The notes under the pieces are model-generated. The model did no database searches, was not told the DNA's origin, and worked only from the letters and a program-made list of their open reading frames with translations. A stretch of DNA of 64,000 nt, from positions 434,001 to 498,000 of the forward strand of contig NZ_FODT01000003.1 in assembly GCF_900110435.1 (NCBI RefSeq), written 5' to 3'. The stretch is from Rhodopseudomonas pseudopalustris. Lineage in GTDB: Bacteria; Pseudomonadota; Alphaproteobacteria; Rhizobiales; Xanthobacteraceae. Both the position numbers and the translations under genes were made by a program. Of this stretch, positions 1-64,000 are shown in pieces. Every line of letters begins with the position of its first letter. Within the stretch, counting starts at the first letter, position 1.

Positions 1-96
1 CGGGCCGGACTCCCGCGCCGCAGACCGGCCTCGGAGACGTCTCGTTCGGCCCTCACGCCTCTTCCCACGCCCACAGCTTTTCTGGAGATCAACACC

Positions 97-879
97 ATGT
101 CGGACACGGACAGCATGAGCACGCCGGTTCTCACCATCGAGGGCCCGCGCGCCACCATCCGGCTGAACCGGCCGGAGCACCTCAACCGGCTGCAGCCGGA
201 CGACCTCGAGGCGCTGCTCGAGCATTTCGCGCAGATCGAGAGCGACGCCTCGGTGCGCGTGCTGGTCCTGACCGGCACCGGCCGGGCGTTTTCGGCGGGC
301 TTCGACCTCGGCAAGGTCGCCGAGCGCGCCGCCAGCGAGGTCGAGGGCGAGTCCTCGGGCGCGGCCTTCGAAGTCGTCGCCGACCGGCTCGAGAATCTGC
401 GGGTGCCGACGATCTGCCGGTTGAACGGCGGCGTCTATGGCGGTTCGACCGATCTGGCGCTGGCCTGCGATTTCCGCATCGGCGTCGACACCGCCGAGAT
501 GTTCATGCCGGCGGCGCGGCTCGGGCTGCATTACTACCCGTCGGGCATCAAGCGTTACGTCACGCGGCTCGGCGTCAACAACGCCAAGACGCTGTTCCTG
601 ACCGGGCAGCGGCTCGACGCCGCCGAGATGCTGCGGATCGGTTACTTGACCGCGATGGCGCCGATGGAACGGCTCGACCGCGAGGTCGACGCGCTGGCCG
701 CGACCCTCGCCGGCAACGCGCCGAATGCGGTGGCCGGCATGAAGCGCGCCATCAACGAATTCGCCCGCCAGGCGCTCGACGAGCCGGCCGCCGACGCTCG
801 CGCCCGCGCCTCGATGCGCGGCGCCGAAATCAAGGAAGGCATCGCCGCCTTCGCGGAGAAACGCACGCCGAAGTTTTAA
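97..879 (+). CDS. Enoyl-CoA hydratase/isomerase (crotonase) family protein
   Basis: 260-aa crotonase-fold protein, the usual family length. The two oxyanion-hole loops are visible: GRAFSAGFDLG near residues 63-73 and a glycine-rich NGGVYGGSTDLALACDFRIG near 109-128. The second catalytic Glu, expected in a PExxLG-type loop of true hydratases, is not present; the matching stretch reads MPAARLGLHYYPSG. The exact reaction (hydratase, isomerase, hydrolase or lyase) is therefore open. The start is supported by a TGGAG about 8 bases upstream. It stands at the head of the acyl-CoA degradation block, convergent with the nitroreductase, so a role in CoA-thioester catabolism is inferred from family and context. 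Confidence 0.85.
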   Translation: MSDTDSMSTPVLTIEGPRATIRLNRPEHLNRLQPDDLEALLEHFAQIESDASVRVLVLTGTGRAFSAGFDLGKVAERAASEVEGESSGAAFEVVADRLENLRVPTICRLNGGVYGGSTDLALACDFRIGVDTAEMFMPAARLGLHYYPSGIKRYVTRLGVNNAKTLFLTGQRLDAAEMLRIGYLTAMAPMERLDREVDALAATLAGNAPNAVAGMKRAINEFARQALDEPAADARARASMRGAEIKEGIAAFAEKRTPKF

Positions 880-904
880 GGCTTAAAGCGGCTCGTCGCC
901 CTGG

Positions 905-1603
905 CTACTGCTCCACGAACGTCGCGACATCCCCGAGCGCGGCGCGGCTGGTGCGGTAGCTGTTGGCTTTGTGCTCGCGGTCGGCGTAGCCGAACGAGAT
1001 GCCGCACACCACGCGGCGGTCGTCGCCGAGCCCGAAATGCTTGCGCACGACGCCCGAATGGAACGCCAGCGCCGCCTGCGGGACGGTGGCGAGGCCGAGC
1101 GCCTGCGCCGCCAGCATCAAGGAGGTGACGTAGCCGCCGCAGTCGATCGCGCCGTAGACGCCGAGCGCCTCGTCGGTGGTGATGATCGCGACATGCGGCG
1201 CGCCGAAGAAGTTGAAATTCTCCAGCGCCTGTTTGGCGTAGGCCATCTTGTCGCCCTTGGCGATCCCGAGCGTGTTGTAGAGCTGGAAGCCGCTCTCGCG
1301 GCGGCGCTCGAGATACACGCCGCGATACTCGCGCGGGAATTCGAAATCCCCGCTCGCCGGCGCGCCGCTCGCGGCGACGTTGTAGATCACGTCGCGAAAC
1401 TTTCGGGTCGCCTCGCCGGACGTGATCAGCACCTGCCAGGGCTGGCTGTTGCACCACGACGCCGTCTTCTGCGCGGCGGCGAGCATCCGGTCGATGGTCT
1501 CGCGCGGCACCGGATCGGGCCTGAACGCCCGACACGAATAGCGCGCGGCCATCAGCTCTTCGAGCACATCGATCGGGGCAGTGGTCGCGGCAGCGTCGGT
1601 CAT
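905..1603 (-). CDS. Nitroreductase family FMN oxidoreductase
   Basis: 232-aa protein of the nitroreductase fold, normally an FMN-binding homodimer using NAD(P)H. The N-terminal motif RYSCRAFRPDPVP (about 20-33) followed by KTASWCNSQPWQ (about 50-62) is the typical phosphate/FMN-binding start of the family. The C-terminal part has the Gly-rich GISFGYAD segment. The substrate cannot be read from sequence; relatives reduce nitroaromatics, quinones or enones. It is convergent with the crotonase at 97-879, and the next gene in its direction is an acyl-CoA dehydrogenase across a palindromic repeat, so it may belong to the catabolic island. Confidence 0.85.
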   Translation of the reverse strand: MTDAAATTAPIDVLEELMAARYSCRAFRPDPVPRETIDRMLAAAQKTASWCNSQPWQVLITSGEATRKFRDVIYNVAASGAPASGDFEFPREYRGVYLERRRESGFQLYNTLGIAKGDKMAYAKQALENFNFFGAPHVAIITTDEALGVYGAIDCGGYVTSLMLAAQALGLATVPQAALAFHSGVVRKHFGLGDDRRVVCGISFGYADREHKANSYRTSRAALGDVATFVEQ

Positions 1604-1626
1604 AGTGGCCTCATTGCTCGATGGTC

Positions 1627-1747
1627 GTCATTCCGGGGCGCTCACGGCAGTGAGCGAACCCGGAATCTGAAACGCACACTGCGGCGCCGGCAATCGAATA
1701 ACTTCGGGATTCCGGGTTCGCGAGCTTTGCTCGCGCCCCGGAATGAC
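1627..1747. repeat. Palindromic intergenic repeat, family 1 (GTCATTCCGGGGCGC)
   Basis: The element opens with GTCATTCCGGGGCGCTC and closes with the inverted GCGCCCCGGAATGAC. Each arm carries a further CGAACCCGGAATCT / inverted copy, so RNA from either strand would fold into a long hairpin. Near-identical copies lie at 5618-5716 and 61549-61663, with a decayed copy at 44027-44139. All are intergenic. Confidence 0.9.
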
Positions 1748-1769
1748 GGCCCGTGGTTGATGATCGCCG

Positions 1770-3014
1770 TCACCGCCCCTTGGTCGGGATCTTGTTGAAC
1801 GGCAGATCCTTGTCGACACGGATGTCGCCCGGAAGGCCCAGCACGCGTTCGGCGATGATGTTGCGCAGGATCTCATCGGTGCCGCCCGCGATGCGCATCG
1901 CCGGCGCGCCCAGCAGCATCGCCTGGAAGCTGCCGCCGGCCTCGGCTTCAGCCGGATCGCTGAACACCCCGGCGGCGCCTTCGAGCTCCATCGCGAACGC
2001 GGCGATGTCCTGCAGCATCGGCCCCGCAACCAGCTTGCCGATCGAGTTTTCGGGGCCCGGCCGATCGCCTTTCGACAGCGCCGAGATCGATCGATACGAG
2101 GTGTATTTCAGCCCGCTCGCCTTCACCGCCCAGTTCGCCAGCTTCGAACGCACCGCGGGGTCGTCGATCGCCGGGCCATCGGCGGTGACGTAATCGTTGC
2201 AGAATGCGAAGATCTCCGGAAAGCCGGTGGCGAGCCGCGCGCCGATCGACATCCGCTCGTTCATCAGCGTGGTCAGCGACACGTTCCAGCCATCGCCGAC
2301 GGCGCCGAGGCGCTGGCTGTCCGGAATCCGCACATTGGTGAAAAACACCTCGTTGAATTCCTGCATCCCGTTGGCCTGCTTGATCGGCTTCACCTCGACG
2401 CCCTCGCTCTTCATGTCGAGGAAGAACATGGTGAGGCCCTTGTGCTTGGGCACGTTGGGGTCGGTGCGGGTGATCAGCAGGCCGTAGTCGGAATAATGCG
2501 CGCCGGAGGTCCAGATTTTCTGGCCGTTGATGATCCAGTCGTCGCCGTCCTTCTCCGCGCGGGTGCGCAGCCCCGCGACGTCGGAGCCGCCGGCGGGCTC
2601 GGAGAACAGCTGGCACCAGATGTTCTCGCCGGAAGCGAGCTTCGGCAGATAGCGGCGCTTGTCGTCCTCGCCGCCATAGGCCATCACGGTCGGGCCGCAC
2701 ATGCCCTCGCCGATCTGGAACGGCTGCGTCAGCTTGCCGTAGACGCCCTCTTCCTGCTGCCAGATCACCTTTTCGATCGGCGTCGCGCCGCGCCCGCCAT
2801 AATCCTTCGGCCAGGTCAGGCAGGCCCAGCCGCCCTCGGCCTTCTTCTTCTGCCACGCCTTGCCGACCTCGACGATGTCGGCGTTCTTCAGGCTGATGCG
2901 GCCGAGGCCGGACTTCGTCAGCTCCTGCTCGAACTCCTTCGGCGCATTGGCGTCGATCCATGCCCGCGCCCTGGCGCGGAAGTCGGCTTCCTGCGGGGTG
3001 TCGTCGAAATTCAT
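1770..3014 (-). CDS. Acyl-CoA dehydrogenase, large-subunit type (tandem copy A)
   Basis: 414-aa FAD-dependent acyl-CoA dehydrogenase, oxidising an acyl-CoA to the enoyl-CoA and passing electrons to ETF. The N-terminal helical domain starts MNFDDTPQEADFR; the central beta domain carries WCQLFSEPAGGSDVAGL (about 133-149) and the KIWTSGAHYSDY flavin/substrate loop; the C-terminal GGTDEILRNIIAERVLGLPGD is typical. It is highly similar along its length to the gene at 3197-4444, so the two are a tandem duplication. This class often forms heteromers with a shorter ACAD such as the 375-aa neighbour at 4455-5582 (PimC/PimD-like arrangement; inferred). An open frame continues upstream over copy B, but the MNFDDT start matches copy B exactly. 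Confidence 0.9.
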   Translation of the reverse strand: MNFDDTPQEADFRARARAWIDANAPKEFEQELTKSGLGRISLKNADIVEVGKAWQKKKAEGGWACLTWPKDYGGRGATPIEKVIWQQEEGVYGKLTQPFQIGEGMCGPTVMAYGGEDDKRRYLPKLASGENIWCQLFSEPAGGSDVAGLRTRAEKDGDDWIINGQKIWTSGAHYSDYGLLITRTDPNVPKHKGLTMFFLDMKSEGVEVKPIKQANGMQEFNEVFFTNVRIPDSQRLGAVGDGWNVSLTTLMNERMSIGARLATGFPEIFAFCNDYVTADGPAIDDPAVRSKLANWAVKASGLKYTSYRSISALSKGDRPGPENSIGKLVAGPMLQDIAAFAMELEGAAGVFSDPAEAEAGGSFQAMLLGAPAMRIAGGTDEILRNIIAERVLGLPGDIRVDKDLPFNKIPTKGR

Positions 3015-3049
3015 GTCAGCCTCTCGTCTCGTTCGTATGACTTTGTATC

Positions 3050-3195
3050 CGTGCCCCGGACGCTGCGCAGCGCGCCGCCCTTGCGGCGTGGTGCGCTGCT
3101 GATCCGGGGCCCCGGTGTCTTCTTCGGCGCCCAACCGGGGTCCCGGATCTGCGGAGCGGCATGAAGAATGCCGCACCGCGTCCGGGACACGTGAT
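3050..3195. repeat. Palindromic intergenic repeat, family 2
   Basis: Composite of inverted segments between the two duplicated dehydrogenase genes. It contains CCCCGGACGCTGCGCAGCGC and an opposite-orientation relative of it, and ends with GTCCGGGACACG. A related shorter copy lies at 11943-12003 with the same gcgcaccacgccgc / gcggcgcgctgcgc core. It probably forms RNA hairpins; no coding function is seen. Confidence 0.7.
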
Positions 3196-3196
3196 A

Positions 3197-4444
3197 CTAA
3201 GCCCGCCCTCGCGTCGGGATCTGGTTGAACGGCACGTCCTTGTCGACACGGATGTCGCCCGGCAGGCCAAGTACGCGCTCGGCGATGATGTTGCGCAGGA
3301 TCTCGTCGGTGCCGCCTTCGACGCGGGTCGCGGGGGAACGCAGCAGCATCGCCTGGAACTTGCCGGCGACCTCCGCATCCTGCGGCCCGCTCAGCACGCC
3401 GCTCGCGCCCTGCAGATCGAGCGCGTAGGTCGCGACGTCCTGGATCATGCTGCCTGCGACCAGCTTGCCGATCGAATTCTCCGGCCCCGGCCGCTCGCCC
3501 TTCGACAGCGCCGAGATCGCACGGAACGAGGTGTATTTCAGCCCGCTCGCGCGTACCGCCCAGTTCGCGAGCTTCGAGCGCACGGCGCGATCGTCGAGCG
3601 CCGGCGCGCCATCGAGCGTCAGCGAATTGCAATACTCGAACAATTCGGGAAAGCCGGTCGCCACATTGGCGCCGATCGACATCCGCTCGTTCATCAGCGT
3701 GGTCAGCGACACGTTCCAGCCGTCGCCGACGGCGCCGAGCCGCTGGCTGTCCGGAATCCGCACGTCGGTGAAGTACACTTCGTTGAAGTCGGAATTGCCG
3801 TTGGCCTGCTTGATCGGCTTGATCTCGACGCCCTTGCTCTTCATGTCGAGGAAGAACATCGTCAGGCCCTTGTGCTTGGGCACAGTCGGATCGGTGCGTG
3901 TGATCAGGATGCCGTAGTCCGAATAATGCGCGCCCGAGGTCCAGATCTTCTGACCGTTGATCACCCAGTCGTCGCCGTCCTTCTCCGCCCGCGTGCGCAG
4001 CCCCGCGACGTCGGAGCCGCCGGCGGGTTCGGAGAACAGCTGGCACCACACCGTCTCGCCGGAGCCGAGCGGCGGCAGATAGTGCCGCTTCTGCTGTTCC
4101 GAGGCGTAGGCCATCATCGTCGGTCCGCACATACCCTGGCCGATGATGAACATCGCGGTGAGCTTGCCGAACGCACCCTCTTCCTGCTGCCAGATCACGC
4201 GCTCGATCGGCGTCGCGCCGCGGCCGCCATACTCCTTCGGCCAGTGCGGCACCGCCCAGCCGGCCTCGGCTTTCTTCTTCTGCCACGCCTTGGCGACGTC
4301 GAGGATATTGGCGCCCTTGAGCTGGACGCGGCCGAGCGAGGCCTTCTTGAGTTCGGCCTCGTATTGCTTCGGCGCGTTGGCGTCGATCCAGGCCCGCGCC
4401 TGAGCGCGAAACTCGGCTTCCTGCGGGGTGTCGTCGAAATTCAT
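3197..4444 (-). CDS. Acyl-CoA dehydrogenase, large-subunit type (tandem copy B)
   Basis: 415-aa paralogue of the gene at 1770-3014, sharing the start MNFDDTPQEA, the central LFSEPAGGSDVAGLRTRAEK segment and the C-terminal GGTDEILRNIIAERVLGLPGDIRVDKD block. Differences cluster in the substrate-side N-terminal third (for example AMFIIGQGMCGP against QPFQIGEGMCGP), which suggests divergence in substrate range after duplication. It lies only 10 bp downstream of the short acyl-CoA dehydrogenase at 4455-5582 in the same direction, so the two are probably co-transcribed and may form a heteromer. The reaction (acyl-CoA alpha,beta-desaturation) is from the family; the substrate is unknown. Confidence 0.9.
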   Translation of the reverse strand: MNFDDTPQEAEFRAQARAWIDANAPKQYEAELKKASLGRVQLKGANILDVAKAWQKKKAEAGWAVPHWPKEYGGRGATPIERVIWQQEEGAFGKLTAMFIIGQGMCGPTMMAYASEQQKRHYLPPLGSGETVWCQLFSEPAGGSDVAGLRTRAEKDGDDWVINGQKIWTSGAHYSDYGILITRTDPTVPKHKGLTMFFLDMKSKGVEIKPIKQANGNSDFNEVYFTDVRIPDSQRLGAVGDGWNVSLTTLMNERMSIGANVATGFPELFEYCNSLTLDGAPALDDRAVRSKLANWAVRASGLKYTSFRAISALSKGERPGPENSIGKLVAGSMIQDVATYALDLQGASGVLSGPQDAEVAGKFQAMLLRSPATRVEGGTDEILRNIIAERVLGLPGDIRVDKDVPFNQIPTRGRA

Positions 4445-4454
4445 CTTGCGCCCC

Positions 4455-5582
4455 TCACGCCGCGTTCTTCTGGCGCATCCGGTCGATCAGTTGATCTTCC
4501 CAGTACGACTGGCTGCCGAGCGCCAGCGCCAGCGCGTTGGAGCGGCGATAGTACAGATGGCAGTCGAACTCCCAGGTGAAGCCCATGCCGCCATGGACCT
4601 GGATGTTCTGCTTGGAGCAATGCTGGAACGCCTGCGTGGCGCTGATCCGCGCCGCGGCGGCGGCCTCGGACAGTTCGGCGGCGTCGGTCGAAAGCGCCCA
4701 GGCGCCGTAATAGCAATTCGAACGCGCCAGCGTCGCCGAGACGTACATGTCGGCGAGGATGTGCTTGACGGCCTGGAACGAGCCGATCGGCCGTCCGAAG
4801 GCGATGCGGTCGAGCGCGTAGTCGCGGCCCATCTCCAGCGCGCGGTCGGAGCCGCCGACCTGTTCGAACGCGATCAGCACCGCGGCGCGGTCGAGCACGC
4901 GCGACAGAATGCTCCAGCCTTCATTGGCGGCGCCGAGCGGCTCGGCCTTGGCCCCGTTGAAGGTGAGTTCGGCCTGCTGCCGCGACGGATCGACGCTCGA
5001 AAGCGCCTTGGCGTCGACGCCGCCGGCCTTGAGATCGACCAGGAACAGCGAGATGTCGGTCTCACGCCCGCTGGTCCCGGTGCGCGCTGCGACGATCGCA
5101 AAATCCGCGATCGCGCCGTCGGCGACCGGCTTCTTGACGCCGCTGATCGTGCCGCCATTGGCGGCGACCTTGATCGCCTGCGGCGACGGATTGCCGGCGC
5201 CTTCGAACAGCGCCAGCGTGCCGATCGCCTCGCCCGAGGAAATCTTCGGCAACCATGTCTGCTTCTGCTCGTCGGAGCCCGCGATCAGCAGCGCTTCGGC
5301 GGCGAGATACACGGTCGAGGCGAACGGCACCGGCGCCAGCACGCGGCCGAGTTCTTCGGCGATCACGCAGAGTTCGAGATGGCCGGCGCCCGCGCCGCCG
5401 AACTCCTCGGGGATCGCGACGCCGAGAAATCCCATTTCGGCGAGGCCCTTCCACAGCTCGCGGTCGTAATCCGCCTTGCCTTCGAGCACGGCGCGCACCG
5501 CCTTCGGCGAGCACTTCTCGGCGAGAAACCGCCTCGCCTGATCACGCAGTTGCTTCTGGTCGTCGGAGAAATCGAAATTCAT
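4455..5582 (-). CDS. Acyl-CoA dehydrogenase, small-subunit type
   Basis: 375-aa acyl-CoA dehydrogenase starting MNFDFSDDQKQLRDQARRFL, with the EEFGGAGAGHLELCVIAEELG N-terminal-domain motif and the C-terminal QVHGGMGFTWEFDCHLYYRRS segment. The usual C-terminal YEGT-type catalytic-Glu loop is not evident; the equivalent stretch reads RRSNALALALGSQSYW. That fits the partner subunit of heteromeric dehydrogenases (PimD or FadE-pair type) rather than a self-sufficient enzyme. It is the first gene of a minus-strand run with copy B (10 bp away), then copy A. The heteromer is an inference; folding the pair together or co-purification would test it. Confidence 0.88.
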   Translation of the reverse strand: MNFDFSDDQKQLRDQARRFLAEKCSPKAVRAVLEGKADYDRELWKGLAEMGFLGVAIPEEFGGAGAGHLELCVIAEELGRVLAPVPFASTVYLAAEALLIAGSDEQKQTWLPKISSGEAIGTLALFEGAGNPSPQAIKVAANGGTISGVKKPVADGAIADFAIVAARTGTSGRETDISLFLVDLKAGGVDAKALSSVDPSRQQAELTFNGAKAEPLGAANEGWSILSRVLDRAAVLIAFEQVGGSDRALEMGRDYALDRIAFGRPIGSFQAVKHILADMYVSATLARSNCYYGAWALSTDAAELSEAAAAARISATQAFQHCSKQNIQVHGGMGFTWEFDCHLYYRRSNALALALGSQSYWEDQLIDRMRQKNAA

Positions 5583-5617
5583 GGGCGTGGTCTCGTTGTT
5601 GTTAGTTGTTCGAGATT

Positions 5618-5716
5618 GTCATTCCGGGGCGCGCGCAGCGAAGCTGCGTGCGAACCCGGAATCTGAAGCCGGCACGTCGAGATTCCGGGGTCGCGCTGCG
5701 CGCGCCCCGGAATGAC
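5618..5716. repeat. Palindromic intergenic repeat, family 1
   Basis: Second copy of the GTCATTCCGGGGCGC element, with inverted ends GTCATTCCGGGG and CCCCGGAATGAC and inner CGAACCCGGAATCT / AGATTCCGGGGTCG arms. It fills the gap between the ligase gene at 5738 and the acyl-CoA dehydrogenase at 5582. Confidence 0.9.
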
Positions 5717-5737
5717 GGAGAGTGTGTTTGTGCATCG

Positions 5738-7627
5738 TCACTGCAGCACCATCACATCCGGATCCGGATGCTGGGCGTAGAGCCGCTCGACCAGTGCGGC
5801 GCGGCGCTCCAGGCCGGCGCGCTGGTTGATGTAGCCCTTGTCGGTGAGTTCGTTGCCGTCGATCGACGGCGGCTCGCTCATCAGCATCGCGCGGGCGATC
5901 CGCATCGAACTCACGCCACGCACCTCGGCATTGTGCTTCTCGAGGCCCGCCTTCAGCGCCGCGAGCACCGCGGGATGCTTCACCACGTCTTCATAGGTCG
6001 CGTCCGGATTGCCGACGATCTGGCGGCAGGCGTGCAGATTGGGCCACGCCAGAAGGCCGATGAAGGCGCGGTCCTGCCCGGCGACCAGCGCATCGTGAAC
6101 CACCGGCGTGGCGGCGGCGATCGCGTCGGTGCGCAGCGAGCCGACATGCACGAAGGTGCCGGTCATCAGCTTGAAGTCCTCGACGACGCGGCCGGCGAAG
6201 ATGATGCCCTTCACCGGGTCCTGCGGATCGACGAACACGCCGGCGTCGCCGATCTTGTAGAAGCCCTCCTCGTCGAACGCGGCTTCGGTCAGATCGGGCC
6301 GGCCGTAGTAGCCCGGCATCACATTGACGCCGCGCAGCCGCAGTTCGTATTTGTCGCCGATCGGCAGCATCTTCAGCTCGACGCCCGGGAACGGCAGGCC
6401 GATCAGGCCGACGCGCTCGGTGTCCCAATAGGTGCCGGTCGAGGTCGGCGCGGTCTCGGTCGAGCCCCAGCCGGTGTAGAACACCAGCCGCTCGCCGGTG
6501 GCGCGCACCGCCAGCGCCTGCATCCGCTCGTACAGATCGTCCGGCAGCCGCGCGCCGCCATAGGCCATCAGCGCGAGATTCTTGAAGAACGAACGGCACA
6601 GCGCGTCGTCCTTCTCCATCGCGGAGGCCAGCGCGGCGTAGCCCGCCGGCACGTTCGCGTAGTAGGTCGGCGAAATCTCGCGCAGATTGCGCAGCGTCTC
6701 CTCGATCAGGCCCGGCATCGGCCGGCCGTCGTCGATATACATCGTGCCGCCTTCGATCAGCAGCGGATTGAACGAGGCGTTGCCGCCCATCGTATGATTC
6801 CACGGCATCCAGTCGAGATTGACCGGCAGCGGCCCGTTGGGATCGCGCGGCCGCACCTGCAGCATCATCGCGGCGTTGGCGCACATCATCCGCTGGGTGT
6901 TGATCACCGCCTTCGGCATTCCGGTCGAGCCGGAGGTGAACAGCAACTTGCCGACGGTGTCGGGCGTGATCTGCGCGATCGATTGTTCGACGGCGTCGGT
7001 CACCGGCGTCGCCGCCATGTCGGCGAACGCCACGCTGGCGATGCCGTCGGCGGGGTTGCCGACATGCACCACCCTGACGCCGGACAGATCGAGCGCGTGC
7101 AGCGCCTTGGTGAAGGCGGCGCCGTCCTGCACCAGCACCACCGCCGGCTTCACCAGGTCGAATAGATATTTCAGTTTCTGATGATCGTGGCTCATCAGCG
7201 AATAGGCCGGCGACACCGGCGCGGTCGGAATCCGCGCCTGCATCGCTGCCATCATCATCAGCGCGTGTTCGATCGAATTGCCGGACAGGATCGCGACCGG
7301 GCGGCCTTCGGGCAGCTTCAGATCGAGCAGCGCCTGCGTCAGCCCGTCGACGGTGCGCTTGGCCTCGGCGTAGGACACTTTGCGCCACTGCCGTTCCGGG
7401 CCCGCGCGCTGCGCCAGCCAGATGTGATCGGGGCGCTGCCTGGCCCATTTCGCCAGCGCCATCGGCAGATGCGGATCGTGGTCGTTCAGCGGAAACCGCG
7501 ACTTCATCACGACGACGCCGTCGGCGCGGCGATCGACCTCGATCTCGCGCGGCAACCAATTGACCTTGCGGAAGGCCGGCTTGGTCAGCACTGCGGCTGC
7601 GCTTGAAGTCATGGTGGCGTCTCCCAT
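5738..7627 (-). CDS. Feruloyl-CoA-synthase-like acyl/aryl-CoA ligase
   Basis: About 629-aa ANL-superfamily ligase that would activate a carboxylic acid to its CoA thioester with ATP. The AMP-binding motif LLFTSGSTGMPKAV is clear, as are the adenylation motifs TGWGSTETAPTS and YKIGDAGVFVDPQDP. Length and overall style resemble feruloyl-CoA synthase (long form) more than typical fatty acid ligases; this is a family-level judgement. Two starts are plausible: ATG at 7627 after GAGG, or ATG at 7612 after GGGAGA. An extension to 7684 would overlap the crotonase stop. It lies 43 bp downstream of that crotonase, as expected for a hydroxycinnamate-type ligase/hydratase pair, so an aromatic substrate is likely but unproven. 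Confidence 0.82.
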   Translation of the reverse strand: MGDATMTSSAAAVLTKPAFRKVNWLPREIEVDRRADGVVVMKSRFPLNDHDPHLPMALAKWARQRPDHIWLAQRAGPERQWRKVSYAEAKRTVDGLTQALLDLKLPEGRPVAILSGNSIEHALMMMAAMQARIPTAPVSPAYSLMSHDHQKLKYLFDLVKPAVVLVQDGAAFTKALHALDLSGVRVVHVGNPADGIASVAFADMAATPVTDAVEQSIAQITPDTVGKLLFTSGSTGMPKAVINTQRMMCANAAMMLQVRPRDPNGPLPVNLDWMPWNHTMGGNASFNPLLIEGGTMYIDDGRPMPGLIEETLRNLREISPTYYANVPAGYAALASAMEKDDALCRSFFKNLALMAYGGARLPDDLYERMQALAVRATGERLVFYTGWGSTETAPTSTGTYWDTERVGLIGLPFPGVELKMLPIGDKYELRLRGVNVMPGYYGRPDLTEAAFDEEGFYKIGDAGVFVDPQDPVKGIIFAGRVVEDFKLMTGTFVHVGSLRTDAIAAATPVVHDALVAGQDRAFIGLLAWPNLHACRQIVGNPDATYEDVVKHPAVLAALKAGLEKHNAEVRGVSSMRIARAMLMSEPPSIDGNELTDKGYINQRAGLERRAALVERLYAQHPDPDVMVLQ

Positions 7628-7670
7628 TGTGCTGGCCTCTTGCCGGGCCGCGTTGGTCGTCGTCGAGCAG

Positions 7671-8477
7671 TCAGCGCCGAACATAGACCGGCTTGCGCTT
7701 TTCCAGAAAGGCGCTGATGCCCTCGTCGAAATCCTCCGAGCGCGAGCACAGCACCTGATTGCGATCTTCCATGGCGATCACGGATTCGATCGATCCGGCA
7801 TCGACCGCCATGTTGAGACATTCCTTCGACAGCCGCAGGCCGACCGGCGACGCCGCCAGCATCGCATCGACATAAGGCTGCGCGGCGGCCTCGAGCTGAT
7901 CGTCCTCGACCAATTCCGACACGAGGCCGGTCATCAGCGCGCGTTCGGCTTCGATGAATCGGCCGGTGAGGATCAGTTCGGAGGCGACCGAGACGCCGAC
8001 GAGGCGCGGCAAGAAGTAGCTGGTGCCGATGTCGCAACCGCCGAGCCCGAGCTTGATGAAGGCGCAGTTCATCCGCGCGCTGCGGCCGGCGATGCGAATG
8101 TCGCTGGCGAGCGCCAGCGCGAAGCCGCCGCCGGCGGCGGCGCCGTGGACCAGCGCGATGATCGGCTGCGGACAGCGCCGCATCAGCATCACGATGTCGG
8201 CGATCCGCCGCTGCGAATCCAGCGATTCAGTGACGCCCGGCGGCTCCTGTCGTTCGCCGCGGCGGGCCATCGCCTGTTTGAGATCGAGGCCGGCGCAGAA
8301 CGCGCGGCCGGCGCCCTTCAGCACCACCACACGGGTGTCGCGGTTGCGCTGCAACTGGCCGAAATAGGCGTTCAGCGCGTCGATCAGTTCGGGGTCGAGC
8401 GCGTTCAGACTGTCGGGGCGATTGAGCGTGACCCAATCGACGCCATCGGCATGGTCGACCAGCAGGACCTCGGTCAC
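7671..8477 (-). CDS. Enoyl-CoA hydratase/isomerase family protein
   Basis: 268-aa crotonase. The first oxyanion loop GRAFCAGLDLKQA (about 57-69) and the second HGAAAGGGFALALASDIRI (about 111-129) are canonical. The following catalytic region reads MNCAFIKLGLGGCDIGTSYFLPRLVG, so the standard second Glu is replaced, as in many non-hydratase crotonases. It sits directly upstream of the feruloyl-CoA-synthase-like ligase on the same strand and downstream of a repeat and an SDR. The pair could hydrate or cleave the enoyl-CoA made after activation; the specific step is inferred. Confidence 0.87.
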   Translation of the reverse strand: MTEVLLVDHADGVDWVTLNRPDSLNALDPELIDALNAYFGQLQRNRDTRVVVLKGAGRAFCAGLDLKQAMARRGERQEPPGVTESLDSQRRIADIVMLMRRCPQPIIALVHGAAAGGGFALALASDIRIAGRSARMNCAFIKLGLGGCDIGTSYFLPRLVGVSVASELILTGRFIEAERALMTGLVSELVEDDQLEAAAQPYVDAMLAASPVGLRLSKECLNMAVDAGSIESVIAMEDRNQVLCSRSEDFDEGISAFLEKRKPVYVRR

Positions 8478-8533
8478 GCGCTCACTCCCGGATTATTGTT
8501 CTTGTCCCGCAGTTCTCCGCGGTCGTTCGTGCG

Positions 8534-8656
8534 CCCTCTCCCCTTGTGGGAGAGGGCAGGATTGCATCGGCGGCGCGTGCTGCCCGGTGAGGGGTCCGGA
8601 CTCGCCACCCTCACCCGGCAGCCTTCGGCTGCCACCCTCTCCCACAAGGGGAGAGG
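8534..8656. repeat. Large inverted repeat (CCCTCTCCCCTTGTGGGAGAG type)
   Basis: Ends are inverted copies built on CCCTCTCCCCTTGTGGGAGA and its complement CTCTCCCACAAGGGGAGAGG. An inner hairpin, CGGCAGCCTTCGGCTGCC, is also present. It is intergenic between the SDR and the crotonase and looks like a REP/BIME-type element. It could fold into a strong RNA structure between the two cistrons. Confidence 0.85.
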
Positions 8657-8668
8657 ATCAAGTCAGTG

Positions 8669-9427
8669 CTAGCGCGGCGCCATGCGGATAGCGCCGTCGA
8701 GACGGATGGTCTCGCCGTTCAGCATCGGGTTCTCGACGATCTGCACCGCGAGCGAAGCGTATTCGGACGGATCGCCGAGACGCGCCGGATGCGGCACCTG
8801 GGCGCCGAGGCTCTTGCGCGCTTCTTCCGACAGACCCATCAGCAGCGGCGTCAGGAACAGGCCCGGCGCGATGGTCATGACGCGGATGTTCAGCGACGCG
8901 AGGTCGCGCGCCACCGGCAGGGTCATGCCGACGATGCCGCCCTTCGACGCCGAATACGCCGCCTGGCCGATCTGGCCGTCGAACGCCGCGACCGACGCGG
9001 TGTTGATGCAGACGCCGCGCTCTTCGCCGATGGTCGGCGCGCTCTGCATCCGCTCGGCGACGAGCCGGATGCAGTTGAAGCTGCCGATCAGGTTGACGTT
9101 GATGATGCGCGAGAAATGATCGAGCGGATAGGCGCCCTGCTTGCCGACGGTCTTCACCGCGCCGCCGATGCCCGCGCAGTTCACCAGCACGCGAACGATG
9201 CCGTGCGCGGCTTCGGCCTTGGCGATCGCTTCCTTGACCGGGGCCTCCTGCGACACGTCGCCGACGCAGGCGACGCCGCCGATTTCAGCAGCGACCTTCT
9301 CGGCGTTGTCCTTGTTCATGTCGAGCACTGCGACCTTGGCGCCCTTGGCGGCCATCGCTTGCGCTGTCGCGGCGCCGAGCCCCGACCCTCCGCCGGTGAT
9401 GAGAACGGAGACGTCTTTCAACTGCAT
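8669..9427 (-). CDS. Short-chain dehydrogenase, 3-hydroxyacyl-CoA dehydrogenase (HSD17B10-like)
   Basis: 252-aa classical SDR. The NAD-binding TGGGSGLG lies at about 11-18, the NCAGIGG motif near 87, and the catalytic Ser-Tyr-Lys appears as [10 protein letters not shown]...YSASKGG (about 140-165). The C-terminal [28 protein letters not shown] stretch is characteristic of type-2 3-hydroxyacyl-CoA dehydrogenases. In this cluster it would oxidise the 3-hydroxyacyl-CoA made by the crotonases before thiolysis. The start is preceded by AAGGAAAGGGAAG, a strong ribosome site. Upstream lies an unusual repetitive leader (9440-9825). Confidence 0.9.
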
Positions 9428-9439
9428 CGTAACTTCCCT

Positions 9440-9825
9440 TTCCTTGGGCGCTTCCTGAAGCTTTTGTTGGAAGCGGAACCTGCGTAGCCGGACCCTGGGC
9501 GTTTCCTGAACTTTTCAACGGACCTCGAACGGATCCTTCGTCGTGTTCTTCTTGCGCTTTTGCGCCTGTTTGTTCAACGGCCCCTTGGGCGTTTCCCCGA
9601 TCGTCGTCTGCCGGACGCACTCACACACGAGGCGCGTCATGGTTCTTATCCGTCATCCTGAGGAGCATCCGCAGGGCGCGTCGCGAAGGATTTGGGCGTT
9701 TCCTGATTGTTTTCTTGGTATTGTCGAAACAGTTTCAAACGATGTCCCGGGGGTGCCTGCAGCTCCATTCCGCCTGCCTCTTCCGGGCAGTTTCCGTGAG
9801 CTGATCCTTGGGCGTTTTTGTTGTT
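9440..9825. repeat. Five spaced copies of CTTGGGCGTTTCCTGA in a T-rich leader
   Basis: The core TGGGCG(T/C)TT begins at 9445, 9496, 9586, 9693 and 9809, with intervals of 51, 90, 107 and 116 bases. Most copies are followed by TCCTGA and a T-rich run. On the transcript of the SDR gene (minus strand) the copies read AGGAAACGCCCAAGG, and the one nearest the gene forms part of its ribosome site. A frame through the first three copies would encode repeated GNAQG/GSAQG, but nothing else suggests a real protein. Part of 9650-9692 also resembles a common GTCATCCTGAGGAGC repeat. Confidence 0.75.
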
Positions 9826-9908
9826 GTTCGGATTCTCTTTGGCGTGTCCCGGGTCTTGATTGAAAGTCTCTCAGTTGCTTGGGGTCGTTTCTTCTTGTTG
9901 TTAGCTCG

Positions 9909-10598
9909 TTATCCGGCGATGGCCTGCTGCGGCTGCGACTTCGAGTCGCTTAACCGCAGCAACAGGCCGCCGAGGATGATCTGTTCGACGTGGCCGATAT
10001 AGGCGCGGCAGACCTCGTCGGTGACAGGACCGACGCCGGCCGCGCGCGTCATGGTCTGCCGTCCGAAGAACAGATGATCGCAGGCACCGATCAGCGTCGT
10101 GTAGAAGAACACCGGATCGACGTTGCGGAATTCGCCGGCGGCGACGCCTTCGGCGAGCAGCCGGCGATGGAAGTCGAGCAAGGGACCGACGAAGAACTTG
10201 GTGACCTCGTCTGCGGCGTCGCGATTTTGGCCGTGCAGCAGATAGTGGATCAGCCGGTTCATATAGGGGAACTGGTAGTAGGCCTTGATGATGCCGGCGA
10301 TGTGCAGCTTCATCTTGATGCTCGGCGCCAGCGGCTGCGCCAGCAGATAATCGAGATTGGTCATCTCGTTGGCGGCGTCGCGCGCCAGCAGCGCGAGCAG
10401 CAGGCCGTCCTTGTTGCCGAAATGATATTTCACCAGCGCGGCGTTGACGCCGGATTTGTGCGCGATGTCCGACAGCGAGATTTCGACCGAGTTGCGCTCG
10501 ATCATCAATTCGCCGGCCGCGACCAACAGCTTGTCGGCGGTGGAATTCTTCACCGCCGGTATTCTGGTCGCCAGAGCTGGGATCGGATGCGCTGCCAT
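9909..10598 (-). CDS. TetR-family transcriptional regulator
   Basis: 229-aa regulator. The N-terminal helix-turn-helix is clear: ADKLLVAAGELMIERNSVEISLSDIAHKSGVNAALVKYHFGNKDGLL over about residues 21-67, with the usual YHFGNKDGL recognition/linker motif. The remainder is a helical ligand-binding domain of unknown specificity. It is divergent from the thiolase at 10729, with a 130-bp spacer holding an ATTGATTGATTG-rich dyad. It most likely represses the flanking acyl-CoA genes and responds to an acyl-CoA or aromatic-CoA; that ligand assignment is inference. Confidence 0.9.
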   Translation of the reverse strand: MAAHPIPALATRIPAVKNSTADKLLVAAGELMIERNSVEISLSDIAHKSGVNAALVKYHFGNKDGLLLALLARDAANEMTNLDYLLAQPLAPSIKMKLHIAGIIKAYYQFPYMNRLIHYLLHGQNRDAADEVTKFFVGPLLDFHRRLLAEGVAAGEFRNVDPVFFYTTLIGACDHLFFGRQTMTRAAGVGPVTDEVCRAYIGHVEQIILGGLLLRLSDSKSQPQQAIAG

Positions 10599-10637
10599 GG
10601 ATGTCGCAATTAGCCCATCGCGAGCGCCGGCTCAAGC

Positions 10638-10657
10638 GTTAATTGATTGATTGACTA
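10638..10657. promoter_or_regulatory. Candidate operator between tetR and thiolase genes
   Basis: TTAATTGATTGATTGACTAA is an AT-rich imperfect dyad with three ATTG direct repeats in an otherwise GC-rich 130-bp divergent spacer. It is well placed for TetR-type control of both directions. No binding data; the symmetry is imperfect. Confidence 0.4.
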
Positions 10658-10728
10658 AATCCGTCCCCACCCATTAAATCGCGCCCTGTCAGCCCCGCCA
10701 AACAACACGCATCAGGGAGAAGAAACGC

Positions 10729-11904
10729 ATGGCCGAGGCCTATATCGTCGCCGCCGCACGCACCGCCGGTGGCCGCAAGGGAGGCCGCCTCGCCGGCTGG
10801 CATCCGGCCGATCTCGCAGCTTCCGTGCTGAATGCGCTGGTCGAGCGCTCCGGCGCGGCGCCGGACCAGATCGAGGACGTCATCATGGGTTGCGTCGGCC
10901 AGGCCGGCGAACAGGCGGTCAACATCGCCCGCAACGCGGTGCTGGCGTCGAAGCTGCCGGAGAGCGTTCCCGCCACCTCGATCGACCGGCAGTGCGGCTC
11001 GTCGCAGCAGGCGCTGCATTTTGCCGCACAGGCGGTGATGTCGGGCTCGATGGACATCGTGATCGCCGCCGGCGTCGAGAGCATGACGCGGGTGCCGATG
11101 GGCACGCCGAGCATTCTCGCCGCCAAGGCGGGGCTCGGCAGCTACAAGAGCCCGAACATGGAGCAGCGCTACCCGAACATCCAGTTCAACCAGTTCACCG
11201 GCGCCGAGATGGTGGCGCACAAATACGATCTGTCGAAGGACCAGCTCGACGAATACGCCTATCAGAGCCACCAGCGCGCGATCGCGGCGACCCAGGCCGG
11301 CAAGTTCAAGGACGAGATCGTGCCGCTCACGATCACCCGCGCCGACGGCTCGACCGACACCCACCATATCGATGAAGGCATCCGCTTCGACGTGACGCTC
11401 GACGGCATCAAGGGCGTCAAGCTGATCAACGAGAACGGCGGCCGGCTGACGGCGGCGACCGCGAGCCAGATCTGCGACGGCGCTTCCGGCGTCGTGGTGG
11501 TCAACGAGAACGGCCTGAAGCAGCTCGGCGTCAAGCCGCTGGCGCGGATCCATCACATGACGATGATGGGCGGCGACCCGGTGATCATGCTGGAAGCGCC
11601 GCTGCCGGCGACCGAACGCGCGCTGAAGAAGGCCGGCATGAAGATCGACGACATCGATCTGTTCGAGGTCAATGAGGCGTTCGCCTCGATCCCGACCGCG
11701 TGGCTGAAGTCGACCGGCGCCGATCCGGCCCGGCTCAACGTCAATGGCGGCGCGATCGCGCTCGGGCATCCGCTCGGCGGCTCCGGCACCAAGCTGATGA
11801 CCACGCTGGTCCACGCTCTGCAGCAATCCGGCAAGCGCTACGGCCTGCAGACAATGTGCGAAGGCGGCGGCATGGCCAACGTCACCATCGTCGAGCGGTT
11901 GTAA
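10729..11904 (+). CDS. Acetyl-CoA C-acyltransferase (thiolase)
   Basis: 391-aa thiolase, normal length. The nucleophile Cys89 is in SIDRQCGSSQQA. The C-terminal active-site motifs NGGAIALGHPLGGSG (His) and MCEGGGMANV (Cys) are intact. It would cleave a 3-ketoacyl-CoA with CoA to give acetyl-CoA and a shortened acyl-CoA. The start follows CAGGGAGAAGAAACGC. It is divergent from the TetR gene and followed by an acyl-CoA ligase on the same strand, completing a full beta-oxidation set within the island. Confidence 0.93.
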   Translation: MAEAYIVAAARTAGGRKGGRLAGWHPADLAASVLNALVERSGAAPDQIEDVIMGCVGQAGEQAVNIARNAVLASKLPESVPATSIDRQCGSSQQALHFAAQAVMSGSMDIVIAAGVESMTRVPMGTPSILAAKAGLGSYKSPNMEQRYPNIQFNQFTGAEMVAHKYDLSKDQLDEYAYQSHQRAIAATQAGKFKDEIVPLTITRADGSTDTHHIDEGIRFDVTLDGIKGVKLINENGGRLTAATASQICDGASGVVVVNENGLKQLGVKPLARIHHMTMMGGDPVIMLEAPLPATERALKKAGMKIDDIDLFEVNEAFASIPTAWLKSTGADPARLNVNGGAIALGHPLGGSGTKLMTTLVHALQQSGKRYGLQTMCEGGGMANVTIVERL

Positions 11905-11942
11905 GCCGCAAGGCCGCACGGGCGGCACCGACTGAGTATCTG

Positions 11943-12003
11943 TGTCCCGGATCAGCAGCGCACCACGCCGCAAGTGCGGCGCGCTGCGCAGCATCCGGGG
12001 CAC
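11943..12003. repeat. Palindromic intergenic repeat, family 2 (short copy)
   Basis: Inverted arms TCCCGGATCAGCAGCGC and GCGCTGCGCAGCATCCGGGG flank a GCCGC-AAGT-GCGGC hairpin. It is related to the element at 3050-3195 and lies between the thiolase and ligase genes. Confidence 0.75.
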
Positions 12004-12063
12004 AAGACAACTGAATTCATCAGAGCGGACGCAATCCGCCGCATCACCTCCGAGGACCTGGCC

Positions 12064-13608
12064 ATGACCCATCCGTCGATCCACGCCCGCACCCAGCCCG
12101 ACAAGATCGCCTATCAGATGGCCGGCACCGGCAAGGCGATCACCTATCGCGAGCTGGACGAGCTGTCGAACCAGGGTGCGCAGATGTTCCGCGCGCTCGG
12201 GCTCAAGGCCGGAGACCACGTCGCGCTGCTGATGGAAAATCGGCTGGCGTTCATGGAGATCTGCTGGGCGGCGCAGCGCGCCGGGCTCTACTACACCGCG
12301 ATCAGCCGCTATCTGAAGAAGGACGAGATCGCCTATATCGTGCAGGATTGCGGCGCCAAAGTCGTGATCACCTCGCCGCAAGGCGCCGATTCGATCGCGC
12401 CGTTGCTCGGCGCCCTGCCCGGCGTCGAATTCTTCATGATCGACGAGCCGGCTCCGGGCTTCCGCTCCTGGGACAAGGAGGCCGGCGCGCAGCCGGTGAC
12501 GCCGATCGCCGACGAGGTCGCCGGCTACGACATGCTGTACTCGTCCGGCACGACCGGACGCCCCAAGGGCATCAAGCGCGAGTTCGAAGGCAACGCCATC
12601 GACGTGCCGAGCCCGTTCCTCAGGCTGCTGTGCGAGCGGATGTGCGGTATGAATCAGGACAGCATCTATCTGTCGCCGGCGCCGCTGTATCACGCCGCTC
12701 CCTTACGCTTCAACATGATGGCCACCACGCTCGGCGGCACCTCGGTGATCATGGAGAATTTCGACGCCGAGCAGTTTCTGGCGCTGGTCGAGAAGTACAA
12801 GGTGACGCAGTCGCAGCTGGTGCCGACGATGTTCGTGCGAATGCTGAAGCTGCCCGACGACATCCGCGCGCGCTACGACGTGTCGACGCTGAAGGGCGCG
12901 ATCCATGCCGCCGCGCCCTGCCCGGTCGACGTCAAGGCGAAGATGATCGAATGGTGGGGCCCGATCCTGATCGAGTACTACGCCGGCTCCGAGGGCAACG
13001 GCGTCACGGTGTCGACCTCGCAGCAATGGCTGACGCATCGCGGCACGGTCGGCAAGGCGGTGGTCGGCATCATCAAGATTCTCGACGACGCCGGCGAGGA
13101 GATGCCGACCGGCGAGATCGGCACGGTGTATTTCGCCGACGCGCCGGCGTTCAGCTATCACAACGATCCGGACAAGACCAAGCGCGCCTATAACGCGAAA
13201 GGCTGGTCGACGCTCGGCGATGTCGGCTATCTCGACGCCGAGGGCTTCCTCTATCTCACCGACCGCAAGAGCTACATGATCATCTCCGGCGGCGTGAACA
13301 TCTATCCGCAGGAAACCGAGGACGTGCTGCTGACGCATCCCGACGTCGCCGACGTCGCGGTGTTCGGCGTGCCGAACGAGGAGATGGGCGAAGAGGTCAA
13401 GGCCGTGGTGCAGACGCGCGACGGCGTCAAGCCGGGCAAGGAGCTGGAGGCGAAGCTGATCGGCTTCTGCCGCGAGCATTTGTCGGCGATCAAGTGCCCG
13501 CGCTCGATCGATTTCGAAGCCGAACTGCCGCGCACGCCGACCGGCAAGCTGGTCAAGCGACACCTCAAGGATCGCTACTGGCCGAAGAAGGAAGCGACGA
13601 CCGCGTGA
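12064..13608 (+). CDS. Acyl-CoA synthetase (AMP-dependent ligase)
   Basis: 514-aa ANL-family ligase. Motifs: YSSGTTGRPKGIK (AMP/phosphate loop, about 160-172), YYAGSEGNG, LGDVGYLDAEGFLYLTDRK (hinge), and C-terminal PRTPTGKLVKRHLK with the catalytic Lys. It activates a fatty or aromatic acid to acyl-CoA; the substrate is unknown. The ATG at 12064 is chosen because GAGGA lies 12-15 bases upstream and the family N-terminus starts here; an upstream in-frame extension runs through repeat DNA. It probably shares a transcript with the thiolase at 10729-11904, interrupted by a family 2 repeat. Confidence 0.9.
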   Translation: MTHPSIHARTQPDKIAYQMAGTGKAITYRELDELSNQGAQMFRALGLKAGDHVALLMENRLAFMEICWAAQRAGLYYTAISRYLKKDEIAYIVQDCGAKVVITSPQGADSIAPLLGALPGVEFFMIDEPAPGFRSWDKEAGAQPVTPIADEVAGYDMLYSSGTTGRPKGIKREFEGNAIDVPSPFLRLLCERMCGMNQDSIYLSPAPLYHAAPLRFNMMATTLGGTSVIMENFDAEQFLALVEKYKVTQSQLVPTMFVRMLKLPDDIRARYDVSTLKGAIHAAAPCPVDVKAKMIEWWGPILIEYYAGSEGNGVTVSTSQQWLTHRGTVGKAVVGIIKILDDAGEEMPTGEIGTVYFADAPAFSYHNDPDKTKRAYNAKGWSTLGDVGYLDAEGFLYLTDRKSYMIISGGVNIYPQETEDVLLTHPDVADVAVFGVPNEEMGEEVKAVVQTRDGVKPGKELEAKLIGFCREHLSAIKCPRSIDFEAELPRTPTGKLVKRHLKDRYWPKKEATTA

Positions 13609-13623
13609 ACGGACATCATCCGG

Positions 13624-13760
13624 AGCGCCTGCGCGGAGCCGTCATGTTGAGGCGCGCGCCGGCTTCGGCGCGCCTCGAAGCTCGAAGGATGACCGCCACG
13701 CCTAGCCGGGGCCATCCTTCGAGGCCGCCGCTACGCGGCGGCGCCTCGGGATCACGGCAG
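13624..13760. repeat. REP-like palindromic region
   Basis: Contains GCGCGCCGGCTTCGGCGCGC and GCCGCCGCTACGCGGCGGC hairpins, flanked by the common GTCAT..GAGG and CGAAGGATG sequence that recurs near 9652-9692. It lies between the ligase and the TonB/TolA-like gene and is non-coding. Confidence 0.75.
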
Positions 13761-13880
13761 GCATGGCGCGCCCGACGGGTCGCCAGCGGGTGCGTCCTGC
13801 GACCAAGATAACGGGTCCCTCCGGCGGGATGGCGCGCTATGTTGCGGGCTCGCTTGGTCAATCCCCTCGCTCCCGGTTCC

Positions 13881-14741
13881 ATGACGTCTCGCTTCCAGAT
13901 CCGCGCCGGCATTGCCGTGTCCGTCCTGGCTCATCTCGGGCTGGTCGGCATCGTGCTGCTGCTCGCCGAAGTGCGGCCGTTCGCCGACGTTCCGGAGCAG
14001 CGCATCGAGGTCGAGGTGGTGACCGCCGACGAGGCCCCGCCGCCGCCGCTGCCGGAGCCCAAACCTGAAACCAAGCCCGCGCTCGATCTGCCTGAGATCA
14101 AGCCGGAGTCAGAGACCAAGCCGGCCGCGCCGCCGCCGGAACCGGCCGCGCCACAGCCGCCGCTCAAGCCCGAGCCCGTGAAGCCTGAACCGAAGCAGCA
14201 AAAGGCCGAAGCACCCAAGCCCGACCTCAAGCCCGAGCCGGCGAAACCCGAAGCTGCGCCCCCGCAACCGACACCGGCCGCCTCTCCCGCTCCGACGTCC
14301 GCGCCCCAGGCGCAGCAGCCGGCGCCGTTTCCGCCGGCGATTCCGCAGGAGCCGGACATCACGGTGCGATATTCCGTAGCGCTCGGGCTTCCCGCCGACC
14401 CCACCTTCGACGCCCCGGCGGAGACCGTCGCCGATATCAGCGCCGAAGCAGTCGCGGCGCTGCGGCGGCGCTTGAAGTCGTGCGCGGCGCTGCCGGCGTC
14501 GGTGGCGCCGTCCGACAATGTCAAAATCGTGCTGCGGGTGGCGCTGCAGCCCGACGGCCGGCTGGCGCAGGAGCCGGTGCTGATCGAGGCCAGCGCCTCG
14601 GCGAAAGGCCCGGCGCTGATGAAGGGCGCGATCGACGCGCTGACCGCGTGTCAGCCCTACACCATGCTGCCGGTCGAGAAATACAAAGAGTGGAAGGTGC
14701 TCGACCTCGGCTTCACCCCGCAGGATTTCCGCGGCGGCTAG
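13881..14741 (+). CDS. TonB/TolA-like proline-rich cell-envelope protein
   Basis: 286-aa protein with an N-terminal transmembrane anchor (AGIAVSVLAHLGLVGIVLLLAE, about 9-30), a long Pro/Lys/Glu-rich spacer (about 45-155) and a folded C-terminal domain (about 190-286) with one conserved-looking Cys pair, SCAALP and TACQPY. This is the plan of TonB and TolA, inner-membrane proteins spanning the periplasm. The C-terminal domain looks more TolA-like than TonB-like, but I cannot decide. No exbBD or tolQR lies nearby. The ATG at 13881 is preferred over 13839 because it gives a proper membrane anchor. The stop codon falls inside a CTAG-bounded repeat. Confidence 0.7.
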   Translation: MTSRFQIRAGIAVSVLAHLGLVGIVLLLAEVRPFADVPEQRIEVEVVTADEAPPPPLPEPKPETKPALDLPEIKPESETKPAAPPPEPAAPQPPLKPEPVKPEPKQQKAEAPKPDLKPEPAKPEAAPPQPTPAASPAPTSAPQAQQPAPFPPAIPQEPDITVRYSVALGLPADPTFDAPAETVADISAEAVAALRRRLKSCAALPASVAPSDNVKIVLRVALQPDGRLAQEPVLIEASASAKGPALMKGAIDALTACQPYTMLPVEKYKEWKVLDLGFTPQDFRGG

Positions 14742-14844
14742 AGCGTTTTCAAGCGAAGTGGAAACCGGTTCGCGCGAAGAAAACGCGTCAGAACAAAATG
14801 TTAGAGCTCCGGTTCTGATTCTATCAGAGCCGGAAAAGCTCCAG
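14738..14844. repeat. CTAG-bounded dispersed repeat, copy 1 (107 bp)
   Basis: Begins CTAGAGCGTTTTC and ends GGAAAAGCTCCAG, giving near-inverted ends. It is almost identical to the 107-bp element at 28227-28333. An internal hairpin pairs AGAGCTCCGGTTCTGAT with its complement. The first CTAG supplies the TAG stop of the TonB/TolA-like gene. Confidence 0.9.
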
Positions 14845-14888
14845 GCGATGCAGCGCGCAAATCCGTCGACGCTCCGCCGACATAAAAA

Positions 14889-14914
14889 GAAGCTCCGGCC
14901 GAGACCGGAGCTTC
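14889..14914 (-). terminator. Rho-independent terminator for the outer membrane protein gene
   Basis: A perfect 10-bp stem, GAAGCTCCGG / CCGGAGCTTC, with a 6-base loop is followed on the minus strand by TTTTTAT. It lies 56 bp beyond the stop of the gene at 14970-15683. Confidence 0.9.
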
Positions 14915-14969
14915 AAGTCAAGGGAGAGACCGTCCGGCCGGCTGGCCGGACACGACTCCTGGAAACGAA

Positions 14970-15683
14970 CTATCGGCCGTTGAAGCGATAGTTGAGCTTC
15001 AGCGCCAACACGTCGAGATCCTGCCGGATCCGGTAGATATCGCCGGTCAGCGCGAAGGCGACGTCGCGGCTGCCGAGGAAAACGTGATTGTACTCGGCGG
15101 CGACCGATATGTGCTCCGAGAACGCCAGTTCGAGGCCGGCGCCGACCGTCGATCCCCAGCGGGTTTCCGAGGCGTTGGTGAAAGTGATGCCGGTGTCGGT
15201 GGCGAACACGTCGTATTTCTCCTGCACCACGCCGGCGCCGCCCTTGACGTAGAGCAGCGCGTTGTTCGGCGCGTAGCCGAACCGGCCGTTGATCAGACCG
15301 AAGGCGTCGATCAGCGTGCGGTTGGTCTGGTTGGCGAACAACAGGCTGTCGCTCGTACCGCGCGCCCGTCCCCAGTCGCCCTGCGCCTCGACGCCGAACA
15401 CCCAGCTTCCGACCTGATAGTCGAAGCCGACCTGCACGCCGCCGAACAGGCCGGTGAAATTGTGTGCGCCGTCGTCGCCGGTCGGCAGCAGCGGGCCGAA
15501 ATAATCCCAACGCTTGTCGGAGAGCACGGCGCTGCCGTTGATGCCGATATAGACGCCGGTCCAATTATAGAGTGCCGGCACCGGCGGCGCCGCCTTGAGC
15601 GGCAGATCCGCGGCGAACGCCGGCGACGCCGCAGCCAGCGCCAACAGCCCGACCGACCCGAACAACCATGATTTCATCGTCAA
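14970..15683 (-). CDS. Outer membrane beta-barrel protein (Omp25/Omp31-like)
   Basis: 237-aa protein with a Sec signal peptide (MTMKSWLFGSVGLLALAAASPAFAAD, cleavage near 24) and the classic start of alphaproteobacterial Omp25/31 proteins: LPLKAAPPVPALYNWTGVYIGINGSA. The rest is alternating beta-strand sequence, for example VQVGFDYQVGSWVFGVEAQGD, and it ends DVLALKLNYRFNGR. It is likely an 8-strand outer membrane porin-like protein of unknown cargo. It is downstream of the cytochrome-porin fusion and HiPIP genes on the same strand, with 124 bp between, and is followed by a strong terminator. Whether it works with the electron-transfer genes is unknown. Confidence 0.85.
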   Translation of the reverse strand: MTMKSWLFGSVGLLALAAASPAFAADLPLKAAPPVPALYNWTGVYIGINGSAVLSDKRWDYFGPLLPTGDDGAHNFTGLFGGVQVGFDYQVGSWVFGVEAQGDWGRARGTSDSLLFANQTNRTLIDAFGLINGRFGYAPNNALLYVKGGAGVVQEKYDVFATDTGITFTNASETRWGSTVGAGLELAFSEHISVAAEYNHVFLGSRDVAFALTGDIYRIRQDLDVLALKLNYRFNGR

Positions 15684-15807
15684 TCCCCTGCCCGCGCCAC
15701 CCCGGACGCCCGATCAATATGACTACGAAGACCTCGTCGGCTTCGTCACTCCCGGCGCCGCGCAATGATCGCGGCGCCGCAGGCCTGCGCCCATCCGGAC
15801 AGACCCG

Positions 15808-17436
15808 TCAGAACAGAATCGTCGAGTAGACGATGAAGGTGTTCTTGTCGTGCGGCGTCGCCGTGTCGCCGTCGAACTTGGTGTAATAGAAGTACTGCAC
15901 GCCGACGCGCGTGTTGAACCACGGCCAGTATGGCGACTTGCTGGTGCCGAACGGCAGATAAGCGAGTTCAGCCATGAAGCCGGTGGTGTCCGGCACGTTG
16001 CCGGCATTGGCCGCATAGAGTCCGATGTCGGGCGTGCCCCAGGTCCGGAAATACTGCCCGGTCGCCACCACGCGATTGTCGCCGCCGATCGCGACCGTCG
16101 AGCTCACCCGCAGCGTGTTCAACCCGTTGGTGAGGTTGGCGGGCTGCACCGCCGAGGTCCATCCCGCATCGTAGCGCTGATCTTCGCGGATATAGGCCGC
16201 CTTCATGATGACCCAGTAGTCGGCGCCGCGATATTGGTACTGCGTATCGACGCCGTAGTCGGTGTATTTGTTGGTCATGCCGTAGGACGATTCCCCGACG
16301 ATCGTCGGATCGCCGTTGAACGCCCAGGGATAGACTTCGAACCGGCTGGCGAAACCGCCGACCATCAGATTGTGGTCGCCGAAGCGCTGTTCGAGCGCGA
16401 TGCGCCCATAGGGCGCGATGCCGGCGATCTGGCCCGGGCCGCCGAGCGGATCCGCGCCGAGACGCTTGGTGGCGTTGAAGCCGAGCGTCTTGTAGCCGGT
16501 GGCCTCGAGATACAGCATGTCGTTGATGAACAGATAGCCGCCGACGCCCCCGACGCGTTGGCCGTAGGGTCCGTCGATGACCGTGGCGGCAGCAGGCCCG
16601 GTGAAGCCGAGCTGGGTGGTGAAATAAGGATGCGTCCAGGCCGGCGCGGTGTTCCAGACGTCCTGCACTGTCGGATTGTTGTGCGCGGTGATGCCGAACA
16701 GCACATCCACGCCGGCAATCTGCCCGGCGGTGGCATAGCGCACGTCGACATTGTCCCAGGTCCAGACCCCCGCCGGATCGGCGATCCCCGGGAAGGCGTA
16801 GGTGAGCTGCGCAAAGACGCCGACATTGTCGCTCATCGCGCCGCCGGCGAACAGGCTGGCCTGGGCCATTCCGACGTTGTCGTTCGCCTTCCACTGATTG
16901 ACGCCCGGGGTCCAGCCCGGATCAGGCGCCTGGGTATGGGTGGAGCCGGCGATCAGCATCACCGCGAGCGGCGGCAACCAGCCGGGATCTTCTTCGGCCT
17001 GCGGTTGAACGGCCGCGAATGAACTGTTGATCGCCTGCTGCGCGCTGCCCTGCGGCGGCTTCCTGAGCTGATCGCCAGAGCCGGACGTCGTCTCGGCGTA
17101 GGAGCGCAGCTCGGCGACGGCATCCTTCGGGGCGCTCCCCGGCGCGAGCACGCTGTTGAAGTCGCTGACGGTCGGGAACACCTTGCCCGACGGCGGGATC
17201 GGAAACAGCGTCTTGCGGAACGGACCGCCGCCCAGCGTGTAGCCGCCAAGCTTGAAGCGCCGCCCGAACGGCGTCAGTCCGAGCACGTCGGTGTGGCAAT
17301 TGCCGCAGGGCTGTCCCGTCTGCCGGGCGAATAGCGGCAGCGCCTGAGCGGACGGCGTCGTCGTCAGGAAAGCGACCCAGACGGCCACGCTCGCCGCCGC
17401 AAACGCCAGCACTCCGGAGATCGTCCCGGTCTTCAT
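15808..17436 (-). CDS. Fused monoheme c-type cytochrome / outer membrane porin (Cyc2-like)
   Basis: 542 aa from the ATG at 17436, which gives a good Sec signal (MKTGTISGVLAFAAASVAVW to about 32). The mature N-terminus has one heme-binding CGNCH (44-48) in LPLFARQTGQPCGNCH, followed by GLTPFGRRFKLGGYTL. The remaining ~470 residues are alternating beta-strand sequence, such as VGVFAQLTYAFPG, YWVIMKAAYIRED and RVGVQYFYYTKFDG, ending with a C-terminal aromatic (IVYSTILF), as outer membrane barrels do. A one-heme domain fused to a porin is the plan of Cyc2, the outer-membrane iron oxidase of iron-oxidising bacteria; the ARQTG-CxxCH and FGR-FK-GY pattern matches what I recall of that family. The HiPIP gene lies just upstream, consistent with a periplasmic partner. 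Function is inferred. Confidence 0.75.
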   Translation of the reverse strand: MKTGTISGVLAFAAASVAVWVAFLTTTPSAQALPLFARQTGQPCGNCHTDVLGLTPFGRRFKLGGYTLGGGPFRKTLFPIPPSGKVFPTVSDFNSVLAPGSAPKDAVAELRSYAETTSGSGDQLRKPPQGSAQQAINSSFAAVQPQAEEDPGWLPPLAVMLIAGSTHTQAPDPGWTPGVNQWKANDNVGMAQASLFAGGAMSDNVGVFAQLTYAFPGIADPAGVWTWDNVDVRYATAGQIAGVDVLFGITAHNNPTVQDVWNTAPAWTHPYFTTQLGFTGPAAATVIDGPYGQRVGGVGGYLFINDMLYLEATGYKTLGFNATKRLGADPLGGPGQIAGIAPYGRIALEQRFGDHNLMVGGFASRFEVYPWAFNGDPTIVGESSYGMTNKYTDYGVDTQYQYRGADYWVIMKAAYIREDQRYDAGWTSAVQPANLTNGLNTLRVSSTVAIGGDNRVVATGQYFRTWGTPDIGLYAANAGNVPDTTGFMAELAYLPFGTSKSPYWPWFNTRVGVQYFYYTKFDGDTATPHDKNTFIVYSTILF

Positions 17437-17518
17437 CCTGATCTTCAAATGCGCTACGTATGTCAAATTCCGCCCCGATAAAATATAGTGTTCAATCACC
17501 AGCTGCGGGCTCGCAGCC

Positions 17519-17565
17519 CCGTAGGGCTACGGCCGCAACGTTTGGTCGTCCTCGCGCGAGGCGAC
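17519..17565. other. Two stem-loops between the HiPIP and cytochrome-porin genes
   Basis: CCGTAGGGCTACGG (17519-17532) and a larger hairpin at 17545-17565 (arms GTCG-T-CCTCG and CGAGG-CGAC) lie in the 133-bp gap after the HiPIP stop. Neither is followed by a T run, so they look more like mRNA-processing or stabilising structures than terminators. Confidence 0.6.
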
Positions 17566-17569
17566 GAGC

Positions 17570-17857
17570 TTAGGCCTTCGCGACAAACAGCGAACACCAG
17601 CCGTTGGCGCTCACCGTCCCGTCGATCACCTTGCAGGTGCTCGATGCCACAATGTAGTTCGTGCACTTTCCGCAGGTCTGGCCGCTGCGCGGCGAGGCCT
17701 GATATTGCGCGGCGGTCTTGGCCATTCTGCTCTGGGCCAGAACCTCACTGCCAGTCAGCCCGACGATCGCGGCGGCGCCGACAGCCCCCGCAGCGACCTT
17801 GAACATGTCGCGGCGAGATACTTCCAGAGAACACACTTCACGCGTTGTTTTGGTCAC
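17570..17857 (-). CDS. High-potential iron-sulfur protein (HiPIP), Tat-exported
   Basis: 95-aa protein. A twin-arginine signal, SRRDMFKV (14-21), precedes a hydrophobic stretch ending near ALAQ-type residues (VLAQS, 39-43). The mature part has the four cluster ligands of HiPIPs: Cys62, Cys65, Cys75 and Cys88, with the GWCSLF ending. HiPIPs are small periplasmic one-electron carriers with a [4Fe-4S] cluster. The start is GTG at 17857, supported by an excellent GGGAGGAAG just upstream; the ATG two bases before is out of frame. It lies 133 bp upstream of the cytochrome-porin fusion on the same strand. The pair resembles PioB/PioC or Cyc2/Iro arrangements in iron oxidation. Confidence 0.93.
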   Translation of the reverse strand: MTKTTREVCSLEVSRRDMFKVAAGAVGAAAIVGLTGSEVLAQSRMAKTAAQYQASPRSGQTCGKCTNYIVASSTCKVIDGTVSANGWCSLFVAKA

Positions 17858-18377
17858 ATCTTCCTCCCAGTATGGTCAGGTCTTTTTTATGTGGATTTGT
17901 TGTTGGACGACCGGCCGCTCGTTGGCAGACGATAATCGTTGTCAGTCCATACCAGTCGCCGATCTGGCGAAGAGCGCGCGTTAGTTTCTTGTACGGCTTA
18001 CTAATCAGCGCGCATGGCGATCAGATCATTCACAACTACTCATCATCAATGATTCAGACCAAACGTCAATGGAATTGTCACCATTTCACCACTTTGTTGC
18101 CAAAGTGCTTCACATCACTTCCTCTCTGATACTTACGTAGTGCCGCCCGATGCAATTGCGATTTATTCGCACTCGCATGGCGTCATGAAGATGGATGAAT
18201 CAGTCACTACGAACTCGCGGCTCACCCGGGTCAAGGCGCTCACAGCATCGAGATGCAGGTTCTGATCTGATAGTGGACACTGCTCACAGCGACGAACCGC
18301 ACGACCGCACTGAACCGCGAGCGCTGATGGTTCACACTCGAAGACGCCCAGAACTAATCGCAAGCATCCGGATCAAC
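17858..18377. other. AT-richer upstream region of the HiPIP gene
   Basis: No convincing gene. It is clearly less GC-rich than its surroundings and should hold the promoter of the HiPIP/cytochrome-porin genes. Two dyads are visible: ACGATAATCGT at 17929-17939, about 72 bp before the HiPIP start, and CACTTTGTTGCCAAAGTG at 18090-18107. A 66-codon open frame on the minus strand (18163-18363) has no recognisable features. Confidence 0.5.
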
Positions 18378-18422
18378 GCAGGCTCGATCGACCTGAGCAT
18401 CGCCCAGGTCGACCGAGCCTGC
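18378..18422 (-). terminator. Long hairpin downstream of the autotransporter gene
   Basis: An 18-bp stem with one mismatch, GCAGGCTCGATCGACCTG against CAGGTCGACCGAGCCTGC with a 9-base loop, sits 24 bp beyond the stop. It has no T run on the minus strand, so it may be an mRNA 3' end stabiliser or an inefficient terminator. Confidence 0.6.
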
Positions 18423-18426
18423 GCTT

Positions 18427-18449
18427 TATCAGAACCGGAAAAGCTCTAG
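18427..18449. repeat. CTAG-bounded dispersed repeat, 23-bp remnant
   Basis: Matches the right end of the 107-bp elements at 14738 and 28227: TATCAGAACCGGAAAAGCTC followed by TAG. Its CTAG (18446-18449) supplies the TAG stop codon of the minus-strand autotransporter gene. Confidence 0.8.
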
Positions 18450-20461
18450 AACTGATAGCCGATCGATACGCGGGCGTCGAAGCCGGCGCTGGCGTTGTCG
18501 CCGCGGATGGCATTGATGCCGGCCTTGAAGGTCGCGGCGTCCTGACGGGCCGCAATGGCGAAGCCGGCCCTGACGAGGTTGCGGCTGTCATAGGCCGAGA
18601 CCTGGCTCACGGTGTAGCCGTAAAGCGCGGCGGTGGTTTCGACGCTCGGGTTCGACAGCGCGCGTTCGTAGCCGAGCGAGAGAGACGGCGCGATCTGCCA
18701 GCCGTAGACCTGACGCGGATCGAGCGCGACGTCGAGCCCGGCGATCGCGCTCGTCGCCGTGTAGCCGATGCGATCCACCGCCAGCGCCAACTCGCTGCCG
18801 CGCTCCTCGATACGGCCGAGCCCGACGCGGGTGGCGCGCAGGCCGAGCTGCGGGGTGAACGTCCACTGCGCCGCGCGGATCACGCTGCCGATATCGGCGC
18901 GGCCGCTGACGACGCCGCCCGACGCATCGCCGCTGGTTCCGCCGAGACCGCCGCCGAGGATTCGGCTGCTGTGATCGGTGAACCAGCCGACGCTGGCCCG
19001 CGCCTCTGCAAACGGGCCGGCGTCGAGGCTGGAGAGCCCGTAGCGGCCGCCGAAGGTCGCCAGCATGGTGTCGAGATCGGCCCTGCCGCCGGCGCTGCTG
19101 ACCGAACCCGCATTGTAGCCGACGCCGACAAAGGCGCTGCTCTGCGCATCGATCCGCCAGGTGACGCCCGCCAGCGGCCCGCCGCTTCGTTCGATGCTCC
19201 GCGACACCCCGCTTCCGCCATCGGAGCTGAAGTAACCGCCGACGCCGGCCAGCCAAGCTTTGGTCTCGCCGACGCCGAGGTCGCGACCGCTGGCGTTGGG
19301 CGCCAACGCGGCGTCGATCCACAACGGCTGGCGCGCCAGGAAGGCGACCGTGTCGGCATGGAGTTGCCCGCCGACCAGGCTCTCGACGCCGCCGAGCGTG
19401 CCTGCGTCGACCGCCGACTGTAGATAATAATTGAAGGCGGTGTAGCGGCCCGACAGCGGCGAGTTCTGCAGCGCATTGAGCAGTGCGGCGCCGGACGCCG
19501 CGTTGCCGGTCATACCGTCCTGCCCCGGCAGGTTCGCGAAGTACACCATCTTGGCGCGCAGCACGTAGATGTCGGCCTGGGTGAGCCCGAGGCCTTGTAT
19601 CAGATACGCCTGCATCGATCCGTATTGCGCGACGATCTGCGCAAGCCCGGCATGGAGATAGCTCTCCTGCACGCCGAGCATCGTCGCCGCAGTCGCCACC
19701 GCCAGATCACCCGCGGGACCGTTGCCGACCGCCGCACGGATCTGCGCCAGAGCGGCGCTGATCGACTCCGCCATATAGATATTCGAGGCGAGATAGGCCG
19801 TCAGAATGGTCTCGGGCGCGACTCCGGCGATGCTCTGCAGCAGCATCGAAGTCCAACCGGTGCGATCCTTGCCCGCGGCGCAATGGAACAGCGCAGCCGA
19901 GGGCTCGTTGGCGAGCGCGAGCAACGCCGAGCGGAAGCCTCCGCGCTGCGTCGCGTCGCTGACAAAATTCTGATAGGTCGCGATCAGATAGGCCGACGCT
20001 TCGCCAGGAGTCGCGACCGACGCGCTCGAAGGCGGCGCGTAGGTTCCGTAGATGTTGACGTTGATGTAACGCGCTCCGGCCGGCAACCAATCGTGACCGG
20101 CATTCGGAGCCGTGATGCTGGTCGGCCCGTCGATCTCCGACGGAGTCCGCAGATCGACGTCGAGTCCGATCCGAAGCGACGACAGCGTGCGCCAATCGGT
20201 CGTGGACAGCGTCGTCAACGCCTCGGAGCGATAGAACACGCCGGTCCGCATCGCGCCGCCATGCGTGGTCGGATCGACGAAGCCGCTGCCGCCGGCGTTC
20301 TCGGAAATTCCGGCGAGGTCGCGGAAATTCTGATCGGTGGCCAGAATCGGCGTCGTGATCGCCTGCTGCGCCAAGGCCGGCGAAGCCGACGCGCTCAGCG
20401 CCAGCGCGGCGCTCCACAGCATCGCGATCCGCCTGGACGGGGCAAGAGTCATGCGCTGCAT
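18446..20461 (-). CDS. Tyrosine-phosphatase / autotransporter beta-domain fusion protein
   Basis: 671 aa from ATG 20461 (GGAG 9 bases upstream). It has a signal peptide ending ASPALAQQ (about 32), then a Y_phosphatase3-type protein tyrosine/serine phosphatase domain (about 38-300). The domain starts NFRDLAG, carries DLRTPSEI (about 103-110) and the P-loop FHCAAGKDRTG with nucleophile Cys194 and Arg200. The last ~270 residues are glycine-rich alternating strands ending VSIGYQF with a C-terminal Phe, the hallmark of an autotransporter barrel. The phosphatase would thus be carried through or displayed on the outer membrane. It stands alone, followed by a hairpin. The target (host, neighbour cell or phospholipid/inositide) is unknown. 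Confidence 0.85.
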   Translation of the reverse strand: MQRMTLAPSRRIAMLWSAALALSASASPALAQQAITTPILATDQNFRDLAGISENAGGSGFVDPTTHGGAMRTGVFYRSEALTTLSTTDWRTLSSLRIGLDVDLRTPSEIDGPTSITAPNAGHDWLPAGARYINVNIYGTYAPPSSASVATPGEASAYLIATYQNFVSDATQRGGFRSALLALANEPSAALFHCAAGKDRTGWTSMLLQSIAGVAPETILTAYLASNIYMAESISAALAQIRAAVGNGPAGDLAVATAATMLGVQESYLHAGLAQIVAQYGSMQAYLIQGLGLTQADIYVLRAKMVYFANLPGQDGMTGNAASGAALLNALQNSPLSGRYTAFNYYLQSAVDAGTLGGVESLVGGQLHADTVAFLARQPLWIDAALAPNASGRDLGVGETKAWLAGVGGYFSSDGGSGVSRSIERSGGPLAGVTWRIDAQSSAFVGVGYNAGSVSSAGGRADLDTMLATFGGRYGLSSLDAGPFAEARASVGWFTDHSSRILGGGLGGTSGDASGGVVSGRADIGSVIRAAQWTFTPQLGLRATRVGLGRIEERGSELALAVDRIGYTATSAIAGLDVALDPRQVYGWQIAPSLSLGYERALSNPSVETTAALYGYTVSQVSAYDSRNLVRAGFAIAARQDAATFKAGINAIRGDNASAGFDARVSIGYQF

Positions 20462-21049
20462 CGACCGAATCTCCAGCTCCCGGCATCGCCGGATGCAGAC
20501 CCCAGGCAGCGGCGAATACAATCGACACCTTTGTCGCGAGGTCTTCCGTCCGACCGTCGAACCGATGGAGCGCGCTGGCGACCAACGGACATTGCGGTCG
20601 CGTCACTGATAATCGTGCGTCGATCGATTCGGCTAGCGTCGAATGAAAGCCGCGCGCCGCCATTGACGACGCCTCATACAAGCACCACGAGGCCCATTGC
20701 GGATCGTTATCACTTTCATCCTGGCATCGCGCAATCCAACGCGGCGGATCGCGGAAGCCCATCGGCGGATCGACGACGAGAACTAATCGTCACGCCGCAC
20801 ATCGCGCCGCGACGGACCGGCCAACTAATCGCCCCCCCCCCCCGCGCGTCGCTGTTCGCGTCGATGATCGCCACACTCAGCGCGTAACACGCGCGGCAAC
20901 CACGCGACGCGCACTGCGGACCCTCGCCAATCAACGAGCATCCGCACCGCGCCGGAAACGCTGCTGGTTCAATCGCTTAGCTGACAATGCCGCGAACCCG
21001 CCGCATTCGCCACAGCTTCGCCTCAGGGTTTTCCAAGTAGCTGGAGATA
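20462..21049. other. Gene-free region with a 12-base C tract
   Basis: No convincing coding sequence over about 590 bp. It contains a run of 12 C at 20832-20843 inside a GC-rich context, roughly 370 bp upstream of the autotransporter start. The rest shows no clear repeats. Promoter elements for the autotransporter are presumably here. Confidence 0.5.
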
Positions 21050-22837
21050 CTACGCCGCCAGCAGCGGCGCCACTTCCTTCATATCGGCGGCGCGGTCGCC
21101 GAGCAGATGCTCTGCGATGGCGAATTCATTGCCGCCATTGGTGAGAGCGAAAGCATCTGGGGCGTTGAGGCGATGGTCGATGACGAGGCGCGACAGCAGC
21201 ACGCGTCGCGCGTCGCCGCGCATCGCCTCGATCCGTGCGCCTTCCCACGCCAGCGCCACCGCGCTGGCGACGTGATACAACGAACTGGTAGCGCGCCGCG
21301 CATCCGCCTCGTACTCAGCGCAGCTTGCGACTTCGCGCGCGTAGCCGATCGCGCGATCGATCAGACCGTGGAGCTTGTCGCGCCAGTGCTGCGGCACGCG
21401 CGACGCGTCGTCGAGCCGCGCGTGCAGATCGGCGCCGAGTGCGGACTCCGCGCCGTGCCGGCCGATCGCGCGCTTCAGCGCGTCGAGCGCGACGATGTTG
21501 CCGGTGCCTTCCCAGATCGATCCGAGATGCGCATCACGTAGCAGCCGCGCGGTCGCGAACTCTTCGACATAGCCGATGCCGCCGCGCATCTCGAGCGCAT
21601 CGCCGCACACCTTGCGCGCGTCACGCGTCGCGCGAAACTTCAAGGTCGGCGTGAGGATGCGTAGCAGCGCCGCTGCATCCTGGCTGCCGGCCTCGGCGCG
21701 ATCGAGCGCATCGGCGGTGAGGAAGCTGATCGACATCCCCTGCTCGGTCGGCAGCAGGATCTTCATGAGTTGCCGCCGCGCCAGCGGCAGATCGACGATG
21801 CGTTGACCGAACACCACGCGATGCTTCGCCACCGTGATCGCGTCATGCCAGGCGCGGCGCATCAGCGCCGTCGACTTCACGCCGTTCGACAGGCGCGATG
21901 AATTGACCATCTCGGCCATCTGCACGAAGCCGCGATCGAGCCTGCCGACCGCATAGGCAATCGCGCCCTCGAGCTTGATCTCGCCCGACGCCATCGACCG
22001 GGTGCCGAGTTTGTCCTTCAAACGGACGATGCGGTAGTGATTGGGCGAGCCGTCGTCGAGGAAGCGCGGCATCAGAAACAGCCCGACGCCGCGCGTCCCC
22101 CGCCCCGCGCCTTCCGGCCGCGCCAGCAGCATCACAATTTTCGCATCGGTGTTGGAGCAGAACCATTTCTCGCCCGTCAGCCGCCAATGATCGCCATCGC
22201 GAGTTGCGACGGTTGTGAGCGTGCCGACGTCGGACCCGCCCTCTTTCTCGGTCATGAATTGACCGCCTTGGGTCAGCCTGGCCATGTCGGTTTGCGTCAG
22301 GCCGTCGAGATACTTGGCCTTCAGCGCGTCGTCGCCGAACTTCGACAACAGCTTGGCGCAGCCGTCGGTGACGTTGATCGGACAGCCCATGCCGAATTCG
22401 GCTTCATTGAACAGCAACGTGAAGGCGTGCTTCGCCGTCACCGGATAGACATCCGGCCATCCCATAATTCCCTGGCGGTGCGACAGCGCGTGAATGCCGA
22501 ACGCGCCGAACGCCGCATTCTCCAGTTCACGATAGGCCGGGTGATACTCGACATATTGCGCGTCTCGGCCGAAGCGATCACGCTGGTGCAGGATCGGCGT
22601 ATGCCGGTCGGCGGCACGCGCGCATTCGTCGAGCACGGAGCCTGCGAGACCGCCGAGCCGATCGAGATGCGGCTCGATATGGCGGACCAGCGCATCAGGC
22701 AGATGGATGCGCAAGAGATCGGCGAGCGATGGATCCGCGCGATAGAAATTCAGCCCCGTGGTGTCGGGCGCGATCAGATTCGCGGCATTGCCGGGCTTCG
22801 CCGCGGCCACGGCGACTTGACTGTTTCCTGCCAACAT
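21050..22837 (-). CDS. AidB-like acyl-CoA dehydrogenase family protein
   Basis: 595-aa protein, longer than catabolic acyl-CoA dehydrogenases and of a size with the AidB branch. The central flavin domain shows TQGGQFMTEKEGGSDVGTLTT and WRLTGEKWFCSNTDAK; the C-terminal domain has RGGIGYVEEFATARLLRDAHLGSIWEGTGNIVALD, where IWEGTGNI provides the Glu of the family. A ~150-residue C-terminal extension follows, as in AidB. AidB-type proteins bind FAD and DNA in the alkylation response, but many relatives are unstudied dehydrogenases, so the role is open. The ATG at 22837 is preferred over 22906 because upstream residues look non-coding and AAAGAGAC precedes it. Confidence 0.85.
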   Translation of the reverse strand: MLAGNSQVAVAAAKPGNAANLIAPDTTGLNFYRADPSLADLLRIHLPDALVRHIEPHLDRLGGLAGSVLDECARAADRHTPILHQRDRFGRDAQYVEYHPAYRELENAAFGAFGIHALSHRQGIMGWPDVYPVTAKHAFTLLFNEAEFGMGCPINVTDGCAKLLSKFGDDALKAKYLDGLTQTDMARLTQGGQFMTEKEGGSDVGTLTTVATRDGDHWRLTGEKWFCSNTDAKIVMLLARPEGAGRGTRGVGLFLMPRFLDDGSPNHYRIVRLKDKLGTRSMASGEIKLEGAIAYAVGRLDRGFVQMAEMVNSSRLSNGVKSTALMRRAWHDAITVAKHRVVFGQRIVDLPLARRQLMKILLPTEQGMSISFLTADALDRAEAGSQDAAALLRILTPTLKFRATRDARKVCGDALEMRGGIGYVEEFATARLLRDAHLGSIWEGTGNIVALDALKRAIGRHGAESALGADLHARLDDASRVPQHWRDKLHGLIDRAIGYAREVASCAEYEADARRATSSLYHVASAVALAWEGARIEAMRGDARRVLLSRLVIDHRLNAPDAFALTNGGNEFAIAEHLLGDRAADMKEVAPLLAA

Positions 22838-22992
22838 CTGCGTCTCTTTTTGTCGGAGTCTTCGGGCGCGTTGGGATGCTATAGAAAGCGACACGGATTG
22901 AGCCACAAAGCGAGCCGCAAAAGCAATCGAAGGATGTCGGCGATGAGGGTCGATCGAAACCGCGACGTTTGGTAATTCTGGAGACAGCGACG

Positions 22993-23481
22993 ATGAAGGA
23001 TCTCGTCACCCTGGCCGAAAAGGTCGCCGTTCGGCTGATCGCGCGGAAGCAGACGATCGCAGTCGCAGAATCGTCGACCGGCGGACTGATCGCGGCGGCA
23101 CTGCTCGCCGTACCCGGCGCCTCGGCCTACTTTCTCGGCTCTGCTGTGGTCTACACCCGCGAGGCGCGGCGCACCCTGATGGACATCCCCGATCCGCAGA
23201 TGAAGGGGCTGCGCTCGTCTTCCGAGCCCTATGCGGAGTTGCTGGCGAAGCAGATGCGGGCGCGGCTCTCCTGCGACTGGGCGCTGTCGGAGACCGGCGC
23301 GGCCGGCCCCGGCGGCAATCACTACGGCGACGCCGCCGGCCACACCTGCATTGCGGTCGCCGGTCCCTCACAAGCGGCGATGACGCTGGAGACGGGGAGC
23401 GCCGACCGGCTCGACAACATGCAGATGTTCGCCAGCACGGCGCTGACGTTTCTGCTGCACAATCTGGCAAAGCAGACGTAA
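22993..23481 (+). CDS. CinA C-terminal-domain protein (nicotinamide-nucleotide amidase type)
   Basis: 162-aa stand-alone CinA C-terminal domain. Motifs AVAESSTGGLIAAALLAVPGAS (about 27-48), FLGSAVVYTREARR and SETGAAGPGG match the PncC amidase family, which deamidates NMN to nicotinic acid mononucleotide in pyridine-nucleotide recycling. The mononucleotide-binding MoeA-like half of full CinA is absent, as is normal for this short form. GGAG lies 12 bases before the ATG at 22993. It is convergent with crcB, with only 6 bp between stops. Confidence 0.88.
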   Translation: MKDLVTLAEKVAVRLIARKQTIAVAESSTGGLIAAALLAVPGASAYFLGSAVVYTREARRTLMDIPDPQMKGLRSSSEPYAELLAKQMRARLSCDWALSETGAAGPGGNHYGDAAGHTCIAVAGPSQAAMTLETGSADRLDNMQMFASTALTFLLHNLAKQT

Positions 23482-23487
23482 GGCAAG

Positions 23488-23862
23488 TCAGGTAATGGCG
23501 CGGATCAGTGCGAGGCCGGCGAACAGCCCGGCGATCGCGAGCGCCACCGAGCCGAGCACGTAGAGAGCCGCGAGGCCAACCGCGCCGCGCTCGTACAACA
23601 GCGCGGCATCGAGCGAGAATGCCGAGAAGGTCGTGTAACCGCCGAGGATGCCGGTCATCAGGAACAACCGGACATGCTGCGACGAGCCGCCCTTGAAGGC
23701 GAAATAGCCGGCGATCAGGCCCATCACCAGCGAGCCGCTGACGTTGATGAAAAACGTGTGATACGGGAACGCGGTGCCCAGCATCCGCCCGCTGACGGTG
23801 TTGATGAAGTGGCGAAACATCGCCCCGAGCCCGCCACCGAGGAACACCAGCAGATACGTCAT
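23488..23862 (-). CDS. crcB: CrcB/Fluc fluoride ion channel
   Basis: 124-aa, four-helix membrane protein of the CrcB (Fluc) family, a fluoride exporter that works as a dual-topology dimer. Family marks: GGGLGAMFRHFIN (about 8-20), FFINVSGSLVMGLIAG (about 36-51) and GGYTTFSAFSLDAALL (about 73-88), the last holding the conserved TTFSAF pore residues. The ATG at 23862 is chosen over the longer frame to 23979 because family proteins start at MTYLLVFLGG. It lies downstream of the sodB terminator, so it probably has its own promoter. No fluoride riboswitch is evident just upstream. Confidence 0.93.
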   Translation of the reverse strand: MTYLLVFLGGGLGAMFRHFINTVSGRMLGTAFPYHTFFINVSGSLVMGLIAGYFAFKGGSSQHVRLFLMTGILGGYTTFSAFSLDAALLYERGAVGLAALYVLGSVALAIAGLFAGLALIRAIT

Positions 23863-23940
23863 TCCAATTTCTCCGCGTCGCGCGAGGCCGGCGGGTCGTT
23901 GTGCCGCAGCACGGCAAGTCCTGCAAGGCTGCGGGCACGA

Positions 23941-23968
23941 AAAAGGCGGCCGTTGCGCGGCCGCCTTT
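23941..23968 (-). terminator. Rho-independent terminator after sodB
   Basis: Stem AAAGGCGGCCG / CGGCCGCCTTT with loop TTGCG, at 23942-23968. On the minus strand it ends in TTTTT, so it terminates sodB, 56 bp past the stop. The AAA/TTT flanks make it potentially bidirectional. Confidence 0.9.
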
Positions 23969-24023
23969 CGATTACCCATCGTGAACGCGAGAGCCCGATC
24001 AGGCCCCGCGATCGGCCCGTTGA

Positions 24024-24620
24024 TCAGACCTTGGAGTACAACTCCTCGACGTATTCCCAGTTGATGAGATTGTCGACGAAGGCCTTGAGATAGTCGGGAC
24101 GGCGGTTGCGATAGTCGATGTAGTAGGAATGCTCCCAGACGTCGACGCCGAGGATCGGCGTGGCGCCGTGCACCAGCGGATTCTCACCGTTCGCGGTCTT
24201 GGAGATTTCGAGCTTGCCGTCCTTGACCGAAAGCCAGGCCCAGCCCGAACCGAACTGGCCAGCGCCGGCTGCGGCAAAATCGGCCTTGAACTTCTCGAGC
24301 CCGCCAAGGTCCTCGTTGATTTTCTTCTCGAGCGCGCCCGGCAGCTTGGTGCCGCCGCCATTCGGCTTCATCCATTTCCAGAAATGGATGTGGTTGAAGT
24401 GCTGGCCGGCGTTGTTGAACAGCGCGGCGTTCTTGCCGAACGAGCCCTTGACGATCTCCTCGAGCGACTTGCCCTCGAATTCGGTGCCCTTCAGCAGGTT
24501 GTTGCCGTTGGTGACATAGGCCTGATGATGCTTGTCGTGGTGATATTCGAGCGTCTCCTTCGACATATAGGGCTGGAGCGCGTCGTAGGCATACGGCAGT
24601 TCAGGAAGCGTGAAGGTCAT
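24024..24620 (-). CDS. sodB: Superoxide dismutase, Fe/Mn family (iron type likely)
   Basis: 198-aa superoxide dismutase converting superoxide to oxygen and hydrogen peroxide in the cytoplasm. All metal ligands are visible: His27 in YHHDKHHQAYV, the second His in AGQHFNHIHFW, and Asp and His in DVWEHSYYIDYRNRRPDYL. The Gln in AGQHFNH sits where Fe-type enzymes carry Gln, which supports iron rather than manganese. The protein ends normally and a terminator follows. The upstream region has an imperfect GGGGG...CCCCC hairpin at 24642-24667, in what may be the 5' untranslated region. Confidence 0.95.
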   Translation of the reverse strand: MTFTLPELPYAYDALQPYMSKETLEYHHDKHHQAYVTNGNNLLKGTEFEGKSLEEIVKGSFGKNAALFNNAGQHFNHIHFWKWMKPNGGGTKLPGALEKKINEDLGGLEKFKADFAAAGAGQFGSGWAWLSVKDGKLEISKTANGENPLVHGATPILGVDVWEHSYYIDYRNRRPDYLKAFVDNLINWEYVEELYSKV

Positions 24621-24798
24621 GGGTCATCATTTCCACAATGGTGGGGGACTTCGTCTTAACGAGCCCCCTTATATTAGGTTCCGACTCCGGACCCAATATC
24701 TATTCTGAATTGCAACAGAGTGTCACACAGCGGCGACGCCGCCGATCCCGCGCGCGCATGAACGCGTTACCGGAAATGGCGCAATCGTACCGTTAGAC

Positions 24799-26034
24799 TC
24801 AGGCGGTCGCAGGCACCGCCAATTCCTCGCGCCGCCGCGGCGGGCGGACATTCATCATCATCTGCGCGGTGCCGGCGATCAGCCCGATCAACACCGCGGC
24901 CTGCCAGGCGCGATCGTAATTGCCGAGGTGATCGTAGATCATACCGCCGCCCCACGCCCCCAGGAACGAACCGACCTGATGGCTGAAGAAAGCGATGCCG
25001 GTCAGCGTCGCCATGTAGCGCAGTCCGAACAGTTGCGCGACCAGGCCGTTGACCAGCGGGATCACGCCGAGCCACAGCGCGCCCATCACCGCGGCGAACA
25101 CCAGCGTCGTGGTCGCCGAGGCCGGGAAGTAGAAATACGCCGCGATCGTCAGCGAGCGCACGATATAGATGCCGCCGAGCAGATATTGCTTCGGATAGCG
25201 ACCGCCCAGCCAACCGCAGGCGTAAGAGCCGATCACGTTGAACAGCCCGATCACCGCCAGCGCGGTGGCGCCGAGCGACGGGTCGAGACCGCAGATCGCG
25301 AGATAGTTCGGCAGATGCGTGGTGATGAAGACGAGCTGCAGCCCGCAGACGAAGAACGCGATCGCCATCACCATGAAGCCGGAATGGCCGAGCGCAGTCT
25401 GCACCACCTGACCCGCCGACTGATCCAGATCGTCGGCCTTGTCGATCTCGATATCGTCGGAGCGACCCGCGAAGAATGCGGATGGCAGCATCACCGCGGC
25501 GAGGCCGAGGAAGCCGATCAGCGCCATCTGCCAGCCCGAGGTGGTGATCAAGGTTTGCGCCAACGGCGAGGCCAGCACCAGGCCGAGCGATCCCGCGGCC
25601 GAGACCGCGCCCATCGCCACGCTGCGCTTGGCGGCCGACACCGTGCGCGAGGTCGCCGTCATCGTCATGCTGGAGGCGGTGCAGGACAGCGCGATGCCGA
25701 CGCAGACGCCGCAGCCGAGCGTAAACACCAACGCCGATTCGGCGATCATCATCAGCACCAGACCGGCGGCATAGATCAGCACGCCGCCGAGCATCACCCA
25801 GCGCGAGCCGTAACGGTCGGCGATCAGCCCGACCATCGGCTGCGTCACGCCCCAGATGATGTTCTGCAGAGCCGTCGCCAGCGAGAAGTCGGCGCTGGTG
25901 ATGCCGACGTCGCGGATCACGGAAGGTTGAAACAGTCCGAAGCTCTGCCGCATCCCCATCGCGAGGCTGAGCAGCACCGAGGCGCCGATCAGGATCGACC
26001 AGCGCTGAAACGGGCTGAGCTGAGCTGCCTTCAT
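24799..26034 (-). CDS. Major facilitator superfamily transporter
   Basis: 411-aa MFS protein with about 12 predicted membrane helices. The loop 2-3 region LIADRYGSRWVMLGG (about 70-85) is the MFS motif A analogue, and WLGGRYPKQYLLGG marks the equivalent in the second half. Substrate cannot be assigned; the style resembles the OFA/monocarboxylate-type or drug permeases. The ATG at 26034 is preceded by GAGGAAAAC; upstream in-frame sequence to 26247 is Arg-rich and non-coding. It is divergent from the MATE gene at 26292. Confidence 0.87.
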   Translation of the reverse strand: MKAAQLSPFQRWSILIGASVLLSLAMGMRQSFGLFQPSVIRDVGITSADFSLATALQNIIWGVTQPMVGLIADRYGSRWVMLGGVLIYAAGLVLMMIAESALVFTLGCGVCVGIALSCTASSMTMTATSRTVSAAKRSVAMGAVSAAGSLGLVLASPLAQTLITTSGWQMALIGFLGLAAVMLPSAFFAGRSDDIEIDKADDLDQSAGQVVQTALGHSGFMVMAIAFFVCGLQLVFITTHLPNYLAICGLDPSLGATALAVIGLFNVIGSYACGWLGGRYPKQYLLGGIYIVRSLTIAAYFYFPASATTTLVFAAVMGALWLGVIPLVNGLVAQLFGLRYMATLTGIAFFSHQVGSFLGAWGGGMIYDHLGNYDRAWQAAVLIGLIAGTAQMMMNVRPPRRREELAVPATA

Positions 26035-26291
26035 AGGACGTTTTCCTCTCGCGTTGCGATTTTGAGGGTATTCATGCCCTGAAATACGATGCTTGGCTAT
26101 CCGTGCTCCCGGTATCGTGGTTCTGCATGGGACGCAGGGGTGAATGTCGCCGATCGCGCGCGACCTCTGCCGGCGACGGTGGCGGCGCCTGCGCCGGGTG
26201 CAGACCCCGCGGGCTTGCGCACCCATGGCATGTCGACCATAATTCAATGATCGACAGCCGCCGGAGAGCGGTGAGCAAGGGCAGAAAACGC

Positions 26292-27665
26292 ATGACCATC
26301 GACGCGCCGGCCGATACGCCCCTGCCCGCTGCTTCGGCCAACCGGCTGCTGACCGCGCCGATCCTGCCGACGTTGATCCGGCTGGCGATCCCGAATGTGA
26401 TCGCGATGGTCGGCACCGCCGTGGTCGCGGTCGCCGAGACCTCCTATATCGGCCGGCTCGGCACCGAGCCGCTGGCGGCGATCGCGCTGGTGTTCCCGTT
26501 CGCGATGCTGACGCAAATGATGTCGGCCGGCGCGATGGGCGGCGGCGTGTCGTCGGCGGTCAGTCGCGCGCTCGGCGCCGGCGACCGCACGCGCGCCGAG
26601 GTGCTGGCGCTGCACGCCATCATCATCGGCGTCTGCGGTGGCCTCGTCTTCACGCTGATCATGCTGGTGTTCGGCCGGTCGTTGTATTCGCTGCTCGGCG
26701 GCCGTGGCGAGGTGCTAGAGCAGGCGTGCAGCTATTCGGTCGTGCTGTTCTCGGGCGCGGTGTCGATCTGGCTGGTCAACACGCTGGCCTCGGTGCTGCG
26801 CGGCACCGGCGACATGATCCTGCCTGCGGCCACGCTGCTCGGCGTCGCCGCGCTCCAGATCGTGATCGGCGGCACGTTCGGGCTCGGCCTGTTCGGCCTG
26901 CCGCGGCTCGGGATGGCGGGCGTCGCCTCCGGTCAATTGATCGCGTTCTCGCTCGGCGCGGTGTTTCTGCTCCTCTACATGGCGAGCGGACGCGGCCGGT
27001 TGCGCCTGCGGGTGAAGTCGTTTGCGTTTCAGCGCGTGATGTTCATCGATATTCTCAAGGTCGGCGCGATGGCCTGCCTCGCGCCGCTGCAGTCGGTGCT
27101 GACGATCCTGATCTTCACCAAGATTCTCGCGACGTTCGGCACCGCGACGCTGGCCGGCTACGGCATCGGCTCGCGTCTCGAGTTCCTGCTGATTCCGATC
27201 GCTTTCGCGTTCGGCGTCGCCTCGATCCCGATGGTCGGAATGGCCGTCGGCGCGGGCATGATCGCGCGGGCGCGCCGCGTTGCCTGGACTGCCGGCGCAG
27301 TGTCGGCGCTGATCATCGGCCTGGTCGGCGTAGCGCTGGCGATCCAGCCGTCGCTGTGGGTGTCGCTGTTCACCAGCGATCCTGCCGTGGCCGCCGCGGC
27401 GCATTCCTATTTTGGCTGGGCCGGCCCCGGCTTCGCCTTCTTTGGGCTCGGCGTGACGCTGTATTTCGCCTCGCAGGGCGCCGCGAAGGTCGGCGGTCCG
27501 GTGCTCGCTGCGACCGCGCGGCTGCTGCTGGTCGCGGTCGGCGGCACGGCGCTGGTCGCGGCCGACGCGCCGGCCTCGGCGCTGTTCGCACTGGTTGGCG
27601 CCGCGATGGTGGTCTACGGTCTCGGCACCGCCGGCGCGATACGGATGACACGCTGGGTCAAGTGA
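26292..27665 (+). CDS. MATE family efflux transporter
   Basis: 457-aa multidrug and toxin extrusion protein with about 12 helices in two internally related halves. Typical stretches are LIRLAIPNVIAMVGTAVVAVAETSYIGRLGTEPLAAIALVFPF (first half) and MACLAPLQSVLTILIFTKILATFGTATLAGYGIGSRLEFL (second half). MATE proteins export cationic or lipophilic compounds using Na+ or H+ gradients; cargo unknown. The ATG at 26292 is preferred; a GTG at 26272 with GGAG before it is an alternative. The long upstream extension to 26103 lacks coding character. Confidence 0.9.
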   Translation: MTIDAPADTPLPAASANRLLTAPILPTLIRLAIPNVIAMVGTAVVAVAETSYIGRLGTEPLAAIALVFPFAMLTQMMSAGAMGGGVSSAVSRALGAGDRTRAEVLALHAIIIGVCGGLVFTLIMLVFGRSLYSLLGGRGEVLEQACSYSVVLFSGAVSIWLVNTLASVLRGTGDMILPAATLLGVAALQIVIGGTFGLGLFGLPRLGMAGVASGQLIAFSLGAVFLLLYMASGRGRLRLRVKSFAFQRVMFIDILKVGAMACLAPLQSVLTILIFTKILATFGTATLAGYGIGSRLEFLLIPIAFAFGVASIPMVGMAVGAGMIARARRVAWTAGAVSALIIGLVGVALAIQPSLWVSLFTSDPAVAAAAHSYFGWAGPGFAFFGLGVTLYFASQGAAKVGGPVLAATARLLLVAVGGTALVAADAPASALFALVGAAMVVYGLGTAGAIRMTRWVK

Positions 27666-27786
27666 ATCCAGCGGCCTCGCGCCGCTGCGTCAGTCATTGA
27701 TCTGGCGCGAATCCCCTGCTCTGCTATTCAGCGCGCTGCGACGCACAATCAGTCGCGCCGCGCCGAATGATCTTTCTGGAGGACGA

Positions 27787-28230
27787 ATGACTGCCCGAAC
27801 TGCTCTCGTTGCCGCTGCGTTGCTCGCTGTGCTGGCGCCCGCTGTCGCGAACGCGCAATCGGCGTCCGGTCCGCAAGGCACCTGGCTGACCCAAGCCGGC
27901 GACGCCAAGGTGCGGATCAAGAGCTGCGGCGCGGCGCTGTGCGGCACAATCGTCTGGCTGAAACAACCGATCGACCCGAACACCGGCAAGCCGCAGATCG
28001 ACGACAAGAATCCGGACCCGGCCCGCGCCTCGCGACCGGTGATCGGACTGCAGATTTTCGGCGACATGCGGCCGGTCTCGCAGGGCAAATGGTCGGGACA
28101 CATCTACAATGCCGATGACGGCAAGACCTATGAGAGCAGCATCTCCCACACCGGGCCGACGACGCTGAAGGTCGAGGGATGCGTCGGCGCGCTGTGCGGC
28201 GGCGAGGCCTGGACGCTCACCGGTCGCTAG
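27787..28230 (+). CDS. DUF2147 family periplasmic protein
   Basis: 147-aa protein with a clear signal peptide (MTARTALVAAALLAVLAPAVANAQ, cleavage near 24). The mature protein shows GTWLTQAGDAKVRIKSCGAALCGTIVWL and the C-terminal GCVGALCGGEAWT, with paired Cys in each half. This is the pattern of DUF2147, a lipocalin-like family of unknown function common in alphaproteobacteria. TGGAGGA precedes the start by 8 bases. The stop TAG lies inside the CTAG-bounded repeat that follows. Confidence 0.87.
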   Translation: MTARTALVAAALLAVLAPAVANAQSASGPQGTWLTQAGDAKVRIKSCGAALCGTIVWLKQPIDPNTGKPQIDDKNPDPARASRPVIGLQIFGDMRPVSQGKWSGHIYNADDGKTYESSISHTGPTTLKVEGCVGALCGGEAWTLTGR

Positions 28231-28333
28231 AGCGTTTTCGAGCGAAGTGGAAACCGGTTCGCGTGAAGAAAACGCGTCAGAACAGAAAGTTAGAGCTCCG
28301 GTTCTGATTCTATCAGAACCGGAAAAGCTCTAG
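28227..28333. repeat. CTAG-bounded dispersed repeat, copy 2 (107 bp)
   Basis: Intact copy with CTAG at both ends: CTAGAGCGTTTTC on the left and GGAAAAGCTCTAG on the right, giving inverted termini. It is nearly identical to 14738-14844. The left CTAG contains the stop codon of the DUF2147 gene. Confidence 0.92.
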
Positions 28334-28352
28334 GCAGACGGCCCGTAGCGCC

Positions 28353-29504
28353 TCAGGCTTTCATCGCCTTCAACGTCATCGCCGCGGAGGCATAGCCGCC
28401 GCGGGCGCCGTCGATGAAGTGCACGTGATCGCTGCGCATCGCCGAGGGCGTGAAGCAGGTCATCATTGCAGCGTCCTGGCGAAACAGGCCGTAGCGCGCA
28501 ATGCCGGCTGACGATGCCTCCACGAGCAACTGCTCCAGCGCATCCGCCAATTCGGGGGTGCAGTCCAGGATCATCCGCAGGCCGTCGTCGTATTTGCGGA
28601 AGTCTGAATTCTCCACCACCTGCGCGACATAGGTTTGCGGAGCGAAGCCGCCGACCTTGATGCCGAAGCGCATGATCAGATACGCGAACAAGGTGTAGAA
28701 CAGGACGAAGACGCGGCGCATGATCAGCGGACCGCCACGCGTGGCGCGTGCTTCGAGATCGAACCCGGCGGGCGGCCATCGCAATCCGGGACCCTGCGAC
28801 GGCACCGGCCGGCCCGCGTCGGGACTACGCTCGGTTCGCGCCACCGCCTCCTCGATCAGACTGCGAAACGCCGCCGGATCGGCATTGGCCGCGGGCACGA
28901 TCAGGACCGACAGGATCACGCCCTGCGCCGAGGGGATTTCCTCGAACCGGCACGACAGGCCGGTGAGATCCGGCGTGGCGCCGGGCGGCCCCGGCGCGAT
29001 GGCAAATTCGCCGCGCTTCATCGCGGCCTCGGCCCAGCCCAAACCGCCGCCCGAGAACATCGCGTAGGACACATGAGGCGACGGCGCGAACCGGGCGACA
29101 CGAACGTCCAGGCCCTGCGCCCGGACGACCGCCACCGGCACCAGCGCAATGCGCATCGTGAGATCGAGTTCGTCCCGGACCCAGGCAGCGGCGGCCGACA
29201 ACGCCTCGCGCGCCCGATCGAGATCGTCCGGCCCGACGGCAAAACTCGCGCCGTCGCCGCCGAACACGAACGGAAACTCGCGTCCTTCGAGCGCATTGGC
29301 CACCGCGGCGATCACCGATGCGCCAGCCATGTTGACGGCCTTGTAGCGCTGCGCGGCGATCGCCTTGGTCGAATCAACGACATCTGCCGTGCCGATCGAC
29401 CAGTCGTCGGGCACCGCCGAATACAGCGCGGGGTCCATCAGACTGCGAAAGCCGCGAAACACCGCCACGCTGTCATAGAATGCGCCGCTGCCGCGTCCGC
29501 CCAT
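28353..29504 (-). CDS. DUF3095 family protein with nucleotide-cyclase-like motifs
   Basis: 383-aa protein. The N-terminal ~150 residues look like a class III nucleotide cyclase core: SIGTADVVDSTKAIA with Asp41 where the first metal ligand should be, and FPFVFGGDGASFAV with Asp84 of GGDG where the second should be. The C-terminal part has a hydrophobic segment (FVLFYTLFAYLIMRFGIKVGGF, about 262-283) and a Cys-containing tail. I recall DUF3095 proteins sharing this pattern; no enzyme activity is known to me. The ATG at 29504 is preferred to a TTG at 29513. It is followed by the CTAG repeat, convergent with DUF2147. Confidence 0.75.
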   Translation of the reverse strand: MGGRGSGAFYDSVAVFRGFRSLMDPALYSAVPDDWSIGTADVVDSTKAIAAQRYKAVNMAGASVIAAVANALEGREFPFVFGGDGASFAVGPDDLDRAREALSAAAAWVRDELDLTMRIALVPVAVVRAQGLDVRVARFAPSPHVSYAMFSGGGLGWAEAAMKRGEFAIAPGPPGATPDLTGLSCRFEEIPSAQGVILSVLIVPAANADPAAFRSLIEEAVARTERSPDAGRPVPSQGPGLRWPPAGFDLEARATRGGPLIMRRVFVLFYTLFAYLIMRFGIKVGGFAPQTYVAQVVENSDFRKYDDGLRMILDCTPELADALEQLLVEASSAGIARYGLFRQDAAMMTCFTPSAMRSDHVHFIDGARGGYASAAMTLKAMKA

Positions 29505-29581
29505 GATGGCCAACCCTTATGCCGATCGCCGGACAAGATACGACGGCGATGGATTTGAGTTTGCAAGCGCGCCAGGAAAGT

Positions 29582-29725
29582 TCAGTCGCCGTTGGCGCAC
29601 ATGCCCAGCATCGCCGTCACCGTGCCCCGCACGCAGCGCGTCAAAGTGATGTCGGTATACAGGCCGTAGGCGAAAACCGCCAAGGCCAACAGGATGATGA
29701 TGCCGAGCGACTTCAAGCGATGCAC
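29582..29725 (-). CDS. 47-aa single-pass membrane peptide
   Basis: Short open frame with a GTG start at 29725 (an in-frame TTG lies 6 bases upstream, after a stop). The peptide begins MHRLKSLGIIILLALAVFAY, giving a positively charged N-terminus and one membrane helix (about 7-24), then a short tail with two Cys (residues 31 and 43). Codon use fits the neighbours. No strong ribosome site is visible. It is in the same direction as the DUF3095 gene but upstream of it. Function unknown; existence needs transcript or proteomic support. Confidence 0.45.
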   Translation of the reverse strand: MHRLKSLGIIILLALAVFAYGLYTDITLTRCVRGTVTAMLGMCANGD

Positions 29726-29941
29726 TTCCAACTGGCGGAGCCGTCGAGCTTGAGCTTAGCTGATCCGATCGTCCGCCCGAAAGGATCCCAAGCTGCGATC
29801 ATTGCGATATCGCGGCCTTGATCGCAAGCCTGGATTGAATTCTAAGGAAGGTCGACCCGTTGCGTGCGTTGATCCGTGGCTTCGCTGCCGGTTTCGCGCA
29901 ATGCCCATGATCGTTGCACTCTGATTCGAAGACCGACCACG

Positions 29942-31165
29942 ATGCGCTTCACTTTCATTCATGCCGCCGATCTTCATATCGACAGCCCGCTCGCGGGGCT
30001 TCGCGCAAAGAACGAAAACATCGCGCGCAGTTTCGCGGACGCCGGGCGAAAGGCCGTGCAGGCGCTGATCGACGAGACGATCGCCAGCAAGGCGGCGTTC
30101 CTGATCATTGCCGGCGACATCTTCGACGGCGACTGGAAAGATGTCACCACGGGATTGTTCTTCATCGGCGCCATCAGCGCGCTGCATCGCGCAGGGATTC
30201 CGGTCTTCATCGTCAAGGGCAATCACGACGCCGAAAATCTGATGTCGCGGGATTTGCCCTATCCGGGCAGCGTGACCGTGTTTCCGACGCGAGCGTCGAC
30301 GGTCATGCTCGAAGAGCATCGCGTGGCGCTTCATGGCCGCAGCTTTCCCGATCGCCTGACCGCGGACTTCGTCGCGACCTACCCCACACGTCGCGAGGGC
30401 TGGCTCAACATCGGCGTCTTGCACACGTCGCTCGACGGAAGTCGCGGCCACGAGGGATATGCGCCGTGCAGTTTGGACGACCTCAAGAGGTTTGGTTACG
30501 ATTACTGGGCGCTTGGACATGTTCATGCCGCGGAAATCGTCAGCCGTGACCCATGGATCGTGTTCCCCGGCAATCTGCAGGGACGCAGCGTCCGCGAAAC
30601 CGGACCGAAGGGCGCTATGCGGGTCACCGTCGAGGATGGCCGCATCGTCGACGTCTCGCCGCTGACGCTCGACAGCGCACGCTGGGCGCACCTGACGATC
30701 GATCTCGCCGGCTGCGCCGACGAAGCGCAAATCCTGCCCCGCGTCACTGCGGAGCTCTCCGACGTCCATGCGCAAAGCAAGGGGCGCGCGCTTGCCGTCC
30801 GGGTCACGCTGACTGGAACGACGACACTGCATAACCACCTGATAGCCCGTCGCGAAATGTTGCAGGACGAACTACGCGCCAGCGCGCTGCATCTCGCCGA
30901 CGATTGCTGGGTCGAACAACTCAAGATCAGGACGACGCTTCCCGCGCAGCCGGTCGTCGCAGGCCCCGACACCGCGAACATCGATGTCGCTGCCCTGCTC
31001 GGCGAAGCCGCGCAGGATCCGAGTTTTGCGGCCGCATTGGCCGAGCTGACCGAGACCATCAGGGCGAAGCTGCCGCGAGACTTGCAGGACGAGTTATCAG
31101 CATCGGACACCGTCGCGTCCCTGACCGAGGACGCCCGCGCGTTGCTGGTCGGAGAGCTGTCGTGA
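29942..31165 (+). CDS. YhaO/SbcD-like metallophosphoesterase (DNA exonuclease family)
   Basis: 407-aa calcineurin-like phosphoesterase. The metal-binding motifs are complete: AADLHIDSP (Asp, His), IAGDIFDGD, VKGNHDAEN, LHTSLDG and LGHVHAAEIV. This order and the following ~170-residue C-terminal domain match the SbcD/Mre11-like YhaO branch, nucleases that work on DNA ends with a coiled-coil ATPase. The partner is the next gene, whose GTG start overlaps this stop by 4 bp (GTGA), a sign of translational coupling. The start at 29942 gives the exact family N-terminus MRFTFIHAADLH. Confidence 0.9.
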   Translation: MRFTFIHAADLHIDSPLAGLRAKNENIARSFADAGRKAVQALIDETIASKAAFLIIAGDIFDGDWKDVTTGLFFIGAISALHRAGIPVFIVKGNHDAENLMSRDLPYPGSVTVFPTRASTVMLEEHRVALHGRSFPDRLTADFVATYPTRREGWLNIGVLHTSLDGSRGHEGYAPCSLDDLKRFGYDYWALGHVHAAEIVSRDPWIVFPGNLQGRSVRETGPKGAMRVTVEDGRIVDVSPLTLDSARWAHLTIDLAGCADEAQILPRVTAELSDVHAQSKGRALAVRVTLTGTTTLHNHLIARREMLQDELRASALHLADDCWVEQLKIRTTLPAQPVVAGPDTANIDVAALLGEAAQDPSFAAALAELTETIRAKLPRDLQDELSASDTVASLTEDARALLVGELS

Positions 31166-34100
31166 GAATCGAAGAACTCGCGCTGGAGCGCTACGGCATC
31201 TTCACCGACCGCAAAGTCTCTTTCGATCCGCAGGCGTCGCTGCATGTGGTGTTCGGCGCCAATGAAGCGGGCAAGACGTCGGCGCTGTCGGCGATCGCCG
31301 ATCTGCTGTTCGGCTTCGGCGCGCGGACCGACTACGATTTCAGGCACGATAGCAAACTGCTGCGACTGGGCGGCACCTTCCGTCACTCCGACGGCCGCGT
31401 GATCGAGGCGCGGCGGCGCAAGGGCAACAAGAACACGCTGCTGGACGCCGACGATCAGCCGTTGCCCGACGATCATTTCGCCGCACTTCTCGGAGGCGTT
31501 TCGCGCACCGCCTTCAACAGCGAGTTCGGGATGACCGCGCAGACGCTGCGGGAAGGCGGCGAAGAGCTGCTCAGCGCAGGCGGCCGTCTCGCCGAAACAC
31601 TGGCGGCGAGTTCAGCAGGCATGGCCGAATTATCGCGCACCAAGGACCGCTTGCAGGAGCAGGCCGACCAGTTGTTCAGCGCGCGCAAATCCGCCAGCAA
31701 GCCGTTCTATCTGGCGGCCGAACGCCGGGAGGCTTCCGAGAAGGACCTTCGCGAGGCCATCGTCACCCGCGAGGCACTGCGACAACTGCAGGCCTCGGTG
31801 CAGGACGCGGCCTCCGAGCTGGAGAAGCTCAAGGTCGCTCATGCGGCCTGCGGCAGCACGTTGGCGCGCTGGCAACGAATGTTGCGGGTGCGATCGCAGC
31901 TGACGCGGCTGGACCGCATCGAGGCTGAACTGACGGGGCTTGCCGACCTGCCGGTCGTCGCCGAGCAGACGCTCGCGGATTGGCGCGCCGCGATCGATCG
32001 GCGGGCCGCGCTTGAAGCCGAGATCGCCGCGCTTGACGAGGCGGCGGCGACGGATGCCGCCGAGATCGCCACTCTGGACGTCGATGACGCGCTGCTGTCG
32101 GAGGACGCCGCGATCGAGATGCTGCGCGAACGGCTGGGCGCGGTGCGCAAGGCGGCAGCCGACCTGCCGCGACGCCGTCAAGACCGCGCCAGCGCCGAGG
32201 CGACGCTTGATGATTGCGCGCGGCGGCTCGGGCTGGTCTCGCATGTCGAGCTTCTGGCGAAGCTGCCGACGGACCCGGCGCTCGCAGATGCGCGCGATCG
32301 CATCGAAATGATGCGGCGCGCGACGCAGGAATTGGCCGAAATCGAAGCCCGGCACGGTCGCGCGCGACGAGACCTCGAGGCATTCGCCGCGCGGGAGGGC
32401 GAAGAGCTGCACGTCAGCGACATCGAGCCGCTGCGCCAACGCTTCGAGGCGCTTGGCGACATTCCTGCGCAGGACGAGCGCCTGTACCGCGATCGCGCCG
32501 TGTATGCACGCGAGATCGAAGCCATCAGGGATGCCGTCGCAGCGCTCGATCCAGCGCCGGGACCGCTCGACCGGGTGCGCGCCTTGCCCGCGCCGGACCG
32601 CGCCACGATCACCAAACACGCCGCCGCCGTCGAGCTCAGCGAAGCGGAGCTGAAGCGGCTCGATGCGGAGATTTCGAAACTCGACGATTCAATCGCGGCG
32701 ACCGAAGCCGAGCTGGCGCGGCTGTCGAGCTCTGGTGCGGTGCCGACCCGGGCCGATCTGATCGCGGCACGACACGCGCGCGACGCGAAGCTCGACGCAC
32801 TCTGCGCCGGCCTCGACGGCGACCGTGACAATCGCCTCGCCCGCTTCGACGAGGTCACCGATACGTCGCGCAAGATCGACGGCATCACCGACTCTCTGCT
32901 GACCGACACCGAGCGCGCGACCCGCCACGAAGACGCACAGCGGCGGATCGTCGACGCGCGCAACGAACGCGCGCGCGCGGAGACCAAACGCGCCAGCCTG
33001 ACGACCGGGCTGGCGGAAATCGCCGCGCGCTGGACCAAGGCCTGGGCCGCTTCGGGCCTGCAGCCTCGGGGCGCGGCCGAGATGCTGCGCTGGCGCGAGC
33101 GGCTCGACGATGTCGTCGCGCGGCTCGACAAATGCGATCTGCAGCGCGCCGGCATCGACGCGCTGGCCGCCGCCCTCGAAGACGGCAAGGCGGCGATCAT
33201 CGCGTTTCTCGACAGCGTCGGACGCCGGCCCACTCCCGACGCGCCGGCCGGGGTGCTGTATCGCGAAGCCAAGGGTCGGTTCGACCAATTGCAGGCGGCG
33301 TGGAGCGAGACCAAGGCCCGTGCGGTGGAGAAAGCCCGCCTCGAACGCGACCTGACCGAGGCCGATGCAGCCCGTGCGCAGATCGAGATTCGCCTTGCGG
33401 ATCTTCGGCAGCATTGGCCGCGGACGATGAGCGCGATCGGGCTCGCCACCGATGCGACGCCGGTGCAGGCCGAAGCGGCGCTGTCGATCTGGAACGCGGT
33501 GGGCGTGCCGCGCGCCAGCTTCGAGCGCGAGGGGCGCAGCGTCGATACCATCATGTCCGATCTGCAGGATTTCGAGACGGAGGTGACCGCGCTGATCGAT
33601 CGGGTCGCGCCGGACCTGCGCGGCGTTTCCGCCCAGGAGGCAATGCCGCGCCTCGCGGAACGTTTGGGCGACGCCCGCCGCGGCAGCGAAGCGCGCAGGC
33701 GGTTGCAGGGAAATGCGGCGAAGCGTGCGGCCAATCGAAATACATCGGTCGCGCAGCTGGCTGCAAGCACCAGCGTACTGGAAGACGCCAGCCGGTCGCT
33801 GCGCACCGATATCGCCGCACTGCCGGAGCTGCTGTCGCGTCTCGCCACGCGGCTGGCATTGCAAGCCGAGCAGTTGGCGTTGCGGAGCCATCTGCTCGAG
33901 ATCGCCGACGGTCACAACGAAAGCGCGCTGCGCCAGGAGCGCGACGGAATCGACCTCGACCGCTTGCCGGCCGACATTGCCAGCGCGACGGTGCAACAAG
34001 ACCAACTGCTGAAGGACATCTCGGACGCGGCGGCCAACCACAACCAGCGGCAGCGCGAATTGGACGAGCTGACAAAGGGCCGCGATGCCGCGGGCGCCGC

Positions 34101-34617
34101 CAGTCGGCGCCGCGAGGCGGCTGCCGAGATGCTGTCGATCGCGGAAGACTGGCTGCTGCGCTCGGCGGCTTCGCTGCTGGCCCGCCGTGCCATCGAGCTT
34201 CATCGCGCCAAGGTGCAGGATCCGATGGTCGCGCGCGCCGGCGACTTGTTAGCGCTCGCGACCGCAGGCGCGTTCGCGGGGCTCGGCATCGACTATGGCG
34301 ACGATGACCAGCCGACTCTGGTGGCCCGGCGCGCGTCGGGCGAACGGGTGCCGCTCTCGGGACTGAGCGAGGGAACGCGCGATCAGTTGTTCCTGGCGCT
34401 GCGCCTCGCCTTGCTCGAGCGCCGAACCTCAGAGCCGATGCCGTTCATCGGCGACGACCTGCTGGCGAGCTTCGACGACAGACGCACGCTGGCAACGCTG
34501 CGATTGCTGGCCGCAGCCGGAGCGCAGCGCCAGATGCTGCTCTTCACGCATCACCAGCACGTGGCCGATCTCGCGTTGTCACTCGCAGATTATCGCGTCG
34601 ATCTCATCCATCTGTAG
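31162..34617 (+). CDS. YhaN/SbcC-like coiled-coil AAA ATPase
   Basis: 1151-aa ABC/SMC-like ATPase. The N-terminus MRIEELALERYGIFTDR leads to Walker A GANEAGKTS (32-40). Long heptad-rich coiled coils fill about 170-1020. The C-terminal half-site has the signature LSGLSEGTRDQLFLALRLALLE, Walker B PMPFIGDDLLASFDD and a distal His, TLRLLAAAGAQRQMLLFTHHQH. This is the YhaN type of SbcC/Rad50 protein, expected to form a DNA end-binding complex with the nuclease encoded just upstream. The GTG start at 31162 overlaps the previous stop by 4 bp. Roles in replication-fork repair or defence are possible; the sequence does not decide. Confidence 0.9.
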   Translation: MRIEELALERYGIFTDRKVSFDPQASLHVVFGANEAGKTSALSAIADLLFGFGARTDYDFRHDSKLLRLGGTFRHSDGRVIEARRRKGNKNTLLDADDQPLPDDHFAALLGGVSRTAFNSEFGMTAQTLREGGEELLSAGGRLAETLAASSAGMAELSRTKDRLQEQADQLFSARKSASKPFYLAAERREASEKDLREAIVTREALRQLQASVQDAASELEKLKVAHAACGSTLARWQRMLRVRSQLTRLDRIEAELTGLADLPVVAEQTLADWRAAIDRRAALEAEIAALDEAAATDAAEIATLDVDDALLSEDAAIEMLRERLGAVRKAAADLPRRRQDRASAEATLDDCARRLGLVSHVELLAKLPTDPALADARDRIEMMRRATQELAEIEARHGRARRDLEAFAAREGEELHVSDIEPLRQRFEALGDIPAQDERLYRDRAVYAREIEAIRDAVAALDPAPGPLDRVRALPAPDRATITKHAAAVELSEAELKRLDAEISKLDDSIAATEAELARLSSSGAVPTRADLIAARHARDAKLDALCAGLDGDRDNRLARFDEVTDTSRKIDGITDSLLTDTERATRHEDAQRRIVDARNERARAETKRASLTTGLAEIAARWTKAWAASGLQPRGAAEMLRWRERLDDVVARLDKCDLQRAGIDALAAALEDGKAAIIAFLDSVGRRPTPDAPAGVLYREAKGRFDQLQAAWSETKARAVEKARLERDLTEADAARAQIEIRLADLRQHWPRTMSAIGLATDATPVQAEAALSIWNAVGVPRASFEREGRSVDTIMSDLQDFETEVTALIDRVAPDLRGVSAQEAMPRLAERLGDARRGSEARRRLQGNAAKRAANRNTSVAQLAASTSVLEDASRSLRTDIAALPELLSRLATRLALQAEQLALRSHLLEIADGHNESALRQERDGIDLDRLPADIASATVQQDQLLKDISDAAANHNQRQRELDELTKGRDAAGAASRRREAAAEMLSIAEDWLLRSAASLLARRAIELHRAKVQDPMVARAGDLLALATAGAFAGLGIDYGDDDQPTLVARRASGERVPLSGLSEGTRDQLFLALRLALLERRTSEPMPFIGDDLLASFDDRRTLATLRLLAAAGAQRQMLLFTHHQHVADLALSLADYRVDLIHL

Positions 34618-34695
34618 ATCGAGCGAGGAGTGTCGCCGGACGTCGTTTCCGCTCCGGTGACTTCGTTATCAAGCTTCAAAGCGAGCTGCAAAAAA

Positions 34696-34771
34696 TGGTG
34701 GGCCCGGCAGGACTCGAACCTGCAACCAGACCGTTATGAGCGGCCGGCTCTAACCATTGAGCTACAGGCCC
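34696..34771 (-). tRNA. tRNA-Ile2 (anticodon CAU, lysidine-modified type)
   Basis: 76 nt including CCA. The acceptor stem GGGCCTG / CGGGCCC pairs over 7 bp and the T arm is GCAGG-TTCGAGT-CCTGC. The 7-base anticodon loop is CTCATAA, giving anticodon CAU. The body closely resembles the minor isoleucine tRNA (ileX) of E. coli, with AGCTCAATGGTTAGAGC in the D arm and CTCATAA in the loop, rather than initiator or elongator Met tRNAs. C34 is therefore expected to be changed to lysidine by TilS to read AUA. Confidence 0.9.
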
Positions 34772-34932
34772 CGCCGGGCGCCGCGGGTGGCGGACGGTGC
34801 GGTCTCCCCTTACAATGGCGGGGGAGGCGCGGCAATCTCTACCTTCTGGAAGGCTTTGCGCGGGGCCGGCGCAGCATCTGCGCACGATCGCGGAGACCGT
34901 CGCCTTCGCCCAGCCCTTGCCGCCTCGCCCGT

Positions 34933-36180
34933 CTACGCCATCGCGACCCGCGACCGGCCGCGGCGGCGCGTGCGCAGCAGCAACGCTACCATGATGGCGA
35001 TGTTGAGCGCGTTCCATGCGATGCCGTTGAGGAAGGCGGCGGCGTAGGAGCCGGTCGCATCGAAGATCGCGCCTGAGATCCAGCCGCCCAGCGACATCCC
35101 CATCACCGACGCCAGGATCACGATGCCGACCCTGGTCGCGGCTTCGCGCGCCGGCATCGCCTCGCGCACGATGATCGCGTAGCAGGGCACGATGCCGCCC
35201 TGGAACAGGCCGAACATCGCCGAGATCAGATACAGCGAAGCAAGGCTGTCGAAGAACAGATAGAACAGCAGCGCCGCGCCCTGCGCCACCGAGCCGATCA
35301 GCAGCGTCGCGATGCCGCCGATGCGGTCGGCGAGAAAGCCCGAGCCGATCCGGCTGATGATGCCGAACGCCAGCATCAGCGACAGCATCTCGGCGCCGCG
35401 CGCGACGCCGTAGCCGAGATCGCCGCAATAGGCGACGATGTGGACCTGCGGCATCGCCATCGCCACGCAGCAGGCGATCGCGGCGATGCACAGCAGCGCC
35501 GTCAGCGTATTGGTGGGAAGCTGCAGGTCGATCCTCGGCGCCGGCGCTGCGGCATGGCCCGCGGCGACATGCCCGCCCATCCGGGCGCGCAGCAGCGCCA
35601 GCACCAGCGCCATCGACACCACGCAGAACGCGCCGATTGCGATGTGGGTGGCGCGCCAGCCGTAGCTCTGCGTGGCCCAGTTCACCAGCGGCGGCCAGAT
35701 CGTGCCGCCGAGATAATTGCCGGTGGCGGCGATCGAAACCGCGACGCCGCGATAGCGCAGAAACCAGTGCGAGGCTTCCGCCATCAGCGGCCCGAACGTC
35801 GCCGAGGCGCCGGCGCCGATCACGAAATGCACCAGCGTGAATTGCCACAGCGAGGTCGACAGCCCCGCTCCCGCATAACCGAACCCGAGTAGTCCGATGC
35901 CCGCGCCGATCGCGGCGACGATGCCGAAGCGGTCGGTCAATCTGCCGGTTGCGACACCGCCGAGGCCGAAGCCGAGCATCGCCAAGGTGAAGGCTAGAGA
36001 CGCAGCGCCGCGGGTCGCGGCGAATTCCGCCTGCACCACAGGCAGCACCACCACCACCGACCACATCCCGACGCTGCCGATCGAGCCTATGACGAGCGCC
36101 AGCGCCAGCCTGATCCAGGCTTGGCGCGAGTCGAGCATGAACGCCGGCATTTTGCCGGTCTGTTGTGCAGGCGTTTCCAC
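34933..36180 (-). CDS. Major facilitator superfamily transporter
   Basis: 415-aa MFS protein with about 12 helices. GVATGRLTDRFGIVAAIGAG (about 55-74) is motif A of the N half, and GFLADRIGGIATLLIGSVAQG the equivalent of the C half. Its general style (LVIGSIGSVGMWSVVVVLPVVQAEF start) is that of the OFA/monocarboxylate-type group; the substrate is unknown. The start at 36180 is the family-like METPAQQTGKMPAFML. It is divergent from flhA, and the intervening region carries a TTAAC-rich palindrome. Confidence 0.85.
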   Translation of the reverse strand: METPAQQTGKMPAFMLDSRQAWIRLALALVIGSIGSVGMWSVVVVLPVVQAEFAATRGAASLAFTLAMLGFGLGGVATGRLTDRFGIVAAIGAGIGLLGFGYAGAGLSTSLWQFTLVHFVIGAGASATFGPLMAEASHWFLRYRGVAVSIAATGNYLGGTIWPPLVNWATQSYGWRATHIAIGAFCVVSMALVLALLRARMGGHVAAGHAAAPAPRIDLQLPTNTLTALLCIAAIACCVAMAMPQVHIVAYCGDLGYGVARGAEMLSLMLAFGIISRIGSGFLADRIGGIATLLIGSVAQGAALLFYLFFDSLASLYLISAMFGLFQGGIVPCYAIIVREAMPAREAATRVGIVILASVMGMSLGGWISGAIFDATGSYAAAFLNGIAWNALNIAIMVALLLRTRRRGRSRVAMA

Positions 36181-36249
36181 TTGCCCAGCTTCACCGCGAG
36201 GCCGCTTGGGGTCAAGGCCCCGCCCGGCCCCCTGCCAAGACGCCGCAGG

Positions 36250-36264
36250 TTAACCTCCGTTAAC
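36250..36264. promoter_or_regulatory. Double GTTAAC motif, candidate CtrA box upstream of flhA
   Basis: TTAACCTCCGTTAAC, with each half part of GTTAAC; the CtrA consensus is TTAA-N7-TTAAC and here the spacing is 6. A further half-site-like CTAACCAT lies at 36270. It is 178 bp before the chosen flhA start and close to the MFS gene start on the other strand. CtrA controls flagellar genes in alphaproteobacteria, so the site is plausible. Confidence 0.4.
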
Positions 36265-36441
36265 GCTTTCCTAACCATAAACTGGGCAAATTTTGCCGAG
36301 TGATCGGAAGTGTCGTCAGCCGCGAACACCGGGGGAATGCCCGTGGACGCCAGTGCGGTGCCTCATGTTGGAGCCAGCGACCCTGCGGTCGCGGCGCGGG
36401 CGTTCGGCAGACGCAAACGACAGCGGAACAAGGCGGCGGAC

Positions 36442-38577
36442 ATGACGGATACGACGGTCGGCCAGGGCCCAGGCAGCAAGCTGCCCAGCCTGCGCGACAT
36501 CGGCACAATGCTGAAGCGCGGTGACCTCGCGCTCGCCTTCGGGGTGCTCACCATCCTGGTCGTGCTGATCCTGCCGCTGCCGGCGATCGTGCTCGACCTG
36601 TTCCTGGCGATCTCGATCACGCTGTCGATCCTGATCCTGATGACCGCGCTGTTCATCCAGGCGCCGCTGGAATTCTCGTCATTCCCGACCGTGCTGCTGA
36701 TCTCGACCATGCTGCGGCTGTCGCTGAACATGGCCTCGACCCGGCTGATCCTGTCGCACGGCCACGAAGGCACCGCCGCCGCCGGCCACGTCATCGAGGC
36801 CTTCGGCAACTTCGTGATGGGCGGCAATTTCGTGATCGGGATCATCGTGTTCACGATCCTGATCATCGTCAACTTCGTGGTCATCACCAAGGGCTCGGGC
36901 CGCATCGCCGAAGTCGCGGCGCGCTTCCAGCTCGATTCGATGCCCGGCAAGCAGATGGCGATCGACGCCGACCTCTCCGCCGGCCTGATCGACGAAGCCA
37001 CCGCGAAGAAGCGGCGCAAGGACCTCGAGGACGAGAGCGGCTTCTTCGGCGCGATGGACGGCGCCTCGAAATTCGTCCGCGGCGACGCGATCGCGGGCCT
37101 GCTGGTGGTGTTCATCAATGTGATCGGCGGCATCATCATCGGCGTCGCGCAGCAAGGGCTGAGCTTCGCCGAGGCCGGCCACACCTATACGCTGTTGACC
37201 GTGGGCGACGGCCTGGTGACCCAGGTGCCGGCGCTGATCGTCTCGACGGCAGCGGGCCTCCTGGTCTCGAAGGCCGGCATCTCGGGCTCTGCCGACAAGG
37301 CGCTGATGAGCCAGCTCTCCGGCTATCCGCAGGCGCTCGGCATGTCGGCCGGCGTGATGTTGGTGCTGGCCACCCTGCCCGGCATTCCGACGCTGCCGTT
37401 CCTGTTTCTCGGCGGCGGCGCCGCCTGGCTGGCGGTGTCGGCCAGCAAGCGCAAGACGGCGGGCAAGGCGGCGGCGGATTCCGCAGCGGCGCGGCAGCCG
37501 GAAGCGGTCGCGGCCGCTGCGGCCGCCGCTGCAGCAGCCGAGGAGCCGATCAGCGCGGCGTTGAAGATCGATGACCTCAAAATCGAGCTCGGCTACGCGC
37601 TGCTGCCGCTGGTCAACGGCCCCGACGGCACCGACCGCCTTACCGAGCAGATCAAGGCGCTGCGCCGTTCGCTGGCGATCGAGATGGGCTTCGTGATGCC
37701 GGCGGTGCGCATCCTCGACAACGTCCAGCTCGAGGCCAACACCTACGTCATCAAGATCAAGGAAGTCGACGCCGGGACCGGCCGGATCTGGCCGAACCAG
37801 TTCATGGTGATGGACCCGGCGGGCGAACGGGTGACGGTGCCGGGCATCCATACCACCGAGCCGACCTTCGGCCTGCCCGCGACCTGGGTCGACGCTGCGT
37901 TCAAGGAGGAGGCGTCGCTGAAGGGCTACACGGTGGTCGACGCCGCCACCGTGCTGTCGACGCATCTGACCGAATTGCTGAAGGGCAACATGTCGGACTT
38001 GCTGTCCTACGGCGAAACCCAGAAGCTGTTGAAGGATCTGCCGGCGGAGCAGTCCGAACTGGTCAAGGATATCGTGCCCGGCCAGATCACCGTTTCGGGC
38101 ATCCAGCGCGTGCTGCAGTTGCTGCTCGCCGAACGGATCTCGATCCGCGACCTGTCGACCATCCTCGAAGGCATCGCCGATGCGCTCGCATTCTCGCGCA
38201 GTCCATCGACCATCGTCGAGCACGTCCGCGCCCGGCTGGCGCGACAGATCTGCGCGCAGAACACCTCGTACAACGGCTACCTGCCGCTGATCGCGCTGTC
38301 GGCGAAGTGGGAGCAGGCGTTCGCGGAATCGATCATCGGCCAGGGCGACGAGCGCAGCCTGGCGATGGCGCCGTCGAAGCTGTCGGAATTCATGACCGCG
38401 GTGCGCGACCGCTTCGAGCAGGCCGCGCGCGAAGGCGAAGCGCCGGTGCTGGTAACGTCCGCGTCGATCCGCCCGTTTGTGCGCTCACTGGTGGAGCGCT
38501 TCCGGGCGCAGACCACCGTGCTGTCGCAGGCGGAAATTCATCCGCGAGCCCGGCTGAAGACGGTCGGCAGCGTCTGA
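36442..38577 (+). CDS. flhA: Flagellar export gate protein FlhA
   Basis: 711-aa inner-membrane component of the flagellar type III export apparatus. The N-terminal half has about 8 helices (from LALAFGVLTILVVLILPLP) and the FHIPEP signature RIAEVAARFQLDSMPGKQMAIDADL (about 200). An Ala-rich linker (about 335-370, with a run of ten Ala) leads to the cytoplasmic domain that docks export substrates. Two starts are possible: ATG 36442 (AAGGCGGCGG upstream) or a GTG at 36310 adding 44 residues rich in Ala and Arg; the shorter form matches family length. It is separated by unrelated genes from fliI and fliJ. Confidence 0.95.
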   Translation: MTDTTVGQGPGSKLPSLRDIGTMLKRGDLALAFGVLTILVVLILPLPAIVLDLFLAISITLSILILMTALFIQAPLEFSSFPTVLLISTMLRLSLNMASTRLILSHGHEGTAAAGHVIEAFGNFVMGGNFVIGIIVFTILIIVNFVVITKGSGRIAEVAARFQLDSMPGKQMAIDADLSAGLIDEATAKKRRKDLEDESGFFGAMDGASKFVRGDAIAGLLVVFINVIGGIIIGVAQQGLSFAEAGHTYTLLTVGDGLVTQVPALIVSTAAGLLVSKAGISGSADKALMSQLSGYPQALGMSAGVMLVLATLPGIPTLPFLFLGGGAAWLAVSASKRKTAGKAAADSAAARQPEAVAAAAAAAAAAEEPISAALKIDDLKIELGYALLPLVNGPDGTDRLTEQIKALRRSLAIEMGFVMPAVRILDNVQLEANTYVIKIKEVDAGTGRIWPNQFMVMDPAGERVTVPGIHTTEPTFGLPATWVDAAFKEEASLKGYTVVDAATVLSTHLTELLKGNMSDLLSYGETQKLLKDLPAEQSELVKDIVPGQITVSGIQRVLQLLLAERISIRDLSTILEGIADALAFSRSPSTIVEHVRARLARQICAQNTSYNGYLPLIALSAKWEQAFAESIIGQGDERSLAMAPSKLSEFMTAVRDRFEQAAREGEAPVLVTSASIRPFVRSLVERFRAQTTVLSQAEIHPRARLKTVGSV

Positions 38578-38902
38578 TCCGCTGCGGAACACCTCTCTCC
38601 CGGCAACGGAACGGTGCGACAATTCTATCACAGACAAGCGCGACGATTGATGCTTCGTTAAGCGACGTCAGATCACCGGATCACTGCACTGCAGTGCGAA
38701 GTCGATTCAAGTCATTGAAATAGTTATTTTTTTACACATTTCGCAACTGCGTCCTCGCGGCGCCTCAAGTCTTATCACGGACTTGTGATCCGCTACTTGG
38801 AACGTCGAGGCGATGAACTAAGTTGATGTGGCGAGTTGTTTGAACCTGCTTCGAGATCGCAGCTACCAATTCTCGAAGGTGGAGAAACACCGGGAGGCTC
38901 AC
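38578..38902. other. AT-richer promoter region before the 66-aa protein
   Basis: No gene seen. It contains a perfect 12-bp palindrome GCACTGCAGTGC (38686-38697), a T-rich block around 38720-38740, and GGAAC-N17-AGTT at 38799-38824, one mismatch from the alphaproteobacterial EcfG-type promoter GGAAC-N16/17-CGTT. Confidence 0.45.
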
Positions 38903-39103
38903 ATGAACCATTCGATCTACAGCGCTGATCGGTCGACCCACCTCAAGGTGGTCGTGGTTGCATTGGTCGCGGGTATCAGTGTGGCCGGATTTGGCATCTC
39001 GGCGCGCCTCGGCGCAAATGACGGCTACACTCAGACGGCGCGCGTGATTAAGGCCGATAGGCCCGTAATGGTCACGACGTCGACAAACACCGCCATTCGC
39101 TAG
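38903..39103 (+). CDS. 66-aa membrane or exported protein of unknown function
   Basis: Starts at ATG 38903 with a strong CGGGAGG 7 bases upstream. The peptide MNHSIYSADRSTHLKVVVVALVAGISV contains one hydrophobic helix (about 14-34), followed by a polar tail, ARLGANDGYTQTARVIKADRPVMVTT. It may be a membrane-anchored periplasmic peptide. I do not recognise the family. A candidate stress-type promoter lies 80-100 bp upstream. The stop is inside a 16-bp tandem repeat (39095-39126), and a structured region with terminator follows. Confidence 0.75.
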   Translation: MNHSIYSADRSTHLKVVVVALVAGISVAGFGISARLGANDGYTQTARVIKADRPVMVTTSTNTAIR

Positions 39104-39126
39104 GAACCGCATTCGCTAGGAATTGC
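39095..39126. repeat. Tandem 16-bp repeat across a stop codon
   Basis: ATTCGCTAGGAACCGC (39095-39110) and ATTCGCTAGGAATTGC (39111-39126) are adjacent direct repeats, followed by a third ATTC. The first contains the TAG stop of the 66-aa gene. It looks like slippage or duplication of the gene end. Confidence 0.85.
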
Positions 39127-39207
39127 ATTCACGCGACGCCTGATAAGCCCCCAGGTTCACCGCGTGGGTATGCAGAGGTCCACTCGCCCCAAGTGGATCA
39201 AACGGAA

Positions 39208-39240
39208 AGCGCCCGCTCCCCACGGGCGTTTTCTTTTTGC
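39208..39240 (+). terminator. Rho-independent terminator
   Basis: Stem CGCCCG (39210-39215) / CGGGCG (39223-39228) with loop CTCCCCA is followed by TTTTCTTTTT. It ends the transcript of the 66-aa gene, or of a small RNA starting within 39110-39200, where a GTCCACT...AGTGGAT hairpin also lies. Confidence 0.9.
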
Positions 39241-39347
39241 GTTGACGCGAAGTTTCCGCCGAGGCGACAAATTGCGATGTAGCTGGCGAGCGAATCGCGC
39301 GCGCGTACAATCACAACATCGGACTCACACATTCAACTCATCGGCTC

Positions 39348-40247
39348 TCAGCGTCGCGGCGTCATCGGCACAGACGGCACGCTTTCGACCAGTTTGCCGG
39401 TGTAGACGATCGGACCCGTCGCGACGCCAGTCGGCGAGCCGCCTTCCGGCTCGATCGTCACCGCATAGGTCGCCTTGCTGACGATGTCGGAATCATAGGA
39501 CGCCAGCGACGGGTTGACGGTGAAGTCGCGGCCGCCGATCACTCCGAGGGAGCGCGGCTTCTGCAACTTGTCCGACACCAGCCACAATTCGTAGCTCTTG
39601 CCGGGCTCCGGGGTCGCCGCCACGCGCCGCACGGTGAAGCTCTTGCTACCCGCATCAACAGTGAGGATGAAGGCCGGGGAATTGCCGTCTTGCTGCAACA
39701 CCGCGACGTATTGCGCCGGAATCGCCGGCGGCGGCGTTTCGACCTTGACGATCTGGGTGCGGACCGGGGGCCGCAACGCATCCGGCAACACGTCGGGTTT
39801 GTAGAGCTGCACGCCGAGCACCAGCAGCAGCGACGCGGCAAGCGCACCGGCCGACGCCGCGACGCGCTTCCAGACATAGGTCTGCTTGGCGAACCGGACG
39901 ACGCGCATGGATTCCGGGCTGAGCCCGGAGCCGCTGTCGTTGGCGGGCGCCGGCGGCGCCATCGTGGGCGCGGGCTTCGGCGCCTCGGCGGGGGTCGGCA
40001 GCGCAAAGGCCTGCTGCTCGCCGGACATCCCAATCGCAGCTTTGATCCGCTCCCACACCTGCGGCGACGGTTCGACCAGGCCGACCATCTGGTTGAGCGC
40101 GCCGAGCTTGAGCTCCCAGGCCTCGACCAGTGCCGCGTAGTTCGCGTCAGCGGATATCGTGGCCTGGACCTGCGCGCGCTCGTCGGCGTCGAGGGTGCCG
40201 AGCGCGTATTCTGCGGCGAGCGCGATATGGTCTTCGTTGTAGGCCAT
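39348..40247 (-). CDS. Anti-sigma factor (RskA/anti-sigma-K type)
   Basis: 299-aa membrane-anchored anti-sigma factor. The N-terminal ~75 residues (MAYNEDHIALAAEYALGTLDADERAQVQ) form the sigma-binding zinc-less ASD seen in RskA proteins. A Pro/Ala linker, a transmembrane helix (about 129-148, VAASAGALAASLLLVLGVQLY) and a periplasmic domain follow; the latter has FTVRRVAATPEPGKSYELWLVSD typical of anti-sigma-K. Its ATG overlaps the sigma factor stop by one base (TAATG), so the two are translationally coupled. It should hold the sigma factor inactive at the membrane until an envelope signal arrives; that signal is unknown. Confidence 0.9.
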   Translation of the reverse strand: MAYNEDHIALAAEYALGTLDADERAQVQATISADANYAALVEAWELKLGALNQMVGLVEPSPQVWERIKAAIGMSGEQQAFALPTPAEAPKPAPTMAPPAPANDSGSGLSPESMRVVRFAKQTYVWKRVAASAGALAASLLLVLGVQLYKPDVLPDALRPPVRTQIVKVETPPPAIPAQYVAVLQQDGNSPAFILTVDAGSKSFTVRRVAATPEPGKSYELWLVSDKLQKPRSLGVIGGRDFTVNPSLASYDSDIVSKATYAVTIEPEGGSPTGVATGPIVYTGKLVESVPSVPMTPRR

Positions 40248-40795
40248 TATACGAGTCCCAGACACTCCCGAACGTCGAGCAGGCTGCGTCGAAGCCACGT
40301 CTTGACCGTGTTTACCGGCGCATCGAACTTCGCCGCGAGCTGTTCGCGGCTCCAACCATTGTAGTAAGCGAGCAGCACCAATTTCTGACGGTCCGGCTCC
40401 AGCCGGCCGACGCATTCGAGCAGTCGCTTCAATTCTTCGGTCATCTCCCGGCGCGCCAGCGGATCCGGCGAATCTGCCGCCGCTTCCTGTGCCGAGGGCT
40501 CATCCTCGATCGAGACCTCGCTGCGCTTGCGCGCCACGTCGATCGCCCGATTCCGCGCAATCGAGACCATCCAGGTGATCGGAGACGCCACGCCGGGATT
40601 GAACTGTCCGGCGCTATTCCAGATCTTGACGTAAGCTTCCTGGACGACCTCTTCTGCGAGATCCTGACGTCTCAATATACGGAGAACCACGCCGTAGAGT
40701 TTCGCGCGCGTCGCATTGTAAAGCCGCTCGAAAGCCGCCTGATCCCCTTTGGCCACAGCGGCAAGCAGCCAGACCAACTCAGCCGACGTCAGCAT
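40247..40795 (-). CDS. ECF sigma factor (SigK-like)
   Basis: 182-aa extracytoplasmic-function sigma factor. Region 2 runs through AFERLYNATRAKLYGVVLRILRRQDLAEEVVQEAYVKIW (about 21-59) with the following SPITWMVSIARNRAIDVARKR. Region 4 is EELKRLLECVGRLEPDRQKLVLLAYYNGWSREQLAAKF...VNTVKTWLRRSLLDVRECL. The type normally controlled by an RskA-like anti-sigma, encoded immediately downstream with a 1-bp overlap. Regulon unknown; autoregulation is usual. Confidence 0.93.
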   Translation of the reverse strand: MLTSAELVWLLAAVAKGDQAAFERLYNATRAKLYGVVLRILRRQDLAEEVVQEAYVKIWNSAGQFNPGVASPITWMVSIARNRAIDVARKRSEVSIEDEPSAQEAAADSPDPLARREMTEELKRLLECVGRLEPDRQKLVLLAYYNGWSREQLAAKFDAPVNTVKTWLRRSLLDVRECLGLV

Positions 40796-40933
40796 TCAGT
40801 CCCCGCCCCGCAATCGCGCGCCGCCTTCGGATATTCCGGCCAAATCGCCTCGGCCGTTTGTAGCATATCTCGCGATTCCGCGATCCGCCATGGCAGGCAC
40901 GCCACTGTTGTGGATTCACCGGCACACAAAAAA

Positions 40934-40951
40934 CCCGGGCGGCGGCCCGGG
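40934..40951 (-). terminator. Rho-independent terminator after fliJ
   Basis: Perfect 7-bp stem CCCGGGC / GCCCGGG with loop GGCG; on the minus strand it is followed by TTTTTTG. It lies 29 bp past the fliJ stop and closes the fliI-fliJ transcript. Confidence 0.9.
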
Positions 40952-40979
40952 CTTCGAACTTTCCAGTCTGATCGATCGA

Positions 40980-41399
40980 TCAGGCGATCGCGCCCAGGCG
41001 GGCCCGCATCAGACCGATGCTGTCGAGATCGGCCTGCTCGCGCGCGCTTTCCTCGGCGCGCTCGCGCGCCTGGTCGCGCTCGTCCAGCAGTTCGACCTTC
41101 TTCAGCTCGTCGTACGCCTCGGACAATTGCGCCCGCGCGTCCTCGAGCTGCACCCGCAGCTCGTCGGCGGAGCGGGTGAGGTTCTCACGGCGCTGGATCG
41201 CGGCCTTCGCATAGGTCGGATAGGCGAAATGGGTCGGATCGGTGATGCCGGCGCGGTCCTGCTCGGTCTGGATTTCGCGCTCCAGATCGTTCGACATCCG
41301 CTGGAAGTCCGCAATCATGCCTTCGATCTGGGCAACCCGCCTGCGCCGCTCGTCGACCTGAAATTTCTTCAAGCGGATCAGCGTATCACGTGACTTCAT
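40980..41399 (-). CDS. fliJ: Flagellar export protein FliJ
   Basis: 139-aa, almost wholly coiled-coil protein (MKSRDTLIRLKKFQVDERRRRVAQIEGMIADFQRM...), of the size and charge pattern of FliJ, the small stalk-like component that contacts FliI and FlhA in the flagellar export apparatus. Sequence conservation in this family is low, so the call leans on its position directly downstream of fliI in the same direction (108-bp gap) and on the coiled-coil layout. A strong terminator follows. Confidence 0.88.
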   Translation of the reverse strand: MKSRDTLIRLKKFQVDERRRRVAQIEGMIADFQRMSNDLEREIQTEQDRAGITDPTHFAYPTYAKAAIQRRENLTRSADELRVQLEDARAQLSEAYDELKKVELLDERDQARERAEESAREQADLDSIGLMRARLGAIA

Positions 41400-41507
41400 C
41401 GACTCGTACTCCCCAGAAGTCCCGATTCAACGCGGGACAGTGCCGGCCTCCTGCGAGGGGCCAACCGGCAAATCGATTGACGTGCCAAGCATGATGGCTG
41501 GACAAAG

Positions 41508-42833
41508 TTAGCGTTCCGTTTCCACGGTCTTCAGGATTTGTTCAAGTTGGGCATAACCTGAGGAAAGGCTGGTGGCCTCGTCTTTCGCCTGCCGCAGGAA
41601 CTCCTCGAGCGGCTCGTGAAGCCGGACCGCCTCGTCGACTTCGACGCTCGAACCCGGCCGATAGGCCCCGAGACGGATCAGCTCCTCCATGTCGGCGTAG
41701 GTCGCCATCACCTGCCGCGCGCGCTTGATCACCGGCAGATAGGCCGGATCGGCGGAACGCGGCATGGTTCGCGACACCGATTTGAGCACGTTGATCGCCG
41801 GATAGCGGCCGCGCTCGGCGATCGAGCGCTGCATCACGATGTGGCCGTCGAGAATGCCGCGCACTGCGTCCGCGACCGGCTCGTTGTGATCGTCGCCGTC
41901 GACCAGGACGGTGAAGATGCCGCTGATCGTTCCTTCGCGGAGTCCAGGCCCGGCGCGCTCCAGCAGCTTCGGCAGTTCCGTGAACACGGTCGGCGTGTAG
42001 CCCTTCGCGGTCGGCGGCTCGCCGGCGGACAAGCCGATCTCGCGCTGCGCCATCGCGAAACGCGTGACCGAATCCATCAGGCACAGCACGTCCTTGCCCT
42101 CGTCGCGAAAATACTCGGCGATCGACAGCGTGAGATAAGCGGCCTGGCGGCGCATCAGCGCTGGCTCGTCGGAGGTCGCCACCACCACGACCGAGCGCGC
42201 AAGCCCCTCCTCGCCGAGATCGTCCTGCAGGAACTCCTGCACTTCGCGGCCGCGTTCGCCGATCAGCCCGATCACCGAGACCGCCGCATCGACGTTGCGC
42301 GCCAGCATCGACAGCAGCACCGACTTGCCGACGCCGGAACCGGCGAAGATGCCCATCCGCTGCCCCCGGCAGCAGGTGAGAAAGGTGTTGAGCGCACGGA
42401 CGCCGAGATCGAGCGGCGCGCCGACCCGTTTGCGCGAATGCGCCGGCGGCGGCGAATTGCGAAACGGCATCGGCGACGCCCCCTGCGGCAGCGGCCCCTT
42501 GCCGTCGATCGGCTCGCCGAGAGCGTTAATGACGCGGCCGAGCCAGGCCGGCGACGGCCGCACCTGCGCTGCGGAATTGGCGATCACCGCGCGACAGCCG
42601 CGCCGCACGCCCTCGAGCCCGGCGAACGGCATCACCATCGCATTGTTGCCGGTGAACCCGATCACCTCGCAGGGGATTGTCCTGCTTGCCCCTGTTTCTA
42701 CAACGATTCTGGCGCCGACCGACATCGCGTGGATCGGGCCGGCAATCTCGACCATCAGGCCGCGGACGCCAACGACCCGACCATAAATGTTGACGCCGTC
42801 GATATCGCCGATCTGCTCGGCCAAGGCCTTCAT
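41508..42833 (-). CDS. fliI: Flagellum-specific ATP synthase FliI
   Basis: 441-aa ATPase that powers or primes flagellar type III export. Walker A is [17 protein letters not shown] (about 163-179), with [16 protein letters not shown] after it and Walker [38 protein letters not shown], as in F1-beta-like FliI proteins. The N-terminal beta barrel ([23 protein letters not shown]) is complete. It is divergent from ctrA, with a CtrA-box-like motif about 40-60 bp before its start, and lies upstream of fliJ. Confidence 0.96.
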
Positions 42834-42872
42834 TGCGAAACCCTTAAGTTTGTGAGGCCCGCCGCCCTCCCC

Positions 42873-42889
42873 TTAACTTCGTGTTTACC
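42873..42889. promoter_or_regulatory. CtrA-box-like motif upstream of fliI
   Basis: TTAACTTCGTGTTTACC fits TTAA-N7-TTAAC with one base changed in the second half. It is 40-56 bp before the fliI start and also in the long ctrA upstream region. Motif match only. Confidence 0.4.
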
Positions 42890-42956
42890 CGCATCGTTAA
42901 TCATTGCGTCACTGTCTTTGTTGGCTGAAGGCGTTCGCCCATCAGAACGAAGGTGC

Positions 42957-43125
42957 GAGTCGCGAGAGTCGGTTGATACTGACTCTTAATGTGGAACTTG
43001 AAGAGATCGGATAACAAAAAACTGCTTCCTCGCAACATCTTACGGCGATTCTGCAAAAATTGCACGAACAGAGCTTGCGGACCAGAATCAGGATTTGTTA
43101 ACCATACCTCGTCAGGATCCGAATC
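42957..43125 (+). promoter_or_regulatory. ctrA upstream region with six GANTC sites
   Basis: GANTC occurs at 42957, 42966, 42981, 43047, 43085 and 43121, six in 169 bp where fewer than one is expected by chance. GANTC is the methylation target of CcrM, and in Caulobacter a GANTC in the ctrA P1 promoter makes transcription depend on hemimethylation after replication. GTTAACCAT at 43098-43106 is a CtrA half-site and could mediate autoregulation. Confidence 0.7.
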
Positions 43126-43202
43126 AGTTGTTCAGAGGCGTTTCCAGTGCCGCAGGTAGTGCGGACGCCTGACGCCCGGAGCGGCGCTATAAGGGGACTG
43201 GC

Positions 43203-43904
43203 ATGCGCGTATTGCTGATTGAAGATGACAGCGCGACCGCGCAGTCGATCGAATTGATGCTCAAATCCGAGAGTTTCAATGTCTACACGACGGATCTCGG
43301 TGAAGAAGGCGTCGACCTCGGCAAACTGTACGACTACGACATCATCCTGCTCGATCTGAACCTGCCGGACATGTCCGGTTATGACGTTCTCAAGCAGCTG
43401 CGCGTTTCCAAGATCAAAACTCCGATCCTGATCCTGTCCGGCCTCGCCGGCATCGAGGACAAGGTGAAGGGCCTCGGCGTCGGCGCCGATGACTACATGA
43501 CCAAGCCGTTCCACAAGGACGAGCTGGTCGCCCGCATCCACGCCATCGTCCGCCGCTCGAAGGGCCATGCCCAGTCGGTGATCCAGACCGGCGATCTCGT
43601 CGTCAATCTCGACACCAAGACCGTCGAAGTCGGCGGCCAGCGCGTGCATCTGACCGGCAAGGAATATCAGATGCTGGAGCTGCTCTCGCTGCGCAAGGGC
43701 ACCACGCTGACCAAGGAAATGTTCCTGAACCATCTCTATGGCGGGATGGACGAGCCGGAACTGAAGATCATCGATGTCTTCATCTGCAAGCTGCGCAAGA
43801 AGCTCGCCAACGCATCCGACGGCCGCAACTTCATCGAGACGGTGTGGGGCCGCGGCTACGTGCTGCGCGAACCGACCGAAGACGACGTCCGTATCCCGGC
43901 CTGA
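43203..43904 (+). CDS. ctrA: Cell-cycle response regulator CtrA
   Basis: 233-aa OmpR-type response regulator and master cell-cycle regulator of alphaproteobacteria. The receiver domain has IEDDS (6-10), phospho-acceptor Asp51 ([14 protein letters not shown]), SGLAG and the MTKPF Lys. The DNA-binding winged helix runs through [50 protein letters not shown] and ends WGRGYVLRE. Near full-length similarity to Caulobacter CtrA is evident by eye. It should receive phosphate from ChpT (encoded at 50152) and control flagellar, chemotaxis and envelope genes. It has a GANTC-rich upstream region and a terminator downstream. Confidence 0.97.
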
Positions 43905-43957
43905 TCGCCGACGCCTTTCCAAGGAGCGCCTGGTCAGGCGCTCACCTCCCGACTGGA

Positions 43958-43982
43958 CCCCGCCGCAAATGGCGGGGTTTTT
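43958..43982 (+). terminator. Rho-independent terminator of ctrA
   Basis: Stem CCCCGCC / GGCGGGG with loop GCAAAT is followed by TTTTT. It lies about 54 bp after the ctrA stop. Confidence 0.95.
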
Positions 43983-44026
43983 GTTTGTCTGGAGGACGAA
44001 CCGACCGGTTTCAGCGCCTGACGACG

Positions 44027-44139
44027 GTCCTTCCGGGGCGCGAGCAAGGCTCGCAAATCCGAATCCAAAACTTGGTGCGATGATGTGATCGACACATCGA
44101 GAGTACGGGTCTGCGCGCTGTCGCGCATCCCGAAATGAC
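44027..44139. repeat. Decayed palindromic repeat, family 1
   Basis: Starts CCTTCCGGGGCGCGAGC and ends GCATCCCGAAATGAC. It is recognisably the same element as at 1627, 5618 and 61549, but with an expanded, altered middle. It lies between convergent ctrA and cheR. Confidence 0.7.
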
Positions 44140-44167
44140 GGAAACAAAGAGGGGCCGCTCGGCGGCC

Positions 44168-45046
44168 TCAGCCGGTGCGGGCGGCGGAAAGGCCCAGCGC
44201 CGGCTTCATCGCCGGCACGATCGACGGTGCGGCGCGAACGGTGTTGGGCAGATAGACGCCGCGCCGCGTGGCGTGCGGCTTGAAGGTGTCCGTCAACCCG
44301 ACCACCGTCTCGGCGGCCCCGAGCGTGAGGTAGCCGTCGGGCTCGAGCCGCTTGGCGAGCCGCTCGAAGATCGAGATCTTGGTCGCCTGGTCGAAATAGA
44401 TCAGCACGTTGCGGCAGAAGATCACGTCGAACATGCCGAGCTGGGTATAGTCCTGCAGCAGGTTGAACTGCCGGTGCTGGATCATCGCGCGCAGCTCGGG
44501 GTTGATCTCCCAAAGCTCCCCGGTCTGCTTGAAGTATTTCACCAGCAGCTGAATCGGCAATCCACGCTGCACCTCGAACCGGCTGAACAGGCCGGACTTC
44601 GACTTCTCGAGCACAGATTGCGAAAGGTCCGTCGCGACAATCTCGAAACGCCAGCCCGACACCGCCGGACCGAGTTCCTTCAGGCACATCGCAATCGAAT
44701 ACGGCTCCTGGCCGGTCGAGGACGCCGCACACCAGATCCGCAACGACCGCCGCGCAGCGCGAGCTTGCAGAAGCGCCGGCAGCATCTCCTCGCGCAAATG
44801 GTCGAACGGCATCTTGTCGCGGAAAAAGAACGTCTCGTTGGTCGTCATCGCCTCGACAACGTCGGCGGTGACCGCCTCGGCGCCGCTTTTCATCTTCTGC
44901 ACGAGATCGCTGATGCCAGTGAGCCCGAGCCGACGCGCCATCGGCAGCAGCCTGCTCTCGACCAGATACTGCTTGTCGATCGACAGATCGAGACCGGAAC
45001 GATCCTTCAACGCCTTGCGAAGATAGTCGTAGTCCAGCGGCGTCAC
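44168..45046 (-). CDS. cheR: Chemotaxis protein methyltransferase CheR
   Basis: 292-aa SAM-dependent methyltransferase that methylates glutamates of chemoreceptors. The N-terminal helical domain ([32 protein letters not shown]) precedes the SAM-binding [18 protein letters not shown] (about 110-127) and [14 protein letters not shown] (about 200-213). The C-terminal [11 protein letters not shown] is also typical. GTG start at 45046 overlaps the cheB stop by 4 bp (GTGA), which decides the start and indicates coupling. It is the last gene of the minus-strand che run. Confidence 0.95.
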
Positions 45047-46200
45047 GACCGATCTCCAGAAAATAACCTCACAAGTTTCGGCCCGATCTGATTGAGCGGC
45101 AAAACCGCGGCGCAGATGCCGGCATTCGCCGCGGCGCCGGGCATTCCCCATACCACGCTGCTCGCTTCGTCCTGCGCGATCACGCTGCCGCCGGCCGCGA
45201 CGATGTCCTTGCCGCCGCGCATGCCGTCCGAGCCCATGCCGGTCAGCACCACGGCGAGAATTCCGCTCTGCCAAACATCGATCGCCGAGTTGAACAGAGG
45301 GTCGACCGCGGGCTTGCAGAAGTTCACCGGCGGGCCGTCGTCGAGCGCGATCACGGCCTGTCCGCCCTGCCGCACCACCCGCATATGGCGACCGCCTGGC
45401 GCGAGATAGATCTGACCGGACTTGACGACTTCACCATCGACGCCTTCGTGCGCAGGCCGCCGTGCGGAGCGCATCAAATGTTCGGCGAGAATGGTGGTAA
45501 AGGTCGGCGGCATATGCTGGGTGATCAGCACCGGATAGTGGTCGATGACCGACCCGATCTCGCTCACCAACGACATCAGCGCCTGCGGGCCGCCGGTCGA
45601 GGAGCCGATCAGCAGCACGCGCGGCGCCGTCACGCCGAACGGGCGCTTCACCAGCGCAGCCTGACTTGCGACGCTGTGCGCCGGCGCGGCCGGCTCGCGC
45701 ATAAGCGCGGGTGCAGCGGTGGAGCTCGCGGCCGACGCCTTGCGCCGAACCTTGCCGCCGAGATGCCGGATCTTCTGCAGCAGATCGTGCTTGAAGATAT
45801 CGGCGGCCGACGCCTCGCGGGTCGATTCGGGCTTCGGAATGTAGTCGGCGGCGCCGAGCGACAGCGCCTTGAAGCTGATCTCCGCATTGCGGCGCGTCAG
45901 CGTCGAAGCCATGATGATGATCAGATCGCGCTTCTTGGCGAGCAGCTTCGGCAACGCCGAAATGCCGTCGAGTTCGGGCATCTCGATGTCGAGCACTGCG
46001 ACATCGGGTTTGATGCGCTCGACCTGATTGACGGCATCGAGCCCCGTGCGTAGCGAGGCCGCGACCACCATGTCCGGCTCCGCCTCGATCCAGCGCGAGA
46101 TCAAACCGCGGATGACGACGGAGTCGTCGACGATCATCACGCGCAGAGGCTCATACTGCGTCGAAGTCGAGGCCGGATTACCTGCCAATGCTACACTCAT
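45043..46200 (-). CDS. cheB: Chemotaxis response regulator protein-glutamate methylesterase CheB
   Basis: 385-aa protein with a receiver domain ([12 protein letters not shown], phospho-acceptor Asp71 in [13 protein letters not shown]) and a C-terminal methylesterase domain. Catalytic Ser, His and Asp are visible in [25 protein letters not shown] and [12 protein letters not shown]. It removes methyl groups from chemoreceptors when phosphorylated by CheA. ATG 46200 is preferred to a GTG directly before. The linker is rich in Ala and Pro. It is coupled to cheR by a 4-bp overlap. Confidence 0.96.
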
Positions 46201-46272
46201 CACTCACCGACGCAACGCAACAGCCTCGCCACCCCGGATGAGGCGGCGTCGATCGCAATCCGTCCGACCCAG

Positions 46273-46638
46273 TCAGATAAGGCCGACTTCCTGGAACTTC
46301 GCCGTCACGATGTCTTTGTCGAACGGCTTCATGATGTATTCGTTGGCGCCGGCGTGCAGCGCCCGCGCGATGTGCGCGACGTCGTTTTCAGTGGTGCAGA
46401 AAACGACTTTTGGCTGATCGCCGCCCGGCATCCGGCGCAGATTGCGGAGGAATTCGTAGCCGTCCATGACCGGCATGTTCCAGTCGAGGAGCACCGCGTC
46501 CGGAAGGCCGTGCTTACAGACCTCGAGCGCTTTCTCGCCGTCTTCAGCCTCGACGATTTCGAAGTCGAGCCCCTCGAGAATTCGCCTTGCGACTTTTCGA
46601 ATGACGCTCGAGTCGTCGACCACCAAACATGTCTTCAT
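46273..46638 (-). CDS. cheY: Chemotaxis response regulator CheY
   Basis: 121-aa single-domain receiver. The acidic pair is VDDSS (7-11), phospho-acceptor Asp52 in VLLDWNMPVMDGYEFL, the Thr of VFCTTEND and the Lys of IMKPFDKD. This is the CheY layout, a diffusible flagellar motor switch signal. It lies between cheW and cheB on the same strand, 72 bp upstream of cheB. A second CheY is often found in alphaproteobacteria as a phosphate sink, so I cannot tell which role this copy has. Confidence 0.94.
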   Translation of the reverse strand: MKTCLVVDDSSVIRKVARRILEGLDFEIVEAEDGEKALEVCKHGLPDAVLLDWNMPVMDGYEFLRNLRRMPGGDQPKVVFCTTENDVAHIARALHAGANEYIMKPFDKDIVTAKFQEVGLI

Positions 46639-46693
46639 TTTCTGCCTCTATCAGTCGGCGCCCGGAGGGGCGATCGGTCGTTGCCGTAGCGGC

Positions 46694-47164
46694 CTACGCA
46701 GCCATCCGCGCATTCGCGATTTCAAGAACCTTGTCGACGTCGAGAACGACCATCAGCTGGCCGTCGAGACGATGAACCCCGTTGGCGAACGAAGCCATCC
46801 GCGGATCGAGATTGACCGGATTGACCTCGCGGCCTTCGTCAGGAAGCGTCAGCACCTCGCCGATCGTATCGATCAGCAGGCCGTAGGACTCGCCGCGCAG
46901 ATCGACGCCCATCGCCATCGGAGGTTTGTTCTCGCTGTTTTTCGGCAGACCGAGACGGGCACGCATATCGATCGCGGTGACGATGCGGCCGCGCAGATTA
47001 AGCACGCCGGCGACGTCGTCCGGCGCCAGCGGCACCCGCGTCAGACGCTCCGGCATGAACACGTCCTGGACACGCGAGATCGGCAGCCCGAAAAGCTGTC
47101 CGCCGATCATCGCAGTGGCGAATTGGGTGGTGTTGCCGCTGATGGCATCAACCTGCCGGCTCAT
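46694..47164 (-). CDS. cheW: Chemotaxis coupling protein CheW
   Basis: 156-aa CheW-domain protein linking receptors to CheA. TTQFATAMIGGQLFGLPISRVQDVF, VLNLRGRIVTAIDMRARLGLP and SYGLLIDTIGEVLTLP are the standard conserved strands. ATG 47164 is chosen because AAAGGACAAC lies just upstream; the frame extends 9 codons further to 47191, overlapping the cheA end. It is 23 bp downstream of cheA. Confidence 0.95.
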   Translation of the reverse strand: MSRQVDAISGNTTQFATAMIGGQLFGLPISRVQDVFMPERLTRVPLAPDDVAGVLNLRGRIVTAIDMRARLGLPKNSENKPPMAMGVDLRGESYGLLIDTIGEVLTLPDEGREVNPVNLDPRMASFANGVHRLDGQLMVVLDVDKVLEIANARMAA

Positions 47165-47187
47165 GATGTTGTCCTTTCTGGTATCCG

Positions 47188-49965
47188 TCACGCCGCTTGT
47201 TGCTGCAACGCCCTGACCGGCTCATTGTCCACGGTCTGCTCCTTGAGCGCCGCGATCAGGCCAGGACGGTCGAACTTGGCGACGTAGTCGGTAAGACCGG
47301 CCTGACGGCCCCGCTCGATCGCCGCCGGCGACACCAGCGACGACAGCGCGATCACCGGCGTCGGCGCGAGCTTGGCATCGGCGCGGATCGCCTCGGCGAA
47401 TTCGAAGCCGTTCATCTCCGGCATTTCGATGTCGGTCAGGATCGCGTCGAACTGCACACCTGTGCGCAGCACTCCGAGCGCCTCGATTGCCGAAGTCGCC
47501 AGCCGAACCCTGTAGCCGGCCGCCTTCAGCACGGGGCCGAGCATGTTGCGGAAGAAGGCGGAGTCGTCGACCAGCAACACCGAGCGGCTGGCGATCGACT
47601 GCTTCATTTCCTTGCGGGAGAGCCAGTCGGCAAAAGCCATCGGCAGGAAGTGAGCAACGTCGATCACTTCCGTCGCGAGCCCCTTGATCACTGCCGAGCC
47701 GAGAATTCCTTCGCGGCTGGAGCCGACCTGGATCTGCAGATGCTCTTCGACGATATCGACGATCTCATCGACCACGAGCCCCATGCTGCGATCGTCATCG
47801 ACGAACACCAGGATCGGCTGCACGCCGGTGGTGGCGACATTAACGCCCTCCATCAGCACCAGCGGCATCAGTTGATCGCGATACTGCACCATATGCCGGC
47901 CGTTCGAGTACTCGATCTTCTCGGCGGCGATTTCCTCGAGGCGCGTCACCAGCGACAGCGGCACCGCCTTCGGATGCGCCGAGCCGGCGCGGAACACCAG
48001 AAGCGAGGTGAGCTGCTCGGTCGAGGCCGCGCGGGTCGCCGCGTTCTGCTCCGACAGATCGTGCTGCGCCGAAACCGAAGTGCCGAGCGCCTGCGCGATA
48101 CCGTTCGGATCGACGATCATGATCACCGCGCCGTCGCCCAGAATGGTGTTGCCCGAGAACATCCCGATGTGGCGCAGCTTGGTCGACATCGGCTTGACCA
48201 CGATTTCCTCGGTGTGGAAAACCGCGTCGACCACGATGCCGAAGGTCTGGCTACCGACCTGCGTCACCACGATGAAGCCGTTCTCCGGCTCGGAAAGCGC
48301 AGTGCCGTCGTCGATATGCAGCAGCTTCTTCAGATGCATCAGCGGCAGCAGCTTGTCGCGCAAGCGCAGCACCGGCGTATCCTTGATCCGCTCGATCCGG
48401 TGCTCGGAATTGGCGCGCGCCCGCACCAGCTCGACGACCGCGAGCTGCGGGATCGCGAAGCGGTCGCCGCCGGCTTCGACGATCAGCGCCGAGACGATCG
48501 CGAGTGTCAGCGGAATCTTGATGGTGACGCTCGAGCCCTCGCCGGCCACCGACTTGATCTCGATGGTGCCGCCGATCTGGTCGATGTTGGTGCGCACCAC
48601 ATCCATGCCGACGCCGCGGCCGGACACGCTGGTCACCTGCGCGGCGGTCGAGAAGCCGGGCGCGAAAATGAATTTGTGGATCTGCGCCTCGGTCATCTTC
48701 TCGACCTCGGCCTCGGTGACGAGGCCGTTGGCGATCGCCTTGGCCTTGATCCGATCGGTGTCGAGCCCGCGGCCGTTATCGGCGATGCAGATCACGATGT
48801 GGCCGCCTTCATGATAGGCGGACAGACGGATGGTGCCCTGCTCAGGCTTGCCGTTGCGCACCCGATCCTCGGGCCGCTCCAGCCCATGATCGGCGGAGTT
48901 GCGCACCATGTGGGTGAGCGGATCCTTGATCAGGTCGAGCACCTGCCGATCGAGCTCGGTGTCGGCGCCGTGCATCTCGAGCTCGATATGCTTGCCGAGT
49001 TCGGAGGCGAGATCGCGCACGATGCGCGGCAGCTTCTGCCAGGCGTTGCCGATCGGCTGCATCCGGGTCTTCATCACGCCGTCCTGCAACTCGGCGGTGA
49101 CGGTCGAGAGCCGCTGCAACGGCACCTTGAATTCGGTGTCCTCGTGGCGGCGGCTGATTTCGAGCAGCTGATTGCGGGTCAACACCAGCTCGGACACCAT
49201 CGTCATCAGGTGCTCGAGCGTATCGACATTGACGCGAATCGATTGATTGGCGATCCGGTCGCCTTCCGCCGGCGCCGGGTCCTGTTCACCCTTCTTGGCG
49301 GCCTTGACGGCGGGCTTCGCCGCCGGCTTGGCGGCCACCTCGGCCACCTCGGCCACCGCAGCGGGCGCCACGACCGTCTCGAGCGCCGGTGAGGCGGCCT
49401 CGATCGCGGTCTCCTGGAATGCCCGTTCCAATTCGTCGAGCGAGACCTCGCCCGGCCGGAGCGGACGCTCCAGCGTCTGCGCTACCAAGGTGCCTTCGGT
49501 CTGTTCGGGCTCGGGAGCAGCCTCCGGAACATCCGGAGCAGCTTCCGCGACCGCTGCGGACTCGCCGAGTTCGAGTGCGATCTGTTCGGGCGTGCGCATC
49601 GAGAGCCGCTCCAGTTCGCCGATCAGGTCGCCGTCCTCGCCCGGGGGTTCTGCTTCGCTTGCCTCGAGACCGCCGAGAATGTCCTTGATCCGATCGAGCG
49701 TGGTCAGGATCAGCGTGACGGCCTCGCCGGTGACCGGCATGCCGTCGCGGAATTTACCCATCAGGGTTTCCGCCGCGTGCGCCAGCGCTTCCAGGCGCGG
49801 CAGGCCGAGGAATCCGCAGGTGCCCTTGATGGTGTGAACAAGCCTGAAGATATTGTCCAATATCTTTGCGTTATTGGGCTCCTGCTCGAAGCGGACAAGC
49901 TGATTGTCAACCGTGTCCAGACTCTCGAAAGTTTCCGTCAAGAACTCACGCAGAAGATCGTCCAT
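47188..49965 (-). CDS. cheA: Hybrid chemotaxis histidine kinase CheA with second CheW-like and receiver domains
   Basis: 925-aa kinase. Hpt domain with phospho-His44 (RLVHTIKGTCGFLG), an Ala/Glu-rich linker, dimerisation and ATP-binding regions (DPLTHMVRNSADHGLE, CIADNGRGLD, GRGVGMDVVRTNI), then a CheW-type regulatory domain. Unlike E. coli CheA (654 aa), it continues with a second CheW-like domain (about 655-790) and a receiver domain (VLLVDDSAFFRNML, DAILTDIEMPEMNGFEF) at about 800-915. The receiver probably acts as an internal phosphate acceptor. ATG 49965 gives the family-like start MDDLLREFLTETFESL. It is downstream of chpT. Confidence 0.95.
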   Translation of the reverse strand: MDDLLREFLTETFESLDTVDNQLVRFEQEPNNAKILDNIFRLVHTIKGTCGFLGLPRLEALAHAAETLMGKFRDGMPVTGEAVTLILTTLDRIKDILGGLEASEAEPPGEDGDLIGELERLSMRTPEQIALELGESAAVAEAAPDVPEAAPEPEQTEGTLVAQTLERPLRPGEVSLDELERAFQETAIEAASPALETVVAPAAVAEVAEVAAKPAAKPAVKAAKKGEQDPAPAEGDRIANQSIRVNVDTLEHLMTMVSELVLTRNQLLEISRRHEDTEFKVPLQRLSTVTAELQDGVMKTRMQPIGNAWQKLPRIVRDLASELGKHIELEMHGADTELDRQVLDLIKDPLTHMVRNSADHGLERPEDRVRNGKPEQGTIRLSAYHEGGHIVICIADNGRGLDTDRIKAKAIANGLVTEAEVEKMTEAQIHKFIFAPGFSTAAQVTSVSGRGVGMDVVRTNIDQIGGTIEIKSVAGEGSSVTIKIPLTLAIVSALIVEAGGDRFAIPQLAVVELVRARANSEHRIERIKDTPVLRLRDKLLPLMHLKKLLHIDDGTALSEPENGFIVVTQVGSQTFGIVVDAVFHTEEIVVKPMSTKLRHIGMFSGNTILGDGAVIMIVDPNGIAQALGTSVSAQHDLSEQNAATRAASTEQLTSLLVFRAGSAHPKAVPLSLVTRLEEIAAEKIEYSNGRHMVQYRDQLMPLVLMEGVNVATTGVQPILVFVDDDRSMGLVVDEIVDIVEEHLQIQVGSSREGILGSAVIKGLATEVIDVAHFLPMAFADWLSRKEMKQSIASRSVLLVDDSAFFRNMLGPVLKAAGYRVRLATSAIEALGVLRTGVQFDAILTDIEMPEMNGFEFAEAIRADAKLAPTPVIALSSLVSPAAIERGRQAGLTDYVAKFDRPGLIAALKEQTVDNEPVRALQQQAA

Positions 49966-50151
49966 GTGCGCTGGCCTCGTTACGCGGGCGCACGGCAACA
50001 GCCGTGGCCGAAAGCTATGCGGCCACTGTCTGCGGAAAGCGTTTAATATTGGTTGCGTAATCGGACGCGCTGGCCCGATTAAAGAAATAGTCGAACGCGT
50101 ACTAATACCAGGGGGCGCGTCGTAACCTGACCTTTACCATGCCCGCTCTGC

Positions 50152-50805
50152 TCAATTCGCGCTGACGACCATGGTGTCGCCCTCGGGCGCGAGCGTGACG
50201 GCAAGCCCGCAGGCCTGCGCCAGAAGCCGCGTGTAGTAGGGCTGTACGCCGTGCGACTCGATCGGGCCGGCGTGGCTGCCGCTGAGCATCTCGGCGATAT
50301 TCTGCGGCATCCGGGCATTGAGACCCGCGGCGATCACGCGGAACGACAGATTGTCTCCCTCGCCGACCGGATCGATCGTCAGCGTGCCTCCGCGCGGAAT
50401 CGTCTGCTGCGCGATGATCAGCATGTTGAGCAGTAGCTTCACCCTGTTCTTGGCGAGCAGCAAGCGAGGCAGATTCCAGGCGATCTTGGTTTTCTCGTCC
50501 TCGAGATGGCCGCGCGCCATGTTCTGGGCGTCGCCGAGGTCGATCTGGGCGCCGGCGGAGCCCGCAGCGCCGAACGCCAGCCGGCAGAATTGCAGCCGGG
50601 CCGAGGCCGTCCTGGCGCTCTTGCGGATCAGATCGAGGGCGAAATCGCGATCTTCCTGCTTGGAACTGTCGTCCAGCACTTCGAGGCCATTGACGATCGC
50701 GCCGACCGGACTGATGAGATCATGGCAGACGCGCGAGCACAGCAGCGCCGCCAATTCGAGCGCGTCCGGGGCGGGGGCCTGGACGGGAGGGGTATTGCCG
50801 GACAT
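50152..50805 (-). CDS. chpT: Histidine phosphotransferase ChpT
   Basis: 217-aa ChpT-family phosphotransferase, a dimeric HisKA-like protein that passes phosphate from CckA to CtrA and CpdR. The phospho-His28 lies in LLCSRVCHDLISPVGAIVNGLEVL, and the degenerate C-terminal ATPase-like domain follows (KNRVKLLLNMLIIAQQTIPRGG). Family length and motif are well preserved. It is directly upstream of cheA on the same strand (186-bp gap) and within 7 kb of ctrA, which makes this a compact cell-cycle and motility locus. Confidence 0.93.
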   Translation of the reverse strand: MSGNTPPVQAPAPDALELAALLCSRVCHDLISPVGAIVNGLEVLDDSSKQEDRDFALDLIRKSARTASARLQFCRLAFGAAGSAGAQIDLGDAQNMARGHLEDEKTKIAWNLPRLLLAKNRVKLLLNMLIIAQQTIPRGGTLTIDPVGEGDNLSFRVIAAGLNARMPQNIAEMLSGSHAGPIESHGVQPYYTRLLAQACGLAVTLAPEGDTMVVSAN

Positions 50806-50936
50806 TTGTCTGCTCCTCGGAACCGCTCGGCTCGTTCAAGACGAATCAGCCATGGTGAATGGCTTGATACACTGCGGCCGGTTGCGCTGCCAACATCACG
50901 GACCGGCGTCAACCGGCCAGACGAGGAAGACAGCTC

Positions 50937-51773
50937 ATGGCGACGGGTCAGGCATTGGGACAAGGACCGGCCGTTTCGAACGATGCCGCCGCCGCCCTGA
51001 TGCAGTCGCTGACCGACCTGGTGCTGCGGGCCGGCGCTGCGATCCTGGCGGTCGACCGCTCCGCGCCGGTCGAGCAAAAGCCCGACGGCTCGCCGGTGAC
51101 GATCGCGGATCTCGCCGCCGACCGGATCATTGCCGAAGGGCTGACGCAACTTGCGCTGGGGATTCCCGCGCTGTCAGAAGAACGGTGCGCGCTCGGTCGC
51201 GCCGCCTCGGGCAGCTTCTTCCTGATCGACCCGCTCGACGGCACCAAGGATTATGTCGCGGGCCGCGACGAATTCACCGTCAATCTGGCACTGGTGACCG
51301 ACGGCAAACCGCTGCTCGGCATCGTCGGCGCGCCGGCGCTCGGGCTCGTGTGGCGCGGACTGGTCGGCCATGGCGCCGAGCGCCTGACAATCGGCGCCGA
51401 CGGCAAGGTCGCCACCGCCGCGCCGATCCACACCCGACCGATGCCGTCCACCGGCGACCCCTGGATCGTGGCGATCAGCCGGCTGCACCTCGACGACCGT
51501 ACCGTGGCTTTCATCGAGAGCCGGCCAGGCGCGGTGCGAGCGCCGATGGGCTCGGCGCTCAAATTCTGCCGGATCGCCGAAGGCGAGGCCGACATCTATC
51601 CGCGGCTGGCGCCGACCTGCGAATGGGATATCGCCGCGGGCGCTGCGGTGGTGATCGCAGCCGGCGGCCGCCTGACCGACGGCAGCGGCGCCTCGCTGCG
51701 GTTCGACGAGCCGCGGCCGAATTTCATTGTGCCGGAATTCATTGCCTGGGGCGATCCCCGAGCGGCAGGCTGA
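50937..51773 (+). CDS. cysQ: Inositol-phosphatase superfamily protein, CysQ-like 3'(2'),5'-bisphosphate nucleotidase
   Basis: 278-aa Mg-dependent phosphatase. The metal-binding motifs are SPVTIADLAADRII, ALSEERCALG, FFLIDPLDGTKDYVAGRDEFTVNLALV and CEWDIAAGAAVVIAAGG. The DPLDGTKDYxxxxDEFTVN block matches CysQ, which hydrolyses 3'-phosphoadenosine 5'-phosphate from sulfate assimilation, more than inositol monophosphatase. The start is preceded by GAGGAAGACAGCTC. It is convergent with the YHS gene, one base apart. Confidence 0.85.
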   Translation: MATGQALGQGPAVSNDAAAALMQSLTDLVLRAGAAILAVDRSAPVEQKPDGSPVTIADLAADRIIAEGLTQLALGIPALSEERCALGRAASGSFFLIDPLDGTKDYVAGRDEFTVNLALVTDGKPLLGIVGAPALGLVWRGLVGHGAERLTIGADGKVATAAPIHTRPMPSTGDPWIVAISRLHLDDRTVAFIESRPGAVRAPMGSALKFCRIAEGEADIYPRLAPTCEWDIAAGAAVVIAAGGRLTDGSGASLRFDEPRPNFIVPEFIAWGDPRAAG

Positions 51774-51774
51774 G

Positions 51775-52281
51775 CTATTTGGCAAGCGTGGTGAGCAGCG
51801 CCGGCCATTGCCGCCGGGCCTCGCGCAGGTAACGCTCCGGGTCGGCGGCGAAAACATCCCGGTCTTGCTCGGTGCTGAACAGATACAGCCGCTGGCCGCT
51901 GACCAGCCAGACCAGCGCATTGCCCTGCAACGGAACGCCGCGCGAGACGCCGACCGGATCATAACCGCCGAACTGCGGCGCGTAGATGTCGGGACGGGCG
52001 GCGAAGGCGGCCCGGTTTGACGAGTTCGCGAACCGCCAGATCGCGCCGCTCGACGCGACTTCGAATTCGGCGTCGCCGCGGCGCGGCGCATGATCGGTGA
52101 AATAGGCCACGGGATCGAAACCGTCGATCGCCAAGCCCGAATGCCGGTCGACCACCACCCGCTCGGTGGTCGTCGCCTGCGCCGGCTGCGTCGCCCCGAC
52201 CGGCAACATCAGCAGCGCGGCGAGCCCGATCGTGGCGAATCCGGGGCGCAGTCCGTTTCTTTCCTGCCGTTGTGCCGTCAT
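51775..52281 (-). CDS. YHS-domain-like exported protein
   Basis: 168-aa protein with a signal peptide (LAALLMLPVGATQPAQA, cleavage near 36) and a YHS-like fold: GLAIDGFDPVAYFTDHAPRRGDAEFEVASSGAIWRFANSSNRAAFAARPDIYAPQFGGYD, which is the widespread form in alphaproteobacteria. The YHS domain often binds metals, but the Cys of the classical motif is absent here. Function unknown. The gene is convergent with cysQ. Confidence 0.85.
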   Translation of the reverse strand: MTAQRQERNGLRPGFATIGLAALLMLPVGATQPAQATTTERVVVDRHSGLAIDGFDPVAYFTDHAPRRGDAEFEVASSGAIWRFANSSNRAAFAARPDIYAPQFGGYDPVGVSRGVPLQGNALVWLVSGQRLYLFSTEQDRDVFAADPERYLREARRQWPALLTTLAK

Positions 52282-52393
52282 AGTTGAACCCGATAAAGTT
52301 CGAATCGCGGGGCAGAGGCCGCCACCATATTGGGATGCGAGTCAGCGTCCGGTTAAAGTGGCGCCGGGGATCGAAGACCCAGGGGTGAGTTTG

Positions 52394-52990
52394 ATGACCA
52401 TCGTTTCACGTCGTGCCGCGCTGGCGCTGTTTGCGTCGGCGGCCTTCATCGTGCCGGCTGCAGCCCAGCAGCAGCAACCGCTGCCGCCCAGGGCGCAAGC
52501 GAGCCCGAGTACCTACGGGCCTGAAGAACTGACGAACGCCGGCCACCGATTCTTCGGCAACGTTTCGCGGGGATTAGCCTCGGTGATCGAGCGTGCGGTC
52601 AGCCAATGGGGGCTGCCCAACGGTTACGTGCTGGGCGAGGAAGGCTCGGGCGCCTTTGTCGCTGGGTTGCGCTACGGCGAGGGCACACTCTACACCAAGA
52701 ACGCCGGCGATCTGCGGGTGTACTGGCAGGGCCCATCGGTCGGCTTCGACTGGGGCGGCAACGGCGCGCGCACCATGACGCTGGTCTACAACCTGCCCTC
52801 GACCAATGCGATCTACCAGCGCTTCGGCGGCATCGACGGCTCGGCCTATGTGGTCGGCGGCTTCGGCATGACCGCGCTCGCCGCCAACGGCATCGTGCTG
52901 GTGCCGATCCAGTCCGGAATCGGACTGCGGCTCGGCGCCAATATCGGCTATCTGAAGTTCACCCCGACCGCGACCTGGAATCCATTCTGA
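52394..52990 (+). CDS. eipA: DUF1134 periplasmic protein (EipA family)
   Basis: 198-aa protein with a signal peptide (MTIVSRRAALALFASAAFIVPAAAQ, about 1-25). The mature domain starts TYGPEELTNAGHRFFGNVSRGLASVIERA and continues VGFDWGGNGARTMTLVYNLPSTNAIYQRFGGIDGSAYVVGG, which is DUF1134. EipA of Brucella, from this family, supports envelope integrity and is reported to be under CtrA control, which fits the surrounding ctrA/chpT locus. Start chosen at ATG 52394 for the signal peptide; the preceding GTG is 9 bases upstream. Confidence 0.88.
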   Translation: MTIVSRRAALALFASAAFIVPAAAQQQQPLPPRAQASPSTYGPEELTNAGHRFFGNVSRGLASVIERAVSQWGLPNGYVLGEEGSGAFVAGLRYGEGTLYTKNAGDLRVYWQGPSVGFDWGGNGARTMTLVYNLPSTNAIYQRFGGIDGSAYVVGGFGMTALAANGIVLVPIQSGIGLRLGANIGYLKFTPTATWNPF

Positions 52991-53250
52991 TCCCGCTTCG
53001 CCACCGCACCGCCCTTCCCGTTCGCCGCCGATATTCACGTTAACGCGGCAACGGGCTGGCGTTGCGGCGCCGCCGCGTGGCATTGTGCGGCCGAACTTTC
53101 CGGCCGGAGGGCGGCGTTTGCCCGGGCTAATGGTCCGGGCCGTGGCCCGCCGCGACCATCGGCTCGCAATCAGACCTCGCGCAGGCGCAATCCGCCACCT
53201 CAGCCGGATCGCGGAGCGTGGGCTCTCGGTTTCTCGTGAGGGAGAACGTC

Positions 53251-54546
53251 ATGGTCGAACAGATCATGTATCTGGCGATCGGATTTCTGGTGGCGATGAT
53301 GCTCGCGCTGATGATCGCGCCGCTGGTGCATCATCGCGCGGTGCGGCTCACGACCAAACGGCTGGAGGCGGCGACGCCGCTGTCGATGGCCGAGATCCAG
53401 GCCGACAAGGACCAGCTCCGCGCCGAATTCGCGATGTCGGCGCGGCGGCTCGAGATGAGCGTCGAACAGCTCAAGAACAAGACGACCAGCCAGTTCGCTG
53501 AACTCGGCCGCAAGACCGACGCTGTCAATCGCCTCAAGGTCGAGCTCGCCGAGAAAAACGCTGCGATCTTCACGCTCGAAGCGCGCGAGAAGGCGGTGAA
53601 GGAGCAGCTCCGCACCACCGAAGAGGAGTTCGCCGCCAAGACCCAGGCGCTGCGCAGCGCCGAGACGGCGCTGGCCGAGAAGCAGGCCGAACTGGCACGG
53701 ATCAACACCGAGCTGGCCGACCGCTCGATGCTGGCCGACACGAGGCAGGTCGAACTGGTGGCGGTGCGTACCCAGATCGAGGAACTGCGCGCCCGCGTCG
53801 GCGACGCCGAGAAGGAATTCACCGCGACCCAGACCCGGCTTGAAGCTCAGCGCGGCGAATCCGTCAGCGCGACTCGCGAGCTGGACGACGCACGCGGCCG
53901 CGTCGACAACCTCAGCCACCGCGTCGCCGATCTCGACCGGCAACTGCTCGCGCAGGTCAAGGAAGCCGAGACGCTCGGCAGCCGCGTCGCCGCGCTCGAG
54001 GCCGAGAACGCCGAGCTGCGGGCCGCGAGGGAGGCCGCCGAAGCCGCCCTGCAACAGCTTCGCGGCGGCGCCGGAGGCAACGCCAAGGGCAATGCCAAGA
54101 CCAACGCCAAGGCCGCCGTCGCATCGCCGGACCTCGCCCGGCTGCGCGACGAGAACGCTGCGCTCGAAGTGCAGCTCCGCCAGGCCCGCGATGAAGGCGC
54201 CAAGGCGCAGCGCGAGCTGGCGGCAATCCAGCAGCAGACCGAAAACACCTGGGCCACCGAGCGGATGGAAAACGCCTTGCTGCGCGAGCGGATCAACGAC
54301 ATCGCCGCCGAGGTTGCCAAGCTCGCGATGACCCTGGAAGGCCCGGATTCGCCGATCCAGGCGATTCTGTCCGGCCAGAGCACGCCGTCGCCCGCCGCCC
54401 CCGCACCGACCGCTCAGCCCGCCGCAGCTGCCCGCGCCAACGGCGCCGAAGCCCCGCTCGCACCGCCGGCAGTCGCCGGCGGCACGCTGGCCGAACGCAT
54501 CCGCGCGCTGCAATCGCATGCCTCGCGGGCGCGCCAGATCGGCTGA
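53251..54546 (+). CDS. Membrane-anchored coiled-coil protein
   Basis: 431-aa protein with one N-terminal transmembrane helix (MYLAIGFLVAMMLALMIAPLVHH, about 6-28) and then nearly continuous coiled coil from about 50 to 380 (for example AEKQAELARINTELADRSML). The end is Pro/Ala-rich. The first part, RAVRLTTKRLEAATPLSMAEIQADKDQLRAEFAMSARRLE, resembles a conserved alphaproteobacterial protein of unknown function. A structural or envelope role is possible. GAGGGAGAAC precedes ATG 53251. Confidence 0.85.
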   Translation: MVEQIMYLAIGFLVAMMLALMIAPLVHHRAVRLTTKRLEAATPLSMAEIQADKDQLRAEFAMSARRLEMSVEQLKNKTTSQFAELGRKTDAVNRLKVELAEKNAAIFTLEAREKAVKEQLRTTEEEFAAKTQALRSAETALAEKQAELARINTELADRSMLADTRQVELVAVRTQIEELRARVGDAEKEFTATQTRLEAQRGESVSATRELDDARGRVDNLSHRVADLDRQLLAQVKEAETLGSRVAALEAENAELRAAREAAEAALQQLRGGAGGNAKGNAKTNAKAAVASPDLARLRDENAALEVQLRQARDEGAKAQRELAAIQQQTENTWATERMENALLRERINDIAAEVAKLAMTLEGPDSPIQAILSGQSTPSPAAPAPTAQPAAAARANGAEAPLAPPAVAGGTLAERIRALQSHASRARQIG

Positions 54547-54697
54547 CGCGTCAGATCGGCCGAGGGTCTGCGGCAAATGGGGGAAGCCAGAGCCAAAACT
54601 CGGGCTTGGCGCTTGACACCCCCGCCCCGCACTCCGTAAATCGCGCGATCAACGATCGTCGGACCGGCCACCTCGCGGCCCCGTCCTGATCGGTCCC

Positions 54698-54772
54698 GGG
54701 CGCATAGCTCAGCGGGAGAGCGTTCCCTTCACACGGGAGAGGTCCAAGGTTCGATCCCTTGTGCGCCCACCA
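54698..54772 (+). tRNA. tRNA-Val (anticodon CAC)
   Basis: 75 nt including CCA. Acceptor GGGCGCA / TGCGCCC pairs fully, the T arm is CAAGG-TTCGATC-CCTTG and the anticodon loop TTCACAC gives CAC, reading GUG. The D arm is AGCTCAGCGGGAGAGC. IS3 debris starts 150 bp downstream, so this tRNA may mark the edge of an inserted region. Confidence 0.95.
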
Positions 54773-54924
54773 TTAAACCCCCTTGAAACACTCAAATTTT
54801 TCGATTGCTCTCTGGTGACTAGAGAGCACCAAGGGGCACTGAAGACCAGAACATAGTGGGAACATTCGTGCATGGGCCGGCTATCCCGTTCTCGGCTCGT
54901 TCGCTCATGGGAATACGAATGGGG

Positions 54925-55075
54925 ATGACCTCCCCTTCGACCTACCACGCCGAGGCCGCCAAGCGGCGCAATCCCGCCAAACTGTCGGCACCAAGCAGAA
55001 TGCCGCCCCGACGATCGAAGTTCGGCGCGTGTTCGAGAAGAACTTCCAAGTCTACGGCGTGCGCCAGGTAGCGCA
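54925..55075 (+). mobile_element. IS3-family OrfB remnant, N-terminal part, frameshifted
   Basis: The + strand reads MTSPSTYHAEAAKRRNPAKLS, then after a one-base shift TKQNAAPTIEVRRVFEKNFQ and VYGVRQV. These are the N-terminal features of IS3-family OrfB transposases (STYHA..AKRR.P.KLS, IRRVFEENFRVYGVRKVW). No active-site domain remains on this strand. Confidence 0.8.
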
Positions 55076-55142
55076 TCGAGCACGTTCGTGAGGGCCCGCC
55101 GGCCGACGATCCGGCGGGCACAGGCGTCGATGACGAAGGAGC
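55072..55142 (-). mobile_element. IS3-family OrfB remnant, integrase-core fragment
   Basis: The minus strand encodes SFVIDACARRIVGRRALTNVLDAL, which matches the rve-domain segment FVIDAFARRIVGWR of IS3 transposases. It abuts the N-terminal fragment in the opposite orientation, so it comes from rearrangement rather than one decayed copy. Confidence 0.8.
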
Positions 55143-55149
55143 TGTTGAA

Positions 55150-56616
55150 CTATTCCGACTTCGCAGGATTCGCGCTCGATTCCAGCTTGACGGGCTGGAC
55201 CACAGGCGGTTTCCACGCGCCATTCAAGGCTGTCGGCTCCGGCCAATAGATCCGCATCACGATGTAGGCCGGTCCGTTCGGCGCCGGCAGCCAGTTCGAG
55301 GTCTTGTCCGGCCCCGGGGACTCTTTCTGCAGTAACAGCGTCAGAGAGCCGTCCGGGTTCTTCTTGAGGTCGGGCAGCATCGGCGAGTTGATCAGATATC
55401 GATTGATCGGATTGTCGATCAGGAGTTGCGTCTTGCCGTCATACATCGTCACCGACCAGAACGCCTTTGTGGGCGGCAGCGATCCCGCCGGGAACGTCAG
55501 AGCGTAGTTGGCAACGCCCGTGTCCGGCTTCTTACCCTCGCTATCCGCGGCGAGCATCGGATAAAGCGCCTCGCTGGCGTCGTTGCCGTAAATGCCGGCC
55601 ATCGCCGCCGCCGCGCGGCGCGCATAATCTGCGCCATACATCGCCCGATCGCCGAATGCGCTGGTGGCGACGCGCCAACCATTCTCGACCCGGCCGAGCG
55701 TGTCGATGGTCGCCTTGATCTTCTCCAGCCCGCTCTTGACCCCCGCCTCGAGTTCTTCCTTCTGCGCAGCGCTCAATGCCCTGACGTTGAACGGCTTGCC
55801 CGGCAGGATTCCGATCTTCGCAAAACGCGCGCGCATTGGCGCCTCGACGGCCGCAGGCCCGGTCGCCGGCGTGAAGGTGAGCAGGAAATTCAGATAGGTG
55901 AACGGGTCCTTGGCCGCGAGCTCTTTGTCAATCATCGGCCACTGGACCGCCGGCGCGGCCGCGGGTGCGGCGCGCCCGAGGAATTTCGACAGTGGTACCG
56001 CTCGGTATCCGGCCTGAATTTTCTTAACGTTGTCGAGATCCGCACCGTTGAACAACTGGGTCCGGATCAAGCCGAGCGAAAACGCGGTCTCGCTGCGAAA
56101 CACCTTGGCAATGCCGTCCGGCGCCTTGCCCTTCCAGCGCGGCCCGGCGATGAGCGCGCATTGCGCGGCGTTGCCGCTGGTCCGGGTGCCCATGTAACCG
56201 TAGTTGAAAGTGTACATGTCAATCAGTTGAAGGGAGAAGTAGCGCGATTTCTCGATTTCCGGATTGCAGATGACCACCGGTTCGGCGCGCAGGTCCATGC
56301 CGATGAAGGAATACGGCGTGTCGCTGTTCGGCGTCACCACCGCGGTATCGGCCGGCGTATAAACGCGCGCGGTGTTGTACAGCTGATTGAACGGCGCCTT
56401 GTATTGCGAGGACTTGGTATCGACGAACGATTCGTAATAAATGGCGTAGCTCATCACCATTGGAAAGCCGTAGACGAACGCTTCCTCTGCGATCACCTTG
56501 ACCTCGCCTGCTGCGAGTCTGTCCTTGGCGGTGGCGCTTTCCAGACCGAGCGTTCCGACCGCCATCGCGGCTATTGCCGCTGGTGCCAACGCCTTCATCG
56601 ACGCGAACATCTTCAT
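55150..56616 (-). CDS. DUF1254/DUF1214 family exported protein
   Basis: 488-aa protein with a signal peptide (MKMFASMKALAPAAIAAMAVG, cleavage near 30). The N-terminal DUF1254 domain shows EAFVYGFPMVMSYAIYYESFV and TPADTAVVTPNSDTPYSFIGMDLRAEP; the C-terminal DUF1214 domain shows NYALTFPAGSLPPTKAFWSVTMYD and INRYLINSPMLPDLKKNPDGSLTLLLQKESPG. The family is common and its function unknown. It is bracketed by IS3 fragments (54925-55142 and 56985-57196) beside tRNA-Val, so it may have been acquired or moved with that element. Confidence 0.9.
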   Translation of the reverse strand: MKMFASMKALAPAAIAAMAVGTLGLESATAKDRLAAGEVKVIAEEAFVYGFPMVMSYAIYYESFVDTKSSQYKAPFNQLYNTARVYTPADTAVVTPNSDTPYSFIGMDLRAEPVVICNPEIEKSRYFSLQLIDMYTFNYGYMGTRTSGNAAQCALIAGPRWKGKAPDGIAKVFRSETAFSLGLIRTQLFNGADLDNVKKIQAGYRAVPLSKFLGRAAPAAAPAVQWPMIDKELAAKDPFTYLNFLLTFTPATGPAAVEAPMRARFAKIGILPGKPFNVRALSAAQKEELEAGVKSGLEKIKATIDTLGRVENGWRVATSAFGDRAMYGADYARRAAAAMAGIYGNDASEALYPMLAADSEGKKPDTGVANYALTFPAGSLPPTKAFWSVTMYDGKTQLLIDNPINRYLINSPMLPDLKKNPDGSLTLLLQKESPGPDKTSNWLPAPNGPAYIVMRIYWPEPTALNGAWKPPVVQPVKLESSANPAKSE

Positions 56617-56981
56617 GCAAGCCTCCCTGAGAACACATTGGTCTCGTGCAATTCTTTTAAGGGGCAGTCAGGACTGCATTGATTTCGCGCAAAGCGCTGC
56701 TTTGTTCAAGTCCTGGGCAATCGGAAGTACCCCACCGTCTTGACCAGGCTGGCCGCTTTGCCTCGCGCTTCGGACGTCACGCGTTGAACAGTCTCCCCAA
56801 AGCTCGGTCGTTCCGGGCAACTGAAGGTCTTCCAAGTCCGTGAAGCGAACTTGGGTGGTTAAACCTGCTGCTTGCGTGATTGCTGGTAATCAATCGCTCC
56901 GAAACGGATGAACAAACTGTAGCCTGACGGGGGCCGCAGGACGGCAGTCGCGTACCGGACCTGAGTAAGACCAGTGACGGT
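56617..56981. other. Gene-free stretch in the IS3-rich region
   Basis: No gene, repeat or RNA recognised over about 365 bp. It lies between the DUF1254 start and the C-terminal IS3 fragment and probably includes the DUF1254 promoter and transposon scar. Confidence 0.5.
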
Positions 56982-57209
56982 TCAGTGGACGGGCAATTGA
57001 GCTAATCCCAGCTTCCGCGCGAACTCAACGGGGCTGAGATATCCGATCGTCGAATGACGTCGGGTCGGATCGTAGAACCGCTCGATGTAGTCAGACACAT
57101 CGGCTTTGGCCTCGTTCCTGGTGCGATAATTCTTGCGGGCGATCCGCTCGGTCTTGAGCCAGGAGAAAAAGCTCTCTATCGCCGCATTGCACCAATTGAT
57201 CCGGCACAA
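56982..57209 (-). mobile_element. IS3-family OrfB remnant, C-terminal part
   Basis: Encodes NAAIESFFSWLKTER, IARKNYRTRNEAKADVSDYI and ERFYDPTRRHSTIGYLSPVE, the conserved C-terminal end of IS3 transposases including the catalytic-Glu neighbourhood. The N-terminal side is cut off at about 57196, directly before the gene at 57286. Confidence 0.9.
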
Positions 57210-57285
57210 AGCGAGGGCGCCAGCGCTCGGTTACGCGAATCTGCAGATGGCCATCAGACCATCGGCGGGATGCGGAACGGACACC

Positions 57286-57603
57286 ATGGCTCACACCCTT
57301 GAACAGAAGATCATCGGCTTGCTCGAGCAGGAGACAGCGCTGCGGCAATGGCTGGAGCAGATGCGCGCGCTGATCAAGGATGCGCGCGGCGCCACCTTGA
57401 TCGCCGGGCTGACGGCGGAGGAAACCGAGGAATTCCTGCGGCTCGATCCGCGGGTCCGCTCGCATCGCGGCGGCATGACCGATGCCGAGCTCGAGGCGGC
57501 GAGCGAACGGCACTCCGAACTCAAGCACAAGATCGACGCCGCGCTGCAGGACAACGTAATCGAAAGCCTGAGCGACTGGGGCGGCGTCGCCGCGCGGGGT
57601 TGA
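57286..57603 (+). CDS. 105-aa conserved-looking small protein
   Basis: Starts ATG 57286; the open frame extends upstream to 57133 but that part is antisense to the IS3 fragment. The protein MAHTLEQKIIGLLEQETALRQWLEQMRALIKDARG... is mostly helical and acidic, with LTAEETEEFLRLDPRVRSHRGGMTDAELEAASERHSELKHKIDAAL. I do not recognise the family. The IS3 fragment ends only about 90 bp upstream, so the native promoter may have been lost or replaced. Confidence 0.65.
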   Translation: MAHTLEQKIIGLLEQETALRQWLEQMRALIKDARGATLIAGLTAEETEEFLRLDPRVRSHRGGMTDAELEAASERHSELKHKIDAALQDNVIESLSDWGGVAARG

Positions 57604-57715
57604 TCAGGGGCCGCGACGAAGTGCTTCGACCGCGAGCCGCGTCCCGTGGGCGTGACGGATCCCGGTTCTGTGGCGCAGCGCTGCGCGCTGCACCGAACCA
57701 GCACGCGGACCAGCC

Positions 57716-58150
57716 TTACGCCGACGCCTGCTCCGTCGCCTTCGGGGCGACCGGGGCGCAGAATTTTTGGGCGAGCCAGGACGACAGCATCGCCGGCACC
57801 AGGCCGACCAGACCGTAGAGCACGAGTTGCTCAGAACCCATGTCGGCGCCGCGGTTGCTGTACATGAAGGCGGCGGCGGCGAAACCGATGATTCCGACGA
57901 TCAGCATCCGCACCACCGGGCCGATCCGGCCGATGTGGCAGATGATCTCGTCGATCGCGGCCATCATCAGCGCCGGCAGCAGGCCGAACAAATAGCTGTA
58001 CTGCAGCGACTTGAACAGGACGATGAAGAACTTCTTCACTTCCATCAGGTTGGTGTGGTGCCAGTATCCGGAGAGATAGCTCGTCGTGAACAGCAGCAGC
58101 AGTCCGCCGACAAAGGGACTGAGCGCGCCAAAGATCAGATATCGCTTCAT
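57716..58150 (-). CDS. Integral membrane protein of unknown function (144 aa)
   Basis: Four likely transmembrane helices: about 5-27 (LIFGALSPFVGGLLLLFTTSYL), 45-68, 80-98 (VVRMLIVGIIGFAAAAFMYS) and 108-128 (LVLYGLVGLVPAMLSSWLAQ). No enzymatic motif is visible. It is one of the many small membrane proteins typical of Bradyrhizobium-group genomes. It is convergent with the 105-aa gene and upstream of nothing obvious in its own direction. Confidence 0.75.
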   Translation of the reverse strand: MKRYLIFGALSPFVGGLLLLFTTSYLSGYWHHTNLMEVKKFFIVLFKSLQYSYLFGLLPALMMAAIDEIICHIGRIGPVVRMLIVGIIGFAAAAFMYSNRGADMGSEQLVLYGLVGLVPAMLSSWLAQKFCAPVAPKATEQASA

Positions 58151-58255
58151 GCCTGCTCCACCACCGACGCCCGCGCCGCCGCGGGCGTAAGCTACGCCCG
58201 AAGCGGGCGCTTCGACAACCGGGCCATCGGGCGCACGCCTTCGGGCCGCTGCGTC

Positions 58256-59803
58256 TTACATTTGAACTTCGATCAGATTCGGTCCGCTGCCGCCGGTGCC
58301 GGCATCCAGAGCCTTGTTCAGCTCGTCAGCGCTCGAGACGGCGCGGGCCGGAACTCCCATGCCCCTGGCGAGCGACACCCAGTCGAGCGCCGGCCGATCG
58401 AGCGTCAGCATGTCCTGCGCGCGCTGGCCGGGCTCCCCGGCGCCGACGCCGTCGAATTCGCCGCGCAGGATCTGGTACTTGCGGTTGGCGAACACCACCG
58501 TGGTCACGTCGAGGTTTTCGCGCGCCTGCGTCCACAGCGCTTGCAGCGTGTACATCGCGCTGCCGTCGCCGACCAAGCAGATCACCTTGCGATCCGGGCA
58601 CGCCACCGCGGCGCCGACCGCGACCGGCGGCGAGAAGCCGATCGAACCGCCCATATTCTGCAGCCAGTCGTGCGGCGGCGCCGCAGCCGTCGGCGGAAAG
58701 AACCCGCGGCCGGTAGTGATCGATTCGTCGATCACGATGGCGTTCTCCGGGATTGCCATCGCAATCGCCTGCGCGATCGAGGCATGGGTCAGCGCGCCGG
58801 TCGGCCGCGCGATCTCGGCGAGCGTTTGCGGCTGCGCGTCCTGCGCCTTGGCGCCGAGCGCGCCGGCGAGCGCTTCCAGCGCGGCAACTGAATTCTCGCC
58901 GCCCTCGGTCATGCGATGCACCTCGCAGCCCTCAGGCTTCAGCAGGCTCGGCTTGTTCGGATAGGCGAAGAACGCCACCGGGTCGTTGGCCTCGACCAGC
59001 ACGATATGGCGGAAGTCCTTGAGGATCGGCAGCGCGGATTCGATCACATAGGGAATCCGCTCGATCGAATAGCGACCCCGGCCGCGCGCCATCCGCGGAT
59101 TGTAGGTCTGGCCCATCACACGGCAGCCGCTCTTGCCGGCGATCCGCGCCGCGAGGTCGAGGCCGTGCTCGGTGAGCGCACCGCCGGTCAGCAGCAGCAG
59201 CGTCGGCTCGCCGGAGCGCAGTACCCGCGCCGCCGCCTCGACGGCATGCGGCGAGTAGCTCGGGCGCTGCGCGTCTGCCGGCACGTCGGCGATGCCATCG
59301 GCCTCGTTCCAGGCGGTGTCGGCCGGCAGGATCAGCGTAGCGATCTGCGGCAGCGCACTTTTTGCCGCGGCGATCGCGGCGGCGCCGTCGCGCGCCACCG
59401 ATTGGGCGTCCGGAGAGGTGCGAACCCACGCCGACATCGGCCGCGCCAGTCCCTCGATGTCGGAGGTCAGCGGCGCGTTGTAATCGATGTGGTAGGTGGC
59501 ATGTTGGCCGACGATATTGACGATGCCGGAATTCGCCTTCTTGGCGTTGTGCAGATTGGCGAGGCCGTTGGCGAGGCCGGGGCCGAGATGCAGCAAGGTC
59601 GACGCCGGCGTGCGCTTCATCCGGAAATAGCCGTCGGCGGCGCCGGTGACGACGCCCTCGAACAGCCCGAGCACGCAGCGCATCCCCTCGACGCGGTCGA
59701 GCGCCGCCACGAAGTGCATTTCCGAGGTGCCGGGGTTGGCGAAACAAACATCGACGCCGCCATGAACAAGCGTCCGCACCAGGCTCTCGGCACCGTTCAT
59801 CAT
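58256..59803 (-). CDS. Thiamine-diphosphate enzyme, acetolactate-synthase-like
   Basis: 515-aa enzyme of the decarboxylase/ALS superfamily. The N-terminal PYR domain has CFANPGTSEMHFVAALDR and the conserved Glu in LGLFEGVVTGAADGY. The C-terminal PP domain shows GDGSAMYTLQALWTQARENLDVTTVVFANRKYQIL (GDG...N ThDP-Mg motif). The middle FAD/ROSSMANN domain is shorter and less conserved than in IlvB, and no ilvN neighbour exists. It resembles IlvX-type or benzoylformate-decarboxylase-like proteins; the substrate cannot be assigned. Confidence 0.85.
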   Translation of the reverse strand: MMNGAESLVRTLVHGGVDVCFANPGTSEMHFVAALDRVEGMRCVLGLFEGVVTGAADGYFRMKRTPASTLLHLGPGLANGLANLHNAKKANSGIVNIVGQHATYHIDYNAPLTSDIEGLARPMSAWVRTSPDAQSVARDGAAAIAAAKSALPQIATLILPADTAWNEADGIADVPADAQRPSYSPHAVEAAARVLRSGEPTLLLLTGGALTEHGLDLAARIAGKSGCRVMGQTYNPRMARGRGRYSIERIPYVIESALPILKDFRHIVLVEANDPVAFFAYPNKPSLLKPEGCEVHRMTEGGENSVAALEALAGALGAKAQDAQPQTLAEIARPTGALTHASIAQAIAMAIPENAIVIDESITTGRGFFPPTAAAPPHDWLQNMGGSIGFSPPVAVGAAVACPDRKVICLVGDGSAMYTLQALWTQARENLDVTTVVFANRKYQILRGEFDGVGAGEPGQRAQDMLTLDRPALDWVSLARGMGVPARAVSSADELNKALDAGTGGSGPNLIEVQM

Positions 59804-59982
59804 AGCTCTCCCCGGTTGTGACGTTTCTTCGACCGATCAACCATTGTTCCGCGATTTCGTCAAAGGGCTGCATCGCGGATCAGAATTGCGCGAGGCGGCA
59901 GCCCGCCCCAAGGCCACGGCTTGCGCAATCGCCACGATTGTGGCCTGTCTCTGGTCAGATTCCGACGATTGCGAGGTTCACG

Positions 59983-60561
59983 ATGGTTCGTTCCGCCCGC
60001 TTGTTTGTATTTGCAATCGCCTTTGCGACGGCAGGGGCCTCCCAGGCGTCGGCGCAGGAAGACCTGCGCGACGCGATGGGATTCGGGTCCTTCTTCCGCT
60101 CCGGCCCGGCGAGCGCCAATCCGGTTCCGCGCGAGCGCGTCAACTTCATGGGCAGATATGCTCCGGGAACGATCGTGATCAGCACCGCGGAGCGGCGGCT
60201 TTATCTGGTCGAACCCGACGGCACGGCGCTGCGCTACGGCATCGGCGTCGGCCGCGACGGCTTCCGCTGGGCGGGCACCCACCGCATCACCGCCAAGAAG
60301 GAATGGCCGAGCTGGACGCCTCCGGCCCAGATGCTGCGCCGCCGCCCCGACCTGCCGCGCCACATGGCCGGCGGCGAGGACAACCCGCTCGGTGCCCGCG
60401 CAATGTATCTCGGCTCGACACTGTACCGCATCCACGGCTCCAATGAGCCGGAGACGATCGGCCAGGCGGTATCGTCCGGCTGCTTCCGGATGACCAACGA
60501 GGACGTCGTCGACCTGTATCAGCGGGTCCGCGTCGGCACCACGGTGGTGGTCAAAAACTAA
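59983..60561 (+). CDS. L,D-transpeptidase (YkuD domain)
   Basis: 192-aa exported protein with signal peptide MVRSARLFVFAIAFATAGASQASA (about 1-24). The YkuD domain covers about 58-190: APGTIVISTAERRLYLVEPDG, the His of RIHGSNEPETIGQ and the catalytic Cys in AVSSGCFRMTNEDV. It cross-links peptidoglycan stem peptides or attaches proteins to the wall. The start at 59983 is preferred because it gives the signal peptide and GAGG precedes it by 9 bases; the frame extends to 59818. Confidence 0.92.
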   Translation: MVRSARLFVFAIAFATAGASQASAQEDLRDAMGFGSFFRSGPASANPVPRERVNFMGRYAPGTIVISTAERRLYLVEPDGTALRYGIGVGRDGFRWAGTHRITAKKEWPSWTPPAQMLRRRPDLPRHMAGGEDNPLGARAMYLGSTLYRIHGSNEPETIGQAVSSGCFRMTNEDVVDLYQRVRVGTTVVVKN

Positions 60562-60648
60562 CACAATCGCGTGCGCGGGTCGCGCGCGCGACCCAGGCGC
60601 GTCGAATTTCAGGTTGTGCACCGGCCGGGATTGCGGCAGCGTTCCGCA

Positions 60649-61464
60649 ATGCAATGCGGCTTCCGCCCCCGGCCCTCCCGACGCGCGCTCGCGGCGACCT
60701 TCGCCGCCGCGCTGGCGGTGTTCGCCGCGGTCCCGGCCGACGCCGCCGACAACACCGACATCTCGGCGAACCAGCGCGCCGAGAAGAAGGACTTCACCGA
60801 CAGCCAGATATTTGACGGTTTCTTCAAGACCGCGTTCGGTGCCGAGTACCACCTCGCCGGCCGGGTCGACCGCATCCGCAAGTTCGATGGGCCGGTGCGG
60901 ATTCATGCCGAGGGCGAGACCCGGCCCGACCGCCGCGACCAGCTCGAGCGGGTGGTCGCCGACATCGCCAAGCGGGTGCGCAATCTCGACATCGCGATGA
61001 CCGACGACAGCAACGAGGCCAACGTCACCGTTCACCTGGTCCGCGACAGGAACCTCGGCAAGACCATCTCGACGTTCTACGGCGCCGAGCGCGCGCGCGA
61101 AATCAATGACTCGCTCGACCCGCAATGCCTGTCAGGCTTCCGCAAGAACGAAAAATTCGAGATCGAGCACGCCGACGTCATCCTGACCATCGACAACGGC
61201 GACTTCGTCTTCCTTGATTGCGCCTATGAGGAACTGCTGCAGTCGCTCGGCCCGATCAACGACACCGACAAGGTGCCGTGGACGATGTTCAACGACAACG
61301 TCCAGAAGGGCTATTTCGACGTCTACGATCAGTATCTGATGAACATCCTGTACCACCCCGAGGTCAAGCCCGGGATGACGGTGCAGGAGGTCAAGGCCGT
61401 GCTGCCGCAGGTGATGAGCGACGTGCGCAGCTTCGTCGGCAAGACCAACGGGCTGAGCCCTTAA
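60649..61464 (+). CDS. DUF2927 family exported protein
   Basis: 271-aa protein with a signal peptide (RRALAATFAAALAVFAAVPADAAD, cleavage near 34). The mature part shows FFKTAFGAEYHLAGRVDRIRKFDGPVRIHAEG and CLSGFRKNEKFEIEHADVILTIDNGDFVFLDCAYEELLQSLGPINDTDKVPWTMFND, the DUF2927 pattern: an exported, possibly metal-independent protease-like domain of unknown activity. ATG 60649 is chosen for the signal peptide. It follows the L,D-transpeptidase on the same strand by 87 bp, so the two may share a transcript. Confidence 0.85.
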   Translation: MQCGFRPRPSRRALAATFAAALAVFAAVPADAADNTDISANQRAEKKDFTDSQIFDGFFKTAFGAEYHLAGRVDRIRKFDGPVRIHAEGETRPDRRDQLERVVADIAKRVRNLDIAMTDDSNEANVTVHLVRDRNLGKTISTFYGAERAREINDSLDPQCLSGFRKNEKFEIEHADVILTIDNGDFVFLDCAYEELLQSLGPINDTDKVPWTMFNDNVQKGYFDVYDQYLMNILYHPEVKPGMTVQEVKAVLPQVMSDVRSFVGKTNGLSP

Positions 61465-61548
61465 GCGCGGGAACGAAGGCCCCGCGCAAGGCCTCGCTGC
61501 AAGAGCCACCGGAAGCGGGCCGCCTCGCAGCAACCACGGCGAGCCCCC

Positions 61549-61663
61549 GTCATTCCGGGGCGCGCTCGAAGTGAGCGAACCCGGAATCCAGAGGTTGTCG
61601 CGAACGATCGATGAACAGATCGAGATTCCGGGTTCGCGAGCTACGCTCGCGCCCCGGAATGAC
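61549..61663. repeat. Palindromic intergenic repeat, family 1
   Basis: Third good copy: GTCATTCCGGGGCGCGCTC at the left and GCGCCCCGGAATGAC at the right, with inner GAACCCGGAATC / GATTCCGGGTTCGCGAGC arms. It is intergenic between DUF2927 and the isovaleryl-CoA dehydrogenase. Confidence 0.9.
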
Positions 61664-61689
61664 GTCGCGAGAATAACGCGCGACCGCCG

Positions 61690-62862
61690 CTATGCGGTCT
61701 TGGCGAACAGCTCACGCCCGATCAGCATGCGGCGGATTTCCGAGGTGCCGGCGCCGATCTCGTACAGCTTGGCGTCGCGTAGCAGCCGTCCGGTCGGATA
61801 GTCGTTGATGTAGCCGTTGCCGCCGAGCAACTGGATCGCGTCGAGCGCGCATTGCGTCGCCTTTTCGGCGGCAAACAGGATTGCGCCGGCGGCGTCCTCT
61901 CGCGTCGTCTCGCCGCGGTCGCAGGCCTTGGCCACCGCATAGACGTAAGCGCGCGAGGCATTCATCGTCACATACATGTCGGCGACCTTGCCCTGCACCA
62001 GCTGGAAGGTGCCGATCGGCTCGCCGAACTGCTTGCGCTCGTGCACGTAAGGCAGCACCACATCGAGACAGGCCTGCATGATGCCGAGCGGACCTGCGGC
62101 AAGCACAGCGCGCTCGTAATCGAGGCCGCTCATCAGCACATTGACGCCGCGGCCGACCTCCCCGAGCACGTTCTCTTCCGGTACTTCGCAATCCTGAAAC
62201 ACCAGCTCGCCGGTGTCCGAGCCGCGCATTCCGAGCTTGTCGAGCTTCTGCGCGGTGCTGAAACCCTTCATGCCCTTCTCGACCAGAAACGCGGTCATTC
62301 CGCGCGGCCCGGCGTTGGGATCCGTCTTGGCGTAGACCACCAGAGTCTCGGCGATCGGCCCGTTGGTGATCCACATCTTGTTGCCGTTGAGAACGTAGCG
62401 GTCGCCCTTCTTCTCGGCGCGGGTCTTCATCGACACCACGTCGGAGCCGGCGCCGGGTTCGGACATCGCCAGCGCGCCGACATGTTCGCCTGAGATCAGC
62501 TTCGGTAGATATTTACGCTTCTGCGCATCGTTGCCGTTGCGGGAGATCTGATTGACGCAAAGGTTGGAATGCGCGCCGTAGGACAACCCGACCGACGCCG
62601 AGGCGCGGGAGATCTCCTCGACCGCAAGGCAATGCTCGAGATAGCCGAGGCCAGCGCCACCGTACTCCTCATCGACCGTGATTCCGTGCAGCCCGAGCGC
62701 GCCGAGCTTCGGCCATAAATCGCGTGGAAACGTGTTGGTCTTGTCGATCGCGTCGGCGCGCGGGGCGATTTCATTGGAGGCGAAATCCCGCACCGTTTCG
62801 CGGATCGCATCCGCGGTCTCGCCGAGATCGAAATTAAACATGCCTTGCGCGTTGGGAATCAT
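61690..62862 (-). CDS. ivd: Isovaleryl-CoA dehydrogenase
   Basis: 390-aa FAD-dependent dehydrogenase of leucine catabolism, converting isovaleryl-CoA to 3-methylcrotonyl-CoA. Central motifs: [15 protein letters not shown] (131-145) and [18 protein letters not shown]. The catalytic Glu250 is in [17 protein letters not shown], the position specific for isovaleryl-CoA dehydrogenases, and the C-terminal loop reads [13 protein letters not shown], with Gly where straight-chain enzymes have the base. This pair of features makes the subtype convincing. It stands apart from other leucine-pathway genes in this window. Confidence 0.93.
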
Positions 62863-63220
62863 GGTCGGGCTGTCTCCACTCGGGGCGCGCGGCTAGAAGC
62901 GGCGCGCCGGTCTTCTGGTTGCGGCCACCATGTCATGGCGCCGCAGGGCTGAGAAGGCTCCATTGGTCGTCCCGACCGGCCTTTCCAGAACCTTCGCCAG
63001 CGCCTCGACGCAAGTCTCCGCCGGACGGAAAATCGGCAGTCAAATCAATTTGTTCGATCCCATGCCGGCGTGTGTCCGGGATACTTGCGCTGGCCGTGAC
63101 AACCGGTTGTAATCGACGCTGATCCGCCACAGGCAACAAGGCGGACGATGGAGAACGGCCGATCGCCGTAACGGCAAATCGGGAAGAAACGCCAACGAAC
63201 ACTCAAACCGAGGGACACCC
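62863..63220. other. Intergenic region between ivd and the P450 gene
   Basis: About 360 bp without a gene. It should hold the divergent promoters of ivd and the P450. Nothing else is distinctive apart from an AT-richer patch, GTCAAATCAATTTGTTCGAT, at 63038-63057. Confidence 0.5.
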
Positions 63221-64000
63221 ATGCACGGCACCATCGAGATCGACAAAGCCGCCCGTCAGCGCGCCGCGCGCGAGGAAGCCTATTCGACGCCGCTGGCGCA
63301 ATTCCATCCCGGCGCGCCGCGGCACTTTCGCGACGACACGCTATGGCCGTGGTTCGAGCGGCTTCGCGCCGAGGAGCCGGTGCACTACTGCACCAATGCG
63401 CCGATCGAGCCTTATTGGAGCGTGACCAAGTACAACGACATCATGCATGTCGACACCCACCACGGCATCTTCTCGTCGGACTCGACGCTTGGCGGCATCG
63501 CGATCCGCGACGCGCCGGTCGGCTACGACTGGCCGAGCTTCATCGCGATGGACGAGCCGCGGCATTCGGCGCAGCGCAAGACGGTGTCGCCGATGTTCAC
63601 GCCGCAACATCTCGACGAGCTCGCGGTGCTGATCCGCGGCCGGACCGAGAAGGTTCTCGACGCCCTGCCCCGCAATGAGACCTTCAATTTCGTGGAGCGG
63701 GTCTCGATCGAGCTGACCACGCAGATGCTGGCGACGCTGTTCGACTTTCCGTTCGAGGAGCGGCGCAAGCTGACGCGTTGGTCGGACGTCGCCACCGCGC
63801 TGCCGAAGAGCTTGATTGTCGCATCCGAAGAGGAGCGCCGCACCGTGCTGAACGAATGCGCGGCCACGTTCATCAAGCTATGGAATGAGCGGGTCAATTC
63901 CGAGCCGCGCAACGACCTGCTATCAATGATGGCGCATCACGACGCGACGCGGCAGATGGACCGCGACAATCTGATCGGCAACATCCTGCTGCTGATTGTC
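63221..64000 (+). CDS. Cytochrome P450, N-terminal part (cut by window end)
   Basis: First 260 codons of a soluble bacterial P450. The sequence DTLWPWFERLRAEEPVHYC, YWSVTKYNDIMHVDTHHGIFSSD (helix B/B' region) and FIAMDEPRHSAQRKTVSPMFTPQHL (the classical DPPxHxxxR helix C segment) places it clearly; helix I (around ILLLIV at the end) is just reached. The heme-binding Cys loop lies beyond the window. ATG 63221 is preceded by GAGGGAC. Substrate unknown; the window lacks an adjacent ferredoxin. Confidence 0.9.
   Translation, partial: MHGTIEIDKAARQRAAREEAYSTPLAQFHPGAPRHFRDDTLWPWFERLRAEEPVHYCTNAPIEPYWSVTKYNDIMHVDTHHGIFSSDSTLGGIAIRDAPVGYDWPSFIAMDEPRHSAQRKTVSPMFTPQHLDELAVLIRGRTEKVLDALPRNETFNFVERVSIELTTQMLATLFDFPFEERRKLTRWSDVATALPKSLIVASEEERRTVLNECAATFIKLWNERVNSEPRNDLLSMMAHHDATRQMDRDNLIGNILLLIV

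Follow-up and report, generated by a model that had tools for sequence, protein, structure and literature searches.

The locus described here raises the question of whether a Cyc2-like fused cytochrome-porin, encoded beside a HiPIP in a 64,000-nucleotide stretch of the Rhodopseudomonas pseudopalustris genome (hereafter the window), could serve as a route of electron uptake independent of pio. The parts of the operon are of known kinds, and their setting is a Rhodopseudomonas genome in which the pio porin gene was not found. In the reading preferred here, the chances of which appear evenly balanced, the operon would encode a pio-independent electron-uptake module in which Fe(II) or another soluble donor passes electrons to Cyc2, from there to the HiPIP, and on to the reaction centre or an oxidase.

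The Cyc2-HiPIP pair was found at the same site in four genomes of two genera (the focal loci), three of which also contain a gene for a small outer-membrane protein (OMP). In the ORF reading of the window, the HiPIP, Cyc2-like, and OMP genes all lie on the minus strand (Table 1) and probably constitute one operon, since a strong terminator comes after the third gene. The preliminary description had placed the Cyc2-like and HiPIP genes at the correct coordinates, and the reading frames recur in the three other genomes. Its proposal of a minimal two-gene system was an overstatement because Cyc2 is followed by an OMP gene at three of the four loci; both this third gene (PF13505) and the terminator after it were absent from that account. 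As judged from its sequence, the small OMP may be an accessory barrel. The start codon of the Cyc2-like gene is uncertain because the ORF finder begins at GTG 17499 and not at ATG 17436. In the 18 kb around the locus, no CXXCH-containing gene longer than 80 codons was found besides Cyc2, and no PioA-type decaheme cytochrome is encoded beside the operon. Promoter-like sites are consensus matches only. A FixK/FNR-type box common to the four focal upstream regions was not found, which counts against the uptake reading.

Table 1. Features of the HiPIP-Cyc2-OMP locus, in positions of the window
Feature	Position	Strand	Details or basis
HiPIP gene, first of unit	17570..17857	-	95 aa, GTG start, RR-type Tat signal, four Cys in ~54-aa mature part
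Cyc2-like fused monoheme cytochrome-porin gene	15808..17436	-	542 aa from ATG 17436; GTG 17499 also possible
Cyc2 signature ALPLFARQT, fits AXPXFAR[Q/K][T/Y]	17317..17343	-	sequence compared with motif of PMC8406198
Single CGNCH heme site	17293..17307	-	sequence
Low-confidence linker, residues 71-153, heme domain to barrel	16978..17226	-	AlphaFold model
Predicted 16-stranded barrel, residues 157-541	15814..16968	-	AlphaFold model and fold search
OMP_b-brl outer-membrane beta-barrel gene, third of unit	14970..15677	-	PF13505, 69.2 bits
Intrinsic-terminator-like hairpin, 11 pairs, with T-run, after OMP gene	14889..14914	-	

Inspection of the Cyc2-like protein reveals ARQTGQPCGNCH and GLTPFGRRFKLGGY, with a signature and heme region that runs ALPLFARQT-GQP-CGNCH. 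The single CXXCH and the C-terminal Phe reported earlier are both present, the polypeptide ending in STILF. The Cyc2 motif, which takes the form ALPLFARQT in the window protein, was exact in 60 of the 90 rows compared, and the heme site was invariant in the alignments made. The published Cyc2 screen calls for one CXXCH and at least 365 residues; the window protein has a single CGNCH and 542 residues and is, by these published criteria applied to its sequence, a Cyc2 homologue. In each of the four focal proteins, LGL stands in place of the PXL that follows CXXCH in 79 of 90 rows. PXL is part of the Cyc2 consensus and lies outside the published inclusion screen, and its proline is thought to help hold the heme, according to the available text of PMC8406198, in which the authors of the family also call the function of Cluster 3 the most uncertain. 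The Leu in place of this proline counts against the uptake reading, and so would the uncertainty over Cluster 3 if the window protein belongs there, as would the FeGenie listing of that cluster under possible iron reduction. No match to the Cyc2-like protein was obtained in Pfam and NCBIfam at E values up to 1, or by sequence in the PDB at E values up to 10. Profile A1 matched the heme region in many genomes, with E values down to 5e-13 for heme-only matches.

The N terminus of the Cyc2-like protein is hydrophobic in sequence and forms a helix at residues 5-26 in the AlphaFold model. This model (mean pLDDT 81.0, pTM 0.81), the check proposed for a 16-strand barrel, contained 16 strands of 9-17 residues and one 3-residue strand. 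Foldseek, run with this model, gave porins as its best PDB folds; OprP, which PMC8406198 (as available) names as the Cyc2 fold, came at rank 35. The motif, the modelled strands, and the porin folds support the Cyc2-type fused cytochrome-porin originally proposed. The heme-barrel linker spans 103-110 residues in the four focal proteins, whereas it is at most 75 residues in the 86 other Cyc2 rows.

The neighbouring HiPIP scored 26.8 bits against PF01355 (cut-off 22), and its mature part contains Cys62, Cys65, Cys75, and Cys88 in HiPIP spacing; the precursor has a further cysteine, Cys9, before the Tat signal. The identification of an upstream HiPIP with four cysteines was thereby upheld. Its Tat export is indicated by a plain RR motif, kept in the four focal HiPIPs, but the Tat profile PF10518 gave 19.0 bits, under its cut-off of 22.7. 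The Iro equivalog NF041615 was not reached (63 bits against a cut-off of 100), and the best PDB sequence match was PioC. In a tree that was built on 76 columns and leaves 18 of its 33 inner forks open, six PioB-linked HiPIPs formed their own clade (support 98/99) and the focal four formed another (100/97), which rules out the HiPIP as a PioC orthologue within the resolution of that tree. It was the only HiPIP detected in the window genome.

Of the 16 Rhodopseudomonas genomes, 6 gave a PioB match, at 452-553 bits, and the window genome was not among them; its sole match was a 20-bit, below-cut-off hit to another protein, of a kind that also occurs in genomes with true PioB. This result and the position of the HiPIP outside the PioC clade bear out the view that the locus is distinct from PioABC. 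Reaction-centre L and M genes were present in all 16 Rhodopseudomonas genomes and in G020, and reaction-centre genes were found in all four focal-clade genomes. The Cyc2 locus itself occurs in only 3 of the 16. In the eight Cyc2-less Rhodopseudomonas loci that were fetched, an amidase lies between TolA and ACAD in every case, with no match to Cyc2, HiPIP, or OMP in that interval. The Cyc2 proteins of the three other focal genomes are 74.5-79.8% identical to that of the window and their neighbours are conserved, which rules out a chance or artefactual reading frame. Because the locus occupies the same site in two genera, old inheritance with loss appears likelier from the sequences than recent mobile acquisition, which is not supported.

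The following steps can be envisaged for the uptake module. A small reductant, dissolved Fe(II) or some other, would enter the 16-strand outer-membrane barrel and reduce the single c-type heme at its periplasmic mouth. The Cyc2 heme would then pass an electron to the co-encoded, Tat-exported HiPIP. In the light, the photo-oxidised reaction centre might receive it from the HiPIP, the role that PioC has in R. palustris TIE-1; in the dark, a c-type cytochrome or oxidase might be the acceptor. The heme site, the predicted barrel strands, the HiPIP, the gene order, the reaction-centre genes, and the lack of any detected PioB or other HiPIP are all in line with such a module. A Rhodopseudomonas of a photoferrotrophic co-culture, by contrast, showed no phototrophic Fe(II) oxidation (Schmidt 2021, as described in the available text of PMC8302410), which would count against the module if that strain carries the operon. 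A narrower proposal, possible but doubtful, is that Rhodopseudomonas lineages without pioABC (as judged on PioB) have a second, pio-independent route of photoferrotrophy, in which Fe(II) would reduce the fused monoheme Cyc2 and its own HiPIP would feed the reaction centre directly. The HiPIP would stand where chemotrophic relatives use diheme cytochromes, with the heme pocket and linker changed to suit.

Cyc2 loci and their partners were surveyed by profile search of genome contigs; of the best 80 loci listed, 75 entered the tree and 67 the AlphaFold alignment, with partners labelled at a cut of 1500 bases in the tree and 2000 bases in the counts. Of the best 80 loci listed, 21 have a HiPIP no more than 2 kb from Cyc2, although contig ends may hide partners, at least 3 kb being available on both sides at 17 of these 21 loci versus 32 of the 59 others. 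An OMP gene lies directly downstream in 24 of the best 80 listed. The Cyc2-HiPIP pairing is already known and not new, because it has been published for Bradyrhizobium and was found in those 21 loci. What is distinctive is the combination of reaction-centre genes without PioB and a sole detected HiPIP, the long linker, and a clade without nearby diheme cytochromes: the four focal Cyc2 loci group together and lack nearby c4-like diheme genes, which are present at 24 of the 27 other family loci.

It is unlikely, though it ranks first among the alternatives, that the system serves respiratory Fe(II) oxidation in the dark at low oxygen. Electrons would then pass from Cyc2 through the HiPIP to a terminal oxidase, the sink used by chemotrophs with Cyc2, and the reaction centre would play no part. 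HiPIPs adjoin Cyc2 in several lineages, phototrophic or not, and of the 12 genomes tested in which Cyc2 has a HiPIP and no c4-like gene nearby, 7 are without reaction-centre genes (G096, G418, G471, G599, L184, L187, and L225). The reaction-centre genes of all four focal-clade genomes, and the absence of c4-like genes that sets this clade apart, argue against a purely respiratory role. Among these 12, one genome outside the focal clade, that of Methylocapsa palsarum (L204), combines a HiPIP-only locus with reaction-centre genes. The seven genomes above, and five g49 genomes that have c4-type Cyc2 loci and carry reaction-centre genes, ruled out the idea that a HiPIP-only partner signals phototrophy. 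That this partner is not tied to phototrophy counts against the uptake reading.

Somewhat less probable again is a different donor or an outward flow, the Cyc2 fold being used with another redox couple (humic substances, a poised electrode, or Fe(III) reduction). Some bacteria with Cyc2 homologues are not known as iron oxidisers, other roles have been weighed (He 2017, PMC5566968, as available), FeGenie also places cluster 3 Cyc2 under possible iron reduction, and the LGL and long linker of the focal clade would suit such a departure. Against this, HiPIP potentials are positive (500-50 mV; PMC7462912 as available), so inward flow would fit better than outward. Periplasmic metal-stress handling, in which metals would be oxidised for protection and not growth, is improbable. 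It would resemble the role proposed for Rpal_4085, another HiPIP of TIE-1, which shows overexpression in the presence of divalent metals and is unable to reduce, or feed, the reaction centre (PMC10304953 as available), the latter counting also against the uptake reading. However, the Cyc2-linked HiPIP has the compact form of PioC- and Cyc2-linked proteins, unlike the divergent second HiPIPs of Rhodopseudomonas, a type that from its extended form we infer to be that of Rpal_4085. A neutral relic or plain porin, its locus dispensable and its heme unused, might be suggested by the patchy presence in the genus and the missing OMP gene at one focal locus, but is very improbable given intact, conserved frames and neighbours in two genera and an invariant heme site.

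Were the uptake module to work, the inference drawn in a commentary (PMC12366326, as available) would fail for pio-less strains with cyc2. If the photoferrotrophic proposal were true, the association of Cyc2 with phototrophy, known in Chlorobium and proposed in photosynthetic Acetobacteraceae, would extend to Rhodopseudomonas, to which the model photoferrotroph TIE-1 belongs, and the carrier would be a HiPIP. The contrast between the HiPIP-only loci of the focal clade and loci with diheme partners is also a ready-made setting in which to ask where Cyc2 sends its electron.

Among known systems, the cluster of the related genus Bradyrhizobium likewise pairs a Cyc2 homologue with a HiPIP (Percak-Dennett 2017, as described in the available text of He 2017, PMC5566968). 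It adds three periplasmic cytochromes c, in contrast to the window locus with its lack of other CXXCH genes, and the window Cyc2 differs in its long linker and in LGL for PXL. The Cyc2 proteins of Mariprofundus ferrooxydans PV-1 and Acidithiobacillus ferrooxidans share the signature, the single CXXCH, the predicted 16-strand barrel, and a length above 365 residues; their iron oxidation was tested (PMC8406198 as available), and the likeness of the window protein to them is one of motif and description. The Mariprofundus protein was expressed in E. coli together with cytochrome maturation genes (PMC8406198). In A. ferrooxidans, Cyc2 passes electrons to rusticyanin (PMC10654088 as available). Photosynthetic Acetobacteraceae, likened here by description, are purple alphaproteobacteria that also have Cyc2; a path leading from iron to carriers in the periplasm has been proposed for them, and HiPIP is discussed for the same bacteria; their Cyc2 often adjoins a mono- or diheme cytochrome, and the available text describes no HiPIP-Cyc2-OMP operon (PMC10715153). 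Photoferrotrophic Chlorobium provides a precedent for Cyc2 in an Fe(II)-oxidising phototroph, but these are green sulfur bacteria for which the available text describes no HiPIP operon (PMC8302410). PioABC of R. palustris TIE-1, in the same genus, resembles the proposed system in joining an outer-membrane barrel and heme to a periplasmic HiPIP and in feeding the reaction centre (PMC10304953 and PMC6831781 as available); PioAB comprises a separate porin and decaheme cytochrome (PMC10304953), whereas the window encodes one fused monoheme protein with a HiPIP of another clade.

The large protein, a Cyc2-like fusion of a monoheme cytochrome and a porin, contains a single CXXCH site with ALPLFARQT ahead of it. 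The available part of Keffer 2021 (PMC8406198) names AXPXFAR[Q/K][T/Y] as a motif exclusive to Cyc2 and describes a family screen based on CXXCH, PXFAR[Q/K][T/Y] and a length of at least 365 aa; all three features are found in the large protein. Following its heme site, LGL stands in place of the consensus PXL. No match to it was found in Pfam or NCBIfam (E up to 1) or among PDB sequences (E up to 10). The preliminary description had anticipated a 16-strand barrel, and the AlphaFold2 model (68-row alignment; mean pLDDT 81.0, pTM 0.81) predicts 16 long strands of 9-17 residues, plus one 3-residue strand, with three short helices flanking the heme site and a low-confidence linker at about residues 71-153. 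The top PDB folds for the model were porins, including OmpT of Vibrio cholerae and OmpF, with target-normalised TM values of 0.29-0.61 among the best 50 listed; the phosphate porin OprP ranked 35 among the fold matches listed.

The neighboring HiPIP scored 26.8 bits on PF01355, above the cut-off, and 63 bits against the Iro model, under the cut-off of 100. Its best PDB sequence match was PioC (E 2e-7). The fused cytochrome-porin beside a HiPIP reported in the preliminary description was confirmed; the single feature described there spans both the HiPIP and Cyc2 genes.

Features of the HiPIP-Cyc2 locus and its surroundings
Feature	Position	Strand	Remark
HiPIP gene	17570-17857	-	first in transcription order
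Cyc2-like gene, 542 aa	15808-17436	-	second in transcription order
Outer-membrane barrel (OMP) gene	14970-15677	-	third in transcription order
11-pair hairpin + T-run	14914-14889	-	3' of the OMP gene
PF13350-PF03797 fusion gene	18446-20461	-	adjoins the operon

A terminator scan revealed no strong terminator-like site between the HiPIP, Cyc2 and OMP genes, so that a single transcript is likely; a weak 6-pair site was present at the end of the Cyc2 gene. The interpretation as a compact electron conduit is partly supported, by the Cyc2 architecture and the HiPIP partner, but must be widened, as the unit probably also includes the OMP gene. In the adjoining gene, a domain of the tyrosine phosphatase family (PF13350) is joined to the beta-domain of an autotransporter (PF03797), and such a fusion gene (68% identity) is also found near the operon in G010, a second genome of the genus.

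Reaction-centre genes were present in all 16 genus genomes, a Cyc2 match in three and true PioB (452-553 bits) in six. The same PioB profile search of the 16 genomes found no true PioB in the window genome. Two further genomes barely exceeded the cut-off (23 bits), but over a part of the profile to which pio genomes, too, show a weak second match, and these are therefore taken as a different protein. At E up to 0.1, the window genome (G000) and G001, also of this genus, each contain one HiPIP, the Cyc2-linked one, and G010 contains three (Cyc2-linked, PioB-linked and one more). Given these two linked HiPIPs, G010 carries, as judged from gene content, both systems; G000 and G001 have Cyc2-HiPIP without PioB. 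A 36-row HiPIP tree recovered as separate clades the proteins of the focal four loci (100/97; G000, G001, G010 and G020, the last from a different genus), the six PioB-linked HiPIPs (98/99) and a divergent group of six second HiPIPs from the genus (100/100); placement of the focal and PioB-linked clades relative to other Cyc2-linked HiPIPs is left unsettled by this tree. That the focal HiPIPs fall outside the PioB-linked clade, together with the absence of true PioB from the window genome, upholds the earlier proposal of a system distinct from PioABC.

The Cyc2 profile matched 44 of 391 family genomes, several in the heme region only. L007, L008, L010 and similar loci contain mostly short ORFs (about 70-200 aa) with the Cyc2 heme region and no barrel. 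At 27 family loci examined besides the focal four, c4-like diheme cytochrome genes were present in 24, OMP in 20 and HiPIP in 5, a frequent order being c4, Cyc2, OMP, c4, c4. Among the best 80 loci of a contig scan, HiPIP lay within 2 kb of Cyc2 at 21. Of these, 16 had it no more than 300 bases away, and 15 had no c4-like gene in the 2-kb range; an adjacent HiPIP is seen, for example, in Rhodoblastus, Methylocapsa palsarum and M. acidiphila. At these 80 loci, c4-like genes occurred at 38, neither partner at 27, and OMP directly downstream of Cyc2 at 24. In a 90-row Cyc2 tree, built by a quick method and deserving moderate trust, the focal four formed one clade (SH-aLRT 100, stem 0.86) nested in a 28-row, mostly c4-type family clade (support 95), and the HiPIP-only label required 8 changes versus a shuffled mean of 18.3.

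Two MAG contigs carry loci resembling those of Bradyrhizobium and hence are possibly wrongly binned: L160, titled Burkholderiales (c4-Cyc2-OMP-c4; Cyc2 43% identical to the window protein), and L168, titled Gemmatimonadaceae (50%, with OMP). The Acidithiobacillus ferrooxidans YQ-N3 plasmid (L227) encodes at 2704-4071 a 455-aa Cyc2-like protein, AIPAFAAQTGEPCSACH, which is annotated as hypothetical and whose gene is followed by one for a c-type cytochrome; a match on an Acidiphilium cryptum plasmid had scores equal to those of this protein.

Partner choice might follow phototrophy, since reaction-centre genes are present in all four focal genomes and in the HiPIP-linked M. palsarum record (L204). 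No such genes were found in the HiPIP-only genomes G096, G418, G471 and G599, nor any reaction-centre match in the HiPIP-only records of L184, L187 and L225, seven cases in all, and five g49 genomes (G355, G368, G390, G399 and G401) combine c4-type loci with reaction-centre genes. Partner choice is therefore not tied to phototrophy in general. L184 and L187 are titled Rhodoblastus, a phototrophic genus, despite the lack of a match in these records.

In the focal four, 103-110 residues separate heme and barrel, versus at most 75 in the 86 other rows. PXL is absent in 11 of the 90 rows, with Leu for Pro in seven: the focal four and L182, L183 and L185, from other HiPIP-only alphaproteobacteria. 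As these represent two HiPIP-only lineages, co-adaptation is suggested, resting on two events. In L182, L183 and L185, the Y of the YAR motif is likewise preceded by Leu.

The order ECH-SDR-TetR-thiolase-ACS-TolA-[OMP-]Cyc2-HiPIP is common to the window, G001, G010 and G020, with OMP absent from G010. ACAD was detected in 11 of 16 genus genomes (E up to 1e-200), eight of them Cyc2-less. In all eight, an amidase gene lies between TolA and ACAD (83-100% identical to the query copy, itself one of the eight), and no Cyc2, HiPIP or OMP match was found in that interval at E up to 1e-6. Amidase is located upstream of HiPIP in G001, G010 (Pfam Amidase) and G020 but was not found there in the window (17858-18446).

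By analogy, electrons would pass from Fe(II) to Cyc2, from Cyc2 to HiPIP, and from HiPIP to a reaction centre or oxidase, substrate specificity being the weakest part of this reading. In the accessible text on Mariprofundus Cyc2 (PMC8406198), the protein accepts electrons from Fe(II), its potential is 208 mV, and its heme domain is predicted to be a periplasmic plug. The available part of a TIE-1 study (PMC10304953) states that PioC carries electrons to LH-RC and that Rpal_4085 is unable to feed LH-RC, for which its authors blame potential and surface. Caution comes from a Rhodopseudomonas from a photoferrotrophic co-culture that did not oxidise Fe(II) (PMC8302410).

Titles and abstract openings, with few subscription journals covered, yielded no report of Cyc2 in Rhodopseudomonas; Cyc2 in photosynthetic Acetobacteraceae is already in print (PMC10715153, seen in extract). 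According to the available part of He 2017 (PMC5566968), a Bradyrhizobium Cyc2 with HiPIP has also been reported; that system shares Cyc2 and HiPIP with the window but additionally contains three cytochromes c.
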